From: Thermomonas sp.
GTDB taxonomy: Bacteria > Pseudomonadota > Gammaproteobacteria > Xanthomonadales > Xanthomonadaceae
Assembly: GCF_029945965.1 (NCBI RefSeq)
Contig: NZ_JAQSDO010000020.1
Span: 391,007 to 455,006 of the forward strand
Direction: 5' to 3'
DNA: 64,000 nucleotides
The notes under the pieces were generated by a model. That model was not told the origin of the DNA, made no database searches, and saw nothing but the letters and a program-made list of their open reading frames with translations. The translations under genes were made by a program, and so were the position numbers. Positions 1-64,000 of this stretch are shown here, in pieces. The first letter of the stretch is position 1; every line of letters begins with the position of its first letter.

Positions 1-1
1 G

Positions 2-892
2 GCCGGCCTGGCGCGCTGGCGCGCTGCGCTCGACGCGGTCGGCGTGCACGGCTACGAGGTGCATGGCGAAGCCTTGATGTTGCCGTGGGCGCCGGGCGAA
101 TGGAGCCTGGCGTGGAACGGCAGCGAGGGGTTCGTGCGCAGCGGCGAACTGGAAGCGGCGGCCACCGATTGCGGCGATCACGCCACGCCGCCGTTGTTGT
201 TACGACTGATGCTCGACGAAGCGGCCGCCACTGGCGCCAGTCCGGCCGCGATCGCGCTTTACACGACCGCGCCCGGCGCGGCGCCCGATGCCGAGGCCTG
301 GACACGCCAACTCGGGGTTGCCATGCGCCTGGCCGGCCCCTGGGACTGGCGCACCGCGCCATCCGGCACCGGGGTCTGCCTCACCCAGGAGCGGCAGCGC
401 TGGCGCGCGTTCGCCGGCCTGCCTGCGCGACTGCGGCCGGCCGGCTGGATCCTCGGCACCGCGCTGGCGATCCATGCCGCCGCGCTGGTCGTCGATTGGA
501 CATCACTGGCAAGCGAACAGAGCGCGCTGCGCCAGCAGATGGAATCACGCTTTCGTCGCGTCTTTCCCGATGCGGTCGCGGTGGCGGACCCGGCCCTGCA
601 GATGCGCCGCAAGCTCGCCGAGGCGCGCCATGCCGCCGGCCAGTCCGACAGCGGCGATTTCCTGCCGATGATCGAGCAGGTTGCGACTGCGACCACGGAC
701 CTCCCGGCCGGCGCCGTGCGCACGCTGTCGTACGAAGACGGGCGACTGACGCTTGAACTGGCCAGCGTCGACGCAGCAGGCCTGAGCCGGGTCGCTGCCC
801 GCTTGATGCAGGCCGGGCTGAGCGTCGAACTGCCGCCGGCGTCGACGGGCGCGACGAGCGCAACCGTGGTCATGACGGTGCGCGCGGCATGA
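2..892 (+). CDS. gspL: Type II secretion system protein L (GspL/XpsL), 5'-truncated by window edge
   Basis: The frame is open from base 2, so the true start lies upstream of the window; about 296 residues are visible. GspL is an inner-membrane assembly-platform protein that ties the cytoplasmic ATPase GspE to GspM. One hydrophobic segment (nt about 441-501, within PAGWILGTALAIHAAALVV) separates the end of the cytoplasmic part from a periplasmic ferredoxin-like domain near the C-terminus. The stop overlaps the gspM start as ATGA (889-892), which indicates translational coupling. Identification rests on the topology and on the following gspM and gspN genes; overall sequence conservation in this family is low. 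Confidence 0.85.
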   Translation, partial: AGLARWRAALDAVGVHGYEVHGEALMLPWAPGEWSLAWNGSEGFVRSGELEAAATDCGDHATPPLLLRLMLDEAAATGASPAAIALYTTAPGAAPDAEAWTRQLGVAMRLAGPWDWRTAPSGTGVCLTQERQRWRAFAGLPARLRPAGWILGTALAIHAAALVVDWTSLASEQSALRQQMESRFRRVFPDAVAVADPALQMRRKLAEARHAAGQSDSGDFLPMIEQVATATTDLPAGAVRTLSYEDGRLTLELASVDAAGLSRVAARLMQAGLSVELPPASTGATSATVVMTVRAA

Positions 893-1383
893 GGGCGCAA
901 CTGCGCAAGGCGTGGGAGTCGCGGTCGCCGCGTGACCGGCTGATCATCGCGGCGCTGGCCGTGGTGTTGGGCATTGTCGGGTATGTGGCGTTGGTGCTAT
1001 CGGCGCAGCGTGCCCGCGTGCCGTTGCGCGCGAGCGTCATGAGGCTTCAGGTGGAGGCAAACCGCCTCGATCAGCAAGCGCTCGAATACGCCCACCTGCG
1101 AGCCGCTCCGCCGGCGACCGCCTCCGCCACTGACCTGCGCACGCTGGTACAGGCCCGGATCGAAGATGCGGGGCTGGCGCCGGCGCTGGTGCGGATCGAT
1201 GCACCCGATCCCGACCAGGTGGTGGTGGTATTCGGCGCAGTCGCGTTCGCCGATTGGCTCAAGCTGGTTGTCGGCCTCAAGTCGCAGCAGGTCCGTATGG
1301 ACAGCTGCCGGATCGAGGCGCTGGCCACCTCACCGGGGCAGGTCAGCGTCACCGCGACCATGGTCCGCGCAAGACCGCGATGA
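889..1383 (+). CDS. gspM: Type II secretion system protein M (GspM/XpsM)
   Basis: The protein has 164 residues: a short basic N-terminus, one transmembrane helix (residues about 17-39, LIIAALAVVLGIVGYVALVL) and a periplasmic domain. This is the usual GspM length and shape. GspM partners GspL in the inner-membrane platform of the type II secretion machine. It overlaps gspL by four bases and its stop overlaps the gspN start at 1380. The sequence is weakly conserved, so position and topology carry most of the call. Confidence 0.85.
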   Translation: MRAQLRKAWESRSPRDRLIIAALAVVLGIVGYVALVLSAQRARVPLRASVMRLQVEANRLDQQALEYAHLRAAPPATASATDLRTLVQARIEDAGLAPALVRIDAPDPDQVVVVFGAVAFADWLKLVVGLKSQQVRMDSCRIEALATSPGQVSVTATMVRARPR

Positions 1384-2123
1384 AGCGCTGGATGCTGGTG
1401 GGCGGGCTGGGCGGCTTTTTCGCGCTCGCCCTGATCGCGACCGCTCCGGCGACGCTGCTTGACGCCAAATTGCAGGACGCCAGCAATGGCCGATTGCGCC
1501 TGGCCGAGGCGCGCGGCACGTTGTGGTCGGGCGCGGGCCTGATCGAGATCCGCGACGAACGCGGCCGCTCGGGCTTGGCCAAACCCGTGACCTGGCGTTT
1601 CCTGCCGTTCGCCTTGCTGCGCGCGCGACTCGCGTACGAGGTCGAGCTGGACCATGACTCACGCCCGTTCCCGGTCGCGCTGACCTGGTCGGGGATCGAG
1701 CTTGCTGATGCCGACATCAGCTTGCCGGCCATGGCCCTGGGTCAGGCCGTACCCAAGCTCGCCGCCCTTGGGCTGACCGGCGACATGCACCTGCAGATTC
1801 CGGAGTTCGTCATCGGGCGCAATGCCGTCCGGGGCAGAGCCACCATGCAATGGCGCAATGCCGGCTCGGCCCTGTCGCCGGTGTCGCCGCTGGGCGGCTA
1901 CGAATTGCGCATCAGCGCCGAGGGATCGGCCATCCGCACGGTCCTGCATACGCTACAGGGGCCGCTACAGCTCGACGGGAACGGATTATGGGCCACCGAC
2001 GGCCAGTCCGGGTTCAGTGCCACTGCACGCATGCCAGCGGAGCTGCAACCGCAGCTGGCGCCGTTCCTGCGGCTGATAGCGGTGGAACGCGGCGACGGAA
2101 GTTTCGAGCTGCAGCTCAACTAG
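1380..2123 (+). CDS. gspN: Type II secretion system protein N (GspN/XpsN)
   Basis: The protein has 247 residues with an N-terminal signal-anchor (MKRWMLVGGLGGFFALALIA) followed by a beta-rich periplasmic domain. The start at 1380 (ATGA overlap with gspM) is preferred to an in-frame extension back to 1254 because it places the hydrophobic helix at the N-terminus and continues the coupled gspL-M-N series. GspN is an inner-membrane/periplasmic accessory component. In Xanthomonas xps operons the next gene is the secretin gspD; here none follows, and an unrelated redox operon begins 267 bases downstream. Confidence 0.85.
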   Translation: MKRWMLVGGLGGFFALALIATAPATLLDAKLQDASNGRLRLAEARGTLWSGAGLIEIRDERGRSGLAKPVTWRFLPFALLRARLAYEVELDHDSRPFPVALTWSGIELADADISLPAMALGQAVPKLAALGLTGDMHLQIPEFVIGRNAVRGRATMQWRNAGSALSPVSPLGGYELRISAEGSAIRTVLHTLQGPLQLDGNGLWATDGQSGFSATARMPAELQPQLAPFLRLIAVERGDGSFELQLN

Positions 2124-2390
2124 GGAAGGTCCGGTTGATCGGGCTGGGTCTGGGGACACGGTGCTTGAGCGTTCGGCGTAGGCGGATGATGTCCAAGCGG
2201 GGACCGGCGCAAGACCGTCGCCACATAGGTCTTTCCCATGCTCACTCGCCGATCCGCGATCTGGCGGTTGAAAACCTCGGCGATGGTCCGGCCTCCAAAC
2301 TCCGGAGACTAGGCGTGTAAGGTCAATTCAGTTCCCTGTAACAGGGATACTCTGGTTTCCGTAGAAAAACTGCGACCGAGGAAAGCGTGA
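2124..2390 (+). promoter_or_regulatory. Intergenic region upstream of redox operon with 15-bp palindrome
   Basis: This 267-base gap holds no convincing gene. It contains the palindrome TCCCTGTAACAGGGA at 2333-2347 (six-base arms, three-base spacer) about 45 bases before the first start codon, a plausible operator or promoter-proximal site. A purine-rich CGAGGAAAG at 2377-2385 is the ribosome binding site for the next gene. The base composition falls from the secretion genes towards the operon, so the gap may contain the left junction of the accessory island. No transposase remnant or target duplication could be recognised. Confidence 0.4.
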
Positions 2391-4004
2391 ATGACCCAGC
2401 AGTCGGGTTCCGATGCGTTGGTGGTGGGTGGCGGCTTGGCCGGTATCGTCACGGCCTTGGAACTGCTGCGTGCCGGTCGGCGGGTCACTCTGGTCGATCG
2501 CGACACACCCGAACGCTTTGGCGGGTTGGCATTGTGGGCCTTCGGTGGCATGGCGCTGGTCGGTACACCGCTGCAGGCAGCGAAGAAGATTGCCGATTCG
2601 CCGGAGCGGGCCCTGCGCGACTGGATTCGCTTTGGTGAACTGGATCCCTCCGACCACCACTCGCTTGCGTGGGCTCGTTATTACGCCGAACACTCCTGCA
2701 CCGAAGTGCACGACTGGTTGAAAAACGAAGGCATCAAGTTCATGCCGGCGGTGAATTGGGTGGAGCGTGGGCTGCATGGCGAAGGCAACAGCGTGCCGCG
2801 TTACCACGTGGTGTGGGGCACCTCACGCGAGCTGGTGCGCATCTTGGTGGCGGCGTTGCACTGTGCCAATCGCGATAATCGTTTGACCCTGCTGCATGGT
2901 CATCGAGTCGATCAGTTGCAACAGCAAGCCGGCAAAGTCTGCGGGGTGCTGGCAGTGAACGAAGCCACGGGTGAAACCATTCGCATCAGTACCGATGTCG
3001 TCGTGCTGGCGACCGGCGGTATCAATGGCAGTCACGAAGAATGCCGCGCCAACTGGCCCAGGCAGCGGCCGATGCCCGCCACCATGTTGAACGGCGCACA
3101 TCCCAATGCCGACGGCAAACTGCATCACGAAGTCGCTGATCGGTTCGGTGGCCATATCGTCAATGCGGGCGAAATGTGGAATTACGCCGCCGGTTTCCCG
3201 CATCCATTCCCGCATTTCAATGGCCACGGTTTATCCACAATTCCGTGCAAGTCAGCCCTGTGGCTGAACCACCGTGGCGAACGCATCGGCCCGCAGCCGT
3301 TGGTCACGGGATTCGATACGCATTGGTTGTGTCAGCGCGTTGCCGAGCAGGAAAAGCCCTGGACATGGCACCTGCTGAACTGGCGTATCGCGGCCAGGGA
3401 GTTCGCTATTTCCGGGGCCGAACACAACCAGCGTATCCGCGACAAACAGTTCCCATTGTTCCTGAAAGAACTATTGCTGGGGAATCACCGGTTGGTGAAG
3501 CAAATGGCTGCTGAAAGCCCTTATTTCCTGGCGGCCGATACGCTTGCAGGACTGACCAAAAAAATGAACGCGCTCACCTGCTCGAACGACATTGATCCCA
3601 CGGTGCTGCAAGCTACCGCCGATGCCTTCGATGCCAATTTCGCCAACGGCAACAAACTGGAAAACGACGATCAGATCCGGCGAATCCTGCACGCTCGCCA
3701 ATGGGGACCAGACCGCCTGCGTACCTGCAAGCCGGCACCGTTGCAAAAGCCCGGCGCAGGTCCGTTCATCGCCATCCACATGCAGTTGATTACCCGCAAA
3801 AGTCTGGGTGGTCTACGTACCGACCTGCACAGCCGCGTATTGGGTGCCGATGACCAACCCGTTGCTGGCCTTTACTGCGTGGGCGAAGCCGCCGGTTTTG
3901 GTGGCGGTAATTCCAATGGCAAACGTTCGCTGGAAGGCACTTTCCTGCCGGGTTGCATCCTGACGGCGCGTGCCGCTGCCCGCTGCATTGTTTCAGGGGG
4001 CTGA
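2391..4004 (+). CDS. FAD-binding dehydrogenase (Rv0785/COG3573 type)
   Basis: The protein has 537 residues. The N-terminus carries a dinucleotide-binding GGGLAG motif (residues about 13-18), followed by the RFGGLALWAFGGMALV stretch typical of this family. The C-terminal GLYCVGEAAGFGGGNSNGKRSLEGTF segment is the second FAD-contact region seen in flavoproteins related to fumarate reductase and ketosteroid dehydrogenase. It resembles mycobacterial Rv0785-type proteins along its whole length as I recall them. Substrate unknown. It has a good ribosome binding site (CGAGGAAAG) and is the first gene of a three-gene operon; the next start lies two bases after its stop. GC content is lower than in neighbouring core genes. 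Confidence 0.8.
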   Translation: MTQQSGSDALVVGGGLAGIVTALELLRAGRRVTLVDRDTPERFGGLALWAFGGMALVGTPLQAAKKIADSPERALRDWIRFGELDPSDHHSLAWARYYAEHSCTEVHDWLKNEGIKFMPAVNWVERGLHGEGNSVPRYHVVWGTSRELVRILVAALHCANRDNRLTLLHGHRVDQLQQQAGKVCGVLAVNEATGETIRISTDVVVLATGGINGSHEECRANWPRQRPMPATMLNGAHPNADGKLHHEVADRFGGHIVNAGEMWNYAAGFPHPFPHFNGHGLSTIPCKSALWLNHRGERIGPQPLVTGFDTHWLCQRVAEQEKPWTWHLLNWRIAAREFAISGAEHNQRIRDKQFPLFLKELLLGNHRLVKQMAAESPYFLAADTLAGLTKKMNALTCSNDIDPTVLQATADAFDANFANGNKLENDDQIRRILHARQWGPDRLRTCKPAPLQKPGAGPFIAIHMQLITRKSLGGLRTDLHSRVLGADDQPVAGLYCVGEAAGFGGGNSNGKRSLEGTFLPGCILTARAAARCIVSGG

Positions 4005-4006
4005 TC

Positions 4007-5179
4007 ATGGCGATGAAGATTCCGGTTACCGCTGGCGATTTCCGCGCGCAGGCACGTTCGCAGTTGCCGCGTTTCCTGTTCGACTATCTCGATGGCGGTG
4101 CCAACGATGAACATACCTTGCACGCCAACGAAACTGCCTGGCGCGACGTTACCCTGCGCCAGCGTGTACTGGTGGATGTCGATCAGGTAGATACCTGCAC
4201 GACGCTAGGCGGCCAGGCCTGCGTCATGCCGGTGGTACTGGCGCCAGTGGGGCTGGCAGGCATGATGGCGAAGCGCGGTGAAGTACAGGCCTTGCGCGCC
4301 GCCAATTCCGCTGGCATCCCCTTCACCTTGTCCACCGTGGGCATCTGCCCGTTATCCGAAGTGGAGGCTGCAGCCAGCGCACCATTCTGGTTCCAGTTGT
4401 ACATGATCCGCGACCGCGGTCGGGTCGAGAATTTGCTACATAAAGCCTGGCAGGCCGGCTGCCGCACGCTGGTGTTTACCGTCGACTTGCCAATCCCCGG
4501 CATGCGACACCGCGACACGCGTAATGGGCTGGGGGCAACCGGCCTGCGTGCAACCACACTCCGACTGCAACAGGTATTGAGTCGTCCCAACTGGCTGTGG
4601 AACGTCGCATTACGCGGAGGCCCGCTCACCTTCGGCAATCTGAGTGAAGCTGTGCCAGGCGCACGCAATCTGGATGCCTTCAAGGCCTGGGTCGATTCGC
4701 AATTCGATCCGACCGTCACCTGGGTCGACATTGCCTGGCTGCGCCAGCATTGGCAGGGCACGCTAATCCTGAAAGGCATTCTGGAAGCCGAAGATGCCCG
4801 CCATGCCGTGCAAGTCGGTGCCGATGGCATCGTGGTGTCCAACCACGGAGGTCGCCAGCTCGATGGCGTGGCCGCAACCGCCAGCAAACTGCCAGCCATT
4901 GTGGCTGCGGTGGGCGGGCAAACCGAGATACTGGTCGATGGCGGCATCCGCAGCGGGGTAGACGTATTCCGCGCTCTGGCACTAGGGGCCAGCGGCGTGA
5001 TGATCGGCCGCCCGTGGGCATGGGCGCTGGCCGCGGCAGGTGAAACCGGTATCACTGATTTGCTGCAAAGCTGGCAGCAAGAACTGCGGCTGGCCATGAT
5101 GATGACCGGCGTCACTGAAATCGCCAGCATTGGATGTGCTCAACTGGATCACGTATCCGAATTTCCGGCAGGGAAATAG
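4007..5179 (+). CDS. FMN-dependent alpha-hydroxyacid dehydrogenase (LldD/MdlB family)
   Basis: The protein has 390 residues, the usual length. The start at 4007 is chosen because GGGGG lies six to seven bases upstream; an in-frame extension to 3953 would run into the previous gene. Visible active-site features are the N-terminal DYLDGGANDE, FQLYM (Gln and Tyr of the FMN site), TVDLPIPGMRHRD, the FMN-contacting Lys in LILKGIL, the catalytic SNHGGRQLDG (His base plus Arg), and DGGIRSGVDVFRALALGA for phosphate binding. These proteins oxidise L-2-hydroxy acids (lactate, mandelate, glycolate) to 2-oxo acids. Which one is used here cannot be told. The partner ThDP gene starts three bases after its stop. 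Confidence 0.88.
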   Translation: MAMKIPVTAGDFRAQARSQLPRFLFDYLDGGANDEHTLHANETAWRDVTLRQRVLVDVDQVDTCTTLGGQACVMPVVLAPVGLAGMMAKRGEVQALRAANSAGIPFTLSTVGICPLSEVEAAASAPFWFQLYMIRDRGRVENLLHKAWQAGCRTLVFTVDLPIPGMRHRDTRNGLGATGLRATTLRLQQVLSRPNWLWNVALRGGPLTFGNLSEAVPGARNLDAFKAWVDSQFDPTVTWVDIAWLRQHWQGTLILKGILEAEDARHAVQVGADGIVVSNHGGRQLDGVAATASKLPAIVAAVGGQTEILVDGGIRSGVDVFRALALGASGVMIGRPWAWALAAAGETGITDLLQSWQQELRLAMMMTGVTEIASIGCAQLDHVSEFPAGK

Positions 5180-5181
5180 CG

Positions 5182-6840
5182 ATGAAAAATGGTGCACAAG
5201 CCCTGATGAAAACCCTGGTCGATGCCGGGATTGAAGTGTGCTTCAGCAATCCCGGTACCAGCGAAATGCACTTCGTGGCCGCCCTCGACGGCGAACCCAA
5301 GATGAAAGCCGTATTGGCACTGTTCGAAGGGGTTGCCACCGGCGCGGCCGACGGTTATGCACGCATGGCCGACAAGCCGGCCGCCACCCTCCTGCACCTG
5401 GGGTGTGGCCTGGGTAACGGTTTGGCCAACCTGCATAACGCCCGCAAAGGCAAAGTGCCGATGGTCAATATTGTTGGGGATCATGCGACTTACCATGTGC
5501 AGTACGACGCGCAATTGCAGTCGGATATTGAAACCGTCGCGCGCAACGTATCGCCCGGTTTCGTGCGCACGTCCCAAAGCACTGCCGAGCTGTGCCGGGA
5601 CGCTGCCGATGCCATCGTGGCTGCACGCGGCTTTCCCGGTTCGGTGGCGACGCTGATCCTGCCAGCGGATGTGTCGTGGGGTGAAGGTGGCGTGCCCTGT
5701 GTGGTGCCACCGCAAGCACCTGCGCCAGTCGCCGACGATGCGGTCGTTGACGCCATCACCGCTGCCATTCGTTCAGGCGGTAAAACCGCGCTGTTAATGG
5801 GTGGTCGTTCGCTGCGTGAACCCAGCCTGCTGGCCGCGGCCAAGCTTGTCGCCCATAGCGGCGTCAAGCTGTTCGCCGAAACCTTCCCCACCCGTATCGA
5901 GCGCGGCGCTGGCTTGCCGGCAGTGGAGCGCATTGCCTACTTCGCCGAACTGGCCGGCGTGCAACTTGCCGATGTGGAGCACCTGATCCTGGTCGACTGC
6001 AAAGCGCCGGTGTCGTTCTTTGCCTACCCCGGCAAAAAAAGCTACATCACCCCCGACACCTGCACAGTGCACACACTGGCGACCCCCGAACAAGACACGG
6101 CCGCCAGCCTCAACAAACTGGTGCAAGCCTTGGGTGCAGCGAGTGCGCTCCCACGATTGCAGGCGGCCCAGCGCCCCAGTCGTCCGCGTGGCCGTTTGAC
6201 CGCTGAAAAAGTGTGCAAAGCCGTTGGCCACCTCTTGCCGGACAACGCCATCATCATCGACGAGGCCATTACCTCCGGCCTGATGCTCAATGTCATGACT
6301 GCCGGTTGCCCGCGTCACGACATGATCTCGCTCACCGGTGGCGCCATTGGCCAAGGGCTGCCGAATGCCGTGGGTGCGGCCATCGCCTGCCCTGATCGAC
6401 AAGTGCTGGCGCTGATAGGTGATGGTACCGCCATGTACACCATTCAATCGGTGTGGACCATGGCGCGCGAAAAGTTGAATGTCACCAGTATTATCTTCAA
6501 CAACGCGTCGTATTCGGTGCTGAATATCGAGTTGGAGCGCGTTGGCGCCGACAGTATTGGGGAAAAAGCCAAATCCCAGCTTGACCTGCATGGTCCAGTG
6601 CTGAACTTTGCCCAGCTCGCGCAAGGCATGGGCGTGCATGGCGTGCGCGTCAGCACCGCCGAAGAAATGAACAAGGCGCTGGAATACGCCTTGGCCAATC
6701 CCGGCCCACACCTGATCGAAGCCATGGTCCCGGAATCATTGAACGGCGTGAAACGCAAGATATTGCCGTGGGTGTTGCGTTCGTTGCCGAGCCTGCCGTT
6801 GTCGGTCACGCGGGCGCTGAAAATGAAAATCGCACCCTGA
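5182..6840 (+). CDS. ThDP-dependent acetolactate synthase-like/decarboxylase enzyme (IlvX type)
   Basis: The protein has 552 residues. The N-terminus (CFSNPGTSEMHFVAALDG) and the ThDP-activating Glu in LFEGVATGAADGYARM identify the pyrimidine domain. The GDGTAMYTIQSVW...NNASY region is the Mg-ThDP motif. It resembles IlvX and benzoylformate-decarboxylase relatives more than biosynthetic IlvB, and no small subunit lies nearby. The start at 5182 follows AGGGAAATAGCG. The last 30 or so residues (after LIEAMVPESLNG) form a basic/hydrophobic tail not expected for IlvX, possibly a membrane-associating helix. Paired with the FMN enzyme upstream, a route hydroxyacid to oxoacid to decarboxylated product is plausible but inferred. 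Confidence 0.82.
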   Translation: MKNGAQALMKTLVDAGIEVCFSNPGTSEMHFVAALDGEPKMKAVLALFEGVATGAADGYARMADKPAATLLHLGCGLGNGLANLHNARKGKVPMVNIVGDHATYHVQYDAQLQSDIETVARNVSPGFVRTSQSTAELCRDAADAIVAARGFPGSVATLILPADVSWGEGGVPCVVPPQAPAPVADDAVVDAITAAIRSGGKTALLMGGRSLREPSLLAAAKLVAHSGVKLFAETFPTRIERGAGLPAVERIAYFAELAGVQLADVEHLILVDCKAPVSFFAYPGKKSYITPDTCTVHTLATPEQDTAASLNKLVQALGAASALPRLQAAQRPSRPRGRLTAEKVCKAVGHLLPDNAIIIDEAITSGLMLNVMTAGCPRHDMISLTGGAIGQGLPNAVGAAIACPDRQVLALIGDGTAMYTIQSVWTMAREKLNVTSIIFNNASYSVLNIELERVGADSIGEKAKSQLDLHGPVLNFAQLAQGMGVHGVRVSTAEEMNKALEYALANPGPHLIEAMVPESLNGVKRKILPWVLRSLPSLPLSVTRALKMKIAP

Positions 6841-6881
6841 TCTTGTTGCTCCGGCAATACCTAAAAATGGCAAGGACGCGG

Positions 6882-6932
6882 AAAACGGGGTCTTGTTCAC
6901 TTACTGCTCAAGTGAGCCTGACCCCGGTTTTG
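6882..6932. terminator. GGGGTC/GACCCC inverted repeat, likely bidirectional terminator
   Basis: AAAACGGGGTC (6882-6892) pairs with GACCCCGGTTTT (6920-6931) with one bulge, with a second inner pairing of GTTCAC and GTGAGC. T-rich sequence follows on the plus strand, so it fits as a terminator for the ThDP gene. It also supplies the last 11 or so codons and the stop of the convergent XRE gene. The GGGGTCAG core recurs near apaH (54508-54632), which suggests a dispersed repeat family. Confidence 0.5.
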
Positions 6933-7329
6933 TTTTGAATCCGATCCCCCCGCGCCTGGTTCTGCGCCGGCTTGCGTGAAGGGTTTCCACCAGCTCGACC
7001 ACAAGCTGCTGCGGCTTGCGCGGTAATTCGCGGAACATGGCCAGCAGTTCGCGTTCCTGGGGCACTTCCACGAGTTCTGCATCCGCAGCCGGGATATCGG
7101 CCCACTGGTCGGCATCGGGAGACATCGCGCCCCGGCCAGTCCCAAGCCATTCGAATGAAATTCCGCAGGCCTTGGCAATCCCGATGAGGTTTTGCAATGA
7201 AGGCTGGATATCGTTCACGGATTCCCAGTTCGAGACTGCGCTGCGCCGGACTTGAAGCAGTTCTGCCAACGTTGCCTGGGACAGGCCGGCCTTGCGCCTG
7301 GCGCGTCGAATGCGTTCCGCCATCTTCAT
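6901..7329 (-). CDS. XRE-family helix-turn-helix transcriptional regulator
   Basis: The protein has 142 residues. The N-terminal HTH_3 domain (about residues 3-58) reads IRRARRKAGLSQATLAELLQ and SAVSNWESVNDIQPSLQNLI, the classic Cro/C1 fold. The C-terminal half is hydrophilic and has no recognised domain; it may mediate dimerisation. The start at 7329 has AAGGA seven bases upstream; an extension to 7464 would begin inside the palindrome-rich promoter region. The final residues (KTKPGSGSLEQ) are encoded by a GGGGTCAG repeat. It is convergent with the redox operon and may regulate it or itself; this is inferred from position only. Confidence 0.8.
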   Translation of the reverse strand: MKMAERIRRARRKAGLSQATLAELLQVRRSAVSNWESVNDIQPSLQNLIGIAKACGISFEWLGTGRGAMSPDADQWADIPAADAELVEVPQERELLAMFRELPRKPQQLVVELVETLHASRRRTRRGGIGFKTKPGSGSLEQ

Positions 7330-7610
7330 TGTTTTGTCCTTAGGACAGCTCAGCTGTCCGCCATCAATATTGGCATCAAGTTGTACAAGAATGCTGTCTT
7401 CAATCGAATTGACAAGAATTAAAATGACAGTTAGAGACAATGACAGTAATTCTGTCATCTCCACCCAGTATTCGTGAATGCGATTTCAAAGCAAGCTACA
7501 GGCGAAGGGTTGACAGGGAGGTCGGCCCGCCATGACAAGAAGGCGTCCAATAAATGGTGTCAAGGACATCAGCCTTTGAAAGCGACGGGACCTTCCAATC
7601 TGAGCAAGTG
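7330..7610 (-). promoter_or_regulatory. AT-rich promoter/operator region of XRE gene
   Basis: This gap between the XRE start and the recQ stop is clearly AT-richer than its surroundings. It contains a perfect palindrome GGACAGCT-C-AGCTGTCC (7343-7359) just upstream of the XRE Shine-Dalgarno, TTGTACAA at 7381-7388, and ATGACAG at 7424-7430 and 7440-7446 with its inverse CTGTCAT at 7452-7458 (ATGACAG-TAATT-CTGTCAT). The shared half-site ACAG/CTGT suggests multiple operators for autoregulation. A TTGACA at 7409-7414 reads on the plus strand. From 7460 to 7610 nothing recognisable was seen. Confidence 0.5.
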
Positions 7611-9413
7611 TCAGTCCACGAATAGCTGCAGCACTGCCTCCCCATATCGCTCAAGCTTGGTGCTGCCGATCCCGCTCACCGTCGACAATGCGTCGAGGTC
7701 GCGCGGCTCCAGCTCGGCAATCGCGCGCAGGGTAGCGTCGTGGAAAATCACGTAGGCCGGGACGTCCTGTTCGCGCGCCATCGTGGCGCGCCATTCGCGC
7801 AGGACGTCGAAGCGCGTGGTCGATTCGGGGGACAGTGCCGCCATCGGCGTTTTTGCACTGACGCGCCCACGCTTGCGGGCGGCCTTGGGCGGATCCTTGC
7901 GCAACCACAGCGTGCGTTCGCCCTTGAGCACCGGCGTTGCCCCGGGCGTCAGGCACAGCGCGTTGTGGCGGTCGGCATCGGCTTCCAGCAGGCCCAGGGC
8001 CACCAGTTGGCGGAAGACGCTGCTCCACTGCTTTGCATCGAGATCCGTGCCAATAGCCCAGGTTGAAAGCTGGTCATGGCCGAAGCGTTGCACCTTGTCG
8101 CTTTCGACGCCACGCAGGATGTCGATGACATGGCCGGCGCCAAACCGCTGATCGCTGCGATAGACGCAACTCAGTGCTTTTCGGGCGGCTTGCGTGGCAT
8201 CCCAGCTTTCGGGCGGTTCCAGGCAGTTGTCGCAATTTCCGCAATTTCCGGTGTGCGCCTCACCAAACCATCCCAGCAGGGCCTGGCGGCGGCATTGGGT
8301 CGATTCGCAGAAGCCCAGCAAGCCGTCGAGCTTGCGCATTTCGACTTGCTTGCGTTCCTCGCCGGCATCGGAGCGACCGATCAATTGACGCAGGTTGACT
8401 ACGTCGCCCAGGCCATAACTCAACCAGGCTTCGGCGGATTCGCCATCGCGGCCGGCGCGGCCGGTTTCCTGGTAATAGCCCTCGATCGACTTGGGCAGGT
8501 CGATATGTGCCACGAAGCGCACGTCAGGTTTGTCGATGCCCATGCCGAAGGCAATGGTCGCCACCATCACCACGCCGTCTTCCTTCAGGAAACGGCGCTG
8601 GTTGGCTGATCGCACCTCGGCCGGCATACCCGCGTGGTAGGGCAGGGCCTTGATGCCAACTTTGGCGAGTTGTTCGGCGATGGCTTCGACCCGCTTGCGC
8701 GAAAACGCGTAGACAATCCCGCTTTCGTCGGGATGGCTGGCGATCAGGTCGAGCAGGGCGCGTTGCCCGCTGCCATCCTTGAGCACCACCCGATAGCGGA
8801 TGTTGGGGCGGTCGAAGGAGCTGACGAAGTGCTGCGCATCCTCAAGCGCCAGCCGCTCGGCAATCTCGGCGCGGGTCGGCGCATCAGCGGTGGCGGTCAG
8901 CGCGATGCGCGGCACGTTCGGCCAGCGTTCGTGCAGGATCGTCAGTTCGCGGTATTCGCGACGGAAATCGTGGCCCCACTGCGAGACGCAATGGGCTTCA
9001 TCGATGGCGAACAGGGCGATCTTGGCGCTGTCCAGCAGGTCCAGGCAGCGCGACTTCAGCAGGCGTTCGGGCGCGACGTACAGCAGGTCGAGTTCGCCAT
9101 TGACCAGCGCATTCTCGACGCCGCGTGCGGTCGCCGCATCCAGCGTGGAATTGAGGAAGGCTGCACGCACGCCCAACTGGCGCAGCGCATCAACCTGGTC
9201 CTGCATCAAGGCGATCAACGGCGAAACGACGATCCCGCAGCCTTCGCGCAGCAAGGCCGGCAGCTGATAGCACAGCGATTTGCCACCGCCGGTGGGCATC
9301 AGCACCAGGGCATCGCCGCCCTGAGTCACGCATTCGATGATGCGTGCCTGTTCACCGCGAAAATCCGGGTGGCCGAAGGTGGTGCGAAGGATTTGGAGTG
9401 CGGCTTCTTGCAT
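7611..9413 (-). CDS. recQ: ATP-dependent DNA helicase RecQ
   Basis: The protein has 600 residues from the ATG at 9413 (an upstream TTG start would lie inside a hairpin). Motifs in order: Walker [15 protein letters not shown], motif [16 protein letters not shown], motif VI GRAGRDG, the zinc-binding cysteines (CESTQCRRQ and CGNCDNC), a winged-helix RQC region, and a C-terminal HRDC domain (ending [20 protein letters not shown]). RecQ unwinds DNA 3' to 5' in recombination and replication-fork repair. It lies downstream of dps on the same strand, separated by a stable hairpin. Confidence 0.96.
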
Positions 9414-9420
9414 GCGCAAC

Positions 9421-9450
9421 GATACCAAGCTGCAGGCGCAGCTTGGTATC
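9421..9450. terminator. 13-bp perfect hairpin between dps and recQ
   Basis: GATACCAAGCTGC (9421-9433) and GCAGCTTGGTATC (9438-9450) form a perfect stem with a four-base loop. It lies 20 bases after the dps stop and seven bases before the recQ start on the minus strand. No U-tract follows in the dps direction, while a T-rich run follows on the plus strand, so it may act as an mRNA 3'-end stabiliser or attenuator rather than a standard terminator. Confidence 0.55.
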
Positions 9451-9470
9451 GTTTTGAGTTCTTTTCGTGC

Positions 9471-10040
9471 TTACTGCAGCAGCGAACGCAGCATCCACGC
9501 GGTCTTTTCGTGGATGTTGAGGCGCTGGGTCATCAGGTCCACGGTCGGGTCGTCGCCGGCCTCGTCGGCGGTCTTGAGCACCTTGCGCGCGGTACGGCAG
9601 ACGGCCTCGTTGCCGACGACCAGCTGACGCACCATCTCGCGCCAGTCGGCGGTGTCGGCCAAGCCTGGTTCTTCGGCAATCGAACTCAGCCGGGTGAACT
9701 CCGCATACGAACCCGGGGCGTTGAAGCCCAGCGCGCGGATACGCTCGGCGATCTCGTCCAGCGCGTTCCACTGCTCGGTGTATTGCGTCTCGAACATGGT
9801 GTGCAGGGCATTGAACATCGGCCCGGTCACGTTCCAGTGGAAGTTGTGGGTCTTCAGGTACAGCGTGAATGCGTCTGACAGGAAGTGCGCCAGGCCATCG
9901 GAGGTCTTGCGGCGATCGCCGCTGGAAATGCCGATATTGATGCCGGGGGCGCCGTCGGCATGCGCCTTGATCGGGGCTTTGGGGGCTTTCTCGGGCTTGG
10001 CAGACTTGGCGAGCTTTTCGATGGATTTTTTCTTTGACAT
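9471..10040 (-). CDS. dps: Dps-family DNA-binding ferritin-like protein
   Basis: The protein has 189 residues. The start at 10040 has GAGGA six bases upstream; a longer open frame to 10754 only runs antisense through hrpA. A Lys-rich N-terminal tail (about 30 residues, MSKKKSIEKLAKSAKPEKAP) is of the kind used by Dps to bind DNA. The ferritin-like four-helix domain follows, with HNFHWNVTGPMF and WNALDEIAERIRALG carrying the inter-subunit ferroxidase ligands. Dps dodecamers store iron and protect DNA against peroxide. It is divergent from hrpA across a 97-base gap; no OxyR site was recognised. Confidence 0.93.
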   Translation of the reverse strand: MSKKKSIEKLAKSAKPEKAPKAPIKAHADGAPGINIGISSGDRRKTSDGLAHFLSDAFTLYLKTHNFHWNVTGPMFNALHTMFETQYTEQWNALDEIAERIRALGFNAPGSYAEFTRLSSIAEEPGLADTADWREMVRQLVVGNEAVCRTARKVLKTADEAGDDPTVDLMTQRLNIHEKTAWMLRSLLQ

Positions 10041-10137
10041 GACGATTCCTCGTGGAAGCAACTTTAGCGGGGGCTTGCGGCGACAATAGACCGATGCGGT
10101 ATTGCCGTGAAATACATGTTTTTGTTCGCAACAATCC

Positions 10138-13100
10138 ATGAAAGCTATCGAACCCCCTGCAAAGACCGCGTCAACACAGGCCCGCCGCGACATCGATGGC
10201 GCGCTGAGCCGTGACCGTGGGCGGCTTCTGGGTCTGTGGTCGAAATGCAAGGCCAAGCCCGATGACGCCACGCTGGGCGCCGCATTCGCGCTGAAGCTGC
10301 AGGCCTCGACCGCCGAGCGCGAGCGCCGCTCCGCGATGCTGCCGGTCGCTGCGGTGGATCCCAACCTGCCAATCGCTGCCTCCGCGGACGACATCGTCGA
10401 ACTGATCCGCAAATACCAGGTGGTGGTGATCGCTGGCGAAACCGGCTCCGGCAAGACCACCCAGTTGCCCAAGCTGTGTATTGCTGCGGGCCGTGGCGCC
10501 GCGGGGATGATCGGCTGCACCCAGCCGCGACGGATCGCCGCGCGTTCTGTAGCGCGCCGCGTTGCCGAGGAACTGCAGGTGCAGCTGGGCGGGCTGGTCG
10601 GTTTCCAGGTGCGTTTCAACGATTCGGTCAGCGATGCGACCGCGATCAAGTTCATGACCGACGGCATCCTGCTGGCGGAGATCCAGGCTGATCGATGGTT
10701 GTCGAAGTACGACACGATCATCATTGACGAGGCGCACGAGCGCAGCCTCAACATCGATTTCCTGCTCGGTTACCTGAAGCGGCTGCTGCCGCAGCGGCCC
10801 GACCTCAAGCTGCTGGTGACCTCGGCGACGATTGATACCGCCCGTTTCGCCGCGCACTTCGGCGATGCGCCGGTGGTCGAGGTCGAGGGTCGAGGCTTTC
10901 CGGTCGAGATGCGTTATCGGTCGCTGGAGGAAATGGAGTCAGAGAACATTTCCATGCTCGACGGCATCGTCGCGGCCTGTGACGAAATCCAACGCGAGAA
11001 AGGCATTGGCGATGTGCTGATTTTCCTGCCAGGCGAGCGCGAGATCCGAGATGCCCACCAGGCGCTGGAACGGCGAAAATATCGCCACACCGAAGTGCTG
11101 CCGCTGTACGCGCGACTGTCGGCAAAGGACCAGGATCGCGTGTTCCATCCGGGCTCGCAGCGCCGCATCGTGCTGGCCACGAACGTCGCGGAAACCTCGA
11201 TCACGGTGCCGCGCATTCATTACGTCGTCGATCCCGGCGTGGCCAGGGTCAAGCGCTACAGCCCGCGGCAGAAACTGGACCGCCTGCACATCGAACCGGT
11301 CAGCCAGGCCAGTGCCAACCAGCGTGCCGGCCGCTGCGGGCGCATCGCGCCTGGCGTGTGCATCCGCCTGTATTCACAAGCCGAATTCGAATCTCGGCCT
11401 GCCTTCACCGATCCGGAAATCCGTCGCGCCGCACTGGCCGGTGTGATCCTGCGCATGCTGTCGCTCGGGCTTGGCCAGATTGAACGTCGTAGCGCGGCAC
11501 ACAGCAAGCGCGGACGCAAAGCCGAGGCGATCGCCAGTCCGAACATCATCGAGGAGTTTCCATTCCTTGAGCCACCGGACCCACGCGCGATTGCTGATGG
11601 TTGGCAGCAACTAGGCGAACTGGGTGCGGTGGATGCAGATCGCGGTTTGACCGCGATCGGGCGATCCATGGCCAAGCTGCCGGTCGACGTGAAGCTTTCG
11701 CGGATGCTGGTCGCCGCGCAGCAGCACGGCGTGCTGCGCGAGATGCTGGTTATCGCCAGCTTCCTGGGCGTGCAGGATCCACGCGAACGCCCGGCCGATG
11801 CACGCGCCGCTGCCGATGCAGCGCATGCACAGTTCGCCGATCCGAAATCGGAATTTGTCGGCATCTTCAAACTGTGGACGGCCTACCGCACCGCGCACGA
11901 GGACAACACGCAATCACAGTTGCGCAAATGGGCGGACAAGTACTTCCTCGGCTTCCTGCGCCTGCGCGAGTGGTGGGAATTGCATCGGCAGCTGAAACTG
12001 CAGTGCGAAGTGTTGTGGCCGGAGCCATCAGGTGTTTCCTTCCCCCGCTTGCGGGGGAAGGTGCCGAAGGCGGATGGGGGGAAGCGAGGAGGGAACGATG
12101 AAATTCTCGAGGAGCACCCCCACCCCAACCCTCCCCCGCAGGCGGGGGAGGGGGCAATCCACTATGCCTCACTGCATCGCGCATTGATCGCCGGCTTGCC
12201 GACCCAGTTGGGTCATCGCGCTGAGCGAGGCCTCTACGACGGCCCGCGCGGACGCAAGTTCTCGCTGTTCCCGGGCTCGACGCTGGCCTCCAAGCCGCCG
12301 CCTTGGGTGTTGTCGGCGACGTTGCTGGACACCGAAAAAGTGTGGGGGCTCACCAATGCGGGCATCGAGCCGGAGTGGGCGATTGCTGAATTGCCGCACC
12401 TGCTGGCGCGCCGCCATCACGACCCGCATTGGTCGCGCGCCCAAGGCCGCGTGCTGGGTAGCGAGCAGATTTCGCTGTTCGGCCTGGTGCTGGCGCCGAA
12501 GAAGCCCGTGCATTACGGCGGACTGTTCCCGGAAGAGTCACGCATGATCTTCGTGCGTGACGCGCTGTTGACTGGCGAAATCAACACCCGCTCTGCGTTC
12601 CTGGCGCGCAACCTGAAAACGCTGGCATCGGCCAAGGATGAGGAAGCCAAGCTGCGCCGTGTCGGGCTGGTGGTGGATGAGGACTGGCAGGCGCGCTGGT
12701 ACCTGGATCGATTGCCGCCGCATGTGCACAACGCACAGGCGCTGGATGCCTGGGTCGTAAAATTGCCGAAGGATCAGAAGGCGGCGTTGGAGTGGTCGCG
12801 CGACGAATTACTGGTCGCCGACGAAGCCGATGCCGCGCGCTTCCCGGCGTACATCGCATTGGGCGATGCACGGCTGGCGGTGCAATACCGGTTTGAACCC
12901 GGCGCGATCGACGACGGCATGAGCGTACTGGTGCCGTTGCATCTGCTCAATGTGCTGGACGCGGCGCGCCTGTCGTGGCTGGCGCCGGGGTTCGCGCAGG
13001 ACAAGACGGCGGCACTGATCAAGTCGTTGCCGAAAGTGCTGCGTCGCAATTTCGTGCCGGCGCCGGATTTCGCGCGTGCCTTCGCCGAGGCACATCCGCA

Positions 13101-14226
13101 GTCCGGCCTTGGGCAGGAACTGCCCGACAGTATTGAGGGTGCGCTCGCGCGTTTCCTGAAGAAACTTTCCGGTGTGGAACTGTCGGCGGTTGATTTCGAT
13201 GCGGCCGGCATCGAGGCCCACCTGCGTGCCAACCTGCGCCTGCTGGACACCGACAAGAAGTCCGTACTTGCTGAATCGCGGGATCTTGACGATCTGCGCG
13301 CGCGCTATGGAGCGCGTGCTGCCGAAGCGTTCGCCAAACATGCGGCGCAAGGCATGGCACAGGCCCGATTGACGACATTCCCCGCGCAGCCGATTCCGAT
13401 GTCGGTGCCCGGAGCCGGCGGCGTGCCGGCATATCCGGCACTACATGACGATGGCGACAGTGCATCGCTGGCGGTGCATGCGCAGCGTGATGTGGCGGAG
13501 CGCCTGCATCCGCAGGGCGTGCGCCGGTTGCTGGAATGTGCCCTGGCCGACAAGCTCAAGCAGGCGCGCAGGCAACTGCCGGTGCAGGCCAAGACTTCGC
13601 TGCTGTATGCGGCGATCGAATCGGCGAACCCGCGTCGCGATGGCCTGAAGGACAGCGACCGCCTGCGCAGCGACCTGGTCGATGGCGCATTCGCGGCCTT
13701 GGCCGAACACGACCTGTTGGAGGTGCGTGACTTCAACGCGTTCAACTTGCGCGTCGATGCCATTGGCAAAGCGCTGTTCGGCGAAGCGATGCAACGCCTG
13801 CGCCAAGCCGAGACGATCCTGGCGCTGGTCGCGGAGGTGCGCGCTGCGCTGGAATCGAAATTGATGGGTTGGGCACGGGCCAATCTGGACGACATGCGCG
13901 CGCACCTGGATGCGCTGGTCGCACCGGGTTTCCTGCGCGACGTGTCCGCCGACGCGTTGGCCGATTACCCGCGCTACCTGAAGGCCCTGGCCCTGCGCGC
14001 CGAGCGTGCGCAACGTGACCCGACTCGCGACCAGGCCCGGTTGCTGGAGCTGCAGCCGTTCGTGTCAGCGCTGGCCACCGCCAATCCCGATGACCCCGAG
14101 GTACAAGCCCTTCGCTGGGACCTGGAGGAACTGCGGGTGCAACAGTTCGCGCAGGAACTCGGCAGCAGGGCCGGGGTATCGCCGAAGCGCCTGGCGACAC
14201 GACTGGCGCGGTTGCGTTCAGCTTGA
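10138..14226 (+). CDS. hrpA: ATP-dependent RNA helicase HrpA (DEAH family) with in-frame repeat insertion
   Basis: The protein has 1362 residues against about 1300 for E. coli HrpA. It shows Walker A GETGSGKTT (about residue 101), DEAHERSLN (about 197), SATID, and motif VI QRAGRCGR, followed by HA2, OB-fold and the long HrpA-specific C-terminal region (DUF3418). It remodels RNA and resolves stalled ribosomes in E. coli. About 40 residues (634-672) are encoded by a palindromic repeat element that reads through in frame between ...HRQLKLQCEVLWPEP and IHYASLHRALIAGLPTQLGH, which are contiguous in relatives. A 19-base match (one mismatch) to a GGGGTCAG repeat occurs at 10935-10953. Confidence 0.95.
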   Translation: MKAIEPPAKTASTQARRDIDGALSRDRGRLLGLWSKCKAKPDDATLGAAFALKLQASTAERERRSAMLPVAAVDPNLPIAASADDIVELIRKYQVVVIAGETGSGKTTQLPKLCIAAGRGAAGMIGCTQPRRIAARSVARRVAEELQVQLGGLVGFQVRFNDSVSDATAIKFMTDGILLAEIQADRWLSKYDTIIIDEAHERSLNIDFLLGYLKRLLPQRPDLKLLVTSATIDTARFAAHFGDAPVVEVEGRGFPVEMRYRSLEEMESENISMLDGIVAACDEIQREKGIGDVLIFLPGEREIRDAHQALERRKYRHTEVLPLYARLSAKDQDRVFHPGSQRRIVLATNVAETSITVPRIHYVVDPGVARVKRYSPRQKLDRLHIEPVSQASANQRAGRCGRIAPGVCIRLYSQAEFESRPAFTDPEIRRAALAGVILRMLSLGLGQIERRSAAHSKRGRKAEAIASPNIIEEFPFLEPPDPRAIADGWQQLGELGAVDADRGLTAIGRSMAKLPVDVKLSRMLVAAQQHGVLREMLVIASFLGVQDPRERPADARAAADAAHAQFADPKSEFVGIFKLWTAYRTAHEDNTQSQLRKWADKYFLGFLRLREWWELHRQLKLQCEVLWPEPSGVSFPRLRGKVPKADGGKRGGNDEILEEHPHPNPPPQAGEGAIHYASLHRALIAGLPTQLGHRAERGLYDGPRGRKFSLFPGSTLASKPPPWVLSATLLDTEKVWGLTNAGIEPEWAIAELPHLLARRHHDPHWSRAQGRVLGSEQISLFGLVLAPKKPVHYGGLFPEESRMIFVRDALLTGEINTRSAFLARNLKTLASAKDEEAKLRRVGLVVDEDWQARWYLDRLPPHVHNAQALDAWVVKLPKDQKAALEWSRDELLVADEADAARFPAYIALGDARLAVQYRFEPGAIDDGMSVLVPLHLLNVLDAARLSWLAPGFAQDKTAALIKSLPKVLRRNFVPAPDFARAFAEAHPQSGLGQELPDSIEGALARFLKKLSGVELSAVDFDAAGIEAHLRANLRLLDTDKKSVLAESRDLDDLRARYGARAAEAFAKHAAQGMAQARLTTFPAQPIPMSVPGAGGVPAYPALHDDGDSASLAVHAQRDVAERLHPQGVRRLLECALADKLKQARRQLPVQAKTSLLYAAIESANPRRDGLKDSDRLRSDLVDGAFAALAEHDLLEVRDFNAFNLRVDAIGKALFGEAMQRLRQAETILALVAEVRAALESKLMGWARANLDDMRAHLDALVAPGFLRDVSADALADYPRYLKALALRAERAQRDPTRDQARLLELQPFVSALATANPDDPEVQALRWDLEELRVQQFAQELGSRAGVSPKRLATRLARLRSA
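12039..12152 (+). repeat. Palindromic interspersed element inserted in frame in hrpA
   Basis: The element is bounded by two hairpins. The left stem is CTTCCCCCGC (12039-12048) with GCGGGGGAAG (12051-12060). The right stem is CCCTCCCCCGC (12129-12139) with GCGGGGGAGGG (12142-12152). The C-rich flank reads PHPNPPPQAGEG in the HrpA frame, a translation commonly seen where this class of repeat enters genes in xanthomonads and pseudomonads. The inserted length keeps the frame open, adding about 38-42 residues to HrpA. Confidence 0.8.
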
Positions 14227-14264
14227 TGCTGGCCGCTTCATGACGCCCTCGCTAATGTAGTCCG

Positions 14265-16448
14265 ATGCACGCCACTACCCCGTCCACGCCTAAAACCACC
14301 GCCTACCAAACCACCCTTGCACGGTTGCCTGTCGGTGCGTTGGCGGACGGCTTGATCGAGGTCTGGTGCGGCGCGATCGATGCCGGCGCGCAGCTGCGCG
14401 ATTCGCCCGAGGTGCTGGCCGACACACTGGCGATCCTGGCCACGCTCAACGCCGATCCAGACGTGCTGGCGGCCACCTTATTGGACGTGGTTGTCGGCAT
14501 CGACGATGCAATCAAGGCTGCTGGCATCCAGCTGCCGGAACGCCTGCGCGTATTGCTGGAAGGCCAGCGCGCGGCCAGTCGGGTCTGGCAGCTGCATCGC
14601 CGTCACGGTGGCGGGCGCAATCCGGAAGGCATGCGCCGCTTGTTGCTGGCACTGGTGCGCGACTTGCGGGTGGTCCCCATCGTGCTGGCTCGGCAGTTGT
14701 CGCGGATGCGCGCGGCCTGGCGCTTGCCAGTGGAAGAGCGCCAGGCACTTGCTCAGCTGACCCGCGACATCCATGCGCCACTGGCCAACCGGCTGGGCAT
14801 CTGGCAGCTGAAGTGGGAGCTGGAAGACCTCGCGTTCCGCGAGCTCGAAACCGACACCTACGTGCGCATCGCGCGCCAGCTGGATGACAGCCGCACTGGG
14901 CGCGAGCGCTACATCCAGCAGGCACTGGTGCAGCTGCATGAATCGCTGGCCGAACACGGCATCGACGGTGATGTCGCCGGGCGGCCGAAGCACATCTACA
15001 GCATCTGGCGAAAGATGCGAAAGAAAGATGTGCCGATTGGCGAACTCTATGACTTGAGGGCGCTGAGGGTACTTGTAGACGACGTGGCCGCCTGCTACGC
15101 AGCACTCGGCATCGTGCATGCGTTGTGGGTACCGATCCCGAGTGAGTTCGACGACTACATCGCGCGTCCCAAGAGCAACGACTACCGCTCGCTGCATACC
15201 GCCGTGGTTGGCCCCGGTGGCAAGACCCTGGAAGTGCAGATCCGCACACGCGAGATGCATGCACAGGCCGAACTTGGCGTGGCTGCGCACTGGCGCTACA
15301 AGGAAGGCGGCGCGGCGGGCGGTGCTGCCGGTGGCGCTGCAATGGACAAGCGCATCGCATGGATGCGCAAGCTGCTGGAGCAGGCTGCGGATGCCGCGCG
15401 TGATGGCGAGGCGTCGCCGCTGGATGGGCTCGACAGCGAACTGGTCGAGGAGCGCGTGTATGCGCTGACGCCGAAGGGTGAAGTAGTCGACCTGCAGCAA
15501 GGTTCGACCGTGCTCGATTTTGCCTACCAGGTGCATACCGAGGTCGGCCATCGCTGTCGCGGCGCCAAGGTTGACGGCCGCATCGTCCCGTTAACTCATC
15601 AATTGCACAGCGGTGACCGGGTCGAAATCCTGACTGCGAAGACTTCAGAGCCGCGGCGTGACTGGCTGCAGGCGGGCAGTGGCTTCCTGGCCAGCAGCCG
15701 CTCGCGGGAAAAAGTCCGTAACTGGTTCAACAAGCTTGATCGCGTGCGCAATCTGCAGGCCGGGCGCGAACTACTGGATCGCGACCTGCGCCGGATGGGC
15801 CTGCTGCAGGCCGACCTGCAGCCGGTGCTGGGCAAGTTCAACGTCGGCAACGTCGATGACTTGCTGGTGCTGGTGGCGCTGGGCGATGTTGGCCCGAACC
15901 AGATCGGTCGCGCATTGCTCGACCTCGAGCGTGCCGCGGAAGAACCGGTGCGCGGTGTGGCGTCGCCGATACCAGCGAAACCGGCCAGCCTACTTTCGGC
16001 GGCCGGAACCGTCACCGTGCAGGGTGTCGACAATCTGCTGGCGCAGGTGGCGCGTTGCTGCCAGCCGCTGCCGGGCGAACCCATTGCCGGTTACCTGACC
16101 CGCGGACGCGGTGTCAGCGTGCATCGGCCCGACTGCGCCTCGTTCCTGCGCATGGCGGGGTTGCAGCCGGCACGCGTATTGCCGGTGGAGTGGGGCGCGC
16201 GCAGCGGCGGCCATGAGGTCGCGGTGCGGATCGATGCGATCGACCGCAAATGGCTGCTCAAGGACATCACTACTCTGGTCGCGCAACTCAATGTGCATGT
16301 GCTGAGCGTGCACAGCGCACCGATGCATGACGGACACGGGCAGGTGCGGATCGCGCTGCAGGTGCGGGTGGCGGACTACGGGCAGCTTGGCCTGCTGCTG
16401 GGTCGGATCGAAGCATTGGCCGGCGTCGAGTCGGCACATCGCGGATGA
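14265..16448 (+). CDS. relA: GTP pyrophosphokinase RelA ((p)ppGpp synthetase I)
   Basis: The protein has 727 residues. The N-terminal HD region (about 45-190) lacks the HD and ED metal ligands of a working hydrolase. The synthetase domain follows with RPKHIYSIWRKMRKK (about 241) and EFDDYIARPKSNDYRSLHT (about 294); the acidic EFDD form is characteristic of monofunctional RelA rather than SpoT. TGS (about 395-455), a zinc-finger CCQPLPGEPI (about 598) and a C-terminal ACT domain (655-727) complete the ribosome-binding half. RelA makes ppGpp on starved ribosomes. The stop overlaps the next start as ATGA. Confidence 0.95.
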   Translation: MHATTPSTPKTTAYQTTLARLPVGALADGLIEVWCGAIDAGAQLRDSPEVLADTLAILATLNADPDVLAATLLDVVVGIDDAIKAAGIQLPERLRVLLEGQRAASRVWQLHRRHGGGRNPEGMRRLLLALVRDLRVVPIVLARQLSRMRAAWRLPVEERQALAQLTRDIHAPLANRLGIWQLKWELEDLAFRELETDTYVRIARQLDDSRTGRERYIQQALVQLHESLAEHGIDGDVAGRPKHIYSIWRKMRKKDVPIGELYDLRALRVLVDDVAACYAALGIVHALWVPIPSEFDDYIARPKSNDYRSLHTAVVGPGGKTLEVQIRTREMHAQAELGVAAHWRYKEGGAAGGAAGGAAMDKRIAWMRKLLEQAADAARDGEASPLDGLDSELVEERVYALTPKGEVVDLQQGSTVLDFAYQVHTEVGHRCRGAKVDGRIVPLTHQLHSGDRVEILTAKTSEPRRDWLQAGSGFLASSRSREKVRNWFNKLDRVRNLQAGRELLDRDLRRMGLLQADLQPVLGKFNVGNVDDLLVLVALGDVGPNQIGRALLDLERAAEEPVRGVASPIPAKPASLLSAAGTVTVQGVDNLLAQVARCCQPLPGEPIAGYLTRGRGVSVHRPDCASFLRMAGLQPARVLPVEWGARSGGHEVAVRIDAIDRKWLLKDITTLVAQLNVHVLSVHSAPMHDGHGQVRIALQVRVADYGQLGLLLGRIEALAGVESAHRG

Positions 16449-17998
16449 ACGCGCCGCGGACCAGACAGTTCGCCTCCGTGCATAGGCGCCGGCAGGCATG
16501 GCGTGCGCGTTGGTTGGCCCTGCCAGCGCTACTGCGAAATGCAGTAACCGCCGTGTGCGGATTGCTGCTGCTCGCTTTCCTGCTGGCGGTGCTGTTCCGT
16601 GGCAGTATTTCGACCTGGCTGTGGCCGGATTCGCGCAGCGAGGAACTGCGGATTCAGGCGAACGCCGCGCTGCAGGCTGGTCGCTTCACCGCCACCGATG
16701 GCAGCGGCGCGCGCGAATTGTTCGAGGCCGCGCTGGCCTTGCAGCCCGATCAGGTACAGGCCCGCGAAGGCTTGGCGCGGGTCGCACAGGCGTCACTGGC
16801 GCGGGCCGAGCGCGAGATCGGAGAGGAACACTACCCGGCCGCGCGCGTCGACTTGCAGTTGGCGCAGGCGCTGGATGCGCCGCATGCGAGGATCGATGCG
16901 GTACTCGCGATGCTGCACGAACGTGAAGTTGGCAATGGCAGCATCGACGAGCTGCTGGCACGTGCGGCTGCGGCACGCGCCGCGGGCAGGCTCGACCAGG
17001 ACGACGCATCGGCATTGCCGCTTTACCAGCGCGTGCTGGCCTTGCAGCCACGCAACCAGCATGCGGTCGAAGGCCGTGAGGATGCGCTGACCGACCTGTT
17101 GCAGCCGGCGCAGGCCGCGCTTGAGCGCGGCGATGCGCAAACCGTGTCCGAATTGCTGCAGCGCGCCCGACGCTTCGATCCCGGGCACGTCGAGTTGCCG
17201 GCGTTGCGGGCCGGCCTGGCCCAGCTTGTCGAGGGACGTGCACAGCGCGTACGCGTGCTTGTCGGCAAGAACAGCTTCGAGCGTGCCGCGGCGCTATGCA
17301 TCGAATTGCGCGGGCTTCAGGGCAATGGCTCGATGCCTGCAGCATGCGGTACCGATGTGGTTGGTGGGCTTGCGGCACACGCCACCCGATTGGCCGCGGA
17401 TTTCGATTTCGCCGGTAGCGAGCAACTACTGGCGACTGCAAAAGAACTCGTCGCCGACGATCCGCGCATCCGTGATGCGCAGCGGCAGTTGGCACAGGCG
17501 CGTCGGGGCGCTTCGAAGCTGCCGGATGCGCATCGTCCGAACCGCCGTGACGCGGCGAAGGTACAAGCCTTGCTGGCCGATGCCGCCAAGGCGCAAAGCC
17601 GTGGCGATTGGATCACGCCGCCCGGCGACAGCGCTTGGGACAAGTTGCGCGCAGCGCGTGCGCTGGCTCCCAATGACGCCCGCGTACAACATGCGTTGGC
17701 CGCGCTGGAGCCCGCCGCGCGCAAGTGCCAGGACGATGCGTTGCGCGACAACCGCCTGCGGGAATCGCAGGCCTGCCTGGATGTGTGGCGCCAGCTCGAT
17801 CCGCTGGATCGCGACCTCCCGCCGGCACGCCAGCGGCTTGCGCAGCGCTGGATCGCGATCGGCGACCAGCGCCTGGAACGCGGCGAGATCAACGCAGCCG
17901 CGCTAGCTGCGGAACAGGCCCGGCTGCTGGATCCGGTAACGCCGGGACTGGCCGAATTCACGCAGCGCCTGCGCCGTGCGCAGCCGGGCAAGCCCTAG
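16445..17998 (+). CDS. Membrane-anchored TPR-like helical-repeat protein of unknown function, coupled to relA
   Basis: The protein has 517 residues. A basic N-terminus is followed by a transmembrane helix (residues about 36-54, AVCGLLLLAFLLAVLF). The rest is Ala/Arg/Leu/Asp-rich alpha-helical sequence with repeated TPR-like cores (LFEAALALQPDQVQAREGLARV, LPLYQRVLALQPRNQHAVEG, ARRFDPGHVELPALRAGLA). No catalytic motif is visible. Orientation is probably N-in with a periplasmic repeat domain, an inference from the positive N-terminus. It overlaps relA by four bases, and its TAG overlaps the stop of the convergent glycosyltransferase (CTAG at 17995-17998). It may be a scaffold; the function is not known. 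Confidence 0.75.
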   Translation: MNAPRTRQFASVHRRRQAWRARWLALPALLRNAVTAVCGLLLLAFLLAVLFRGSISTWLWPDSRSEELRIQANAALQAGRFTATDGSGARELFEAALALQPDQVQAREGLARVAQASLARAEREIGEEHYPAARVDLQLAQALDAPHARIDAVLAMLHEREVGNGSIDELLARAAAARAAGRLDQDDASALPLYQRVLALQPRNQHAVEGREDALTDLLQPAQAALERGDAQTVSELLQRARRFDPGHVELPALRAGLAQLVEGRAQRVRVLVGKNSFERAAALCIELRGLQGNGSMPAACGTDVVGGLAAHATRLAADFDFAGSEQLLATAKELVADDPRIRDAQRQLAQARRGASKLPDAHRPNRRDAAKVQALLADAAKAQSRGDWITPPGDSAWDKLRAARALAPNDARVQHALAALEPAARKCQDDALRDNRLRESQACLDVWRQLDPLDRDLPPARQRLAQRWIAIGDQRLERGEINAAALAAEQARLLDPVTPGLAEFTQRLRRAQPGKP

Positions 17999-20100
17999 CG
18001 TGGCTTGACGGGCTGCAGGAACAATTCGCGTACTGTCTGGCGCGCGGCATCCAGCGAAAAATGCGTTGCCACATTCTCGAGCGCATGCGTGGCGACCTGT
18101 TCCCACAACACGGCATCGCCATCCAGCCGCAACACCGCTTGTGCAAAATCTTCGGCAGCATCGGCCACCAGCACGTCGATGCCATCGCGCAGGTGCATGC
18201 CTTCCACTGCCGGCGACGTGGCTACCACTGGCAGGCCATGCGCCATGGCCTGGTTGATCTTGCCCTTGACCCCAGCGCCATAGCGCAGCGGCGCGACCGA
18301 CACGCGGCAGCGATCCAGCCACGGCTGCAGCTCGGGGACATGGCCATGGATCTCGACGCCGGCCAGTGAGCCGAGCGCACTGATTTCCACAGGCACATCG
18401 CCGCCGATGCAATGGAAGTGGATGCCAGGCTGCTTCGCACGGATCAGCGGGAATACCTCGCGCACGAACCACAGCACCGCATCCACGTTCGGCGGATGCC
18501 GGAATCCGCCGACGAACAGCAGATCGCTGCGCTGCGCCCAAGCCGGGCCATGGCCAGCGACCTGATGCAGGTTGGACAGGATGCGCACATCGGCGCCTGG
18601 CGCATCTTCGCGCAACAGGTCGCGCTCGACGCTGCTCACCACCAAGGTCGTGTCGGCAGCAGCGATCAATTCCAGTTCCAGTTCGCGGGTACGCAGCGCG
18701 GCCCGCGTCGCAACCGCATCGCCCGACAATTCGGCAGCACGGCGCTCGCGCAGGTAATGCAGGTCGATGGTATCGAACAGGATGCGTGCCTGCGGCGCAT
18801 GCCGGCGCAGCAGTGGCAGGAACTCGCGCGCCACGTAATGCCGGCAGACCAGTGCCGTGTCGAAGCGTGCGCCATGCTCGCGCAGCCAGGCCGGGATCCG
18901 CGCCGCATGCGGCGCATGCCAGCATTCGACGCCGAGTTGCTGCAGCGCTTGCGTGTAATGCCCATCGGCGGTGCGGTTTGCAGGCAGGAACACCACGTGC
19001 GCGCCATCGACGATCAGCATCCGCATCAGGTTGACCAGTCGCAGTGAACCGGAATCGCGATCCGGCTGCGGGGTCAACGCATCGATGATGAGTATTTGCG
19101 GCTGGCGGCGGTGCAGCAGCGCCGGCGTTGGAATGGTGTGCGGCGGGAGTTGCGTCGCCAATGCGTCGCGCCATTTGTCAGCGAATACCTGCTGGTTGCG
19201 CAGCTGCGCGGATTTCGCGCCACTGTTTGGATCGGTGCCGGCAGTGGTGCCTTCGTCATGCATCACCACGGCTTGCGGCTGGTACAGCACGCGCAGCCCG
19301 GCCGCGCGCACCGCGAAGGCGAGATCGGTGTCTTCGTAATAGGCCGGCGCATAACGCGCATCGAAGCCGCCAAGCCGCTGGAACAACCTGCGCGGGATAG
19401 CGATCGCCGCACCACTCAGGTAATCGGCATCGCGCAAATAATTGAACCGACAATCGGCCGGGTCTTCATGGCGACCGTAGTTCCAGCCAGAGCCATCGAC
19501 GAACACCACGCCGCCGGCTTCCTGCAGGCGGCCATCGGGATAGACCAGCTTGGCGCCAACAAGGCCGGCATCAGCAAGCGCATCGAACGTGCACAGCAAG
19601 GCGTCCAGCCAGCCCGGCTGCGGCACGGTGTCGTTGTTGAGGAAGACCAGATACTCGCCTCGTGCCAGTGCCGCACCTTCGTTGCAGGCCGCGATGAAGC
19701 CACCGTTGCTGTCGCGGGCATGCAGGCGAATGCCTTCGACCTGCAGGAGCCTGGCGCGCGAATCGTCCGGCGAGGCATCGTCGACCACGATCACTTCGAT
19801 GCCGGCTTCGGGTGGGTATGCCGCGATTGCGCGCAGGCAGGCCAGCGTATGTGCGAACGCGCCATGCACCGGAATCACGATGCTTGCCCGCGGCGTCTCG
19901 GTGGTTGGCATCGTGAATGGTGCGAACGGCATGGCGCCGGGCGAATACAGCGCGGGCGCCGTCACCCGGCCGCGGCGGAACTGCAGCTTCAGCCGCTGCC
20001 AGCTGGCAGCCAGGCCACGGTTGCGCAAGCTGGCCAAGCCACGCCGCCACAGGCCGTATGCGCGCGAGATCCAGAAGCGCGCTTCGGCAGGGATCGGCAT
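17995..20100 (-). CDS. Two-domain glycosyltransferase (GT2 + GT4-like)
   Basis: The protein has 701 residues. The start at 20100 (MPIPAEARFWISRAYG) is chosen because the longer frame to 20382 would overlap the divergent PBP gene. The N-terminal GT2/GT-A domain (about 65-300) has ASIVIPVHG, IVVDDASPDDS, FLNNDTVPQPGW and YYEDTDLAFA. The C-terminal half (about 330-690) resembles GT4/GT-B enzymes, with DLLFVGGFRHPPNVDAV, VSVAPLRYGAGVKGKINQAMAHGLPVV and a trailing nucleotide-sugar site. No membrane segments are present. Such fusions build O-antigen, exopolysaccharide or protein glycans; the sugar and acceptor are unknown. It stands alone, not in a polysaccharide cluster. Confidence 0.85.
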   Translation of the reverse strand: MPIPAEARFWISRAYGLWRRGLASLRNRGLAASWQRLKLQFRRGRVTAPALYSPGAMPFAPFTMPTTETPRASIVIPVHGAFAHTLACLRAIAAYPPEAGIEVIVVDDASPDDSRARLLQVEGIRLHARDSNGGFIAACNEGAALARGEYLVFLNNDTVPQPGWLDALLCTFDALADAGLVGAKLVYPDGRLQEAGGVVFVDGSGWNYGRHEDPADCRFNYLRDADYLSGAAIAIPRRLFQRLGGFDARYAPAYYEDTDLAFAVRAAGLRVLYQPQAVVMHDEGTTAGTDPNSGAKSAQLRNQQVFADKWRDALATQLPPHTIPTPALLHRRQPQILIIDALTPQPDRDSGSLRLVNLMRMLIVDGAHVVFLPANRTADGHYTQALQQLGVECWHAPHAARIPAWLREHGARFDTALVCRHYVAREFLPLLRRHAPQARILFDTIDLHYLRERRAAELSGDAVATRAALRTRELELELIAAADTTLVVSSVERDLLREDAPGADVRILSNLHQVAGHGPAWAQRSDLLFVGGFRHPPNVDAVLWFVREVFPLIRAKQPGIHFHCIGGDVPVEISALGSLAGVEIHGHVPELQPWLDRCRVSVAPLRYGAGVKGKINQAMAHGLPVVATSPAVEGMHLRDGIDVLVADAAEDFAQAVLRLDGDAVLWEQVATHALENVATHFSLDAARQTVRELFLQPVKPR

Positions 20101-20206
20101 GCAGTGGAACTCCGGCTGAAGGACGGGGCAACGACCTACGGTGCCTCGCGCAAGGGCTGCGCTAGACTCGCTGCAATCACGATTGCCTATTGTCGCATCC
20201 CGCGCG

Positions 20207-22699
20207 ATGGCTGCCAGCGCCGAGCCCATGCCCCGCATCAAAGACGACGAAGACCTGCACGACGATGAAGATGGCGACTCCAGCGACGCTGGAGATGGCG
20301 GCGGACCTGGTTGGCGCAGTCGACTGCTGACCTGGGGACTGGCCGGTGCCGCGCTGCTGTTGGGCTTTTTGATCCCGTACATGGCCTACCTGAATCATCA
20401 GGTTGGCGAGCGCTTCGGCAAGTTGCGCTGGCAGGTGCCGACCCGCGTGTATGCACGCCCGCTGATGCTGCGCCAGGGGTTGGCGTTGGACGCGCAGACG
20501 CTCAAGACCGAACTGGATGCCGCCTCCTACCACGATGGCGACGGCAAGCGCGCTGGCACGTATGCGCGCAACGGTGGTCGCTGGAAGATATCCAGCCGCG
20601 GTTATTTCGATGTCGACGGGCGCATCGCCCCGGCCCAACTCGACGTCACACTGTCGGATGGCAAGGTTGCGACTGTGCGCGATGTCGCCAGTCGCAAATC
20701 ACTACGCAGCGCGCGGCTGGACCCGGCACGCATCGCCACCTTGTACGGCCAGCAGCAGGAAGAAAGGCGCCTGGTTCGGATCGAGGAAGTGCCAGAGCTG
20801 CTGGTCACCGGCCTGCAAGCGGTGGAGGACGAGGACTTCGCCCACCACCACGGGATCGACATCACCGGCATGATGCGCGCGGCCTGGGTCACGGTCAGTT
20901 CCGGCGGCGAGAACAAGCAGGGTGCCAGCACCCTGACCCAGCAACTGGCGCGCAGCGGCTTGCTCGGCATCGGCAAGGAGCAGACGGTCACCCGCAAGGT
21001 CAAGGAAATCCTGTTCTCGCTGTTGCTGGAAGCGCGCTACGACAAAAAAACAATCCTTGAGGCCTACTTCAACCAGGTCGACCTTGGCCAGCGCGGCGCG
21101 CAGTCGATTCGCGGCGTGGCAGCGGCATCGGAGTTCTGGTTTGGCCGCGAACTGCGCGACCTTTCGACCGAGCAGATCGCGCTGATGATTGGTTTGGTCA
21201 AGGGACCGTCCTGGTACAACCCGCGACGCAACCCGGAGCGTGCGACCGAGCGCCGCAATTTAGTGCTTGGCAAGATGCACGAGGCGAAGCTCATTGACGA
21301 TGCCGAGTACGCGCGCGCGAAGAAAGCGCCGCTGGGCATCACCAAGGATGCCGGCAATATCGCCGCCAACCGCTTCCCGGCCTATGTCGATCTGGTGCGC
21401 AAGCAGCTGGCACGCGATTACCCGGCCGACAAGCTCTCCGGCGCTGGCCTGAGCGTGATGACCGGGATGTCGCTGGCCGCGCAGGGCTATGCAGAGGGCG
21501 CGGTGACCCGCACGCTGAAGTCGCTGACGACAAAGGGCCGTCCGTCGCTGCAGGCGGGCCTGGTGATGACCGATGTGCACAACGGCGACGTGGTCGCGGT
21601 GGTGGGCAGCCGCAACGTCACCGAGCAGGGCTTCAACCGCGCGGTCGATGCCAAGCGGCCGGTCGGTTCCTTGCTCAAGCCATTCGTGTACCTGCTTGCG
21701 CTGGCCCAGCCGGACAAGTGGTCGCTGGCCAGCAGTATCAGCGATGCGCCGGTGACGGTCAGCCTGGGTCGCAACCGCACCTGGAAGCCGGGCAATTCCG
21801 ATGGACGCAGCCATGGCGACGTGCGGGTAATGGATGCGCTGGCACATTCCTACAACCAGGCCACGGTGCGCCTGGGCATGGATGTGCAACCGAAGCGGCT
21901 GGCCGACCTGATCGGGACCCTTGCTGGAATCCAGTCCGAAGGCCAGCCTTCGCTGATCCTGGGTGCTGTCGACCAGAGTCCATACGCGATGGCGCAGCTG
22001 TACCAGTTTTTGGCATCGGATGGCGAAATCCAGCCCCTGCATGCGGTACGTGGCGTGCTGGACCGGAAGGGCAGCACCATCAAGCGCTATGACAGCGCGC
22101 CGCCACCGGCGCAGAAGGGTGATGCAGTGGCCGCGCGGCTGGTCGGCGTGGCGCTGCAATACACGGTCACTTCGGGGACTGGTCACCAGTTGGTCAGCGA
22201 CGGCCTTGGACGGCTCAGCGCGGCCGGCAAGACCGGCACCAGCAACGACAGTCGTGACAGCTGGTTTGCGGGCTATACCGGTGACCATCTGGCGGTGGTC
22301 TGGGTCGGTAATGACCAGAACCAGCCGACCGGCCTGTACGGCGCCACCGGTGGCATGCGGGTATGGTCGGGGATCTTTTCGCGCATGCCCAGTGCGCCGT
22401 TGCAGATCAGCAGCGATGGCCTGGACTGGCAGTGGGTACAAAGCGGCCACAGTACCGATGCCGGTTGCCCAGGCGCCGGTCGAGTGGCCTTCGTGGCCGG
22501 CTTCGCGCCTGCTTACCAGCCTTGCGTCTACGCAGCGCCCACCGACGATCCGTACTGGCAGCAACATCCGGACGAAGCCGGCCCGGCGATGCTCGAACGC
22601 GCGGGTGACGCCATCCGCAACTGGCTGGGTATTGGCGAGCATGGTGATGCCGCGCCACAGCCGCCGGCACCTGCGCCTGAACCCGTGCGCCAGCCCTGA
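20207..22699 (+). CDS. mrcB: Penicillin-binding protein 1B (bifunctional class A PBP)
   Basis: About 830 residues. The start is uncertain: ATG 20207 or 20228, with no clear Shine-Dalgarno at either. An acidic cytoplasmic tail (DDEDLHDDEDGDSSDAGD) precedes one transmembrane helix (about 41-63), then a UB2H-like region with RVYARPLML, the GT51 glycosyltransferase (VEDEDFAHHHGID, QGASTLTQQLAR), and the transpeptidase with SLLK (Ser about 488), SYN (in AHSYNQATVRLGM) and KTGTS (about 675). It polymerises and cross-links peptidoglycan in the periplasm. It is divergent from the glycosyltransferase. Confidence 0.93.
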   Translation: MAASAEPMPRIKDDEDLHDDEDGDSSDAGDGGGPGWRSRLLTWGLAGAALLLGFLIPYMAYLNHQVGERFGKLRWQVPTRVYARPLMLRQGLALDAQTLKTELDAASYHDGDGKRAGTYARNGGRWKISSRGYFDVDGRIAPAQLDVTLSDGKVATVRDVASRKSLRSARLDPARIATLYGQQQEERRLVRIEEVPELLVTGLQAVEDEDFAHHHGIDITGMMRAAWVTVSSGGENKQGASTLTQQLARSGLLGIGKEQTVTRKVKEILFSLLLEARYDKKTILEAYFNQVDLGQRGAQSIRGVAAASEFWFGRELRDLSTEQIALMIGLVKGPSWYNPRRNPERATERRNLVLGKMHEAKLIDDAEYARAKKAPLGITKDAGNIAANRFPAYVDLVRKQLARDYPADKLSGAGLSVMTGMSLAAQGYAEGAVTRTLKSLTTKGRPSLQAGLVMTDVHNGDVVAVVGSRNVTEQGFNRAVDAKRPVGSLLKPFVYLLALAQPDKWSLASSISDAPVTVSLGRNRTWKPGNSDGRSHGDVRVMDALAHSYNQATVRLGMDVQPKRLADLIGTLAGIQSEGQPSLILGAVDQSPYAMAQLYQFLASDGEIQPLHAVRGVLDRKGSTIKRYDSAPPPAQKGDAVAARLVGVALQYTVTSGTGHQLVSDGLGRLSAAGKTGTSNDSRDSWFAGYTGDHLAVVWVGNDQNQPTGLYGATGGMRVWSGIFSRMPSAPLQISSDGLDWQWVQSGHSTDAGCPGAGRVAFVAGFAPAYQPCVYAAPTDDPYWQQHPDEAGPAMLERAGDAIRNWLGIGEHGDAAPQPPAPAPEPVRQP

Positions 22700-22723
22700 T
22701 CGGCGGGTGTGCAGGATGATCCG

Positions 22724-24763
22724 ATGTCGCGCCTGAGTGCCGGTGTCCGCGAGGCGCTGAATGCCGGTGCCGCGCTGGCCAGCCATGTGCCGGGTTTCGT
22801 GGCTCGGCCGGCGCAGCAGCGGCTGGCGATGGCGGTTGCCGAGGCCTTCGAACAACGCGGCGTGTTGCTGGCCGAAGCCGGCACCGGCACCGGCAAGACC
22901 TTCGCCTACCTGGTACCGACCTTGCTGTCGGGCATGAAGACGATTATTTCAACCGGCACCCGCGCACTGCAGGATCAACTCTACCTGCGCGACCTGCCGC
23001 GGGTGCGCGATGCACTCGGCACCGGCCTCAAGACCACATTGCTCAAGGGCCGTTCCAACTACCTGTGCCGTTACCGGATGGAGCAGGCCAAGGGCGAGCC
23101 GCAATTGGCGCAATTATTCAGGGGTGGTTTTTCATCGCGCGAAGCGGCATCGCAATTCCAGCGCGTGGTGGCGTGGAGCGGGCGCACCCGGATGGGCGAC
23201 ATAGCCGAGCTTGACGCGCTGCCGGAAGATTCGCCGCTGCTGCCGCAGATCACCTCGACCGCGGACAACTGCCTGGGCAGCGAATGCCCGTTCTGGAGCG
23301 AATGCTTCGTGGTGCAGGCACGCCAGCGCGCGCAGACCGCCGATGTGGTGGTGGTCAATCACCATCTGCTGCTGGCTGACCTCGCGTTGAAGCAGGAAGG
23401 CTTCGGCGAGATCCTGCCGGGCGCTCAGGCCTTCGTGGTCGATGAGGCGCACCAGCTGCCGGAACTCGCGGCGCAGTTCTTCGGCGAATCGCTCAGCGCA
23501 CGGCCCTTGGTCGAACTGGCGCGCGATACGCTCAGCGAGTGCAAGGAGGTGCCCGGCGCGCTCGCGGCGGTGCAGGAGCCGGCGCGTGCGCTGGAAGCTG
23601 CCACGCGTGGTTTGCGTGCGGCGATGGAGCCGCTGCCGCATCGCGGCACCCGCTGGCGCGCGCTGGATACGGTTGACGTGGATTCGGCCTGCCTCACCCT
23701 GGCCGATGCGCTGGATGTGCTGGAGCGCGCGCTCACACCGCTGCGCGAGGCCGCACCCGGGTTCGACGCCTGCCATCTGCGCGCCAAGGACAACCAGGCG
23801 CGCTTGCATCGCTGGATGGAGGCGGGCGACGGCGGCCCTGGAATAAGTGCGTTCGATCCCGATGATGATGCGGACGCGAAGCATGACGACGGCTTCAGCT
23901 CAGTCCATTGGTACGAACTCACCCCGCGTGGTTTTCGCCTGCAGCGCACGCCGCTGGACGTGTCCGGCCCGCTGCGCACGCATCGCGAGGCTTCGCATGC
24001 GGCCTGGGTGTTCACCTCGGCCACGCTATCAGTGGCCGGCAGCTTCGGCCACATCTCGCAGCGACTGGGGATCGAGCATGCGACCGAACTGCTTGAACCC
24101 AGTCCGTTCGACTGGGACCGGCAGGCGCTGTGCTACTTGCCGCCGAACCTGCCGGAGCCTGCATCGCGTGAATTCGGGCCAGCGCTGATCGCGGCGCTGC
24201 AACCCGTGCTGGAAGCATCCGGCGGGCGCGCGTTCCTGCTGTTCGCGTCGCATCGCGCGCTGCGCGAAGCCGCTGAACTCATGCGCAACGCGCCATGGCC
24301 GCTGTTCGTGCAGGGCAGCGAGCCGCGGCATGTGCTGCTGCAACGTTTCCGCGAGTCGGGTAACGGCGTGCTACTGGGCACCGCGAGCTTCCGCGAAGGC
24401 GTGGACGTGCCTGGCGATGCGCTCAGCGTGGTGGTGATCGACAAACTGCCGTTCGCGGCGCCGGATGATCCGGTATTCGAGGCACGGCTTGATGCGATCC
24501 GCCGCAGTGGCGGCAATCCGTTCCGCGACGAGCAACTGCCGCAGGCGGTGATCGCGCTGAAGCAGGGCGCCGGCCGCCTGATCCGCACCGAGACCGACCG
24601 CGGCGTGCTGGTGCTGTGCGACCCGCGCCTGCTCGGCAAGTCATATGGCAAGATCTTCCTTGACTCGCTGCCACCGCTGCCACGTACGCGCGATGTCGCC
24701 GATGTGCAGGCCTTCTTTGACCCTCAGGCTTTGGCCAGCAAGGGCTCCGTCACGGATAATTGA
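22724..24763 (+). CDS. ATP-dependent helicase of the DinG/YoaA (XPD-like) family
   Basis: The protein has 679 residues. The start at 22724 has AGGA seven bases upstream. The helicase core has Walker A AEAGTGTGKTFAYL, DEAHQLPEL, SATLSVAGSFGHI, and C-terminal motifs GTASFREGVDVPG and QGAGRLIRTETDRG. Four cysteines for an iron-sulfur cluster are visible (SNYLCRY, then CLGSECPFWSEC). These are 5'-3' DNA helicases; YoaA works with HolC in E. coli replication repair. Size and the QGAGRLIR motif fit YoaA better than DinG, but the two cannot be separated securely here. The tsaB start follows three bases after the stop. Confidence 0.9.
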   Translation: MSRLSAGVREALNAGAALASHVPGFVARPAQQRLAMAVAEAFEQRGVLLAEAGTGTGKTFAYLVPTLLSGMKTIISTGTRALQDQLYLRDLPRVRDALGTGLKTTLLKGRSNYLCRYRMEQAKGEPQLAQLFRGGFSSREAASQFQRVVAWSGRTRMGDIAELDALPEDSPLLPQITSTADNCLGSECPFWSECFVVQARQRAQTADVVVVNHHLLLADLALKQEGFGEILPGAQAFVVDEAHQLPELAAQFFGESLSARPLVELARDTLSECKEVPGALAAVQEPARALEAATRGLRAAMEPLPHRGTRWRALDTVDVDSACLTLADALDVLERALTPLREAAPGFDACHLRAKDNQARLHRWMEAGDGGPGISAFDPDDDADAKHDDGFSSVHWYELTPRGFRLQRTPLDVSGPLRTHREASHAAWVFTSATLSVAGSFGHISQRLGIEHATELLEPSPFDWDRQALCYLPPNLPEPASREFGPALIAALQPVLEASGGRAFLLFASHRALREAAELMRNAPWPLFVQGSEPRHVLLQRFRESGNGVLLGTASFREGVDVPGDALSVVVIDKLPFAAPDDPVFEARLDAIRRSGGNPFRDEQLPQAVIALKQGAGRLIRTETDRGVLVLCDPRLLGKSYGKIFLDSLPPLPRTRDVADVQAFFDPQALASKGSVTDN

Positions 24764-24766
24764 GTG

Positions 24767-25471
24767 ATGAGACTGCTCGCCATCGAAACCGCCACCGAAG
24801 CCTGTTCCATCGCCGTGCTGGTCGATGGCGCAGTGATCGAGCGCTTCGAGATCGCACCGCGCCGCCACACCGAACTCGCATTGCCGTGGGCAGAGGCATT
24901 GCTGGCCGAAGCCGGCATCGCAAAATCGCAGCTCGATGCGATCGCGGTTGGGCGTGGCCCTGGTGCATTCACTGGCGTGCGCTTGGCAATTGCCTTGGCG
25001 CAGGGTATTGCGCTGGCGCTGGACCGGCCTTTGCTGCCGGTCTCGACATTGGCGGCACTTGCGATGCGGTCGTCGGGCGAACGCATCCTTGCCGCCATCG
25101 ACGCGCGCATGGGCGAGATCTACGTTGCGAGCTTCCAGCGCGATGGCGATAGCCTCATCGCAACCAGCGACGAAGTCGTCATCGCGCCGGATGCGTACAT
25201 TCCGCCAGACGGCGTTGGCTGGCATGGCGTCGGTACCGGGTTCGCTGCTGCCGACGGTGTGCTTCCAACGCGCCTGCATGCGCAATTGGCAACTGTGGAT
25301 GCCTCTGCATTGCCGCATGCGGCAGATGTTGCCCGCCTGGGCGCACTGGCCTTCGCACGTGGTGAAGCGATTGCGCCGGAACGCATCGAGCCGGCCTACC
25401 TGCGCAACAACGTCGCGCTCACCATCGCCGAGCAACAGGTGCTACGCGCGGCGCGCAAATCAGGCAGCTAA
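24767..25471 (+). CDS. tsaB: tRNA threonylcarbamoyladenosine biosynthesis protein TsaB
   Basis: The protein has 234 residues. LLAIETATEACSIAVLVDG at the N-terminus and VGRGPGAFTGVRLAIALAQGIALAL are signature segments of the ASKHA-fold TsaB. It partners TsaD and TsaE to make the t6A modification at A37 of ANN-decoding tRNAs. The ATG at 24767 is preferred to the preceding GTG at 24764. It is probably cotranscribed with the upstream helicase, a common arrangement in gammaproteobacteria. A long inverted repeat follows. Confidence 0.93.
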   Translation: MRLLAIETATEACSIAVLVDGAVIERFEIAPRRHTELALPWAEALLAEAGIAKSQLDAIAVGRGPGAFTGVRLAIALAQGIALALDRPLLPVSTLAALAMRSSGERILAAIDARMGEIYVASFQRDGDSLIATSDEVVIAPDAYIPPDGVGWHGVGTGFAAADGVLPTRLHAQLATVDASALPHAADVARLGALAFARGEAIAPERIEPAYLRNNVALTIAEQQVLRAARKSGS

Positions 25472-25483
25472 ACGAACGGTGGG

Positions 25484-25550
25484 GGCGAGGGCTTGGGGGG
25501 GTGGCGCAGCGGCATTTCGAGCCGCGAAGCGAATACCCCAAGCCCTCGCC
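25484..25550. terminator. Long inverted repeat between convergent tsaB and tonB-like gene
   Basis: GGCGAGGGCTTGGGG (25484-25498) and CCCCAAGCCCTCGCC (25536-25550) are perfect 15-base arms around a 37-base loop. The loop has its own pairing, GCGGC (25509-25513) with GCCGC (25521-25525), giving a branched structure. It lies in the only gap between two convergent genes and lacks U-tracts. It could be a bidirectional transcription barrier or a solitary dispersed repeat; copies elsewhere in the genome would decide. Confidence 0.5.
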
Positions 25551-25577
25551 GCCGCCGGCTACGTCGCTTGGTGACGC

Positions 25578-26465
25578 CTACTGGTCGACCAACTCACCGC
25601 CCGGCATGAACTGCCAGGTGCGGGTGATATGCAGCACGTCCGGGTCTTCCCGGGTCTTGGGCAGCGGCGCGTAAGGCTCCGAGAGTTTGACGATGCGGAG
25701 CGCGGCGTTGTCCAGCATCGGGATATGGCTGGATTGGACGATGCTGGAGGACTCGACGCTGCCGTCGCGGCGCACGGCCACGCTGATCACCACCACTCCA
25801 CCGATCCGGCGCCGGCGGGCTTCGTCTGGATAGTTGAGGTTGCCGACCCGTTCGACACGGTCCACCCAGCCGCGCAGATACTGCGCCCACGCGTATTCCT
25901 TGGTGCTGGCGGAGACGAACTTGCGTTTGGGCCGCTTGGCGTATTCCTGCGAGCGCAGGTGGATTTCCGCAGCCAGGCGGGCCATTTCGATGTCGTGGTT
26001 GATCTTCTGCATGCCCGGCGGCAAGTCTCGGGCATCCACTTCCTGCCGCGGCTGCGGCATTGGCAGGGTTTGTTCTCCAGTGGTCGCGGTGATCACACGT
26101 GGGTCGGGCGGCGGGCTGGGCGCGGGCGTCTGCGCGTGCAACGGGCGCGGTGCCAGCCCTGCTTCCGGTTGCGGGATCAGCCCGGCCTGCGCATCGCGCG
26201 GGCGCAGGGTCTTGTCGTGCTCGCCGCCGCCCAGGTTGTCGGCCTGGGCAAGGAAATCCGCCTCTTTCGGGGTCAACGCGGAGCGGGTCTGGGTCAGCAT
26301 CACGTCAAGTGTTGGCGTGACCGGCGCGGCGTCTTCCACGGTGAACGCAATCCCCAGGATCAGCATCGCGTGCACCAGCACGGCGAGTACCAGGGTGGCG
26401 CCGAGTCGGTCGGATTCGCCGATGCGTGGCGCAGCGCGAGCGGGGAAAGCGTCTGCCTGCGGCAT
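25578..26465 (-). CDS. TonB-family energy transducer protein (TonB3-like context)
   Basis: The protein has 295 residues. A single N-terminal transmembrane helix (about 23-41, ATLVLAVLVHAMLILGIAF) is followed by a Pro-rich linker (about 95-140), a basic helical part, and a C-terminal TonB domain (NYPDEARRRRIGGVVVISVAVRRDGSVESSSIV). TonB proteins transmit proton-motive energy to outer-membrane partners. It follows gshB with a TGATG overlap. In Pseudomonas aeruginosa tonB3 and gshB sit at exactly this place beside pilG, and TonB3 is needed for twitching motility; a pilus-linked role here is inferred from synteny. Confidence 0.85.
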   Translation of the reverse strand: MPQADAFPARAAPRIGESDRLGATLVLAVLVHAMLILGIAFTVEDAAPVTPTLDVMLTQTRSALTPKEADFLAQADNLGGGEHDKTLRPRDAQAGLIPQPEAGLAPRPLHAQTPAPSPPPDPRVITATTGEQTLPMPQPRQEVDARDLPPGMQKINHDIEMARLAAEIHLRSQEYAKRPKRKFVSASTKEYAWAQYLRGWVDRVERVGNLNYPDEARRRRIGGVVVISVAVRRDGSVESSSIVQSSHIPMLDNAALRIVKLSEPYAPLPKTREDPDVLHITRTWQFMPGGELVDQ

Positions 26466-27439
26466 CAGGACGCGAGCCTGGCCTCGATGCAGTCGAACAG
26501 GCGGCCGGCGATATTCAGGCCGAACTGGGCATCGAGTTCACGGATGCAGGTGGGGCTGGTGACGTTGACCTCGGTCAGGTAGTCGCCGATCACGTCCAGG
26601 CCGACAAACAGCATGCCGCGGCGCTTCATTTCGGGGCCGACCTGGGCCGCGATCCAGCGGTCGCGCGCGCTCAGCGGGCGACCTTCGCCACGACCGCCGG
26701 CGGCCAGGTTTCCGCGGAATTCGTCGCCCTGCGGGATACGCGCCAGGCAATAATCAATAGGTTCGCCATCGACCAGCAGGATGCGTTTGTCGCCATCGGT
26801 GATCTCCGGCAGGTAGCGCTGGGCCATGGCCAGGTGGCGGCCGCCGTCGGTCAGGGTTTCCAGGATCACGTTGAGGTTGGCTTCGCCTGCGCCGGCACGG
26901 AAGATCGAGCGCCCGCCCATGCCGTCCAGCGGTTTCAGTACGGCCTGTTGGTGCTCGACGACAAAAGCCTTGAGCGCAGCCAGGTTCCGGCTCACCAGCG
27001 TCGGCGGGCAGCATTGCGGGAACAGCAGGGCGGCGAGTTTTTCATTGAAGTCGCGCAGGCCCTGCGGGTCGTTGACGACAAGTGCGCCCTGCCGCTGGGC
27101 CATGTCCAGGATCTGGGTGTCGTGGATGTAGTTGGCATCGACCGGTGGATCAGTGCGCATCAGCACCACCTGGCCCGCTCCGAGCTCAAGTTGTGATGCG
27201 GATCCCAGATCGAACCAGTGCATCGGATCGTCGGTGACGCGCAGCGTCATGCAGTCGGCGACCGCGCGCATACCGCTCACGGCCAGCCCACCGGGCCTGG
27301 CGTAATGCAGCCGATGCCCGCGCCGCTGGGCCTCCAGCAGCATGGCGAAGGTGGAGTCCTTGGCGATCTTGATGGATGCAATCGGATCCATCACCACCAC
27401 CACGTCCAGCGGTGTTCCCAACGGCATCCCGTGCGTCAT
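26465..27439 (-). CDS. gshB: Glutathione synthetase
   Basis: The protein has 324 residues, close to the E. coli length. The start at 27439 has AGGA seven bases upstream; a longer frame to 27592 would cross the pil promoter. Features are VVMDPIASIKIAKDSTFAML at the N-terminus, and the ATP-grasp elements VLKPLDGMGGRSIFR, RYLPEITDGDKRILLVDGEP and FVGLDVIGDYLTEVNVTSPT. It joins gamma-glutamylcysteine and glycine. It is the first gene of a gshB-tonB pair divergent from the pilG operon. Confidence 0.96.
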   Translation of the reverse strand: MTHGMPLGTPLDVVVVMDPIASIKIAKDSTFAMLLEAQRRGHRLHYARPGGLAVSGMRAVADCMTLRVTDDPMHWFDLGSASQLELGAGQVVLMRTDPPVDANYIHDTQILDMAQRQGALVVNDPQGLRDFNEKLAALLFPQCCPPTLVSRNLAALKAFVVEHQQAVLKPLDGMGGRSIFRAGAGEANLNVILETLTDGGRHLAMAQRYLPEITDGDKRILLVDGEPIDYCLARIPQGDEFRGNLAAGGRGEGRPLSARDRWIAAQVGPEMKRRGMLFVGLDVIGDYLTEVNVTSPTCIRELDAQFGLNIAGRLFDCIEARLAS

Positions 27440-27514
27440 CGATACATCCTGCAAAATCTGTCCAAATGGTAGCAGGGGGGGTCGACGAAACAGCAATGTG
27501 ACGTAAAGCGTCGC

Positions 27515-27543
27515 TTGACACGTCGCGCGCAGACTGGGATATA
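27515..27543 (+). promoter_or_regulatory. Sigma-70-type promoter of the pilG operon
   Basis: TTGACA at 27515-27520 and GATATA at 27538-27543 are separated by 17 bases, close to the sigma-70 consensus. The element lies about 60 bases upstream of the pilG start and faces away from gshB. No further operator was recognised in the gap. Confidence 0.6.
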
Positions 27544-27601
27544 AGCAGTCACGCACCGAGGCCGAATGTCTCGGGCAGCGATCAAGCGGCAAGGGGAACG
27601 C

Positions 27602-28003
27602 ATGGGTCAGAAGGACGGTCAGGACGTCAACCTCACAGGTCTGAGGGTGATGGTCATCGATGACTCAAAGACGATTCGTCGCACGGCGGAGACCCTGCTT
27701 GTGCGCGAGGGTTGCGAGGTTGTCACGGCAATGGACGGGTTCGAGGCGCTTTCCAAGATCGCCGACCATAATCCGCAGATCATCTTCGTCGACATCATGA
27801 TGCCGCGACTGGATGGCTATCAGACCTGCGCGCTTATCAAGAACAACCAGACCTTCAAATCCGTGCCGGTGATCATGCTTTCGTCCAAGGATGGCTTGTT
27901 CGACAAGGCGCGGGGGCGCATCGTGGGCGCCGAGCAATACCTCACCAAACCATTTACGCGCGAAGAGCTTCTTGGCGCGATCCGGAAGTACGTCAACGCC
28001 TGA
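27602..28003 (+). CDS. pilG: Twitching motility response regulator PilG
   Basis: The protein has 133 residues, a stand-alone receiver domain: VMVIDDSKTIRRTAE (acidic pocket), phospho-acceptor Asp in IIFVDIMMPRLDGY (about 63), MLSSKDG and YLTKPF. The start at 27602 follows AAGGGGA; the in-frame extension to 27566 has no such site. In the Pil-Chp system PilG is phosphorylated by ChpA and promotes pilus extension and cAMP signalling. It is the first gene of the operon. Confidence 0.93.
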   Translation: MGQKDGQDVNLTGLRVMVIDDSKTIRRTAETLLVREGCEVVTAMDGFEALSKIADHNPQIIFVDIMMPRLDGYQTCALIKNNQTFKSVPVIMLSSKDGLFDKARGRIVGAEQYLTKPFTREELLGAIRKYVNA

Positions 28004-28021
28004 CCGGGGGGTAAGGCACAC

Positions 28022-28387
28022 ATGGCACGCATACTGCTGATTGAGGATTCACCGACCGAAGCTGCGGTCATGACCCAGTTGCTGGAACGCAACGGGCACC
28101 AGGTCACCACGTCGGTCAATGCCGAGGATGGCATCGCCACCTGTCGGCGTGACAAGCCCGACCTGGTGCTGATGGATGTGGTGCTACCCGGCATGAACGG
28201 CTTCCAGGCCACCCGTGCGTTGTCGCGCGATGCCGATACCAGCCATATCCCGGTGCTGATCGTCAGTACCAAAAATCTGGAAACTGATCGGATGTGGGGC
28301 ATGCGCCAAGGCGCAAAGGACTACATCGTCAAGCCACCCCGCGAGACCGACCTGATCGAGCGGATCAACGCATTGGTCGGGAACTGA
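28022..28387 (+). CDS. pilH: Twitching motility response regulator PilH
   Basis: The protein has 121 residues, again a single receiver domain: ILLIEDSPTEAAVM, Asp in LVLMDVVLPGMNGF (about 53), IVSTKN and YIVKPP. It sits 18 bases after pilG with a GTAAGG site upstream. In P. aeruginosa PilH opposes or balances PilG, acting on retraction or as a phosphate sink. The MxGxxxDYIVKPP form and the pilG-pilH-pilI order support PilH rather than a second PilG. Confidence 0.92.
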   Translation: MARILLIEDSPTEAAVMTQLLERNGHQVTTSVNAEDGIATCRRDKPDLVLMDVVLPGMNGFQATRALSRDADTSHIPVLIVSTKNLETDRMWGMRQGAKDYIVKPPRETDLIERINALVGN

Positions 28388-28389
28388 AT

Positions 28390-29199
28390 ATGGCGAAGCG
28401 CGGCAAGGGCAAGGCAAAGAGCAAGCAGCCCGCGAAGGCTATCGAGACGGTCGTCGAGGCTGCGGCCGCGGAGCCCGTCATCGAGCAGGTCGCTGATCCT
28501 GTCGTTGAAGCCGAAGCTGCGCCGGTAATGGACGAATCGCCGGACGTACAGCCTGAAGAAGTGCAGGCTGAATCCGTCACTGAAAGTGCTCAAGCTGAGC
28601 CTGTCGAGCAGGTCGCCCCGGCAAAACCGTCCAAGCCGCAGCGCAAGCGCAAGGTGCAGGCGCGCGACCAGCGTCCGCCCTTCCTGGTGCTGGCCGATTA
28701 CGAAGAACGCAGCCTTGCGCACGTTGCCGGCCTGCCGGAACAGTTGGACGCGCCGGGCCTGTGGCGCGGTGTCGCCTATCGGATCGGTTCGCATCGGCTC
28801 GCATCGGGATTCGACGAAGTGGTTGAAATCCTGTCGATACCCGCGTTGACTACTGTTCCGGGTGCGCAACCGTGGATGCTGGGCGTGGCCAACGTGCGCG
28901 GCACGCTGTTGCCGGTGGTCGACCTGAAGCAATTCCTGGAAGGCGAGCGCACCGTGCTGCATGAAAGCCAGCGCGTGCTGGTCGTGCGCCAACCCGGCGG
29001 CGAAGTCGCCGTCACCATCGACGAGTTGTACGGCCAACGCAGTTTCGTTGACGGACAAGGCATCGATGTCGCGCAGGTGTCGGAGGGCCGTTACGGCCAT
29101 TTCATCGATCGCGCTTACCACATGGGTGAGCAGGATTGGGGCGTGTTCAGCCTCGACCGCCTTGCCCGTACCCCTGAATTCCGCCAAGCCGCCGCCTGA
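28390..29199 (+). CDS. pilI: CheW-like coupling protein PilI with long acidic N-terminal extension
   Basis: The protein has 269 residues; PilI is usually about 180. The start at 28390 lies two bases after the pilH stop. Residues 1-100 are low complexity: a Lys-rich start (MAKRGKGKAKSKQP), an Ala/Glu/Val/Pro stretch and a basic patch (KPSKPQRKRKVQARDQR). The CheW domain follows (about 140-265) with LGVANVRGTLLPVVDLKQFL and RVLVVRQPGGEVAVTIDEL. It couples the PilJ receptor to ChpA. The extension is an accretion not needed for coupling in relatives; its role is unknown. Confidence 0.9.
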   Translation: MAKRGKGKAKSKQPAKAIETVVEAAAAEPVIEQVADPVVEAEAAPVMDESPDVQPEEVQAESVTESAQAEPVEQVAPAKPSKPQRKRKVQARDQRPPFLVLADYEERSLAHVAGLPEQLDAPGLWRGVAYRIGSHRLASGFDEVVEILSIPALTTVPGAQPWMLGVANVRGTLLPVVDLKQFLEGERTVLHESQRVLVVRQPGGEVAVTIDELYGQRSFVDGQGIDVAQVSEGRYGHFIDRAYHMGEQDWGVFSLDRLARTPEFRQAAA

Positions 29200-29232
29200 T
29201 ACGCGGTCACATACGCAAGCCGAGGTCGCAAC

Positions 29233-31248
29233 ATGAGCACTATGATGGATTCCGTCGCTGGCAAGGGTCGCAACCTCAGCACCAATGCGTGGATCGCGTT
29301 GCTGATCGGGTCGCTGGTGGTATTCGCAGGCAACACGTTGTACGCCACCACCAAGGCGTCTCGCCTGGGTGGCGCCAGTACTTCGGCATCGCGCCTGCAG
29401 CTCAATTCACAGCGACTAGCCAACCAGGGCCGGGAAGCGATCGAGGGCAATGCCGATGCATTCGCCTCCTTCAAGGACACCAAGGCCGAAGTCGATGAGG
29501 ACATCAAGTCCCTCAACGACCGTTTCGGCGATTCGGCCGGCGTTTCCGGTCCGATCAAGACCGTGACCAACACCTGGACGCCGCTGGCCAAGCGCGCCGA
29601 CGAGGTGCTGGGTAGCCAGGCTGCGGTGCTGGCCCTCGCCGGACGCGCCACCAGCTTCAATGCGAAGGTGCCGCAGTTGCAGGCACAGCTGAACGAAGTG
29701 GTCCGCGGCCTGGTTTCTGGCGGGGCGAGTTCGGGCCAGGTGTTCACCGCGCTGCAACAGGTGGTGACATCGGCAGGCATGGCGCGTCGCATCACCGAAT
29801 TGCAGGCGGGTGGCAGCGGCGCATCGGTTGCGGCCGGCGCACTGGGTCGCGATTCACAGGTGTTCGATCGCTCGATGAACGCCCTGCATAACGGCGGTGG
29901 CGACATCGCGAAGGTGACGGCGGCGGGTGCAATCGGTCCACTGACTCAGGCCAATACCCTGTGGCAGGACATGAAGAAGGACCTGGACGCGATCGTCGCC
30001 AGCTCCAAGGACCTGATCGGTGCGCAGACCTCGGTTGCCGCGCTGACCACAGGTTCCGACAAGCTGCTGGCTGACAGCGAAAGTCTGTTCGCGGCGTTCA
30101 CCTCCTTCGGCTCGCTGAAGGACACCAGTATTGTTGGTGGCGTCTGGCTCAGCATCCTGTCCGGTGCGCTGGCACTGTTCTCGATCGCCGGTTTGTTGTG
30201 GGCTCTGGGCCGCGCGCAACGCGCCCGCTACCAGACCACCAAGGAACTCAACGACCGTAACCAGGAGGCGATCATGCGCCTGCTGGATGAAATGGGTTCG
30301 CTCGCGGAAGGCGACTTGACCGTGAAGGCGACCGTGACCGAGGACATGACCGGCGCGATCGCGGACTCGATCAATTTCGCCGTGGAACAGCTGCGCACCC
30401 TGGTGGCCACGATCAACGACACCTCGGTGCATGTAGCCTCCAGTACGCAGGAAACCCAGGCGACCGCGATGCACCTGGCCGAGGCAGCACAGCACCAGGC
30501 GCAGGAGATCAGTTCTGCATCCGGTCGCATCACCGACATCGCGGCCAGCATCAACCAGGTGTCGCAGAACTCGGCGGACTCCGCCGAGGTGGCGCGCCGC
30601 TCGGTGCAGATCGCGACCAATGGCGCGGGTGTGGTGCGGCAGACCATCGCCGGCATGGACAGCATCCGTGACCAGATCCAGGAAACCTCCAAGCGCATCA
30701 AGCGACTGGGCGAAAGCTCGCAGGAGATTGGTTCCATCGTGGAACTGATCAACGACATTTCCGAACAGACCAACATCCTGGCGCTGAACGCAGCCATCCA
30801 GGCAGCCTCGGCCGGTGAAGCAGGCCGCGGGTTCGCGGTGGTGGCCGATGAAGTGCAACGACTCGCGGAACGCTCTTCGAGCGCGACCAAGCGCATCGAA
30901 TCGCTGGTCCAGACCATTCAGGCCGATACCAACGAAGCGGTCAGCTCGATGGAGCAGACGACCTCCGAAGTGGTCGCCGGCGCACGACTGGCCGAGGACG
31001 CGGGCACCGCACTGGGCGAAATCGAAAAGGTGTCCGCCGACTTGTCCGGGTTGATTCAAGGCATCTCCACCGCGGCGGCGCAGCAGTCCATCGCGGCGAC
31101 CGACATCACCCAGACCATGAACACCATCCAGTCGATTACCGCGCAGACCTCGCAGGGCGCCAACCAGACCGCGGAGTCGATCGGAAACCTGGCCCAGCTC
31201 GCCGCCGACCTGCGTCGTTCGGTCGCCGACTTCAAGTTGCCAGCCTGA
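29233..31248 (+). CDS. pilJ: Methyl-accepting chemotaxis-like receptor PilJ
   Basis: The protein has 671 residues. Transmembrane helices at about 19-37 and 300-322 enclose a periplasmic domain of the PilJ type. A HAMP region follows, then the signalling domain with the conserved tip [43 protein letters not shown] precedes the start by about eight bases. PilJ senses pilus retraction/surface contact in P. aeruginosa. No pilK (CheR-like) gene follows; only 82 bases separate it from chpA. Confidence 0.94.
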
Positions 31249-31330
31249 GCGCCGGGTCAGTAGGGATTGGCATGAACACTACCGTCCAGGCTCGTCCCGC
31301 ATCCATGCGGGGCTTTACCGGAGCGTCGCG

Positions 31331-34300
31331 ATGACCACGGCGTTGCGGGATGCCATCGACCACACCGCGCTCGGCTGGGTGAAGCCAGAGATCGACGAGA
31401 CCCTGCGCCAGGCACGGATCGAGATCGAGGCCTTCGCCGAATCGCCGGACGATATCGAACGCATGCAGGGCTGTGCCGGGTACCTGCACCAGGTGCATGG
31501 CACCTTGCGAATGCTGGAATTGCACGCCCCGGCCATGGTTGCCGAGGAAATGGAGCAGCTGGCACAGGCCCTGGCTGCGGACACGACTACCGGGCGCGAC
31601 GATGCCTGTTCGGTGTTGATGCGTGGTGTGGTGCAATTGCCGGACTATCTGGAACGCCTGCAGGGCGGCCATCGCGACATCCCGATCGTATTGCTGCCAC
31701 TGCTGAATGAGCTGCGCGCCTCGCGCGGCGAGCCGATGCTGGCGCAGGATGCCTTGCCCAGCCTGCTCGAAGAGCCGACCGAAGCCGAACTCGAACACGC
31801 CCGTGGCAGCCTTGCTGGCCGCAACCGGGCCCTGCTCGACACGGTGTCGGCGGCGCTCAAGGAAGACCTGTTGCGGGTCAAGGACGCACTGGATCTGCAC
31901 CTGCGCTCCGGCACCACCGATGGTGCTGCACTCAAGCCGCAGGCGGAATCGCTGGATCGCATCGGCGAAACCCTCGGCATGGTCGGCCTCGAAGCCTCGC
32001 GCGGCGTGATCCGCGAACAGGGCAGGATCATGCATGCCATCGCCAATGGCGAGCGGCCCTCCAGCGAAAGCGAGTTGCTCGACGTCGCTGGCGCACTGAT
32101 CTATATCGAACACTCGCTGGACGATCAGGTCGGCCGGCTTGGGCAGGACAATGCGGGCGCCGGCACTGATGCCGACGACCTGCTGGCGCAGGAATCACGC
32201 AAGGTCATGGGTGCGTTGGCCCACGAAGCCGTCGCCAATTTCGCTGAAGTGCGCAATGCATTCGTTGCTTTCGTGGAAACCGATTGGGACCACGCTGCAC
32301 TAGAACCGGTGCCGCGCCTGTTGGCCGAAGTCGCGGGTGCGATGCGCATCCTGCAACTGCCCGAACCTGCTGGTTATCTTGAGGCATTGCGTCGCTATAG
32401 CCACGCCGAACTGATCAGCAAGCAGCAGATCCCGGGTGGCCGCGACCTGGATACCATGGCTGATGCCCTGGCCGGAATGGAGTACTACCTCGAGTCCCTG
32501 CATGATCCGCACGGCCAGCGCCAGGACCTGCTCGACAAGACCCGTGACAGCCTGGAGGCCTTGGCCTACTGGCCGCTGCCGGGCGGTGAACTCGAAATCG
32601 ACCTGCCAGCGTCGGAAGCTGCGGATGCAGGCGATACGCAAGCGGCAGGTTCGCAAGCGGCCGATATAGAGGCTGTTGCCGAAGATTCGGCGTCCGAAGC
32701 AGCTGCGCCTGCAGTAGTGTCTTCGCAAGCCAGCGCACCCATGATCAGTGCTGGGTTCGATGCCGCCGGCGACGAAATCGACGACGAAATCCGCGAGATC
32801 TTCCTGGAGGAATTCGAGGAAGAGATCAGCAACCTGGATACGCTGCTACCGCTCTGGCGCCGCGCGCCGGATAACGCCGAACAGTTGCGCCCGATCCGTC
32901 GCGTGTTCCACACGCTGAAGGGTAGTGGCCGGTTGGTTGGCGCCAAGACCTTGGGTGAATTCAGCTGGCATGTGGAGAACATGCTCAATCGCGTGCTTGA
33001 TGGCTCGCGTCCTGCCAGTCATGCGGTGTTGGCCTTCGTCGGCCAAGTCCGTGACGCGCTGCCGCAGTTGCTTGCCGCGCTGAAGGGCGAGGCCGCCGTG
33101 AACATCGATATTGCGGCGATGCAAGCCGTCTCGGACCGTCTGGGGGCGGGCGAAGATGTCCTGCTGGATGTGCTGCCAGTCGGCGGCACGGCTACTGCTG
33201 GTGAAGTGGCTGCAGTGGAAGCAGAGGTGGTTCCCACGTCGGATACTGTGGCCGTGCAGGTCGATCCGGTCCTGCTGGAAATCCTCGGTGGCGAAGTTGG
33301 AAGCCATCTCGAAACAATCGATGCCTGGCTGGCGCAGGCGCGCGCTGGCGACGGCGACGTCAATGCTGGTCTGTTGCGCGCGATCCACACCCTCAATGGC
33401 GCCTTCGCGATGACCGAAGTGCCGTCGGTGACGGCCTTCACCACGCCTGCGGAAGGGTATGTGAAGCGCCTGCTGGCCGCGTCCAAGTCAGCTGATGACG
33501 ATGGCATCTCCGCCATTGGCGAAGTTGCCGACGCGATCCGAACCTCGACCGCGGCCCTGCAGAGCACGCCGACCCATGTGCCGCTGTTCGCGACGCTGGT
33601 GGCACGCATTGCCGGTATGCGTGACGGCTTGCCCGAAGCCACCCTGCCATTCCCGGTCGTGGATAACGAGGCAGAAGCAGAAGCAGAAGCCGCCCGCATC
33701 GACGCCGAGCTGGACGAAGCCGAACGCGTTGCAGCAGAAGAAGCTGAAGCTGCCCGCATCGCCGCCGAGCAGGCCGAAATCGAGCGTCTTGCTGCCGAAG
33801 AGGCCGAAGCGGTGCGTATTGCCAGCGAGCAGGCGGAAGCCGAACGTATTGCTACCGAGGAAGCCGAAGCGGCTCACATCGCTGCCGAGCAAGCGGAAAT
33901 CGAACGTCTTGCTGCCGAAGAAGCCGAAGCCGCCCGCATCGCTGCGGAGCAGGTCGAAGCCGAACGTCTTGCAGCAGAAGAAGCTGAGGCGGCGCGAATT
34001 GCCGCTGCACAGACCGAAGCCGAGCGAGCTGCGGCCGAAGAAGCCAAGGCAGCCCGTATTGCTGCCGAGCAGGCGGAAGCCGAGCGCGTCGCGGCCGAGG
34101 AAGCCGAAGCGGCCCGCTTTGCCGCCGAGCAGGCGGAAATCGAACGTCTTGCCGCCGAGGAAGCAGAACTGGCGCGTATTGCTGCCGAGCAGGCCGAAGC
34201 CGAGCGCGTGGCTGCCGAGCAGGCCGAAGCGGCGCAGTTTGCCGCCGAGCAGGCGGAGGCCGAACGACTCGAAGCCGAGCGCATCGAGACCGAACGTCTG

Positions 34301-36946
34301 GAAATGGAGCGGGTTGCAGCGGAAGAAGCGACCCGGATCGCCGCAGAGAAAGTCGAAGCCGAACGTCTGGAAGCCGAACGCGGCGAAGCGGATCGGCTCG
34401 AAGCCGAACGCATCATGGCCGCCAGGGCCGAGTCGGAGCGCATCGAGGCCGAGCGCATCGCCGCCGAGCGGGCGGAAGCGGCCCGGCTTGAAGCACAGCG
34501 GCGCGCAGAGGAGATCGCAGCAGCGGCCAAGGCGCGCGAACAGGCGGCGTTGGAAGCATTGCTGGCCAGCGCCACCTCGACCGACGATCCAGACGAAGCG
34601 CTCGACATGAGCGGGCTGGATCCGGAGCTGGTCGACATCTTCGTGGAAGAAGGCGGCGACCTGCTGGATCACTCTGATGGCCTGCTTGCGCAGTTGCGCG
34701 AGACCCCGGAAGACCGCGAAGCGATGGTCGGCTTGCAACGCGACCTGCATACCATGAAGGGTGGCGCACGCATGGCTGGCGTGATGGCGGTCGGCGAGCT
34801 CGGCCATGCCATGGAAACCTTGCTTGAAGCAGTGGTTGCCCAGCGTGCGGAGCTTGGTGCCGATGGCGTGCCGCTGCTGGAGCGTGGCTTCGACCGCCTG
34901 CATGGAATGATCACCCGCGTCGCCGCGCGTCGTGCCGTGGGCATGCCCGTCGGTCTTATCGACGATTTCAACAACCGTGCCGAAACCCCGATTGCCGCGG
35001 TCGAAGCAGTGGACGACGGAATCGCCTTCGCCCCCGTCGTCAGGAAGGTCGAACTCAAGGCGTTGTCGTCGCCGTTGATGGCCGACGGTTTCGGCGACGA
35101 CGACGAGATCGGCGTGCGTGCGCCGCAGGAACAGGTCCGCATCCGCGCCGACCTGCTTGATCGCCTGGTGAACTACGCCGGCGAAGTGGCGATCTATCGT
35201 TCTCGCCTGGAGCAGCAGCTCGGGGCCTTCCGCGGTACCGCCGCGGAAATGGAACAGACCAACATCCGCCTGCGCGATCAGTTGCGCCGCCTGGATGCGG
35301 AAACCGAAGCTCAGATCATCGCCCGTTTCCAGCGTGAGTCGGACACCAGCGACGGCAGCTTCGATCCGCTCGAGCTTGATCGTTTCAGCACCCTGCAGCA
35401 GCTGTCGCGTGCACTGGCCGAGTCCGCAGCCGACTTGGTGAGCCTGCATGGCTCGATGGAAGACCTGACCCGTCAGTACGAAACCCTGCTGTTGCAGCAG
35501 TCGCGGGTGAGTTCGGAGTTGCAGGAAGGCCTCATGCGCACACGCATGGTGCCATTCGATGCCTTGGTGCCGCGCCTGCGCCGGGTCATCCGCCAGGCCA
35601 CCGGCGAAACTGGCAAGAACGCCCAGTTAAAGCTCGATGGAGCACAGGGCGAACTCGACCGCAACGTGCTGGAGCGCATGACCGCACCGCTGGAGCACAT
35701 GCTCCGCAACGCGGTGGCCCATGGTCTGGAAACCCCGGACGAACGTCGCAAGGCGGGCAAACCGGCGGAAGGCAGCATCCGCGTCGCGGTCCGCCGCGAA
35801 GGTTCGGAAGTAGTGTTGCAGGTCAGCGACGATGGTCACGGCCTGGACCGCGAGGCCATCCGCGCCCGCGCGATCGAGCGTGGCCTGATCAAGCCAGACG
35901 CAATACTCGGCGACAGCGATCTGTACGTGCTGATCCTGGAGGCGGGGTTCTCCACCGCACAGACAGTCAGCCGCCTGGCTGGCCGTGGCGTCGGCTTGGA
36001 CGTGGTGGCCAGCGAAGTGCGCCAGCTTGGCGGCACGCTGGACATCTCGTCGATCCCGGGCGAGGGCACGATGTTCACCCTGCGCCTGCCGCAGACGTTG
36101 GCGGTGACCCAGGCAGTGTTCGTCAAGATCGGCGAGACCCAGTTCGCGGTTCCGATTGCGTCGGTTCGCGGCGTGGGTCGCATCACCCGCGAGGAACTCG
36201 CAACATCCGATACCACCTACCGCTACGGCGGCGAGGACTACGCGTTGCACGACCTGGGCCGGCTTGTCGGCACCGGCACGGCGAAGGCGGAAGGCCAGTT
36301 GCAGATGCCGTTGCTGTTGGTGCGTGCTGGCGACCTGCGCGCAGCGGTGGTGATCGACCAGGTGGTTGGCAACCGCGAAATCGTGGTGAAGTCCGGTGGC
36401 CCGCAATTGGCATCGATCCCGGGTATCTTCGGCGCCACCATCATGGGTGATGGCAGCGTGGTGGTGATCCTGGACGTGGCACCGCTGGTGCGCCGTGCCG
36501 CCGCCATGCCTCACGATGCCGTGCCGGTCCAGCAGAAGGTCGAACAGCGCCATGTGCCGCTGGTCATGGTCGTCGACGACTCGGTCACCATGCGCAAGGT
36601 CACCAGCCGCGTGCTGGAACGCAACAACTTCGAGGTGGCGACCGCGAAGGACGGCATCGACGCACTCGAACGCATGGCCGACATGATCCCCGACCTGATG
36701 CTGCTCGATATCGAAATGCCGCGCATGGACGGCTACGAGTTGGCGACGGCGATGAAGGCGGATCCGCGCATGCGCAACGTGCCGATCATCATGATCACCT
36801 CGCGTACCGGCGAGAAACATCGCCAGCGTGCAATGGACCTCGGCGTGCAAGGCTACCTCGGCAAGCCGTATCAGGAGGTCGAGCTCATGCGTAACGTATT
36901 CGACCTGCTCGGCGTTGAGCACGTCGGCGCCGGCGCCGGCTCGTGA
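31331..36946 (+). CDS. chpA: Hybrid chemosensory histidine kinase ChpA/PilL with Ala/Glu repeat linker
   Basis: The protein has 1871 residues. The N-terminal PilL/FrzE-like region has an HQVHGTLRM Hpt-like motif. Clear Hpt motifs are [13 protein letters not shown] (His about 527), IHTLNGAF (about 686) and [13 protein letters not shown] (about 1140). Between the last two lies a 20-residue repeat tract (about 780-1075). The kinase core has an H2-type dimerisation region, [14 protein letters not shown] (N box), VSDDGHGLD and GRGVGLDVV; a CheW domain follows, and a C-terminal receiver (Asp in [12 protein letters not shown], about 1793). It phosphorylates PilG and PilH. P. aeruginosa ChpA has more Hpt domains. 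The stop overlaps the next GTG start (GTGA). Confidence 0.95.
33721..34320 (+). repeat. Ten 60-bp repeats inside chpA encoding Ala/Glu/Arg-rich helix
   Basis: From 33721 each 60-base block encodes a 20-residue unit of the form [20 protein letters not shown], about nine recognisable copies followed by more diverged ERLEAERxE blocks to about 34500. The period is exact, with no indels. Third-position changes are frequent, so the copies are old enough to have diverged synonymously while the protein pattern was kept. The regular spacing of acidic and basic residues predicts a long alpha-helix or coiled coil, similar in kind to TolA domain II. Confidence 0.9.
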
Positions 36947-37992
36947 CCCGCAAGCGCGTCGTCCTGCTCGCGCGCGCAGGTGCCGCGTGCGAGCGCACGC
37001 AGGCGTCGATCGCCGAAGCGGGTGCCGAACTGGTGGCAACACTGGATCCTGGCAGCGCATCGGAAGCCGACGTCCGCGCGGCTCAGCCGGATGCGGTGAT
37101 GGTGATCCTGGATCCGGTCGTTGAGCAGGCATTGGACAATTTCGATGGCGTCCTCGGCGATCCCGCGTTCGACGTGATGTTCGAAGACGCCGACGTGGCC
37201 GCCAAGCGCGAAGGCTGGGAGGCTGCGCGTTGGTCGCGCCATCTCAATGCAAAGCTGCACGGGCACGACGATGTCCTGCCGCCTGTGAAAGACGGGTCTG
37301 TTGCCGAGTCCTCCGCCGCGCCTACCGTCGGGTCCAGACTGAGCCTAGAGCCCAAGGCCGATGTCGGGACGCCCATAGATAGCGTTTTTCAACAGGAAAT
37401 GGACGCATTGCAGCGCCGGGTCGCGGCCATGCCGGACGTGCCCCATGGCAACCAGGACACTGCACCATCCAGGCAAGGCGCGGTGGTGATTGCCGCGGGT
37501 GTCGGTGGCCCGGATGCGGTTCGCCAGTTGCTCGGGAATTTCCCGACCGGCTTCGCACGCCCGATTGTCCTGCGGCAGCGCATCGAGGGTGGGCAATACG
37601 ACAAGCTTGTGCGGCAGATGCAACGGGCGACGGAGTTGCGCGTGGTGCTGGCCCAGGCCGGGGATCCATTGCAGGCGGGTACCGTGCATGTCCTGCCGGA
37701 TGGCCTGGACCTGCAGGCGGCGCCAACCGGCTTGGTCTTTGCCGCCGTGGCAGGCGATGCCGTGTTTGCTGCGCTGCCGCCGATCGACAGCGCGCTGTTG
37801 CTGCTCAGCGGTGCGGACATCAATCTGGTCGATGTCGCGATGTCACTCAGCTGGGCGGGTGGATTGGCACTGGGCCAATCCCCGGAAAACTGCTTCGATC
37901 CAGCGGCGAGCAATGCCCTGGCGGCGCGCGGCGGCCAGGCTGCCAGCCTGGCGAAACTGCCCGCCAAACTCCTTGAACGTTGGCCCGTCTAG
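36943..37992 (+). CDS. ChpB/CheB-like protein with degenerate methylesterase active site
   Basis: The protein has 349 residues from a GTG that overlaps the chpA stop. Residues about 178-340 align to the CheB methylesterase fold ([52 protein letters not shown]). In CheB the first motif is GASTGG with the catalytic Ser and the second carries a catalytic His (VVQHM). Here these positions read AAGVGG (Gly about 186) and VLRQR (Arg about 211), so the Ser and first His are missing. No receiver domain with a phospho-Asp is seen in the N-terminal part. It holds the chpB position, but is probably not an active methylesterase. Confidence 0.75.
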
Positions 37993-38001
37993 AGGTCTGC
38001 C

Positions 38002-38475
38002 ATGTCCGATTCCGCTCCCATCATTCGCGGCGTATTGATCCAGATAGCAGACGCCAAGCTGCTGCTGCCCAACGCCACCATTGCAGAAGTGCTGTCCTAT
38101 GCCGATCCGGAGCCCGTGCCGGATGCGCCGGACTGGTTGTTGGGCCGCATCCGCTGGCGCGGCTGGCAGTTGCCGCTGGTGGCGTTCTCGCGCTTCACCG
38201 GGATTGCCAGCGATGAGCAGGGCGGACTGGGCAGCAAGGTGATCGTGCTCAAGGCACTCGGCGGAGACGCCAAACGCCCGTTCTTCGCGGTCCTGACCCA
38301 GGGCTTCCCGCGCCTGGTCACGGTGACCGATACCGCGCTCAAATCGGATACCAGCGATGACTCGGTACCGGAGGGCGTGTTGGCCAAGGTGCGCCTGAAC
38401 GAAGACGATGCACTGCTGCCGGACCTGGCTACGCTGGAAACCCGCATCGGCGAAGCGCTGGCCGCCGCAGCCTGA
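38002..38475 (+). CDS. chpC: CheW-like protein ChpC
   Basis: The protein has 157 residues, a single CheW-like domain: IRGVLIQIADAKLLLPNATIAEVLSY, then LLGRIRWRGWQLPLVAFSRF. It follows the CheB-like gene by nine bases and closes the Pil-Chp operon. In P. aeruginosa ChpC is a second, accessory coupling protein thought to link other receptors to ChpA. The call rests on the domain and the operon position. Confidence 0.87.
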   Translation: MSDSAPIIRGVLIQIADAKLLLPNATIAEVLSYADPEPVPDAPDWLLGRIRWRGWQLPLVAFSRFTGIASDEQGGLGSKVIVLKALGGDAKRPFFAVLTQGFPRLVTVTDTALKSDTSDDSVPEGVLAKVRLNEDDALLPDLATLETRIGEALAAAA

Positions 38476-38513
38476 GTAACCCGCCAGTTCGACTCGCTTG
38501 CTAGCTTCGGGCG

Positions 38514-39251
38514 CTAACCGAGGTCGCCGTGGAACGCCTGCAAGGCCGCGAGCGCGGCAATGCCTGCAGTTTCGGTGCGTAATACGCGTGGACCCAAACG
38601 CATGCCGCTGAAACCAGCTGCGCGCAGCTGATCGAGGTCCTGCGGTGACCATCCACCCTCCGGACCGACGGCCAGACAGACAGGCTGTGATGGATCCAGC
38701 GTGAGTTGTGACAGCGACGCATCAGCGTCCGGATCCAGGATCAGGCGCAGGCCACCGTCGGGCATCGCAGCCAGCGTCTGTGCCAACGGCAGCGGCATCG
38801 TGACGTCGGGGACGCGTGCGCGACCGCTCTGTTCACAGGCAGACACCACCACACCGCGCCAATGTGCCAGCCGCTTGTCGGCTCGGGCGCCGTCGAGGCG
38901 AACCTCGCTGCGCTGCGAATACAGCGGATGCAACGACGCCACGCCCAATTCGGTGGCTTTCTGCAGGATCAGGTCCATCTTTTCGCCGCGCGTAATGCCT
39001 TGCAGAAGGATCAATCGCAACGGCGATTCGTTGTTGATCGCGATGCCATGACCGACTTCGACACGCACCACGCGCTTGCCCGCCTCGACCAGATGCGCCG
39101 GGTAGTCGTGGCCATCGCCATTGAACAGCACGCAGGTGTCACCGATACCCAGGCGCAGCACGCGGGCCAGGTGGTTGGTGGCGCTCTCCGGCAATTCGAT
39201 TTCGATGCCGGCGGCCAGCCGCAGCTCGACATGCACCCGGGTCACACGCAT
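38514..39251 (-). CDS. rsmE: 16S rRNA (uracil-1498-N3)-methyltransferase RsmE
   Basis: The protein has 245 residues, the usual length. An N-terminal PUA-like part (HLARVLRLGIGDTCVLFNGDG) precedes a SPOUT methyltransferase domain with GEKMDLILQKATELGV, SERSEVRL-like SQRSEVRLDG, and the knot motifs LAVGPEGGWSPQDL and RLGPRVLRTETAGIAAL. It methylates U1498 of 16S rRNA using S-adenosylmethionine. Its start lies ten bases inside the end of bioA, so the two are likely coupled. Confidence 0.95.
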   Translation of the reverse strand: MRVTRVHVELRLAAGIEIELPESATNHLARVLRLGIGDTCVLFNGDGHDYPAHLVEAGKRVVRVEVGHGIAINNESPLRLILLQGITRGEKMDLILQKATELGVASLHPLYSQRSEVRLDGARADKRLAHWRGVVVSACEQSGRARVPDVTMPLPLAQTLAAMPDGGLRLILDPDADASLSQLTLDPSQPVCLAVGPEGGWSPQDLDQLRAAGFSGMRLGPRVLRTETAGIAALAALQAFHGDLG

Positions 39252-40645
39252 GCGGTGACTTCCTCGATGACTTCGGCGGTGACCTGTGCCAGCAACTGCA
39301 ATTGGGCATTGTCGATGCAGTACGGCGGCATCCAGTACAGCATGTCGCCGAGCGGGCGCAGCACCACGCCTCGCTCAAGTGCCGCGCGATACGCGAGCAA
39401 GCCGATGCGTAGCGCAGGATCGAATGGCGTGTGGCGGTTGCCGTCGCGGGCCAGTTCGATGGCGAGGATCATCCCGGTCTGGCGTATCTCGGCCACATGC
39501 GGAAGTGCAGCAAAGGGCGCCGCGAGTTCGGCCATGCGCGCGGCGGTCACGCGATTGCGTGCCAGCACGTCGTCGTCGCGGAAAATCGCCAGCGATGCCA
39601 GCGCGGCCGCGCAGGCCAGCGGGTTGCCGGTGTAGCTGTGCGAATGCAGGAACGCGCGTTCGCGCGAATCGTCGAGGAAACCGTCATAGATCGCCTGCGT
39701 GGCCAGCACCGCGGCCAGTGGCAGGAAGCCGCCGGTCAGCCCCTTCGACAGGCACAACAGGTCCGGTTGCACGCCTGCCTGTTCGCAAGCGAACAGGGTA
39801 CCGGTTCGGCCGAACCCTACCGCGATCTCGTCGGCGATCATGAAGACGCCATGCGTGTCGCACAGCGCGCGCGCGCGGCGCAGGTAGGCCGGATCGTGCA
39901 TGCGCATGCCGCCGGCGCATTGCACCAATGGCTCCAGGATCAGCGCGCAGACCTCGCCGGCATGTTGCTGCAGCATCGCTTCCAGCCCGGATGCGGCGCG
40001 CTCCGCGCAATCGGCCGCGGTTTCCCCGGGGCGTGCCATGTACGCATCTGGTGACGGTGCAAACATGGCCTCGCATAACAGCGGTGCATACACGCGGCGG
40101 TACAAGGGGATGTCGCCGACCGATAGCGCGCCGATGGTTTCACCGTGGTAGCCGTTTTCCAGCGCAATGAACTTCGTGCGCTTGATCTCGCCACGATTGT
40201 GGAACCAGTGGAACGCCATCTTCAGCGCGACTTCCACCCCTGCCGAACCGTTGTCGGCATAGAACACCTTGGTAAGCGGCTCGCGGCCAGCCTGCGTGGG
40301 TGCGATCGCCAGCAATTGTTCCGCGAGTTCCACCGCCGGCGCATGCGAGAAGCCGGCCAGGATGACCTGTTCCAGTTGCATGGCCTGGTTGGCAATCGCG
40401 CGTGCGATGCGCGGTTCGGCATGGCCAAACAGGTTGGTCCACCAGCTCGACACGGCGTCCAGGTAGCGGCGTCCGTCGCGACCGATCAGCCATGCGCCTT
40501 CGCCGCGCTCGATCGGCACCAGCGGCAGCGTGTTCGGGTGTTCGCGCATCTGCGTGCACGGGTGCCAGAGCACCGCCAGGTCGCGTTCGCGCCAGTCGTC
40601 GGCGCTGGCCGCTATCATGTCGGCATCGTGAACAAGATTCGTCAT
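39242..40645 (-). CDS. bioA: Adenosylmethionine-8-amino-7-oxononanoate aminotransferase BioA
   Basis: The protein has up to 467 residues; the start could also be 40618, as neither site has a well-placed Shine-Dalgarno. Class III aminotransferase features are LWHPCTQMREH, DAVSSWWTNLFGHAEP, FYADNGSAGVEVALKMA, HGETIGALSVG, IADEIAVGFGRTGTLFACE, and the PLP Lys in LCLSKGLTGGFLPL (about 301). It converts KAPA to DAPA in biotin synthesis with SAM as amino donor. It is divergent from nudE across 29 bases and upstream of rsmE. Confidence 0.95.
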   Translation of the reverse strand: MTNLVHDADMIAASADDWRERDLAVLWHPCTQMREHPNTLPLVPIERGEGAWLIGRDGRRYLDAVSSWWTNLFGHAEPRIARAIANQAMQLEQVILAGFSHAPAVELAEQLLAIAPTQAGREPLTKVFYADNGSAGVEVALKMAFHWFHNRGEIKRTKFIALENGYHGETIGALSVGDIPLYRRVYAPLLCEAMFAPSPDAYMARPGETAADCAERAASGLEAMLQQHAGEVCALILEPLVQCAGGMRMHDPAYLRRARALCDTHGVFMIADEIAVGFGRTGTLFACEQAGVQPDLLCLSKGLTGGFLPLAAVLATQAIYDGFLDDSRERAFLHSHSYTGNPLACAAALASLAIFRDDDVLARNRVTAARMAELAAPFAALPHVAEIRQTGMILAIELARDGNRHTPFDPALRIGLLAYRAALERGVVLRPLGDMLYWMPPYCIDNAQLQLLAQVTAEVIEEVTACV

Positions 40646-40674
40646 CCTCGCATTATCCCCGCACGAGCCGTCGT

Positions 40675-41220
40675 ATGACCCGGCGCCTGCCCATCATCCA
40701 CGGGATCACCGAGCAAGATGCCGGTCCGTACCGGCTGGAGAAGCTTGATCTTGAATTCGCCAACGGCGAGCGGCGCCTTTACGAGCGACTGCATGGCCGC
40801 GGCCATGGTGCGGTCGCCGTCGTGCCGATGCTGGATGCCGACACCGTGCTGCTGGTGCGCGAGTACGCCGCTGGTGTGCATCGCTACGAACTTGGGCTGG
40901 TCAAGGGGCGCATCGATGAAGGCGAAACGCCGGTACAGGCAGCCGACCGTGAGTTGATGGAAGAAGCCGGCTACGGCGCACGCAATCTGGTCGTACTGCG
41001 CAGCCTGACCCAGGCGCCGCTGTACATGAGCCATTCCACCCATCTGGTGATCGCACGCGACCTGTATCCGAAACGACTTGTCGGCGACGAGCCTGAAGAA
41101 CTTGAAGTGGTGCCGTGGCGACTGGACCGCCTGCATGAGCTGATCCTGCGCGAAGAGTTTTCCGAAGGCCGTTCGATCGCCGCACTGTTCATCGCCAGGG
41201 AGTGGCTGCAACAACAATGA
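40675..41220 (+). CDS. nudE: ADP compounds hydrolase NudE (Nudix)
   Basis: The protein has 181 residues. The Nudix box is complete: GRIDEGETPVQAADRELMEEAGY. The N-terminal ERRLYERLHGRGHGAVAVVPMLD resembles E. coli NudE, which hydrolyses ADP-ribose, NADH and Ap3A. The start at 40675 is the first ATG after the bioA divergence. The stop overlaps the cysQ start (ATGA at 41217-41220), as in other gammaproteobacteria where nudE and cysQ are neighbours. Confidence 0.9.
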   Translation: MTRRLPIIHGITEQDAGPYRLEKLDLEFANGERRLYERLHGRGHGAVAVVPMLDADTVLLVREYAAGVHRYELGLVKGRIDEGETPVQAADRELMEEAGYGARNLVVLRSLTQAPLYMSHSTHLVIARDLYPKRLVGDEPEELEVVPWRLDRLHELILREEFSEGRSIAALFIAREWLQQQ

Positions 41221-42008
41221 CCATGACATGCGCATTGCGCGATCTAGTCATCGCCATCGCTCGTCAAGCTGCTGCCGATATCCTGGAGGTGTACCAAGGT
41301 GCCTTCGATGTCGAGCACAAGGACGATCGTTCGCCGCTGACCGCCGCCGACCTCGCGTCGCATCGCCGCATCGTCGCTGGCTTGCAGGCGCTGACGCCCG
41401 AGATTCCGGTGTTGTCGGAAGAATCCAAAAGCCTCGAAATCGCCCAGCGGCGCACCTGGCCGCGGTTCTGGCTGGTCGATCCATTGGACGGCACCCGCGA
41501 GTTCATCAAGCGCAACGGCGAGTTCACCGTCAACATCGCCCTGATCGAGGACGGTGTGGCCACGTTCGGCGTGATCCAGCAGCCGGTCGGTGGTGGCTTG
41601 TGGCATGGCATGTTGGGCGCAGGTGCGTTCCGTCGAGACGGTGATATCGATGCCGGCATCCACGTGCGCAAGCCAGCGAACGCGCCGCTGCGGATCGCTG
41701 CCAGCCGTTCGCATCGCGACGCGCGCACGCAGGCCTTGCTGGATGTGCTCACTGGCAGTGAAGCTATCGCCTGCGGCTCGTCGCTGAAGTTCTGCCGGAT
41801 CGCCGAAGGTGAGCTCGACCTGTACCCGCGTTTCGGCCCGACCAGCGAATGGGACACAGCCGCCGGCCAGGCGATCCTTGAAGCTGCGGGTGGCGCGGTG
41901 CTGGATCCATGCGGACGGCCGTTCCGCTACAACCAGCGCGACACATTGCTCAATGGTGATTTCATCGCATTCGGCGATGTCGCCCTGCGCGATAGCTTGC
42001 CTGCATGA
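41217..42008 (+). CDS. cysQ: 3'(2'),5'-bisphosphate nucleotidase CysQ
   Basis: The protein has 263 residues. Inositol-monophosphatase-family metal motifs are visible: LSEESK, WLVDPLDGTREFIKRNGEF (about 84-102), and the C-terminal PTSEWDTAAGQAILEAAGG. CysQ removes the 3' phosphate from PAP/PAPS in sulfate assimilation. It is coupled to nudE and is followed by mazG after ten bases. Confidence 0.94.
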   Translation: MTMTCALRDLVIAIARQAAADILEVYQGAFDVEHKDDRSPLTAADLASHRRIVAGLQALTPEIPVLSEESKSLEIAQRRTWPRFWLVDPLDGTREFIKRNGEFTVNIALIEDGVATFGVIQQPVGGGLWHGMLGAGAFRRDGDIDAGIHVRKPANAPLRIAASRSHRDARTQALLDVLTGSEAIACGSSLKFCRIAEGELDLYPRFGPTSEWDTAAGQAILEAAGGAVLDPCGRPFRYNQRDTLLNGDFIAFGDVALRDSLPA

Positions 42009-42018
42009 GCGATCCGGC

Positions 42019-42987
42019 ATGAACAAGAGATGCGACATCGATTCACTGCTGGCGATCATGGCCGCGCTGCGCGATCCGAAAACCGGTTGTTTGTGGGACG
42101 TCGAGCAGACCTTCGCCACTATCGCGCCGTACACCATCGAGGAATCCTATGAAGTCGCCGATGCGATCGATCGTGGCGATACCGACGGGCTGAAAGACGA
42201 GTTGGGCGACCTGCTGCTGCAGGTCGTGTTCCATGCGCGCATGGCGCAGGAGCAGGGCAGCTTCGAGTTCGGCGATGTGGTTGCAGCGATTTGCGACAAG
42301 ATGACCCGGCGCCACCCGCATGTATTTGCCGCACAGGGATGTGCAAATGCCGCGGGAGGCAGGATGCCGGGAGCGGCGGCCGCACATGGATGTGCAAATG
42401 CCGCGGGAGGCAGGATGCCGGGAGCGGCGGCCGCAGATGGACATGCGAATCTCGTGGGAGGTAGCCTCGAGGATGTGCAGGCACAAACCCGCTCGTGGGA
42501 AGCACACAAGCGCGCCGAACGCGCGGCACGTGGTGAATCCGACGACTCTGCGCTGGCCGGTATCTCGCGTGGCCTGCCCGAGTGGCAGCGTGCGTTGAAA
42601 CTGCAGCAAAAGGCGGCGCGGGTCGGCTTCGACTGGCCGGGCCCGGCGCCGGTGATCGAGAAACTGCACGAGGAAATCGAGGAAGTGCGCGTTGAATTCG
42701 CAGCGGTTGCAGCCGATCCCGATGATGCGGAAGCGCAACTGCGACTTGAGGATGAACTCGGTGACCTACTCTTCGTGTGCGCAAACTTGACCCGGCATGC
42801 CAAGGTCGATTTCGGTGCTGCAATGCGCCGGGCCAACCACAAGTTCGAACGCCGTTTTCGCATGATGGAAGCGTTGGCACAGACTGACGGTGGGCTTGCC
42901 GGGCAATCGCTTGAAGCGCAGGATCGTTACTGGGTGCAGGCCAAGCAGGCCGAGAAAGGGCAAGCCACCAAAGGGGATGCGCCATGA
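42019..42987 (+). CDS. mazG: Nucleoside triphosphate pyrophosphohydrolase MazG with in-frame 17-residue repeats
   Basis: The protein has 322 residues against about 265 in E. coli. The first MazG domain has CLWDVEQTFATIAPYTIEESYEV and DELGDLLLQVVFHARM; the second has LHEEIEEVR and LEDELGDLLFVCANLTRH, with the C-terminal NHKFERRFR. MazG hydrolyses NTPs to NMP and PPi and limits ppGpp. Between HPHVFA and the SLEDVQAQTRSWEAHKRAER segment, two near-identical 17-residue repeats and a partial third are inserted at the domain junction. Its stop overlaps the next start (ATGA). Confidence 0.94.
   Translation: MNKRCDIDSLLAIMAALRDPKTGCLWDVEQTFATIAPYTIEESYEVADAIDRGDTDGLKDELGDLLLQVVFHARMAQEQGSFEFGDVVAAICDKMTRRHPHVFAAQGCANAAGGRMPGAAAAHGCANAAGGRMPGAAAADGHANLVGGSLEDVQAQTRSWEAHKRAERAARGESDDSALAGISRGLPEWQRALKLQQKAARVGFDWPGPAPVIEKLHEEIEEVRVEFAAVAADPDDAEAQLRLEDELGDLLFVCANLTRHAKVDFGAAMRRANHKFERRFRMMEALAQTDGGLAGQSLEAQDRYWVQAKQAEKGQATKGDAP
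42337..42462 (+). repeat. Tandem 51-bp repeats inside mazG
   Basis: Two copies of a 51-base unit (42337-42387 and 42388-42438) differ at one base and encode GCANAAGGRMPGAAAA(H/D). A partial third copy (42439-42462, GHANLVGG) is more diverged. The near identity points to recent duplication. The unit length is a multiple of three, so the reading frame is kept. Confidence 0.9.
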
Positions 42988-43289
42988 GCGAAGGCTTCGC
43001 CAGTTTCAGCAAGTTCTACGTGTATTACCTCGGCGAACATCGCGACCGTACCTGCCGTCGCCTGCATTTCGCCGGCAGTAGCCTGGCGCTAGGCTTCGTG
43101 GTGCTGGCGATCATGCGCGGCGATCCTCGCTGGCTGCTGGCTTCGCTGCTCTCAGGCTATGCCTTCGCCTGGGTCGGGCATTTCTTCTTCGAACACAACC
43201 GCCCGGCGACCTTCAAGCACCCGTTTTATTCGTTCGCCGGCGACTGGGTGATGTTCAAGGACATCCTGATCGGCAAGATTCCGTTCTGA
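42984..43289 (+). CDS. Mpo1-like DUF962 small membrane protein
   Basis: The protein has 101 residues and belongs to the Mpo1-like (DUF962, yeast YGL010w) family: YYLGEHRDRTCRRLHFAGSSLAL, a central hydrophobic segment, then AWVGHFFFEHNRPATFKHPFYSF and the end GDWVMFKDIL. Two membrane helices are predicted. Yeast Mpo1 is an Fe(II)-dependent dioxygenase in alpha-oxidation of 2-hydroxy fatty acids; the His residues of the family are present here, but the bacterial role is not established. It overlaps mazG by four bases. Confidence 0.88.
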   Translation: MSEGFASFSKFYVYYLGEHRDRTCRRLHFAGSSLALGFVVLAIMRGDPRWLLASLLSGYAFAWVGHFFFEHNRPATFKHPFYSFAGDWVMFKDILIGKIPF

Positions 43290-43378
43290 ACTGACGATTC
43301 CGCTTTGCAAGGACTCCCCGAGCACGCCTTCTTCACGCGGCATCGACTCGGCGCCCGGCATCTTTCACAAAGCTGAAG

Positions 43379-44104
43379 ATGGAATCCAAACCCATGCGAA
43401 CACAAGAACAGGCAGGACTGGTCCTGATCGTCGAGGACAACCGCAACATCTCTGAAATGGTCGGTGAATACCTCGAAAGCCGCGGTTTCGAAGTCGACTA
43501 CGCCGCCGACGGCCTGGATGGCTATCGACTGGCGACGGAAAACAATTACGACGTGATCGTGCTCGACCTGATGTTGCCGCGGCTGGACGGTATCGAGGTC
43601 TGCAAGCGGCTGCGCAGCGAGGCGCGAAAATCCACGCCGGTGCTGATGCTGACCGCGCGCGACACCCTGGACGAGAAACTCAACGGCTTGTCCTCGGGTG
43701 CCGACGACTACCTGACCAAGCCTTTCGCGATCCAGGAACTCGAGGCACGCCTGCGCGCGCTGATCCGTCGCGAGCGCCGCCAGGTCGGATCAGAAGTGTT
43801 GAAGGTTGCGGACCTGGTGCTGGATCCGGCTTCGCTGCGTGCAACCCGTGGTGGTAGCGAACTGCAGCTTTCGCCGATTGGTTTGCGTCTGCTGACCATT
43901 CTCATGCGCGAATCGCCGCGGGTGGTGAGCCGGCAGGAAATCGAACGCGAGATCTGGGGCAACAGCCTGCCGGATTCGGACACGCTGCGCAGCCATCTGT
44001 ACAACCTGCGCAAGGTGATCGACAAGCCGTTCGAGAATGAGCTGCTGCACACCGTGCAAAGCGCCGGCTACCGCATCGCCGACATTTCCGGGCAGATCGG
44101 CTGA
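43379..44104 (+). CDS. OmpR/PhoB-family response regulator
   Basis: The protein has 241 residues (a second possible start is 43394). The receiver domain has IVEDNRNISEMV, Asp in VIVLDLMLPRLDG (about 62), LTARDT and DDYLTKPFAIQELEARLRAL. The C-terminal winged-helix domain (about 140-235) has LSPIGLRLLTILMRESPRVVSRQEI and SDTLRSHLYNLRKVID. It pairs with the histidine kinase 19 bases downstream. The regulated genes are unknown; the adjacent MacA/MacB-like exporter is the obvious candidate. Confidence 0.9.
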   Translation: MESKPMRTQEQAGLVLIVEDNRNISEMVGEYLESRGFEVDYAADGLDGYRLATENNYDVIVLDLMLPRLDGIEVCKRLRSEARKSTPVLMLTARDTLDEKLNGLSSGADDYLTKPFAIQELEARLRALIRRERRQVGSEVLKVADLVLDPASLRATRGGSELQLSPIGLRLLTILMRESPRVVSRQEIEREIWGNSLPDSDTLRSHLYNLRKVIDKPFENELLHTVQSAGYRIADISGQIG

Positions 44105-44123
44105 GGCCGGAACAAGCCAGTTC

Positions 44124-45146
44124 ATGTCGATAAGCAAGCGCAATATCCGCATTGTGTTCCTGCTCCAGCTGGCGATCATCAGCCTGGTGCTGGTGCTGTG
44201 CATATTGGTGCTGACAGATGCCAACCAGACATTGCCGTTCGCCGCCGTCACTGTGGTTGCAACCACGCTCGCACTGGCATCCATTGTTGCCGTGACATGG
44301 ATGAGCTATCGGGCGACCAGGCGGGTGCTGGCGCCGGTGGACTGGCTGTTGAGCGAGGTATCGGGTTGGAATCCGAAGCGGCCTGACACGCGTGCATTGT
44401 CGCCCGAGCGTATCCCGGACGACATCCAGGGTGATACTCGCAAGATGGCGATTGCGTTGCATGACCTCGGCGAGCGGGTCAATGCCTTCATCACCCGCGA
44501 GCGCGACTTTACCCGTGATGCCAGCCATGAGCTGCGCACGCCTTTGACCGTGATCCGGGTCGCCAGCGACCTGATCAGTCATGACGATGGCCTGTCGGAA
44601 CTCTCGCGACGCTCGCTGGCCCGTATCCAGGGCGCGAATGAGGCGATGGAATCGATCATGGATGCGCTGCTGCTGCTGGCGCGCGACCAGGAAGTAGCGC
44701 TGGGGAAAGAGGATTTCGCAGTGCGCGACGTGGTCGATGCCGAGGTCGAGCGCATCCGGCCGCTGCTTGAAGGCAAGGATGTGCGACTGGATCTGGCGAT
44801 CGAGGCGGAACCCAAACTGCATGCACCTCCGCGCGTGCTGGGCGTGATCTTGCGCAACCTGCTGGGTAATGCGGTGCGTTTCACCGACTCCGGCCGCATC
44901 CATATACGTCTGCTGGCAGACCGGATTGAAGTGGAAGACACCGGCATCGGCATGGACGCGGCAACCTTGGCGCGTGCATTCGAGCCGTTCTATCGGATTG
45001 ATGTCGCGGCAACAGGTGCCGGGCTGGGGCTGTCGATCGCACAACGGCTGGGCGACCGCTGTGGTTGGCCATTGCAGCTGACCAGCACGCCGGACCAGGG
45101 CACTCGTGCAACCATTCTGTTCGGGGCTGGCATCCCGGTCGATTGA
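44124..45146 (+). CDS. Sensor histidine kinase with minimal periplasmic loop
   Basis: The protein has 340 residues. Two transmembrane helices (about 9-30 and 37-58) are joined by a loop of only a few residues, so there is no extracytoplasmic sensor domain. The HisKA box is TRDASHELRTPLTVIR (His about 135). The ATPase domain has LLGNAVRFTDSG, VEDTGIGMD and GAGLGLSIAQRLG. Short-loop kinases of this kind often work with ABC transporters that report envelope stress. A MacA/MacB-like system starts 87 bases downstream. Confidence 0.88.
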   Translation: MSISKRNIRIVFLLQLAIISLVLVLCILVLTDANQTLPFAAVTVVATTLALASIVAVTWMSYRATRRVLAPVDWLLSEVSGWNPKRPDTRALSPERIPDDIQGDTRKMAIALHDLGERVNAFITRERDFTRDASHELRTPLTVIRVASDLISHDDGLSELSRRSLARIQGANEAMESIMDALLLLARDQEVALGKEDFAVRDVVDAEVERIRPLLEGKDVRLDLAIEAEPKLHAPPRVLGVILRNLLGNAVRFTDSGRIHIRLLADRIEVEDTGIGMDAATLARAFEPFYRIDVAATGAGLGLSIAQRLGDRCGWPLQLTSTPDQGTRATILFGAGIPVD

Positions 45147-45233
45147 CGCAGGTTCTTCAGCTGATCCTCGGCCAGGGTGTCAACCAGATTCGCACCTGTA
45201 CGTTCACCCTGTTTTCCCGGGCACCCCACACGC

Positions 45234-46808
45234 ATGAGCAAGGCAACGCGTCGTTCCACTTTTCCTTCGCGCAAGATTGCCCTGCGCAAGATCAGCATTA
45301 TTGTCATCGTCGTTGCCGTGCTTGGACTTAGTTGGTACATCTGGAACCAGCGCAAGGCCAATGCTGCTGATGGCAGCTATCGGACCGAAACCGTGCAGCG
45401 CGGCGATATCCGCGTGGCGATTTCGGCAACAGGTACGCTCAGCGCGATTTCCACCATTACGGTTGGTAGCCAGATTTCCGGCTTGGTCACCGATGTGCTG
45501 GTGGATTTCAACTCGCCGGTGAAGAAGGGCGAGATCCTGGCGAAGATCGACCCCAGCACCTACCAGGCGCAGATCGAGCAGGGTTCGGCGCAGATTGCCA
45601 GCGCCCAGGCGCAACTGCGGCAAGCGCAGGCATCGTTGCGCAATGCGGCCCTGGACTACCAGCGCAAGAACGACCTCGGTGGCCAGCAGCTGGTCGCGAA
45701 GAGCGACGTGGATCTTTCCCGCTCCGCGCTGGAACAGGCCCAAGCGCAGGTCGCTTCGGCACAGGCGCAGATCCGCCAGCAGACCGCATCGACCCAGACG
45801 ACCCGGGTCAACCTGGAGCGCACCGTCATCCGCTCGCCAGTGGAGGGCGTGGTGCTGACCCGCAAGATCGAACCCGGCCAGACCGTGGCCGCCAGCTTGC
45901 AGGCGCCCGAGCTGTTCACCATCGCCGAAGACCTGGCCAAGATGAAAATCGAGCTGGCCGTGGATGAATCCGACATCGGCCAGGTCAAGGTCGGGCAAAC
46001 GGTGAGTTTCGGCGCCGACGCCTTCCCGGACCGCAAGTTCAGCGGCGTGGTGGAACAGGTGCGGCTGGCGGCGACCACCACGAACAACGTCGTGACTTAT
46101 CCCGTGGTGGTGACCGTGGACAACAGCGACGGCACCCTGTTGCCGGGGCTGACTGTGAATGCCGAGATCGAGGTCAGCAAGCTCAGCAACGTCCTCACCC
46201 TCGGCAATGCTGCCCTGCGCTTCAAGCCCGCCGATGGTTCGCCATTGGCGGACTTGCAGGCTGCCGGCCAAGGCGCTGGGCAAGGCGCGGGTCAATCGGG
46301 TAGCGCGGGCATGGCTGAAGATCTCAAGAGTCTCGCCTCCACGTTGCAGTTGAAACCGGAACAGCAGGCGGCGTTCGATGCGGCGCTGGAACTGATGCAG
46401 CAGCGCCAGGCCGAGCGCACGGCGAAGGCGTCTGGCGGGGCGGGAGCGCAACAAGGCGGCAGCCGCCTGTTCGGGGGCGGTCCGCCGCGCTCGGGTGGCA
46501 GGCAGGGTGGTGGCGATGCCAGCATGCAGGCGCAGATGCGCGCGCGCATTCGCGACCGCTTCAACCAGCAGTTTGCCGACTTCCGCGTGACCCTGGATGA
46601 CCAGCAGCGTGGTCTATGGGGTGCGGCGCTGGAAGCACAGCTCAACGCCAAGCGGGTCACCATCTACACGCTGGTGAATGGCAAGGCGCAGGTCGCCTTG
46701 GCGCGGCTTGGCGCCAGTGACGGCAGCAAGACCGAGGTGTCGGGTCGCACGATCAAGGAAGGCGACCTGGTCATTTCAGGCGAGCGCTCGGCTTCGGAGA
46801 GCAAGTGA
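45234..46808 (+). CDS. MacA-like periplasmic adaptor (membrane fusion protein) with C-terminal helical insert
   Basis: The protein has 524 residues. The start at 45234 gives a basic N-terminus and one signal-anchor helix (about 18-37). The barrel-sandwich/lipoyl halves (GTLSAISTITVGSQISG and SPVEGVVLTRKIEPGQTV) flank a coiled-coil hairpin of Gln/Ala repeats (about 110-190), then beta-barrel segments. Residues about 335-470 are an insert rich in Gln, Gly and Arg with two LxxxQ motifs (LKPEQQAAF, LDDQQRGLW) like Spy/CpxP proteins. The stop overlaps the ABC ATPase start (TGATG). It probably bridges the ABC exporter to an outer-membrane channel. Confidence 0.88.
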   Translation: MSKATRRSTFPSRKIALRKISIIVIVVAVLGLSWYIWNQRKANAADGSYRTETVQRGDIRVAISATGTLSAISTITVGSQISGLVTDVLVDFNSPVKKGEILAKIDPSTYQAQIEQGSAQIASAQAQLRQAQASLRNAALDYQRKNDLGGQQLVAKSDVDLSRSALEQAQAQVASAQAQIRQQTASTQTTRVNLERTVIRSPVEGVVLTRKIEPGQTVAASLQAPELFTIAEDLAKMKIELAVDESDIGQVKVGQTVSFGADAFPDRKFSGVVEQVRLAATTTNNVVTYPVVVTVDNSDGTLLPGLTVNAEIEVSKLSNVLTLGNAALRFKPADGSPLADLQAAGQGAGQGAGQSGSAGMAEDLKSLASTLQLKPEQQAAFDAALELMQQRQAERTAKASGGAGAQQGGSRLFGGGPPRSGGRQGGGDASMQAQMRARIRDRFNQQFADFRVTLDDQQRGLWGAALEAQLNAKRVTIYTLVNGKAQVALARLGASDGSKTEVSGRTIKEGDLVISGERSASESK

Positions 46809-47530
46809 TGCCGGCAACTGGTCCGGCGCCCGCGGATGTCCCGGTCATTCGCACCACGAGCCTCGGCAAGGTCTATTCCGCCGGCACCCAGGCGGAAGTC
46901 GTCGCGCTCAGGGGCGTGGACCTGACCATCGGCCGTGGCGAGTTCGTGGCGATCATGGGGCCGTCGGGTTCCGGCAAATCCACGTTGATGAACCTGATTG
47001 GCTGCCTGGACACGCCCACCGCGGGGTCGTACTTCTGCGATGGCGTGGATGTGTCCACCCTCGATGCCGAAGAACTTGCAGCCCTGCGCCGCGACAAGAT
47101 CGGCTTCGTGTTCCAGGGCTTCCATTTGCTGCCGCGAATGGATGCCACCGACAACGTCGCAATGCCGCTGGGTTACGCACGGATTCCCCATCACGAGCGC
47201 CGTGAACGTGCCCGCGCCGCGTTGGCGTCGGTTGGTCTGGCCGATCGCGCCGGGCATCGGCCGAACGAGTTGTCGGGTGGCCAGCAGCAACGCGTGGCGA
47301 TCGCTCGCGCTTTGGTCAACAGCCCGCCGATCCTGCTGGCGGATGAACCCACCGGCGCGCTCGACAGCAAGACCGGCGAGGAGATCCTGGCGTTGTTCAA
47401 GCAGCTTCGCGACGATGGCCATACGGTAATCCTGATCACCCATGACGCACACGTCGCCGATCATGCCGACCGCACCTATGTGATGCATGACGGCGAATTA
47501 CGCGAACAAACCGAGGCGGAGGCCGTATGA
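46808..47530 (+). CDS. MacB-type ABC transporter ATP-binding protein
   Basis: The protein has 240 residues: Walker A GPSGSGKSTLMNLIG, Q-loop FVFQGFHLLPRM, signature LSGGQQQRVAIARAL, Walker B ILLADEPTGALDS and the H-loop THD. This is the LolD/MacB/FtsE clade, which powers mechanotransmission exporters. Here ATPase and permease are separate genes, unlike the E. coli MacB fusion. The ATG at 46808 overlaps the adaptor stop, and the end overlaps the permease start (ATGA). Confidence 0.92.
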   Translation: MPATGPAPADVPVIRTTSLGKVYSAGTQAEVVALRGVDLTIGRGEFVAIMGPSGSGKSTLMNLIGCLDTPTAGSYFCDGVDVSTLDAEELAALRRDKIGFVFQGFHLLPRMDATDNVAMPLGYARIPHHERRERARAALASVGLADRAGHRPNELSGGQQQRVAIARALVNSPPILLADEPTGALDSKTGEEILALFKQLRDDGHTVILITHDAHVADHADRTYVMHDGELREQTEAEAV

Positions 47531-48762
47531 GTTTCCTGGACATCCTGCGCACGGCATTGTTTGCACTGCGCGGCAACTGGATGCGCAGCGCGCTGACCTC
47601 GCTCGGCGTGATCATCGGCATTGCGGCGGTCATCGTGATGGTGTCGATCGGCCAGGGCACCCAGGCCGAGATCGACAAGATGGTGTCCGGGCTCGGCTCG
47701 CAGCGGCTGGACATTGGCAGTTCCGGTGGAAATGGGCCAGGCGGCGCGCGTAGCGCACAAGGTAGCCGCTGGAGCCTGGACGAAGGCGATGTGGAGGCGA
47801 TCCGCAACGAAGTGCCCGAAGCGCAATACGCAGCGGGCTTGCTGCGTGGTGGCACCCAGGTCGTGTTTGCCGAGAACAATGCCTCCACCCAGTGGCAGGG
47901 CGTGCAAGCGGACTGGTTCGCCATCAACGACTGGAAGATCGCGCAAGGCGATCTGTTCCAGGCCAGCGACTACGGCGGTAGCACCAAGCCGGTGATCCTC
48001 GGCGAAACCGTGCGCAAGACCCTGTTCGGCGATGACGATGGCATCGGCCAGACCGTGCGCCTCGGCCGGGTGCCGTTCACCGTGGTCGGCGTGCTGGTCT
48101 CCAAAGGCCAAGGGGGCTTCGGGCAGGACCAGGACGACATGGTGGTGGTGCCGTTGGAGGCTGCACGTCGCCGGCTGTCGAATTCACAGTCAATGCCGCC
48201 CGGTGCAGTGCAGCAGATCTCGGTGGGCGTGGATGACGCCAGGAACCTGACCAGCGCGCAGAGCGAGATCGAAGGCCTGTTGCGGCAGCGCCACAAGATC
48301 GATCCGGGCGCGGAGGACGACTTCGCCGTTCGCAATATCAGCCAGATCGTGGCGACGCGCACGGCCACCACCAACCTGATGTCCAAGCTGTTGGGTGCAG
48401 TGGCAGGGATCTGCCTGATCATCGGTGGCATCGGCATCATGAACATCATGCTGGTCTCGGTGACCGAGCGCATTCGCGAGATTGGATTGCGCATGGCAGT
48501 CGGGGCAGGTCCAAAAGACGTGCGTCGCCAGTTCCTGGCTGAAGCGATGCTGATCTCGCTGATCGGCGGCGTGATCGGGATTGCCATCGGCGTGATCGGG
48601 GCGCTGATTGTCGGCAAACTCGGTGATCTTCCGGTCGAATTGAACGCGCAAGTGGTGATGCTGGCGGCGGCGTTCTCGATCGCGACTGGCCTGTTCTTTG
48701 GTTACTACCCGGCGCGAAAGGCCTCCATGCTGGATCCGATCGAGGCGCTTCGTCAGCAATAG
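47527..48762 (+). CDS. MacB-type ABC transporter permease
   Basis: The protein has 411 residues. The order is an N-terminal transmembrane helix (LTSLGVIIGIAAVIVMVSIGQG), a periplasmic MacB core domain (about 55-270), then three C-terminal helices with the FtsX-family motif NIMLVSVTERIREIGLRMAVGA and GYYPARKASMLDPIEALR. It is the membrane half of a tripartite exporter for antibiotics, peptides or lipids; the substrate is unknown. It follows the ATPase with a four-base overlap. No outer-membrane TolC gene is adjacent. Confidence 0.92.
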   Translation: MSFLDILRTALFALRGNWMRSALTSLGVIIGIAAVIVMVSIGQGTQAEIDKMVSGLGSQRLDIGSSGGNGPGGARSAQGSRWSLDEGDVEAIRNEVPEAQYAAGLLRGGTQVVFAENNASTQWQGVQADWFAINDWKIAQGDLFQASDYGGSTKPVILGETVRKTLFGDDDGIGQTVRLGRVPFTVVGVLVSKGQGGFGQDQDDMVVVPLEAARRRLSNSQSMPPGAVQQISVGVDDARNLTSAQSEIEGLLRQRHKIDPGAEDDFAVRNISQIVATRTATTNLMSKLLGAVAGICLIIGGIGIMNIMLVSVTERIREIGLRMAVGAGPKDVRRQFLAEAMLISLIGGVIGIAIGVIGALIVGKLGDLPVELNAQVVMLAAAFSIATGLFFGYYPARKASMLDPIEALRQQ

Positions 48763-48786
48763 GCTTGCGGGCGCAGGTAAGGACCA

Positions 48787-48844
48787 TGTGGCAAAATCGG
48801 TGGGTCAGTAGTGTTATCGAACCGATCCCACCGGAACTGCCACA
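48787..48844. other. Extended imperfect inverted repeat downstream of macB-like permease
   Basis: TGTGGCA (48787-48793) pairs with TGCCACA (48838-48844), and CGGTGGG (48798-48804) with CCCACCG (48827-48833), separated by a small internal loop, with a 22-base apical loop. It lies in the 136-base gap before dgkA. No U-tract follows. It may end the transporter transcript or form a leader for dgkA. Confidence 0.35.
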
Positions 48845-48898
48845 CCCTCATGCCAAAAATCCACCGTCGCACGCTTGCCATCACCTGCGTCCCCGTGC

Positions 48899-49285
48899 AT
48901 GGCTGACCAATACGGCCACCTGCCTCGCAGCCCTGCGCGCATCATGCTGGCGACCAAGTGGTCCTTGCAGGGCCTGCGCGCGGCGTGGCTGCATGAATCC
49001 AGTTTCCGGCTGGAAGTCGTGCTGTTCCTGGTCATCGGTCCGCTGGGCTGGTACTTCGGCCAGACCGGTGTCGAGCGTGCGCTGCTGATCGGCAGTTGCC
49101 TGCTGGTATTGAGTATCGAACTGCTGAATTCGGCGATCGAGGCGGTGATCGAACGCTACGGCGCCGAGCAGCACGAGCTTGCCGGGCGCGCCAAGGACAT
49201 GGGCTCGGCGGCGGTGTTCGTGCTGATGATGAACGTGATCCTGGTATGGGCGCTGATCGTAGGCCCGCGCCTGTTGCCACACTGA
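48899..49285 (+). CDS. dgkA: Diacylglycerol kinase DgkA
   Basis: The protein has 128 residues with three transmembrane helices. The signature ELLNSAIEAVIERYG (about 68-82) and the following KDMGSAAVFVLMMN match E. coli DgkA. It phosphorylates diacylglycerol to phosphatidate in the inner membrane. The start at 48899 is chosen by family length; the frame extends to 48875 without a better site. Confidence 0.93.
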   Translation: MADQYGHLPRSPARIMLATKWSLQGLRAAWLHESSFRLEVVLFLVIGPLGWYFGQTGVERALLIGSCLLVLSIELLNSAIEAVIERYGAEQHELAGRAKDMGSAAVFVLMMNVILVWALIVGPRLLPH

Positions 49286-49300
49286 CGAGACCCGTACGCG

Positions 49301-50035
49301 ATGATGGAATTGCTGACCGATCCGCAGGCGTGGATCACCCTGTTGACCCTGAGCGCGATCGAGATCGTGTTGGGCATCGACAACCTCGTGTTTATCTCGA
49401 TCGCGGTAAGCAAGTTGCCGCACGCGACCCGTGAACGTGCGCGCCGCTTCGGTATCGCAGTCGCCTGCATCACTCGCATCGCCCTGCTGCTGACTCTGGC
49501 CTGGCTGGCCGGGTTGACCGACGCCCTGTTCACCCTGTTCGGCAGGGGGATCTCCATGCGCGACCTGGTGTTGATCATCGGCGGCGTGTTCCTGCTGGTG
49601 AAGGGCAGCATGGAAATTCGCGACCTGGTGGTAGGCGAGCCGGACGAGGAAGACGTCAGTACCAAGCCGATGAACTCATTCTGGATGGTGATCGCCCAGA
49701 TCGCGGTGATCGATATCGTGTTCTCGCTGGATTCGGTGATTGCCGCGGTCGGCATAGCCAACCAGAAGATCATCATGGTGATGGCAATCTTGCTTGCGGT
49801 CGGGGTCATGCTGCTGGCGTCCGGCCCGCTGGGACGTTTCATCGACCGAAATCCCACCATCAAGATGCTGGCGTTGGCGTTCATCGTGCTGGTCGGTATC
49901 TTCCTGGTGCTGGAAGGCTTCGGGCTGCAGGTGCCCAAGGGCTACATCTATGTCGCGATGGCGTTCTCGGCGCTGGTGGAGTGCTTCAACCTGTGGGCCA
50001 AGCGCAACGCCCGCCTGCGCGGCATGCCCGAATAA
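49301..50035 (+). CDS. TerC-family integral membrane protein
   Basis: The protein has 244 residues and about seven transmembrane helices. TerC-family acidic motifs within the membrane are visible: EIVLGIDNLVFISI near the N-terminus and VIDIVFSLDSVIAAVG in the middle. These proteins are related to manganese exporters (Alx/MntX type) and to tellurite resistance TerC. No CBS or CorC domain is attached. The specific ion cannot be told, and no yybP-ykoY riboswitch was recognised in the 15-base gap upstream. Confidence 0.88.
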   Translation: MMELLTDPQAWITLLTLSAIEIVLGIDNLVFISIAVSKLPHATRERARRFGIAVACITRIALLLTLAWLAGLTDALFTLFGRGISMRDLVLIIGGVFLLVKGSMEIRDLVVGEPDEEDVSTKPMNSFWMVIAQIAVIDIVFSLDSVIAAVGIANQKIIMVMAILLAVGVMLLASGPLGRFIDRNPTIKMLALAFIVLVGIFLVLEGFGLQVPKGYIYVAMAFSALVECFNLWAKRNARLRGMPE

Positions 50036-50122
50036 ACCGTGGCGATGAGACGTTCACAGCCATGATGCTGCAATGATGCAATCCGGACCCGAGGCCGGCA
50101 CATAACCTGAGGAGCGAAGACC

Positions 50123-50725
50123 ATGCGTATCGTCCTGCTGCTGTTGCTGACCATGCTGCTATCCGGATGCGGATACAACCGGATCCAGCAAAAGGACGAG
50201 GCAGTCAAGGCCGGCTGGTCAGAGGTGCTCAATCAGTACAAGCGGCGTGCCGACCTGATTCCGAATCTGGTGAGTACGGTCAAGGGTTATGCCGCGCACG
50301 AAGCTCAGGTGCTCACCGCGGTGACCGAAGCGCGGGCCAAAGTCAGCCAGATCAATGTGAATGCGGATGATGCGGCATCGCTGGCCAGCTACCAGGCAGC
50401 GCAAGGCGACTTGTCGCAGGCGCTGGGTCGTTTGCTGATGGTGACCGAGAACTATCCGGACCTGAAAGCGGATGCATCGTTCCTCAATCTCCAGACCCAG
50501 CTGGAAGGCACCGAGAACCGCGTCACGGTGGCGCGCGGCCGTTACATCACGCTGGTGCAGGACTACAACACGTATATCCGGTCGTTCCCGCAAAATCTCG
50601 TCGCGAAGATATTTGGCTACAAGTCCAAGCCCAACTTCACCGTTGAAAACGAGGCGCAAATCCAGAACGCCCCGAACGTCGATTTCAGCGCGCCTGCTGC
50701 ATCCCCGCCAGCACCAGCCAGTTGA
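50123..50725 (+). CDS. LemA-family lipoprotein
   Basis: The protein has 200 residues. It has an N-terminal signal with a lipobox (LLLTMLLSGCG, Cys about 16), which makes it a lipoprotein; many LemA proteins instead keep a transmembrane helix. LemA motifs are KAGWSEVLNQYKRRADLIPNLVSTVKGYA and RVTVARGRYITLVQDYNTYIRSFP. The strong site GAGGAG precedes the start. It is followed by two TPM-domain genes, a widespread trio of unknown role. Confidence 0.92.
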   Translation: MRIVLLLLLTMLLSGCGYNRIQQKDEAVKAGWSEVLNQYKRRADLIPNLVSTVKGYAAHEAQVLTAVTEARAKVSQINVNADDAASLASYQAAQGDLSQALGRLLMVTENYPDLKADASFLNLQTQLEGTENRVTVARGRYITLVQDYNTYIRSFPQNLVAKIFGYKSKPNFTVENEAQIQNAPNVDFSAPAASPPAPAS

Positions 50726-50756
50726 TCGAACGGTGGCAATGAGAGGGTAGGTCGCC

Positions 50757-51635
50757 ATGTCGCGAATAGTGCTGGTCCTGCTATTGCTGTTCCTGCCATG
50801 TTTGGCGGGTGCGCAGCAGGCGATGATCCCGGTATTCAACTCGCCGGTGGTAGACACCACCGGAACTCTGGATGCTGCTTCGAAACAACAGCTTGAGCAG
50901 CAGGCGCTGGACCTGCAGCAACGCAAGGGCAGCCAACTGCAGGTGTTGATGGTGCCAACCACAGCGCCGGAGACCATCGAGCAATACGCGGTGCGTGCGT
51001 TCGAGCAATTCAAGCTTGGTCGCAAGGGCACGGACGACGGTGTGTTGCTGGTGGTCGCCAAGGATGATCGCAAGGTTCGGATCGAGGTCGGCTATGGACT
51101 GGAAGGCGCGATCCCCGACATCACCGCGGGCCGTGTGATCCAGGAATACCTGGTACCGAAGTTTCGCCAGGGCGACTACGCGGGCGCGATCGAGGACGCC
51201 ACTGCGCAACTGGTCAGGTTGATCGATGGCGAGCCATTGCCCGAGCCTGTCGCCGACAACCCGACCGGGCCCGACCGCGGTGGTAATTGGTTGTTCGCGC
51301 TGTTTGCGGCCTTGATCGTCGGGCAGATTACGCGCGGATTCTTCAGCAGGATGCCGGGCGGCGTGCGTGCGTTGTTCGGAGCCGGGGCCAGCGGTGGCAT
51401 CGCGTGGTTGCTGTCGTCGGCGATGCTGGTCGGTGGGATCGGCGCGGTGATCGGTTTCATCATCAGCGTCAGTGCGGGTGGCGGTGGACGTTTTGCACGC
51501 CACAGTAATTGGGGCGGTTTTGGCGGCGGCGGTTTCGGTGGCGGCGGATTCGGCGGCAGTGGCGGCGGCGCGGGTGGTGGCTGGTCTGGTGGCGGCGGTA
51601 TGTCCGGGGGCGGCGGCGCCTCGGGGAGCTGGTGA
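50757..51635 (+). CDS. TPM-domain (YgcG-type) membrane protein with Gly-rich tail
   Basis: The protein has 292 residues. A signal peptide (to about AGA, residue 19) is followed by a TPM domain (about 28-160: VVDTTGTLDAASKQQLEQQALDLQ, RKGTDDGVLLVVAKDDRKVRIEVGYGLEGAIPD). Two or three transmembrane helices follow (about 178-245), ending in a Gly-rich, mostly disordered tail (about 255-292). YgcG-like proteins accompany LemA; TPM domains have been linked to phosphatase activity. The stop overlaps the next start (TGATG). Confidence 0.9.
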   Translation: MSRIVLVLLLLFLPCLAGAQQAMIPVFNSPVVDTTGTLDAASKQQLEQQALDLQQRKGSQLQVLMVPTTAPETIEQYAVRAFEQFKLGRKGTDDGVLLVVAKDDRKVRIEVGYGLEGAIPDITAGRVIQEYLVPKFRQGDYAGAIEDATAQLVRLIDGEPLPEPVADNPTGPDRGGNWLFALFAALIVGQITRGFFSRMPGGVRALFGAGASGGIAWLLSSAMLVGGIGAVIGFIISVSAGGGGRFARHSNWGGFGGGGFGGGGFGGSGGGAGGGWSGGGGMSGGGGASGSW

Positions 51636-52138
51636 TGGCCGCCACGCTGACCCGGCTGCTGCGACACTTATGCCAGACCGACGCGCGCACTCGTTTTCCC
51701 GCTGCGGACATGGACCGGATTGCCGCCGCGATAGGGGAAGGTGAGCGCCGGCATCGTGGTGAAATCTGCTTCGCGGTGGAATCCACGCTGCCGTGGTGGG
51801 AGGTGTTGCGCGGAATTCAGGCGCGAGCCAAGGCGGAGCACGCCTTCGGTCGCCTGCGTGTGTGGGATACCGCAGCCAACAATGGTGTGCTGGTTTACCT
51901 GTTGCTGGCCGATCACCACATCGAGATCGTGGCTGATCGCGGCCTGTCCGGTCTGGTCAGCGATGCGCAATGGCAGGGCGTCTGCCAGTTGCTGGAAGAG
52001 CGACTGCGCAATGGCGACCACGCCGATGCCGTGATCGCGGCGATCAGCGGGGTCAGCGATTTGCTCGCCCAGCATTACCCGCCACTTGCCGGTACCGTCG
52101 ATGAGGATGAACTACCGGATCGCCCGGTGTTCCTGTAG
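51635..52138 (+). CDS. TPM-domain protein
   Basis: The protein has 167 residues with no signal peptide or membrane helix. The TPM-domain core is AAIGEGERRHRGEICFAVESTLPWWEVLRGIQARAKAEHAFGRLRVWDTAANNGVLVYLLLADHHIEIVADRGL. The start at 51635 (TGATG overlap) is preferred to a Trp/Arg-rich upstream extension that is only a frame shadow of the glycine tail. It is the third member of the lemA-TPM-TPM cluster and probably acts with the previous two. Confidence 0.88.
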   Translation: MAATLTRLLRHLCQTDARTRFPAADMDRIAAAIGEGERRHRGEICFAVESTLPWWEVLRGIQARAKAEHAFGRLRVWDTAANNGVLVYLLLADHHIEIVADRGLSGLVSDAQWQGVCQLLEERLRNGDHADAVIAAISGVSDLLAQHYPPLAGTVDEDELPDRPVFL

Positions 52139-52139
52139 A

Positions 52140-52153
52140 CGGGTCAAGACCCG
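52140..52153. terminator. Short CGGGTC-AA-GACCCG hairpin before lgt
   Basis: CGGGTC (52140-52145) and GACCCG (52148-52153) form a six-base stem just after the TPM gene stop. No U-tract follows. It may be a weak terminator; a hairpin of this form occurs often between genes in xanthomonads, so it may be a small dispersed repeat. Confidence 0.3.
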
Positions 52154-52193
52154 CCCTACAATAGCCGCCTGATCATAAGGAACACCGGTACGC

Positions 52194-53129
52194 ATGCCCA
52201 TCCTGCACCAGATCAATCCGATCGCCCTTGACCTGGGCACCTGGACCCTGCCGATCCTTGGCAGCGTGCATCCGCAAGTCCATTGGTACGGACTGATGTA
52301 CCTGCTGGGCTTCGGCGTGGCGTGGTGGCTGGGGCGACGGCGGGTGCGCATGGGGCGGTTGCCGGGCGTGGACGAAAATGGTTTTGGCGACCTGATGTTC
52401 TACGCCATGCTCGGCGTGGTGCTGGGCGGCCGCTTCGGCTACATACTTTTCTACAACTTCGGCGATTTCCTCAAGGATCCGCTGATGCTGTTCAAGGTCT
52501 GGGAAGGCGGCATGAGCTTCCATGGCGGCCTGCTCGGGGTAATGGCGGCGATCGGCTGGTGGGCGCGCAGGCATCGCCTGCATTATTTCGACGTGGTCGA
52601 TTTCATTGCGCCGCTGGTGCCGGCCGGGCTGGGATTTGGCCGTATCGGCAACTACATCGGTGGCGAGTTGTGGGGCAAGCCGACGCAAGGCACCGCATTC
52701 GAAAGCTGGGGCGTGGTGTTCCCGCGCTCGCTGCCAGAGCCGTTCGCGTCGATGAATGCTGCGACCCTGCGCGCGCAGTTCGATGCCGGCATCCTCGACA
52801 GCTTCGCCCGCCACCCGTCGCAGCTTTACCAGGCCACGCTGGAAGGCTTGGTCCTGTTCTGCGTGCTGGTCTGGTATTCACGTAAACCGCGTCCACGCTA
52901 TGCCGTTTCAGGCCTGTTCGCGCTGCTGTACGGCGTATTCCGTTTCGCGGTGGAATTCGTGCGCGAACCTGACCAGCAACTTGGCTACCTGGCCTTCGGC
53001 TGGTTGACCATGGGCCAGGTGCTGAGCGCGCCGCTGATCCTGCTGGGCCTGTTCTGGCTATGGAAGTCGCATAGCTCGCCAACCCTGCAACCCGTGCCAA
53101 TCCCCGTGGATGAGGATGCGGCGCGATGA
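52194..53129 (+). CDS. lgt: Prolipoprotein diacylglyceryl transferase Lgt
   Basis: The protein has 311 residues with about seven transmembrane helices. The Lgt signature is [18 protein letters not shown], plus [16 protein letters not shown] and the N-terminal [12 protein letters not shown]. It transfers diacylglycerol from phosphatidylglycerol to the lipobox Cys of prolipoproteins. An AAGGA site precedes the start. The stop overlaps the first ATG of a mini-ORF array leading to thyA; lgt-thyA adjacency is also found in E. coli. Confidence 0.96.
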
Positions 53130-53203
53130 AGCCACTTGCCGGAGGCAAGAAATGAAGCCCCTTGCCGGAGGCAAGAAATGAAGCCCCTTGCCGGAGGCAA
53201 GAA
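53126..53203 (+). repeat. Three tandem 26-bp units with overlapping nine-codon mini-ORFs between lgt and thyA
   Basis: Units at 53126-53151, 53152-53177 and 53178-53203 differ at one base. Each starts ATGAAG, carries CTTGCC-GGA-GGCAAG (a six-base stem whose loop and arm hold GGAGG) and ends AAGAA before the next ATG. Each encodes MKPLAGGKK and its TGA overlaps the next ATG (ATGA). The chain therefore runs lgt stop, mini-ORF 1 (53126-53155), 2 (53152-53181), 3 (53178-53207), thyA ATG 53204, with four successive overlaps. Translation of the mini-ORFs is inferred. Confidence 0.85.
53187..53203 (+). promoter_or_regulatory. Hairpin-embedded Shine-Dalgarno of thyA
   Basis: GGAGG at 53193-53197 is six bases from the thyA ATG (53204). 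It lies within the hairpin CTTGCC (53187-53192), GGA loop, GGCAAG (53196-53201), so part of the site is paired when the stem forms. The same arrangement recurs at 53135-53149 and 53161-53175. Confidence 0.6.
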
Positions 53204-53998
53204 ATGAAGCAATACCTCGACCTGCTAAGGCATGTGCTGGAACACGGCACCGAAAAGGCCGACCGCACCGGCACCGGTACCCGCAGCGTGTTCGGCTGGC
53301 AGATGCGCTTCGACCTGGCCCAGGGCTTCCCGCTTGTCACCACCAAGAAACTGCACCTGCGCTCGATCATCCATGAGCTGCTGTGGTTCCTGCAGGGTGA
53401 AACCAATATCGCCTACCTGACCGCCAACAAGGTCGGCATCTGGGATGAGTGGGCCGATGAGCAGGGCGAGCTTGGCCCGGTCTACGGCAAGCAGTGGCGC
53501 AGCTGGGAAGACGCGGATGGGCGCCAGATCGACCAGATCCGTTGGGTCGTCGACGAGATCAAGCGCAACCCGGATTCGCGCCGGCTGATCGTGTCGGCAT
53601 GGAACGTGGCCGACCTGCCACGCATGGCATTGATGCCCTGCCACACACTGTTCCAGTTCTATGTGGCCGACGGAAAGCTGAGTTGCCAGCTGTACCAGCG
53701 TAGCGGCGACATTTTCCTGGGCGTGCCATTCAACATCGCCAGCTACGCATTGCTCACCCAGATGGTGGCGCAGGTGTGCGGGCTGGGTGTTGGCGATTTC
53801 GTGCACACGCTGGGCGATGCGCACCTGTATTCGAACCATTTCGAACAGGCTCGCGAACAGCTTTCACGCGCGCCGCGCGCGTTGCCGACACTGAAGCTCA
53901 ACCCGGATGTCGATGACATCTTCGGTTTCAGCTTCGACGACATCGCGATCGAAGGTTACGATCCGCTACCTGCGATCAAGGCACCCGTTGCGGTGTGA
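53204..53998 (+). CDS. thyA: Thymidylate synthase ThyA
   Basis: The protein has 264 residues, identical in length to the E. coli enzyme. It shows [28 protein letters not shown], the catalytic Cys in [12 protein letters not shown], and [20 protein letters not shown] with [12 protein letters not shown]. It methylates dUMP to dTMP using methylene-tetrahydrofolate. The start at 53204 follows GGAGG by six bases; frames beginning further upstream only read the tandem repeats. folA follows after ten bases and regenerates the tetrahydrofolate used here. Confidence 0.97.
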
Positions 53999-54008
53999 GT
54001 GTCGTGCA

Positions 54009-54500
54009 ATGAAGATTTCGCTGATCGCGGCCATGGACCGCAACTTCGCCATCGGCAAGGGTAATGCGCTGCCTTGGCACCTGCCCGACGACCTGAAGCG
54101 GTTCAAGGCGTTGACTGTAGGAAAACCAATCCTGATGGGGCGCAAGACCGCGCTATCGCTGGGTCGTGCTTTGCCGGGGCGGCAAAACCTGGTGCTGACC
54201 CGCAGTGGCCAGGTGCCGTTCGACGGCATGCGGGCGGTGGCTTCGCTTGAAGAGGCACGCTGCATTGTGGATGAGACTGGTACCGATGCGTTGTGCGTAA
54301 TCGGCGGTGGTGAGATTTACGCACTGACGCTGCTCATCGCCACGCACCTGCACCTGACCATGGTCAATACCGAGGTCAGTGGCGCGGATGCGTTCTTCCC
54401 GTGCTTCGATATTGGCCAGTGGCGCGAAACTTCCCGCGAACCGCACGCAGCCGATACGCGGCATGCGTTTGCGTTCGAGTTCGTCGATTACGAAAAGTAG
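54009..54500 (+). CDS. folA: Dihydrofolate reductase FolA
   Basis: The protein has 163 residues. It has ISLIAAMDRNFAIGKGNALPWHLPDDLKRFKALT (substrate site including the Asp), PILMGRKTALSLGRALPGR (NADPH site) and VIGGGEIYALTL. It reduces dihydrofolate to tetrahydrofolate. An in-frame extension to 53907 would overlap thyA. It is convergent with apaH, with paired GGGGTCAG repeats in the gap. Confidence 0.96.
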   Translation: MKISLIAAMDRNFAIGKGNALPWHLPDDLKRFKALTVGKPILMGRKTALSLGRALPGRQNLVLTRSGQVPFDGMRAVASLEEARCIVDETGTDALCVIGGGEIYALTLLIATHLHLTMVNTEVSGADAFFPCFDIGQWRETSREPHAADTRHAFAFEFVDYEK

Positions 54501-54507
54501 CCGACAC

Positions 54508-54587
54508 AAAAAGGGGTCAGAGAACATTTCCGCTTGAGAATGCTGAGTCAGCGACTGCATGGAGGAAATGTTCTCTGACCCCTTTTT
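54508..54587. repeat. 80-bp element with perfect 24-bp inverted ends (GGGGTCAGAGAACATTTCC type)
   Basis: The left arm (54508-54531, AAAAAGGGGTCAGAGAACAT...) and the right arm (54564-54587) are exact reverse complements over 24 bases around a 32-base core. There is no coding capacity. The ends run into A or T stretches, so the whole could also serve as a bidirectional terminator between folA and apaH. It resembles paired repetitive extragenic elements mobilised by Y1-type transposases, a family assignment that is my inference. Confidence 0.75.
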
Positions 54588-54593
54588 ACCAGC

Positions 54594-54632
54594 AAAATTT
54601 ACTCTGACCCCATCTCGGGGACAGGTAATTTC
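54594..54632. repeat. Second, diverged repeat pair forming the 3' end of apaH
   Basis: AAAATTTACTCTGACCCC (54594-54611) faces GGGGACAGGTAATTTC (54617-54632) across five bases. On the minus strand these encode the last ten or so residues of ApaH (KLPVPEMGSE) and its stop codon. They are variants of the arms of the adjacent 80-base element. Confidence 0.65.
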
Positions 54633-55552
54633 TCCGGCGATTTTTCGCGCTGTTTTTCGCGCCCGTCGCGGCGGCGCTGGTCATGCTGCGGTCGATGCGG
54701 CTTTGGCGGGCGCTGGCGCGGTGTGGGTGCGGCCACGTCGCGGCCGGGCACCTGCACGACATGCAGGGTTTCGGCGTCCAGTTGCAGCGCGGTGAGTTTG
54801 CCGCTCCAGACCGCGCCGGTATCGATCGCGTGCACGCCCTGGCCGACGAACAGGCCCAGTGCACTCCAGTGCCCGCAGACTACTTTCAGGTCGCGCTGGG
54901 CACGGCCCGGTACCGAGAACCACGGATACAGGCCAGGTGGCTGGCTGCCTGGTTCGCCCTTTTGGTCGAAGGCGATGCGCCCGCGCGGGCTGCAATAGCG
55001 CATGCGGGTGAAAATGTTGATGATCGCGCGGTCGCGCTCGGGACCGCTCAGGCGTGGCGACCAGTCCGGGCCATCGCCATACATGTTGCGAAACAGCTTG
55101 CGGTAATTTTCGCCCTGCAGGCGGGCTTCAATTTCGCGTGCGTGGCGTTCGGCCAGTTGCGTCGTCCATTTCGGCGCCAGCCCGGCATGCACCATCATCC
55201 AGCCAAGCTCGCGGTCAACATGCGCGAGTTTCTGCTTGCGCAGCCAGGCCAGTAGTTCCGGGGCATCCTCGGCGAACAGCACGCCCTGCAGGTCGGCGTT
55301 GACCTTGCGCTGGTCCTCGGGCGAGCGCTCGCCGATCGCCAGCAGCGACAGATCGTGGTTGCCCAGCACCACGTGGCTCACCTCGCGTAGCGAATGCACC
55401 AGCCGCAAGGTTTCGATCGACTGCCCGCCGCGATTGACCAGGTCGCCGCAGAACCACAGCCGGTCGACCGCGGGGTCGAAGCGGATGCGCTCCAGCAGGC
55501 GCTGGGTCACGTCGTAGCAACCCTGCAGGTCGCCGATTGCCCACGTACTCAC
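54599..55552 (-). CDS. apaH: Bis(5'-nucleosyl)-tetraphosphatase, symmetrical (ApaH)
   Basis: The protein has 317 residues from a probable GTG start, longer than E. coli ApaH (280). Metallophosphatase motifs are WAIGDLQGCYD, FCGDLVNRGGQS, VLGNHDLSLLAIG, and MVHAGL, with VCGHWSALG later. It cleaves Ap4A to two ADP. The C-terminal 40 or so residues are basic and low complexity (TPRQRPPKPHRPQHDQRRRD), and the last ones are encoded by repeat sequence, so this tail is an accretion. It is the last gene of the lptD-apaH operon. Confidence 0.95.
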   Translation of the reverse strand: MSTWAIGDLQGCYDVTQRLLERIRFDPAVDRLWFCGDLVNRGGQSIETLRLVHSLREVSHVVLGNHDLSLLAIGERSPEDQRKVNADLQGVLFAEDAPELLAWLRKQKLAHVDRELGWMMVHAGLAPKWTTQLAERHAREIEARLQGENYRKLFRNMYGDGPDWSPRLSGPERDRAIINIFTRMRYCSPRGRIAFDQKGEPGSQPPGLYPWFSVPGRAQRDLKVVCGHWSALGLFVGQGVHAIDTGAVWSGKLTALQLDAETLHVVQVPGRDVAAPTPRQRPPKPHRPQHDQRRRDGREKQREKSPEKLPVPEMGSE

Positions 55553-55567
55553 CGTAGTCTCCTGCGC

Positions 55568-55948
55568 TCAGTGCAACGTGCGCGGGATGGCCAGCGTGAA
55601 CAGCGGAATCGGCGCAGCAAAGCGAGTGCCGTCGTCGGCCAGGATGTCGTAGCTGCCGCGCATGGTGCCAATGTCGGTTTCCAGCACCGCGCCCGATGTG
55701 TACTCGAAGCCTTCGCCAGGTCGCAGCCAGGGTTGCTCGCCGACCACGCCTTCGCCGACCACTTCCTGCACCTTGCCGTTGCCGTCGGTGATCAGCCAGT
55801 GGCGGCCAAGCAGGCGCGCGGGCACCTTGCCGCCATTGCGGATATGGATGGTGTAAGCGAATACGAAGCGGCCTTCCTCCGGCGCGGACTGGTCGTCCAG
55901 GAAGCAGGTAGCGACGTCGATGTCGAAAAGATAGTCGGTGGTACTCAT
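55568..55948 (-). CDS. apaG: ApaG-domain protein (Co2+/Mg2+ efflux protein ApaG)
   Basis: The protein has 126 residues, the expected length. The ApaG fold is recognisable from [73 protein letters not shown]. Its biochemical role is unclear; the name comes from a Co2+ resistance effect in Salmonella. It is followed by apaH after 15 bases and preceded by rsmA, the conserved order. Confidence 0.95.
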
Positions 55949-56006
55949 GCGCCTAGTGTAGCCGCGACGCGTGAATCACCGCACACGCGGCGATCACTTG
56001 CACCGA

Positions 56007-56810
56007 TCACCGGTGGGCGAGGAGGTTGGCCAGCTGCACGAAGCCACCGACTTCGATCTGTTCCGCGCGTGCATCCGGGCGCAAGCCGGCGGCTTCGATC
56101 TGACCGCTATCAGCCACGCTATTGAGCGCATTGCGCAGGGTCTTGCGGCGTTGGCCGAAGGCGGCGCGCACCACATTGGCGAACACCTGCCGGTCCACGA
56201 CCTTGATCTGGTCTGTGGATTTCGGTACCAGCCGCACGACTGCCGAATCCACCTTCGGCGCCGGCCGGAATGCACCCGGAGGCACGGTGAACAGCGGCGT
56301 CACCGCGCAATAGGCCTGCAGCATCACGCTCAGCCGGCCGTAGACCTTGTTGCCCGGCCCCGATGCCATGCGCTCGACCACTTCCTTTTGCAGCATGAAG
56401 TGCATGTCGCGGACGGCAGGCGCATGGTCCAGTGCGTGGAACAGGATCGGCGAGCTGAGGTTGTAGGGCAGGTTGCCGACCAGGCGAATCTGGCCGTTCG
56501 CATCGCCACGCATGGCGGCAAGCGCGGTGAAATCCACGCCCAGTACGTCGCCTTCGATCAAGTGCAGCTGGCCATGTTCACGTGCGGCAGCCTGCAGTGG
56601 TGCATGCAGGTCACGGTCGAACTCGATCGCGGTCAGTTCACCATGCTTTCGCAGCAGCGGAAAGGTCAGCGCGCCTTGGCCGGGGCCGATTTCGACGATG
56701 ACATCGCCCAGCCGTGGATCCACCGCCAGCACGATCTTGTCGATCACGCTGTGCTCGTGCAGGAAATTCTGTCCGAGATGCTTCTTGGCGGGTTCGGTGA
56801 AGGCACTCAT
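56007..56810 (-). CDS. rsmA: 16S rRNA dimethyladenosine transferase RsmA (KsgA)
   Basis: The protein has 267 residues. KKHLGQNFLHEHSVIDKIV and the SAM motif VEIGPGQGALTFPLL lead the Rossmann fold; the catalytic NLPYNLSSPILFH is present. The C-terminal helical region contains PPGAFRPAPKVDSAVVRL and FGQRRKTLRNAL. It dimethylates A1518 and A1519 of 16S rRNA. It follows pdxA after 24 bases. Confidence 0.96.
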   Translation of the reverse strand: MSAFTEPAKKHLGQNFLHEHSVIDKIVLAVDPRLGDVIVEIGPGQGALTFPLLRKHGELTAIEFDRDLHAPLQAAAREHGQLHLIEGDVLGVDFTALAAMRGDANGQIRLVGNLPYNLSSPILFHALDHAPAVRDMHFMLQKEVVERMASGPGNKVYGRLSVMLQAYCAVTPLFTVPPGAFRPAPKVDSAVVRLVPKSTDQIKVVDRQVFANVVRAAFGQRRKTLRNALNSVADSGQIEAAGLRPDARAEQIEVGGFVQLANLLAHR

Positions 56811-56834
56811 GAAAGAAGGCTCATACAGGCTGGC

Positions 56835-57809
56835 TTATGCCGTCACCCGACGACGCGCCAGTTGCGTGCAGGTGTCGATCGCGGCAAACAGGCTGGACGG
56901 ATCAGCAGTGCCGGTACCGGCCAGTTCCAGCGCGGTGCCATGGTCGACCGCGACTCGCGGATAGGGCAGGCCCAGGCTGATGTTCACCGCATTGGCGAAG
57001 TCGCTGTATTTCAGCACTGGCAAACCTTGATCATGGTACATCGCCAGAACCGCGTCGAACCCGCGCAGCTTCTCCGGCAGGAAGGCGGTGTCGGCCGGCA
57101 GTGGGCCGATCAGGCGCATGCCGGTCGCGCGAAGCGCATCCAGAGTGGGCTCGATGATGCGCAATTCCTCGTCGCCAAGGTGGCCGGCTTCGCCAGCATG
57201 CGGGTTCAGCCCAAGCACGGCGATGGTGGGCTCGGCGATGCCGAAGTCGTTGCGTAGGGCGGCATGCACGATTCGCAGGGTGTCGCGGAGTGCGTCGGGC
57301 GAGATCGCGTCGGCAACCGCGCGCAATGGGATGTGCGTAGTCAATAATGCAACGCGGACGATGCGGTTGGCCAGCATCATCACCACCTTGCAGCCGGCTT
57401 GTTCGGCCAGCAGGCCGGTGGTGCCGGTGTAGGTAATCCCGCCGGCATTGATCGCGGCCTTGTGCACCGGGCCAGTAACCAGCCCGTCCATTCGGCCATC
57501 GATGCAGGCCTGGCTAGCCAGAATGAGGGCATCGATTACCGACGTGGCGTTGGCTGCCTCGGGTGTGCCGAATGCCGCGACAACCGGATGCGCGATCTCC
57601 ACGATTTCCAGGCTGCGCTGCGATACAGGGATTTCGCCAGCGCGATGCAGTTCAAGCGGCAGATGCAAGGCTTTCGCGGCGCGGCGAAGGATCGCCGCAT
57701 CGCCATGGATCACAAGTTCTGCCTCCCAGTCCTGCTGGGCGGCGCGTACCACAAGCTCTGGGCCAATGCCTGCCGGTTCCCCGGGAACCAAGGCTAGCCG
57801 TGGGCGCAT
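56835..57809 (-). CDS. pdxA: 4-hydroxythreonine-4-phosphate dehydrogenase PdxA
   Basis: The protein has 324 residues. The N-terminal ALVPGEPAGIGPELV is the family signature. The three metal-binding His are in TTHIPL, LNPHAGEAG and MYHDQGLPVLKY. It oxidises 4-phosphohydroxythreonine with NAD in PLP synthesis. It starts six bases after the surA stop within the lptD operon. Confidence 0.96.
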   Translation of the reverse strand: MRPRLALVPGEPAGIGPELVVRAAQQDWEAELVIHGDAAILRRAAKALHLPLELHRAGEIPVSQRSLEIVEIAHPVVAAFGTPEAANATSVIDALILASQACIDGRMDGLVTGPVHKAAINAGGITYTGTTGLLAEQAGCKVVMMLANRIVRVALLTTHIPLRAVADAISPDALRDTLRIVHAALRNDFGIAEPTIAVLGLNPHAGEAGHLGDEELRIIEPTLDALRATGMRLIGPLPADTAFLPEKLRGFDAVLAMYHDQGLPVLKYSDFANAVNISLGLPYPRVAVDHGTALELAGTGTADPSSLFAAIDTCTQLARRRVTA

Positions 57810-57815
57810 GCTGGT

Positions 57816-59249
57816 TCAATTGCCGAAGATCGAATTGTCGCGCTCATTTTCCGGCACCGTCATCTTCTTCTTTTTCTTCGGCGCCGGGGTGTCGTCCAGC
57901 TTCGGTGCGGTGGATCGACCATTCGCGTCCCGCACGTCGACATATGCTTCGCCGCGCGTTTCGCGCAGGAAGCGGTTCCATTCATCTTCCAGCTTGCGGC
58001 CGCCGATGGTCTCGCGGATCTTTGCACGCACATTGTCGTTACCAGCTGCGATCTGGCGGCTGCCGGTGCGCTGCAGGATCACCCAGCCGGCGTCCGTCTT
58101 GAATGGAGCGGAGATCGCTTTGTCGTCCAGTGCGGCGACCTGCATGGCATAGGCATTGCCGTAGGTATCGCCGGTCAGCCAGCCCAAGTCGCCACCACGG
58201 CGCCTGGTTGTGGTGTCGTCGGAAGATTCTGACGCCAGCGTTGCGAAGTCGGCGCCACCAGCCAGGCGTGCGGCCAGGGTCTCGACCTTGGACTTGGCCG
58301 CGGCATCGTCGGTCTTGTCGTCGATCTTGATCAGGATCTGCCTGGCCTGGAACTGCGTGACCTGCTCGCCGGCAGCGGCGGACTGGGTGCGCGTATCGAC
58401 CAATTGCAGCAGCTGGAAGCCGCTGGGTCCGCGAATCGGGCCAATGATCTGGCCAGGTTGCATCTGCTGGATAGCAGTGGCGAATGCCGGCGGGATCTCG
58501 TTCTGGCCACGCCAGCCGAGGTCGCCGCCTTCCAGTGCATTCGGGCTATCCGAATAGCGCACGGCGGCAGCGGAGAACGTCATCTCGCCCTTGTCAACCA
58601 GAGCCTTCACGCCCTCGATCTTCTTCTGCGCGATGGCCAATTGCTCGGGCGTCGCGCCATCGGGCGCATTGACAAGGATGTGCGCCAGATGGAATTGCTG
58701 GCTGCCTGTGGCTGCGGCGGTTGCAAGCGCGGCATCGACTTCAGCTTCGCTGACGTTGATCCGGCCCTGGGCAAAGCTCTGGCGAAGCTTCTGGGTGATG
58801 ATTTCGTCGCGAAGGTTGCTGCGGAACTCAGTGAACGACATGCCCTCCCGGGCGAGGCGTTCGCGCAACTGGTCGACGTTCATACTATTTTGCTGGGATA
58901 CGCCCTGAACAGCGCGATCGATCTCCTCGTCGCTGGCGGTGATGCCGGAATCCTTGGCTCGCGAGAGCTGCAGGCGCATCAGGATCAGGCGCTCAAGCAC
59001 TTGCCGTTCCAGCACGTCGGCCGGGGGCAACTGGTTGGCCTTGTCGGCGTATTGGACACGGATGTTGGCCAGCGCGCGATCGAGTTCGCTACGCAGGATC
59101 ACGTCTGCATTGACGACCGCGGCTATGCGGTCTACCGGCGCGATGACGGGGGCGTTCTGCGCCAGCGCCACGGGGGCGGCCGGCAACAGAGCTGCAAGCA
59201 GGATGGCCAGGGCGGTACGGCGGAAGATAGGTGAAATCGATTCGGTCAT
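57816..59249 (-). CDS. surA: Periplasmic chaperone and peptidyl-prolyl isomerase SurA
   Basis: The protein has 477 residues. A signal peptide (cleaved near VALAQ, about 31) is followed by the SurA N-domain (DRIAAVVNADVILRSELDRAL), two parvulin domains (about 180-285 with FHLAHILVNAPDG and GGDLGWRGQNEIPPAF; about 295-400 with ARQILIKIDD and GGDLGWLTGD) and a C-terminal helix. A Lys run (PAPKKKKKM) precedes the end, an unusual tail. It delivers outer-membrane proteins, including LptD, to the Bam machine. It overlaps lptD by four bases (ATGA). Confidence 0.96.
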   Translation of the reverse strand: MTESISPIFRRTALAILLAALLPAAPVALAQNAPVIAPVDRIAAVVNADVILRSELDRALANIRVQYADKANQLPPADVLERQVLERLILMRLQLSRAKDSGITASDEEIDRAVQGVSQQNSMNVDQLRERLAREGMSFTEFRSNLRDEIITQKLRQSFAQGRINVSEAEVDAALATAAATGSQQFHLAHILVNAPDGATPEQLAIAQKKIEGVKALVDKGEMTFSAAAVRYSDSPNALEGGDLGWRGQNEIPPAFATAIQQMQPGQIIGPIRGPSGFQLLQLVDTRTQSAAAGEQVTQFQARQILIKIDDKTDDAAAKSKVETLAARLAGGADFATLASESSDDTTTRRRGGDLGWLTGDTYGNAYAMQVAALDDKAISAPFKTDAGWVILQRTGSRQIAAGNDNVRAKIRETIGGRKLEDEWNRFLRETRGEAYVDVRDANGRSTAPKLDDTPAPKKKKKMTVPENERDNSIFGN

Positions 59250-61561
59250 GGTCTGGCGTTGGTATCCGGCGGGGTGGGCTGGCCTGTGGCGGTCTGCGGC
59301 GGCACCAGGTACAGATCATCGCGATTGTAGCCGAGGATGGCCCGGCGCAAGGCGCGCTTGGTGTCCTGGCCGGCGGAACCAAGTCCCTTGAGTTCAATCT
59401 CGAACATGATTGCGTTGCTCAGATCGCCAGCGCGATTGTGCACGTAGCGGCGGGCCACAAGCCGAACGGCGACACAACAGCTGTCCCACTGGAAGCCAGC
59501 GAGGGTTTCCAGTGCCTTGTTGTCATGCAGTGAGTAGTAATAGCGGCCGACAATGCTCCAGGCCGGGCTGATCGGATACAGGAACGACAAATCGGTCTGT
59601 TCAAGCAGCGAGCGCCGGTAGCGGTAACCGAGATTGAACACGCCATCATCCGGCAGCAGGTAACGGGCGCGCACGCTGGCCAGATCGGTGTGATTGAATT
59701 TCGGGTCCCATTGATAGGAGGCACCGAAGGTCCAGCGGTCGGTCGGTGCGTAGTTGGCGTCCGCGACCCAGGCCGAGTTGCCCTTTTCGGTGATGGGTTC
59801 GCCCGGGATCAGCACGCGCGACTCGTCGAAATAGCGGATCTGGCCGAGGCTGGCGGAGAAACGCTCGCGGCCATCGGACTGGCGGATCATCCGCGTACTC
59901 ATGGCCAGGGTGAGCTGGTTGGCATCGGCCTGGCGGTCGGCACCGGAATAGCGGTTGTCGCGGAACAGCTGGCCCCAGCTGAAGGTCAGTGGCTGGGTAT
60001 CGAACAGCGGCATGTCGCTCTGGTTGGTGTAGGGAACCTTCAGGTAGAACAGGCGCGGTTCGATGGTCTGCAGGTAGTCCTTGCCCTTGACCGTGGTGTC
60101 GCGGTCGAAATAGGCGCCGGCGTCCAGGCTGAAGATAGGCTGGTTGCGTGAAGGCGAGCTGTTGCCGCCCAGCGATGTGGCCAAGCCATGGTCAAGCTGG
60201 TAGGAGGTATGCCGAAATGCGGCAGTCGGACGCAGGAACCAGCTGTCACCCTCCAATGGCAGGCTGATCCAGGGCTTCAGGTCCAAGCGCGAACCTGCGT
60301 CGAAACTCGGGTGCTGGAAGCGCACGGCTTCGGCCTCCACGCCGGCCACGAAGCCACTGCCGATCTTGCGCTCCCAATGCACATAGCCGCGCGGCATGCG
60401 GTTGTAGGGCAGCACCGACTCGGTCAGGGTAAAGTCGGCCAGCTGCCAGTGGTCGGCGCTGAAGCCCGCGTCCCAATCCTTTCCGCGTCCATAGATGCCG
60501 ACCGAACTGAATGCGGTGTATTGCGACAGGCCATCGATGCTGTTGCTGAAATCTTCGAAATAGCGGGTATCGCTGATCCAGTTGATATTGGCGCGTGCTT
60601 GCCAATACTGGTTGACGTTCTGGAACGCGGCGTAGTGGAACAGACCGCGATCTCGATGACGCAGGTCGTCATTCGGCATCCAGGTGCCTTCAACCGTGCC
60701 GGCGCCACCCTCGACCAGGTAACGGAACTGCGCCCCCAGTTGCACGCCACGCGAGCTCATCAGGCGCGGGTTGATGGTGGCGTCATAGTTCGGCGCAAGG
60801 TTCAGGTAGATCGGTTGCCGGATGTCGAAGCCGTTGCGGCTGGAATTGGAGATCGACGGGAACAGCAGGCCGGTGCGGCGGCGCTCGTCGGTCGGAAACT
60901 TGAACCATGGCAGGTAGATCACCGGTACCTTGCCGACCATCAGGGTGGCGCCATGGGCGACCGCCATGCCGGTTTCGGTGTTCACATCGATCTCGCGTGC
61001 GCGAAGTTCCCACTGGCGTTTCTCGGGTGGGCAAGTGGAATAAGTGGCGCCATGCAGGGCGCCGAGATCGCCGTTGAGCATGATGCTGTCGGCACCGCCA
61101 TTGCCGCGTTGCGACAGCAACTGATACTCGATGTCGTGCAGGGTGTGGATGTCCTTGGCCTGGTCGCCTTCGGCGCGTTTAGCCACCAGGCGCAGGCCAC
61201 TGCCCTGGTAGCGGATATTGCCTTCGGCGGTGTACTGCTCTTTCGATTTGTCGTATTTGAGCTTCTCGGCACCCATGAACTGGTCGCCGCGGCGCAGGGT
61301 CACGTTGCCGTTGAACACCGGGTTCGCTTCGGTGCCCGAGAGCGCATCGCCCTCGATATCGGTGGCTTCATTGGCATTGTCGATCTTGATGCCGTCCGGC
61401 AGCGTCTGCGCATCTGCAAACGGCTTGACCACGTCCTGTACCGGGCATAAGCCCCAGTTCTGCGGCTTGTCGTCAGCGGCGTAGGCCTGCAGGGAAAAGG
61501 CGATGCACAACGGCAACGGCAGCAGACGCAGGGATGGGCGCACGATATTTCCAGAAGACAC
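59246..61561 (-). CDS. lptD: LPS-assembly protein LptD
   Basis: The protein has up to 771 residues. The start is a GTG at 61561 or 61543. A signal peptide (LLPLPLCIAFSLQAYA) is followed by the OstA/LptA-like beta-jellyroll (about 60-220) and a large C-terminal beta-barrel (LptD domain) ending in a short segment after YVHNRAGDLSNAIMFEIELKGLGS. Cysteines for the inter-domain disulfides are visible (GLCPVQD near the N-terminus, YSTCPPEKRQW, and DSCCVAVRL near the C-terminus). With LptE it inserts LPS in the outer membrane. It is the first gene of the operon that continues to apaH. Confidence 0.96.
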   Translation of the reverse strand: MSSGNIVRPSLRLLPLPLCIAFSLQAYAADDKPQNWGLCPVQDVVKPFADAQTLPDGIKIDNANEATDIEGDALSGTEANPVFNGNVTLRRGDQFMGAEKLKYDKSKEQYTAEGNIRYQGSGLRLVAKRAEGDQAKDIHTLHDIEYQLLSQRGNGGADSIMLNGDLGALHGATYSTCPPEKRQWELRAREIDVNTETGMAVAHGATLMVGKVPVIYLPWFKFPTDERRRTGLLFPSISNSSRNGFDIRQPIYLNLAPNYDATINPRLMSSRGVQLGAQFRYLVEGGAGTVEGTWMPNDDLRHRDRGLFHYAAFQNVNQYWQARANINWISDTRYFEDFSNSIDGLSQYTAFSSVGIYGRGKDWDAGFSADHWQLADFTLTESVLPYNRMPRGYVHWERKIGSGFVAGVEAEAVRFQHPSFDAGSRLDLKPWISLPLEGDSWFLRPTAAFRHTSYQLDHGLATSLGGNSSPSRNQPIFSLDAGAYFDRDTTVKGKDYLQTIEPRLFYLKVPYTNQSDMPLFDTQPLTFSWGQLFRDNRYSGADRQADANQLTLAMSTRMIRQSDGRERFSASLGQIRYFDESRVLIPGEPITEKGNSAWVADANYAPTDRWTFGASYQWDPKFNHTDLASVRARYLLPDDGVFNLGYRYRRSLLEQTDLSFLYPISPAWSIVGRYYYSLHDNKALETLAGFQWDSCCVAVRLVARRYVHNRAGDLSNAIMFEIELKGLGSAGQDTKRALRRAILGYNRDDLYLVPPQTATGQPTPPDTNARP

Positions 61562-61639
61562 AATCCGGCGGCTAGCTTGCCGGAACGCCGACGGGTGGGC
61601 AAACGCTTGACACGATTGTGCCTTGCCCGGGCGGGCGAG

Positions 61640-62551
61640 TCAGGCCAGCAGCGCCTCGACATGGGCCACGCTGGATTCGGCCAACGCGGTCAAGTCATAG
61701 CCACCTTCAAGGGTGGACACGACCCGCCCGCCGCAATGGCGCTGGGCCAGTGCGACCAGTTCGGCGGTGATCCATGCGAAATCCGCGGCATCGAGCTGTA
61801 ATTGCGCCAGTGGATCCAGCCGGTGCGCATCGAACCCCGCCGAAATCATCAGCAATTGCGGCTTGAACGCATTCACCGCAGGCAACAGGCGTTGCAACCA
61901 TGCCGTGCGGAATTGGGCGCTGCCGGCACCCGGTGGCAACGTTGCATTGACGATGTTGCCTTCACCTGTCTCTTCGGGACTGCCGGTGCCGGGATACAGA
62001 GGGCTTTGGTGCGAGCCTGCGAACAGCACGCGCCGGTCGTGTTCGAAGATGGCTTGGGTGCCATTGCCGTGATGGACATCGAAATCGACGATGGCCACGC
62101 GCTCCAGCCCATGCGCGGTGAGCGCGTGCAGGGCACCGACCGCGATGTTGTTGAACAGGCAGAAGCCCATCGCCACGTCGGCGGTGGCGTGATGTCCGGG
62201 TGGCCGCACCGCGCAGAACGCGCGCGTGGTCTGTCTACCGAGCACGGCGTCCACGGCGGCGACCACGGCGCCGGCAGCGCGCAGGGCGGCTTCAGCGGAC
62301 GCTGGGGACAGCACCGTGTCGGGATCAAGGAGCATGCGCTCGCCAGGCCGGGTTTCCAGCACTTGTTCGAGCAAGCCCGGCGTATGCGCGCGCAGCAACT
62401 GGCCACGGCTGGCACGTGGTGCTTCATGCCAATCCAGTTGCGGGAACGCCGTGTGCAGCGCATTGGTCACCGCCAACAGGCGCTCGGGGCGCTCGGCATG
62501 GGCGGACCCGGTATCGTGGGCCAGGCAGGCCGGATGCGAATAAATGCGCAT
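61640..62551 (-). CDS. Histone deacetylase-family (class II/acetoin-utilisation type) deacetylase
   Basis: The protein has 303 residues. The arginase/deacetylase fold has AVRPPGHHATADVAMGFCLFNN (catalytic His pair), VAIVDFDVHHGNGTQAIF (zinc Asp and His), and ISAGFDAHRLDPLAQL (second zinc Asp), then LEGGYDLTAL. Bacterial members remove acetyl groups from polyamines, acetylated lysines or similar small amides; the substrate here is not predictable. It lies 13 bases after the cobalamin adenosyltransferase gene on the same strand. Confidence 0.92.
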   Translation of the reverse strand: MRIYSHPACLAHDTGSAHAERPERLLAVTNALHTAFPQLDWHEAPRASRGQLLRAHTPGLLEQVLETRPGERMLLDPDTVLSPASAEAALRAAGAVVAAVDAVLGRQTTRAFCAVRPPGHHATADVAMGFCLFNNIAVGALHALTAHGLERVAIVDFDVHHGNGTQAIFEHDRRVLFAGSHQSPLYPGTGSPEETGEGNIVNATLPPGAGSAQFRTAWLQRLLPAVNAFKPQLLMISAGFDAHRLDPLAQLQLDAADFAWITAELVALAQRHCGGRVVSTLEGGYDLTALAESSVAHVEALLA

Positions 62552-62564
62552 CAGCTACAGCTGC

Positions 62565-63122
62565 TCAGGCTTTACGACGGACGTGGTCCCACACTACTTC
62601 GCCATAGCCGTTGCTGCGTGCCAGCACCCGCGCCAGCACGAATAGCAGGTCGGACAACCGGTTCAGGTAGTGCATCGCTTGCGGACGAACGGATTCCTGC
62701 CGCGACAGGCTCACCGTCTCGCGTTCGGCACGACGCACCACGGTGCGAGCCAGGTGACAACGTGCCGCCGCCTCGCCACCGCCGGGCAGGATGAATTCTT
62801 TCAGCGCGGGCAGGTCGTCGTTGTAGTGATCCAGGTGCGTTTCCAGCGCCTCTATGTCGGCATCGAAAATCGCCGCATGGCCGGGGATGCACAGTTCCCC
62901 GCCGAGATCGAACAGCTGGTGCTGGACGTGCAATAGCAGATCGCGGATATCGTCCAGCATCTCATCGCTGGCGAGCATCAGGCCGATACAGGAATTGGCT
63001 TCGTCCACGGTGCCGTAGGCATTGACCCGCAGCGAGTCCTTGGCGACACGCGAACCATCGCCAAGGCCCGTCGTACCGTCATCGCCGGTGCGGGTGTAGA
63101 TCTTTGACAGGCGGTTGCCCAT
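62565..63122 (-). CDS. ATP:cob(I)alamin adenosyltransferase (PduO type)
   Basis: The protein has 185 residues. The N-terminal KIYTRTGDDGTTGLGDGSRVAKDSLRV is the ATP-binding signature of PduO-type enzymes, and CHLARTVVRRAERETVSL together with LNRLSDLLFVLARVLA complete the active site and helical bundle. It converts cob(I)alamin to adenosylcobalamin. No adenosylcobalamin-dependent enzyme is present in the window, so its client lies elsewhere. The DUF6580 gene ends nine bases upstream. Confidence 0.95.
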   Translation of the reverse strand: MGNRLSKIYTRTGDDGTTGLGDGSRVAKDSLRVNAYGTVDEANSCIGLMLASDEMLDDIRDLLLHVQHQLFDLGGELCIPGHAAIFDADIEALETHLDHYNDDLPALKEFILPGGGEAAARCHLARTVVRRAERETVSLSRQESVRPQAMHYLNRLSDLLFVLARVLARSNGYGEVVWDHVRRKA

Positions 63123-63131
63123 CGCCGCGGC

Positions 63132-63716
63132 CTACGCGGTCTGCGCGCGCAGCGTCGGAATGCGGCTGCGTAGCAGTTCGAAGCCGCCGAACAGCAGCGC
63201 GGCGTAGAACAGCGTGCCCAGCACCGTCCACTGGAAGAACGGAACCCCTGCCAGGTAGGCGGCGGTAAGGCCAGCAATGGTCTTCGGGTAAGCCGGATCG
63301 GACATCCAGGCGCCGAAGTTGGTGACCACGAAGAACAGCAGCGAGCCCGCCAGCGAGTACGAGAGCACACGGCTTGCGCCGACCTTGCCGCGCAGGCCGA
63401 AGCCAAGCAGGGTGGACAGTGCGATGCAGGCATAGACCAGCAGGTAGCCAGCGCTGGTGAAGTACTCGATATACATGCCGCCGCGTAGCAGGCCCAGCAC
63501 CATGTCGGACAGGAACATCGCGACCAGCGGCACCAACAGCGCCCAATGGCGCTTGGCGAAATAGGCACCACCGAACAGCGCCACCGCTTCTATCGGCGAG
63601 AAATTTGGCGGATGCGGCAGCACCCGGCTCAACGCGGCGATGAAAATCAACACTGCCAGGGTCAGTGGGCCGGAAGCGGGCAGCGTCGTACTTGCTGAAA
63701 GCAGGGGGCGATTCAT
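63132..63716 (-). CDS. DUF6580-type integral membrane protein
   Basis: The protein has 194 residues with about five transmembrane helices. The conserved part is ALSRVLPHPPNFSPIEAVALFGGAYFAKRHWALLVPLVAMFLSDMVLG, which resembles DUF6580 proteins and, loosely, substrate-binding subunits of ECF transporters. The gene lies nine bases upstream of the cobalamin adenosyltransferase and is probably cotranscribed, which would suit a cobalamin- or cobalt-related role, but this is inferred from position only. Confidence 0.75.
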   Translation of the reverse strand: MNRPLLSASTTLPASGPLTLAVLIFIAALSRVLPHPPNFSPIEAVALFGGAYFAKRHWALLVPLVAMFLSDMVLGLLRGGMYIEYFTSAGYLLVYACIALSTLLGFGLRGKVGASRVLSYSLAGSLLFFVVTNFGAWMSDPAYPKTIAGLTAAYLAGVPFFQWTVLGTLFYAALLFGGFELLRSRIPTLRAQTA

Positions 63717-63760
63717 ATGCGTGTTCGATCAGGCGACAGCGGAGCCGTTAGCATAGCGCA

Positions 63761-64000
63761 ATGCCCATCAGCGACTCCCTCCCTCCACGCCGCCACGATG
63801 TCCTGATTGTCGGGGGCGGATTGGTTGGTGCCAGCTTGGCGATCGCACTGGATGGGCTGGGTTTGGATGTCGGCATGCTCGAGGCCAGCCCGGCCGGCGC
63901 GCTGCCGGCGGTGTTCGACGAGCGCAACCTCAGTTTCGCCGAGGCCACCGTCAACGCGTTGACGGCATTGGGCGTCATGCCGCTGCTGCGCAATCCGACT
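63761..64000 (+). CDS. ubiH: UbiH/UbiF-type FAD monooxygenase, 3'-truncated by window edge
   Basis: Only the first 80 residues are visible. LIVGGGLVGASLAIALDGLGLDVGMLEA is the N-terminal FAD-binding motif, and FDERNLSFAEATVNALTALGV is the continuation found in ubiquinone-biosynthesis hydroxylases (2-octaprenyl-6-methoxyphenol hydroxylase type). Distinction from UbiF or UbiI is not secure from this fragment. It is divergent from the DUF6580 gene across a 44-base gap. Confidence 0.75.
   Translation, partial: MPISDSLPPRRHDVLIVGGGLVGASLAIALDGLGLDVGMLEASPAGALPAVFDERNLSFAEATVNALTALGVMPLLRNPT

Follow-up and report, generated by a model that had tools for sequence, protein, structure and literature searches.

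Translational coupling between neighbouring genes requires that they overlap or lie a very short distance apart, yet gene pairs drift apart. How coupling could survive such drift is the question raised by the junction of lgt and thyA in the 64,000-nucleotide stretch of Thermomonas sp. DNA analysed here (the window), where three near-identical 26-bp units, each with a tiny open reading frame (ORF), stand between the two genes. We consider it probable, at roughly 0.78, that the units form a series of mini-ORFs that bridge the gap and preserve the translational coupling of thyA to lgt, and that the mini-ORFs restore the overlap that the gap would otherwise have removed.

Three tandem units between lgt and thyA

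Direct reading of positions 53126-53203 gives ATGAAGCC[A/C]CTTGCCGGAGGCAAGAA three times, followed by thyA ATGAAGC (Table 1). A single base sets unit 1 apart from units 2 and 3, and Tandem Repeats Finder reports a period of 26, 3.3 copies, 98% matches and a score of 163. An earlier sequence-only reading of this DNA had described three 26-bp units, one base different, with a nine-codon ORF in each, and the letters bear this out exactly.

The lgt stop TGA (53127-53129) overlaps the ATG of mini-ORF 1 at 53126 by 4 nt, and the mini-ORF TGAs overlap the next ATGs at 53152, 53178 and 53204, the last of these being the start of thyA. All four junctions along the path from lgt through three mini-ORFs to thyA are therefore ATGA, as read directly and as traced by a script. 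The four overlaps put forward earlier are all present; as evidence they are not independent, because they follow from one stop-free unit, with a length of 26 that is 2 mod 3, repeating over an ATGA junction. They are one observation, not four coincidences, and the repeat itself is not due to chance.

GGAGG occurs at 53141-53145, 53167-53171 and 53193-53197, each time within CTTGCC-GGA-GGCAAG. Each mini-ORF encloses the GGAGG of the next start and ends on that start, which is the arrangement of a bicistronic leader ORF. Predicted Shine-Dalgarno duplexes amount to -6.6 kcal/mol for mini-ORF 1 and -8.8 kcal/mol for mini-ORFs 2 and 3 and for thyA, computed with an assumed anti-Shine-Dalgarno sequence.

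Table 1. Features of the lgt-thyA junction, in window coordinates
Feature	Position	Strand	Basis or remark
lgt (prolipoprotein diacylglyceryl transferase)	52194..53129	+	ORF; NCBIfam TIGR00544, product 235 bits (curated cut-off 119)
Tandem array, three 26-bp units	53126..53203	+	Tandem Repeats Finder
Mini-ORF 1, MKPLAGGKK-stop	53126..53155	+	Start overlaps lgt TGA
Hairpin CTTGCC-GGA-GGCAAG, unit 1	53135..53149	+	Holds GGAGG for mini-ORF 2
Mini-ORF 2, MKPLAGGKK-stop	53152..53181	+	
Hairpin, unit 2	53161..53175	+	Holds GGAGG for mini-ORF 3
Mini-ORF 3, MKPLAGGKK-stop	53178..53207	+	TGA overlaps thyA ATG
Hairpin, unit 3	53187..53201	+	Holds GGAGG for thyA
thyA (thymidylate synthase)	53204..53998	+	NCBIfam NF002497, product 489 bits (curated cut-off 327)

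One register at gapped junctions

The sample comprised 377 loci, representing 293 distinct lgt-thyA junctions. The two genes overlap or lie at most 4 nt apart in 189 of these (gap -4 in 86, -1 in 45 and 1-4 nt in 58); 79 junctions have gaps of at least 5 nt, and in 25 lgt was not found. Frames were counted at the 62 of the 79 wide gaps with an RTGA thyA start, where a -4 overlap is possible, which excludes the 17 without such a start and the 25 junctions without lgt. By bridge frame we mean the reading frame with a TGA overlapping the start of thyA.

Open ATG starts were found in the bridge frame at 31 of the 62 junctions (16 clusters) and in the other two frames at 0 and 0. With GTG also admitted, the bridge frame held starts at 46 junctions versus 2 and 0, or in 22 clusters versus 1 and 0, an unrestricted count that includes bridges of just two to three codons. 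Dropping starts fewer than 12 nt from thyA, which yield trivial ORFs, left 40 junctions with bridge-frame starts, from 16 clusters and 10 lineages, and 0 and 0 junctions with starts in the others. A binomial calculation over the 16 ATG clusters gives 2e-8, and one vote per genus, with the 26-bp type counted as one, gives 9 of 9 ATG lineages (about 5e-5 by hand arithmetic); the clusters are based on hand-typed genus labels, with L027, L056 and L071 placed by name or similarity, and related junctions are not independent of one another.

When TTG starts and TGATG overlaps are included, a bridging mini-ORF is found in 50 of the 79 wide gaps, and in 34 of these 50 its first start overlaps the lgt stop. 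Even on these broader terms no bridge is present in 12 of the 62 RTGA gaps, and a single genus (g46), whose gaps often contain a GGAGA-like site, accounts for 8 of these 12; bridging is therefore not obligatory. No bias was seen at the 17 wide gaps that lack an RTGA start (one junction each for the thyA and bridge frames). Nor was there a bridge bias in a thyA-folA control, where folA starts are less certain: with 96 distinct junctions kept from 146 loci, the folA frame accounted for 21, the third frame for 5 and the bridge frame for 14 of 46 gaps of at least 5 nt.

The 26-bp unit in relatives

A 26-bp-spaced pattern 5' of thyA occurs in 16 of 395 family genomes, the window's included, which represent 5 of 54 genera. 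In each of the 16 there is a nine-codon ORF with its TGA on the ATG of thyA, and hand translation gives the peptides as MKPFAGGEP, MRPFAGGKE, MKRLAGGKQ and similar; one-unit relatives occur in five genera. The window's own genus, from a collection with one genome per species, takes in Thermomonas hydrothermalis and T. haemolytica (identical junctions, L106 = L023 and L040 = L012). Among the 24 of its 25 genomes in which thyA was found, the gap is -1 in 15, -4 in 5 and 11 in 1; two have a gap of 22 (one unit), and the window alone has one of 74 (three units). Unit number thus varies across species, being 0, 1 or 3 in this genus and apparently 2 in two genomes elsewhere.

With further loci added, the 26-bp type comprises 24 distinct junctions, and the bridge is kept in 23. 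Twenty of the 23 are one-unit junctions of the nine-codon kind (one, L320, is a codon shorter and has a TGATG overlap), one is the window, and two, L353 and L356, have a single 17-codon ORF. The total length in these two is 50, still 2 mod 3, and by eye they look like two units that have each lost one base. At the remaining junction, L236, the mini-ORF start is lost, within a clade whose lgt already stops 7 nt upstream. The sequence-only reading had named relatives with the same units and broken frames as the case that would tell against it, and this case was encountered at one of the 24 junctions, L236, the frame being kept at all the others. L322, with a gap of 19, a TTG start and the register retained, may be a unit minus three bases. 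The comparison lends good support to the proposal that ribosomes step from lgt through the mini-ORFs to thyA: relatives retain a mini-ORF with its stop on the thyA start, and lengths and indels keep the register.

In a tree of thyA DNA from 146 loci, which do not include the two-unit ones, the 26-bp label needs 13 changes and the one-unit group 12, at least 8 of them on well-supported branches. This patchy distribution argues against a single origin of the type. The 13 label changes imply repeated gain, loss or transfer, among which the tree cannot discriminate.

Mini-ORF chains of other sequence and junction variants

Chains of mini-ORFs are also found with other sequences. A Lysobacter metagenome-assembled genome (L049) has three 14-bp units encoding MKPAR, MKACQ and MKPAE, each followed by a TGA that lies on the following ATG; the unit length of 14 again equals 2 mod 3, and 13 nt separate the lgt stop from the first start. 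Two junctions from one genus, L174 and L217, contain two and three non-repeat mini-ORFs, respectively, linked to lgt. A pair of very short mini-ORFs is present in both L152 and L168, and L255 is readable as two mini-ORFs if a TTG start is allowed. The Shine-Dalgarno sequence before thyA is weak or absent in L049, L174 and L217, which fits reinitiation better than fresh initiation.

Several junctions vary in other ways. Five that are Luteimonas-like (L048, L071, L212, L255 and L056) carry a different 12-codon mini-ORF, which starts 3-5 nt past the lgt stop and ends RRSR-stop, with its TGA on the thyA ATG. L047 has a 66-nt gap 5' of thyA that contains a palindrome resembling a terminator, GCCCGGCGTGATCGCCGGGC, and lacks a bridging ORF. 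On contig C86 of the draft genome G271 (L271-type), thyA comes as two pieces that overlap, covering residues 1-38 and 74-264; an assembly error or a frameshift may be the cause.

Distribution in the genome and excluded identities

In the window's own assembly (3,242,514 bases), the only exact copies of the motif are the three in this array. There were 34 matches in total, two of them with one mismatch and 29 with two, against 7 for a reversed control pattern. Context was read for 26 of the 31 near matches (of the other five, four have no locus and one is the L110 place on the opposite strand), and most of the 26 sit in long stop-free frames, which are frames and not called genes. As exact copies occur at this locus only, we rejected a dispersed or mobile element. 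One two-mismatch relative of the hairpin motif, L134 (C15:977874-977888), runs straight into an ATG (CTTGCCGGAGTCACGATG) and may be the ribosome site of another gene.

Other identities were also rejected. The single promoter-like site is weak and lies on the minus strand at 52200-52172, and the repeat is terminator-like on the minus strand only (53204-53184 and 53178-53158). An N-terminal extension of ThyA was considered because the reading frame of thyA can be extended 5' to a TTG without a stop, but relatives have no ATG or GTG in that frame. A search of 52800-53500 against Rfam returned no match at E up to 1.

Weighing the alternatives

The array could be a neutral by-product, in which slippage repeated a stretch spanning an ATGA junction, thyA initiates from the last GGAGG and the mini-ORFs are idle. 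One 26-bp repeat explains all four overlaps, a unit length of 2 mod 3 arises by chance a third of the time, the thyA GGAGG is strong, and 12 of the 62 RTGA gaps lack a bridge. We nevertheless judge this improbable, since about ten lineages show the bridge register in mini-ORFs of unrelated sequence and length, with no open start at least 12 nt upstream in the other frames, and since bridge-register starts exceed those in shuffled sequence. Counting only starts wholly in the gap, the bridge frame held 22 versus a mean of 8.0 in 500 dinucleotide shuffles (maximum 16; none as high), and the other two frames held 0 and 2 versus 8.35 and 8.23 expected; without the 26-bp type the bridge frame held 17 versus 6.2 (0 of 500 as high) and the others 0 and 0. 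There is therefore an excess in the bridge frame together with a deficit in the other frames. The deficit suits an explanation by purging, whereby starts in the other frames would overrun the thyA start and be selected against while bridge-frame starts are merely tolerated. We give this little credence as the whole account, because tolerance would leave bridge-frame starts at expectation and they stand above it with or without the 26-bp type. Purging and bridging may act together.

The hairpins suggest a different role, that of an RNA switch in which the stem hides GGAGG, serving as a thermometer, an attenuator or a stabiliser of the mRNA, with ORFs that are merely incidental. The fold of the 171-nt region is indeed better than that of shuffles (z -2.55; equalled by 1 of 200), and the covariation score is 0.210 versus 0.160 in shuffles (7 of 500 as high). 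However, the CTTGCC/GGCAAG hairpin with its GGAGG, claimed earlier and present in all three units of the window, is not general: the six-pair stem is intact in 11 of 22 distinct units and broken in the rest, and paired cells reach 81.1% versus 78.7% in shuffles (29 of 500 as high). With the covariation weak and the stem lost in half of the units, a conserved hairpin is doubtful, and the chains in L049 and L217, which have neither the 26-bp unit nor a clear Shine-Dalgarno sequence, together with the lack of an Rfam match at E up to 1, make a switch very unlikely. Hardest to credit is that the nonapeptide is functional itself or stalls ribosomes, as in arrest-peptide control. MKPFAGG-like peptides do occur in five genera, but mean entropies of 0.47, 0.71 and 0.63 at codon positions 1, 2 and 3 reveal no synonymous excess across the 22 distinct units, so that selection on the peptide was rejected, and unrelated peptides occupy the same place in other lineages. 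What seems to be kept is the frame, the stop-start overlap and GGAG, with peptide sequence and hairpin probably secondary.

Proposed mechanism and origin

Under the relay that we favour, a ribosome would end lgt at the TGA of the ATGA overlap, restart at the overlapping ATG, read nine codons, stop at the next ATGA and repeat, until the last TGA places it on the thyA start. Translating each mini-ORF would open the hairpin around the GGAGG of the next start. We infer both the translation of the mini-ORFs and this termination-reinitiation route from comparison of the junctions. In native gene pairs, coupling falls sharply with distance, being lost over some 20-40 nt, and 15 nt from the end of the upstream gene are enough for it (PMC10666635). 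A gap of 22 or 74 nt should therefore uncouple thyA from lgt unless it is bridged. Besides the bridge-free gaps and the lost start of L236, two observations count against the relay: the window's thyA has its own strong GGAGG, so direct initiation is possible, and ThyA was reportedly unaffected by Lgt depletion in an engineered E. coli strain (PMC8316002).

The array likely originated by tandem duplication of an overlapping lgt-tail/thyA-head initiation region, and extra 26-bp steps would then have been added in this species. Such an origin fits because the mini-ORF, judged by eye, resembles ThyA at its start (MKP/MKQ) and, at its end, the tails of Lgt in relatives whose genes overlap (AGGK-stop), because an RTGA thyA start is found at 62 of 79 wide gaps versus 1 of 58 gaps of 1-4 nt, and because L051 has GCCGGAGGC equally far before both starts. 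More tentatively, and with less than even odds in our estimation, whenever an indel or duplication parts lgt and thyA, selection would recapture coupling via bridges that could then expand and contract by 2 mod 3, and their length would set thymidylate synthase output.

Comparison with known systems

MIRUs, the repeat units of mycobacteria, are known for tandem copies and are longer than the 26-bp unit. Like the array, they are short repeats at stop-start junctions with an internal ORF coupled at a -4 overlap (Supply et al. 1997, via the part of PMC12548453 used here), and the 26-bp unit likewise has an internal ORF with a -4 overlap to the next gene. MIRUs differ in being dispersed over many loci and apparently mobile, in the same account (PMC12548453), whereas the unit described here lacks dispersal over many genomic loci and is found at one locus only.

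The same gene pair in the same order is known from E. coli, where thyA expression was reported to be translationally coupled to lgt (Gan et al. 1995, cited in PMC8316002). There the thyA ribosome site overlaps the lgt stop, and the excerpts of PMC8316002 describe no mini-ORF chain. Bicistronic designs and booster ORFs, as far as extracts of PMC12548453, PMC13255528 and PMC6302717 describe them, likewise use a short leader ORF that contains the Shine-Dalgarno sequence of the next gene and whose stop adjoins or sits on the next start, as here. Bicistronic designs in these extracts are engineered and single, whereas the lgt-thyA array is natural, tandem and fed by an upstream gene.

Two natural leaders are partly similar, on the evidence of passages from the papers concerned. 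The Salmonella mgtC-mgtB operon contains mgtQ (PMC8092293), likewise a tiny intergenic ORF (eight codons) that raises downstream translation; it differs in its 219-nt gap, its own AGGAGG, and a mode of action in which acidic codons free the downstream ribosome site with no stop-start overlap. In axe-txe, the two-codon minigene mg2 (PMC8708949) is a tiny ORF just upstream whose positive effect is sensitive to frame and distance; it differs in belonging to a toxin-antitoxin operon and in that mRNA protection is proposed as its main route. In its mode of action the array probably belongs with termination-reinitiation coupling; it is built like a bicistronic leader, and it is MIRU-like but undispersed. 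In the open-licence literature we found no report of mini-ORFs between lgt and thyA, and the MIRU account was the only one to describe tandem chains of ATGA-linked mini-ORFs.

Implications

Many species have tiny ORFs in one register at this junction, and some have chains of two or three. If translated, these would be minimal ORFs, down to five codons or fewer, that deliver a ribosome and not a peptide, and they would escape gene finders. An easily recombined tandem array 5' of a gene of an essential pathway is also a possible expression dial. If the more tentative scenario of recaptured coupling is true, relay coupling would be a general but unrecognised means for operons to maintain translation ratios, and the number of units would be a dial open to evolution. 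The junctions described here are natural variants for asking how many hand-overs a ribosome manages.

Other repeats in the window

Two further repeats were observed in coding sequence. At 42328-42461 an in-frame 51-bp tandem repeat of about 2.6 copies encodes a 17-residue unit, GCANAAGGRMPGAAAAH, within the ORF at 41809-42987, which we take to be MazG-like; it is a second short tandem amplification near the lgt-thyA array. At 33679-34278, repeats of 60, 120 and 180 bp encode an Ala/Glu-rich stretch of a 1871-aa ORF (31331-36946), presumably a large histidine kinase of the chemotaxis type that ends in a response regulator.
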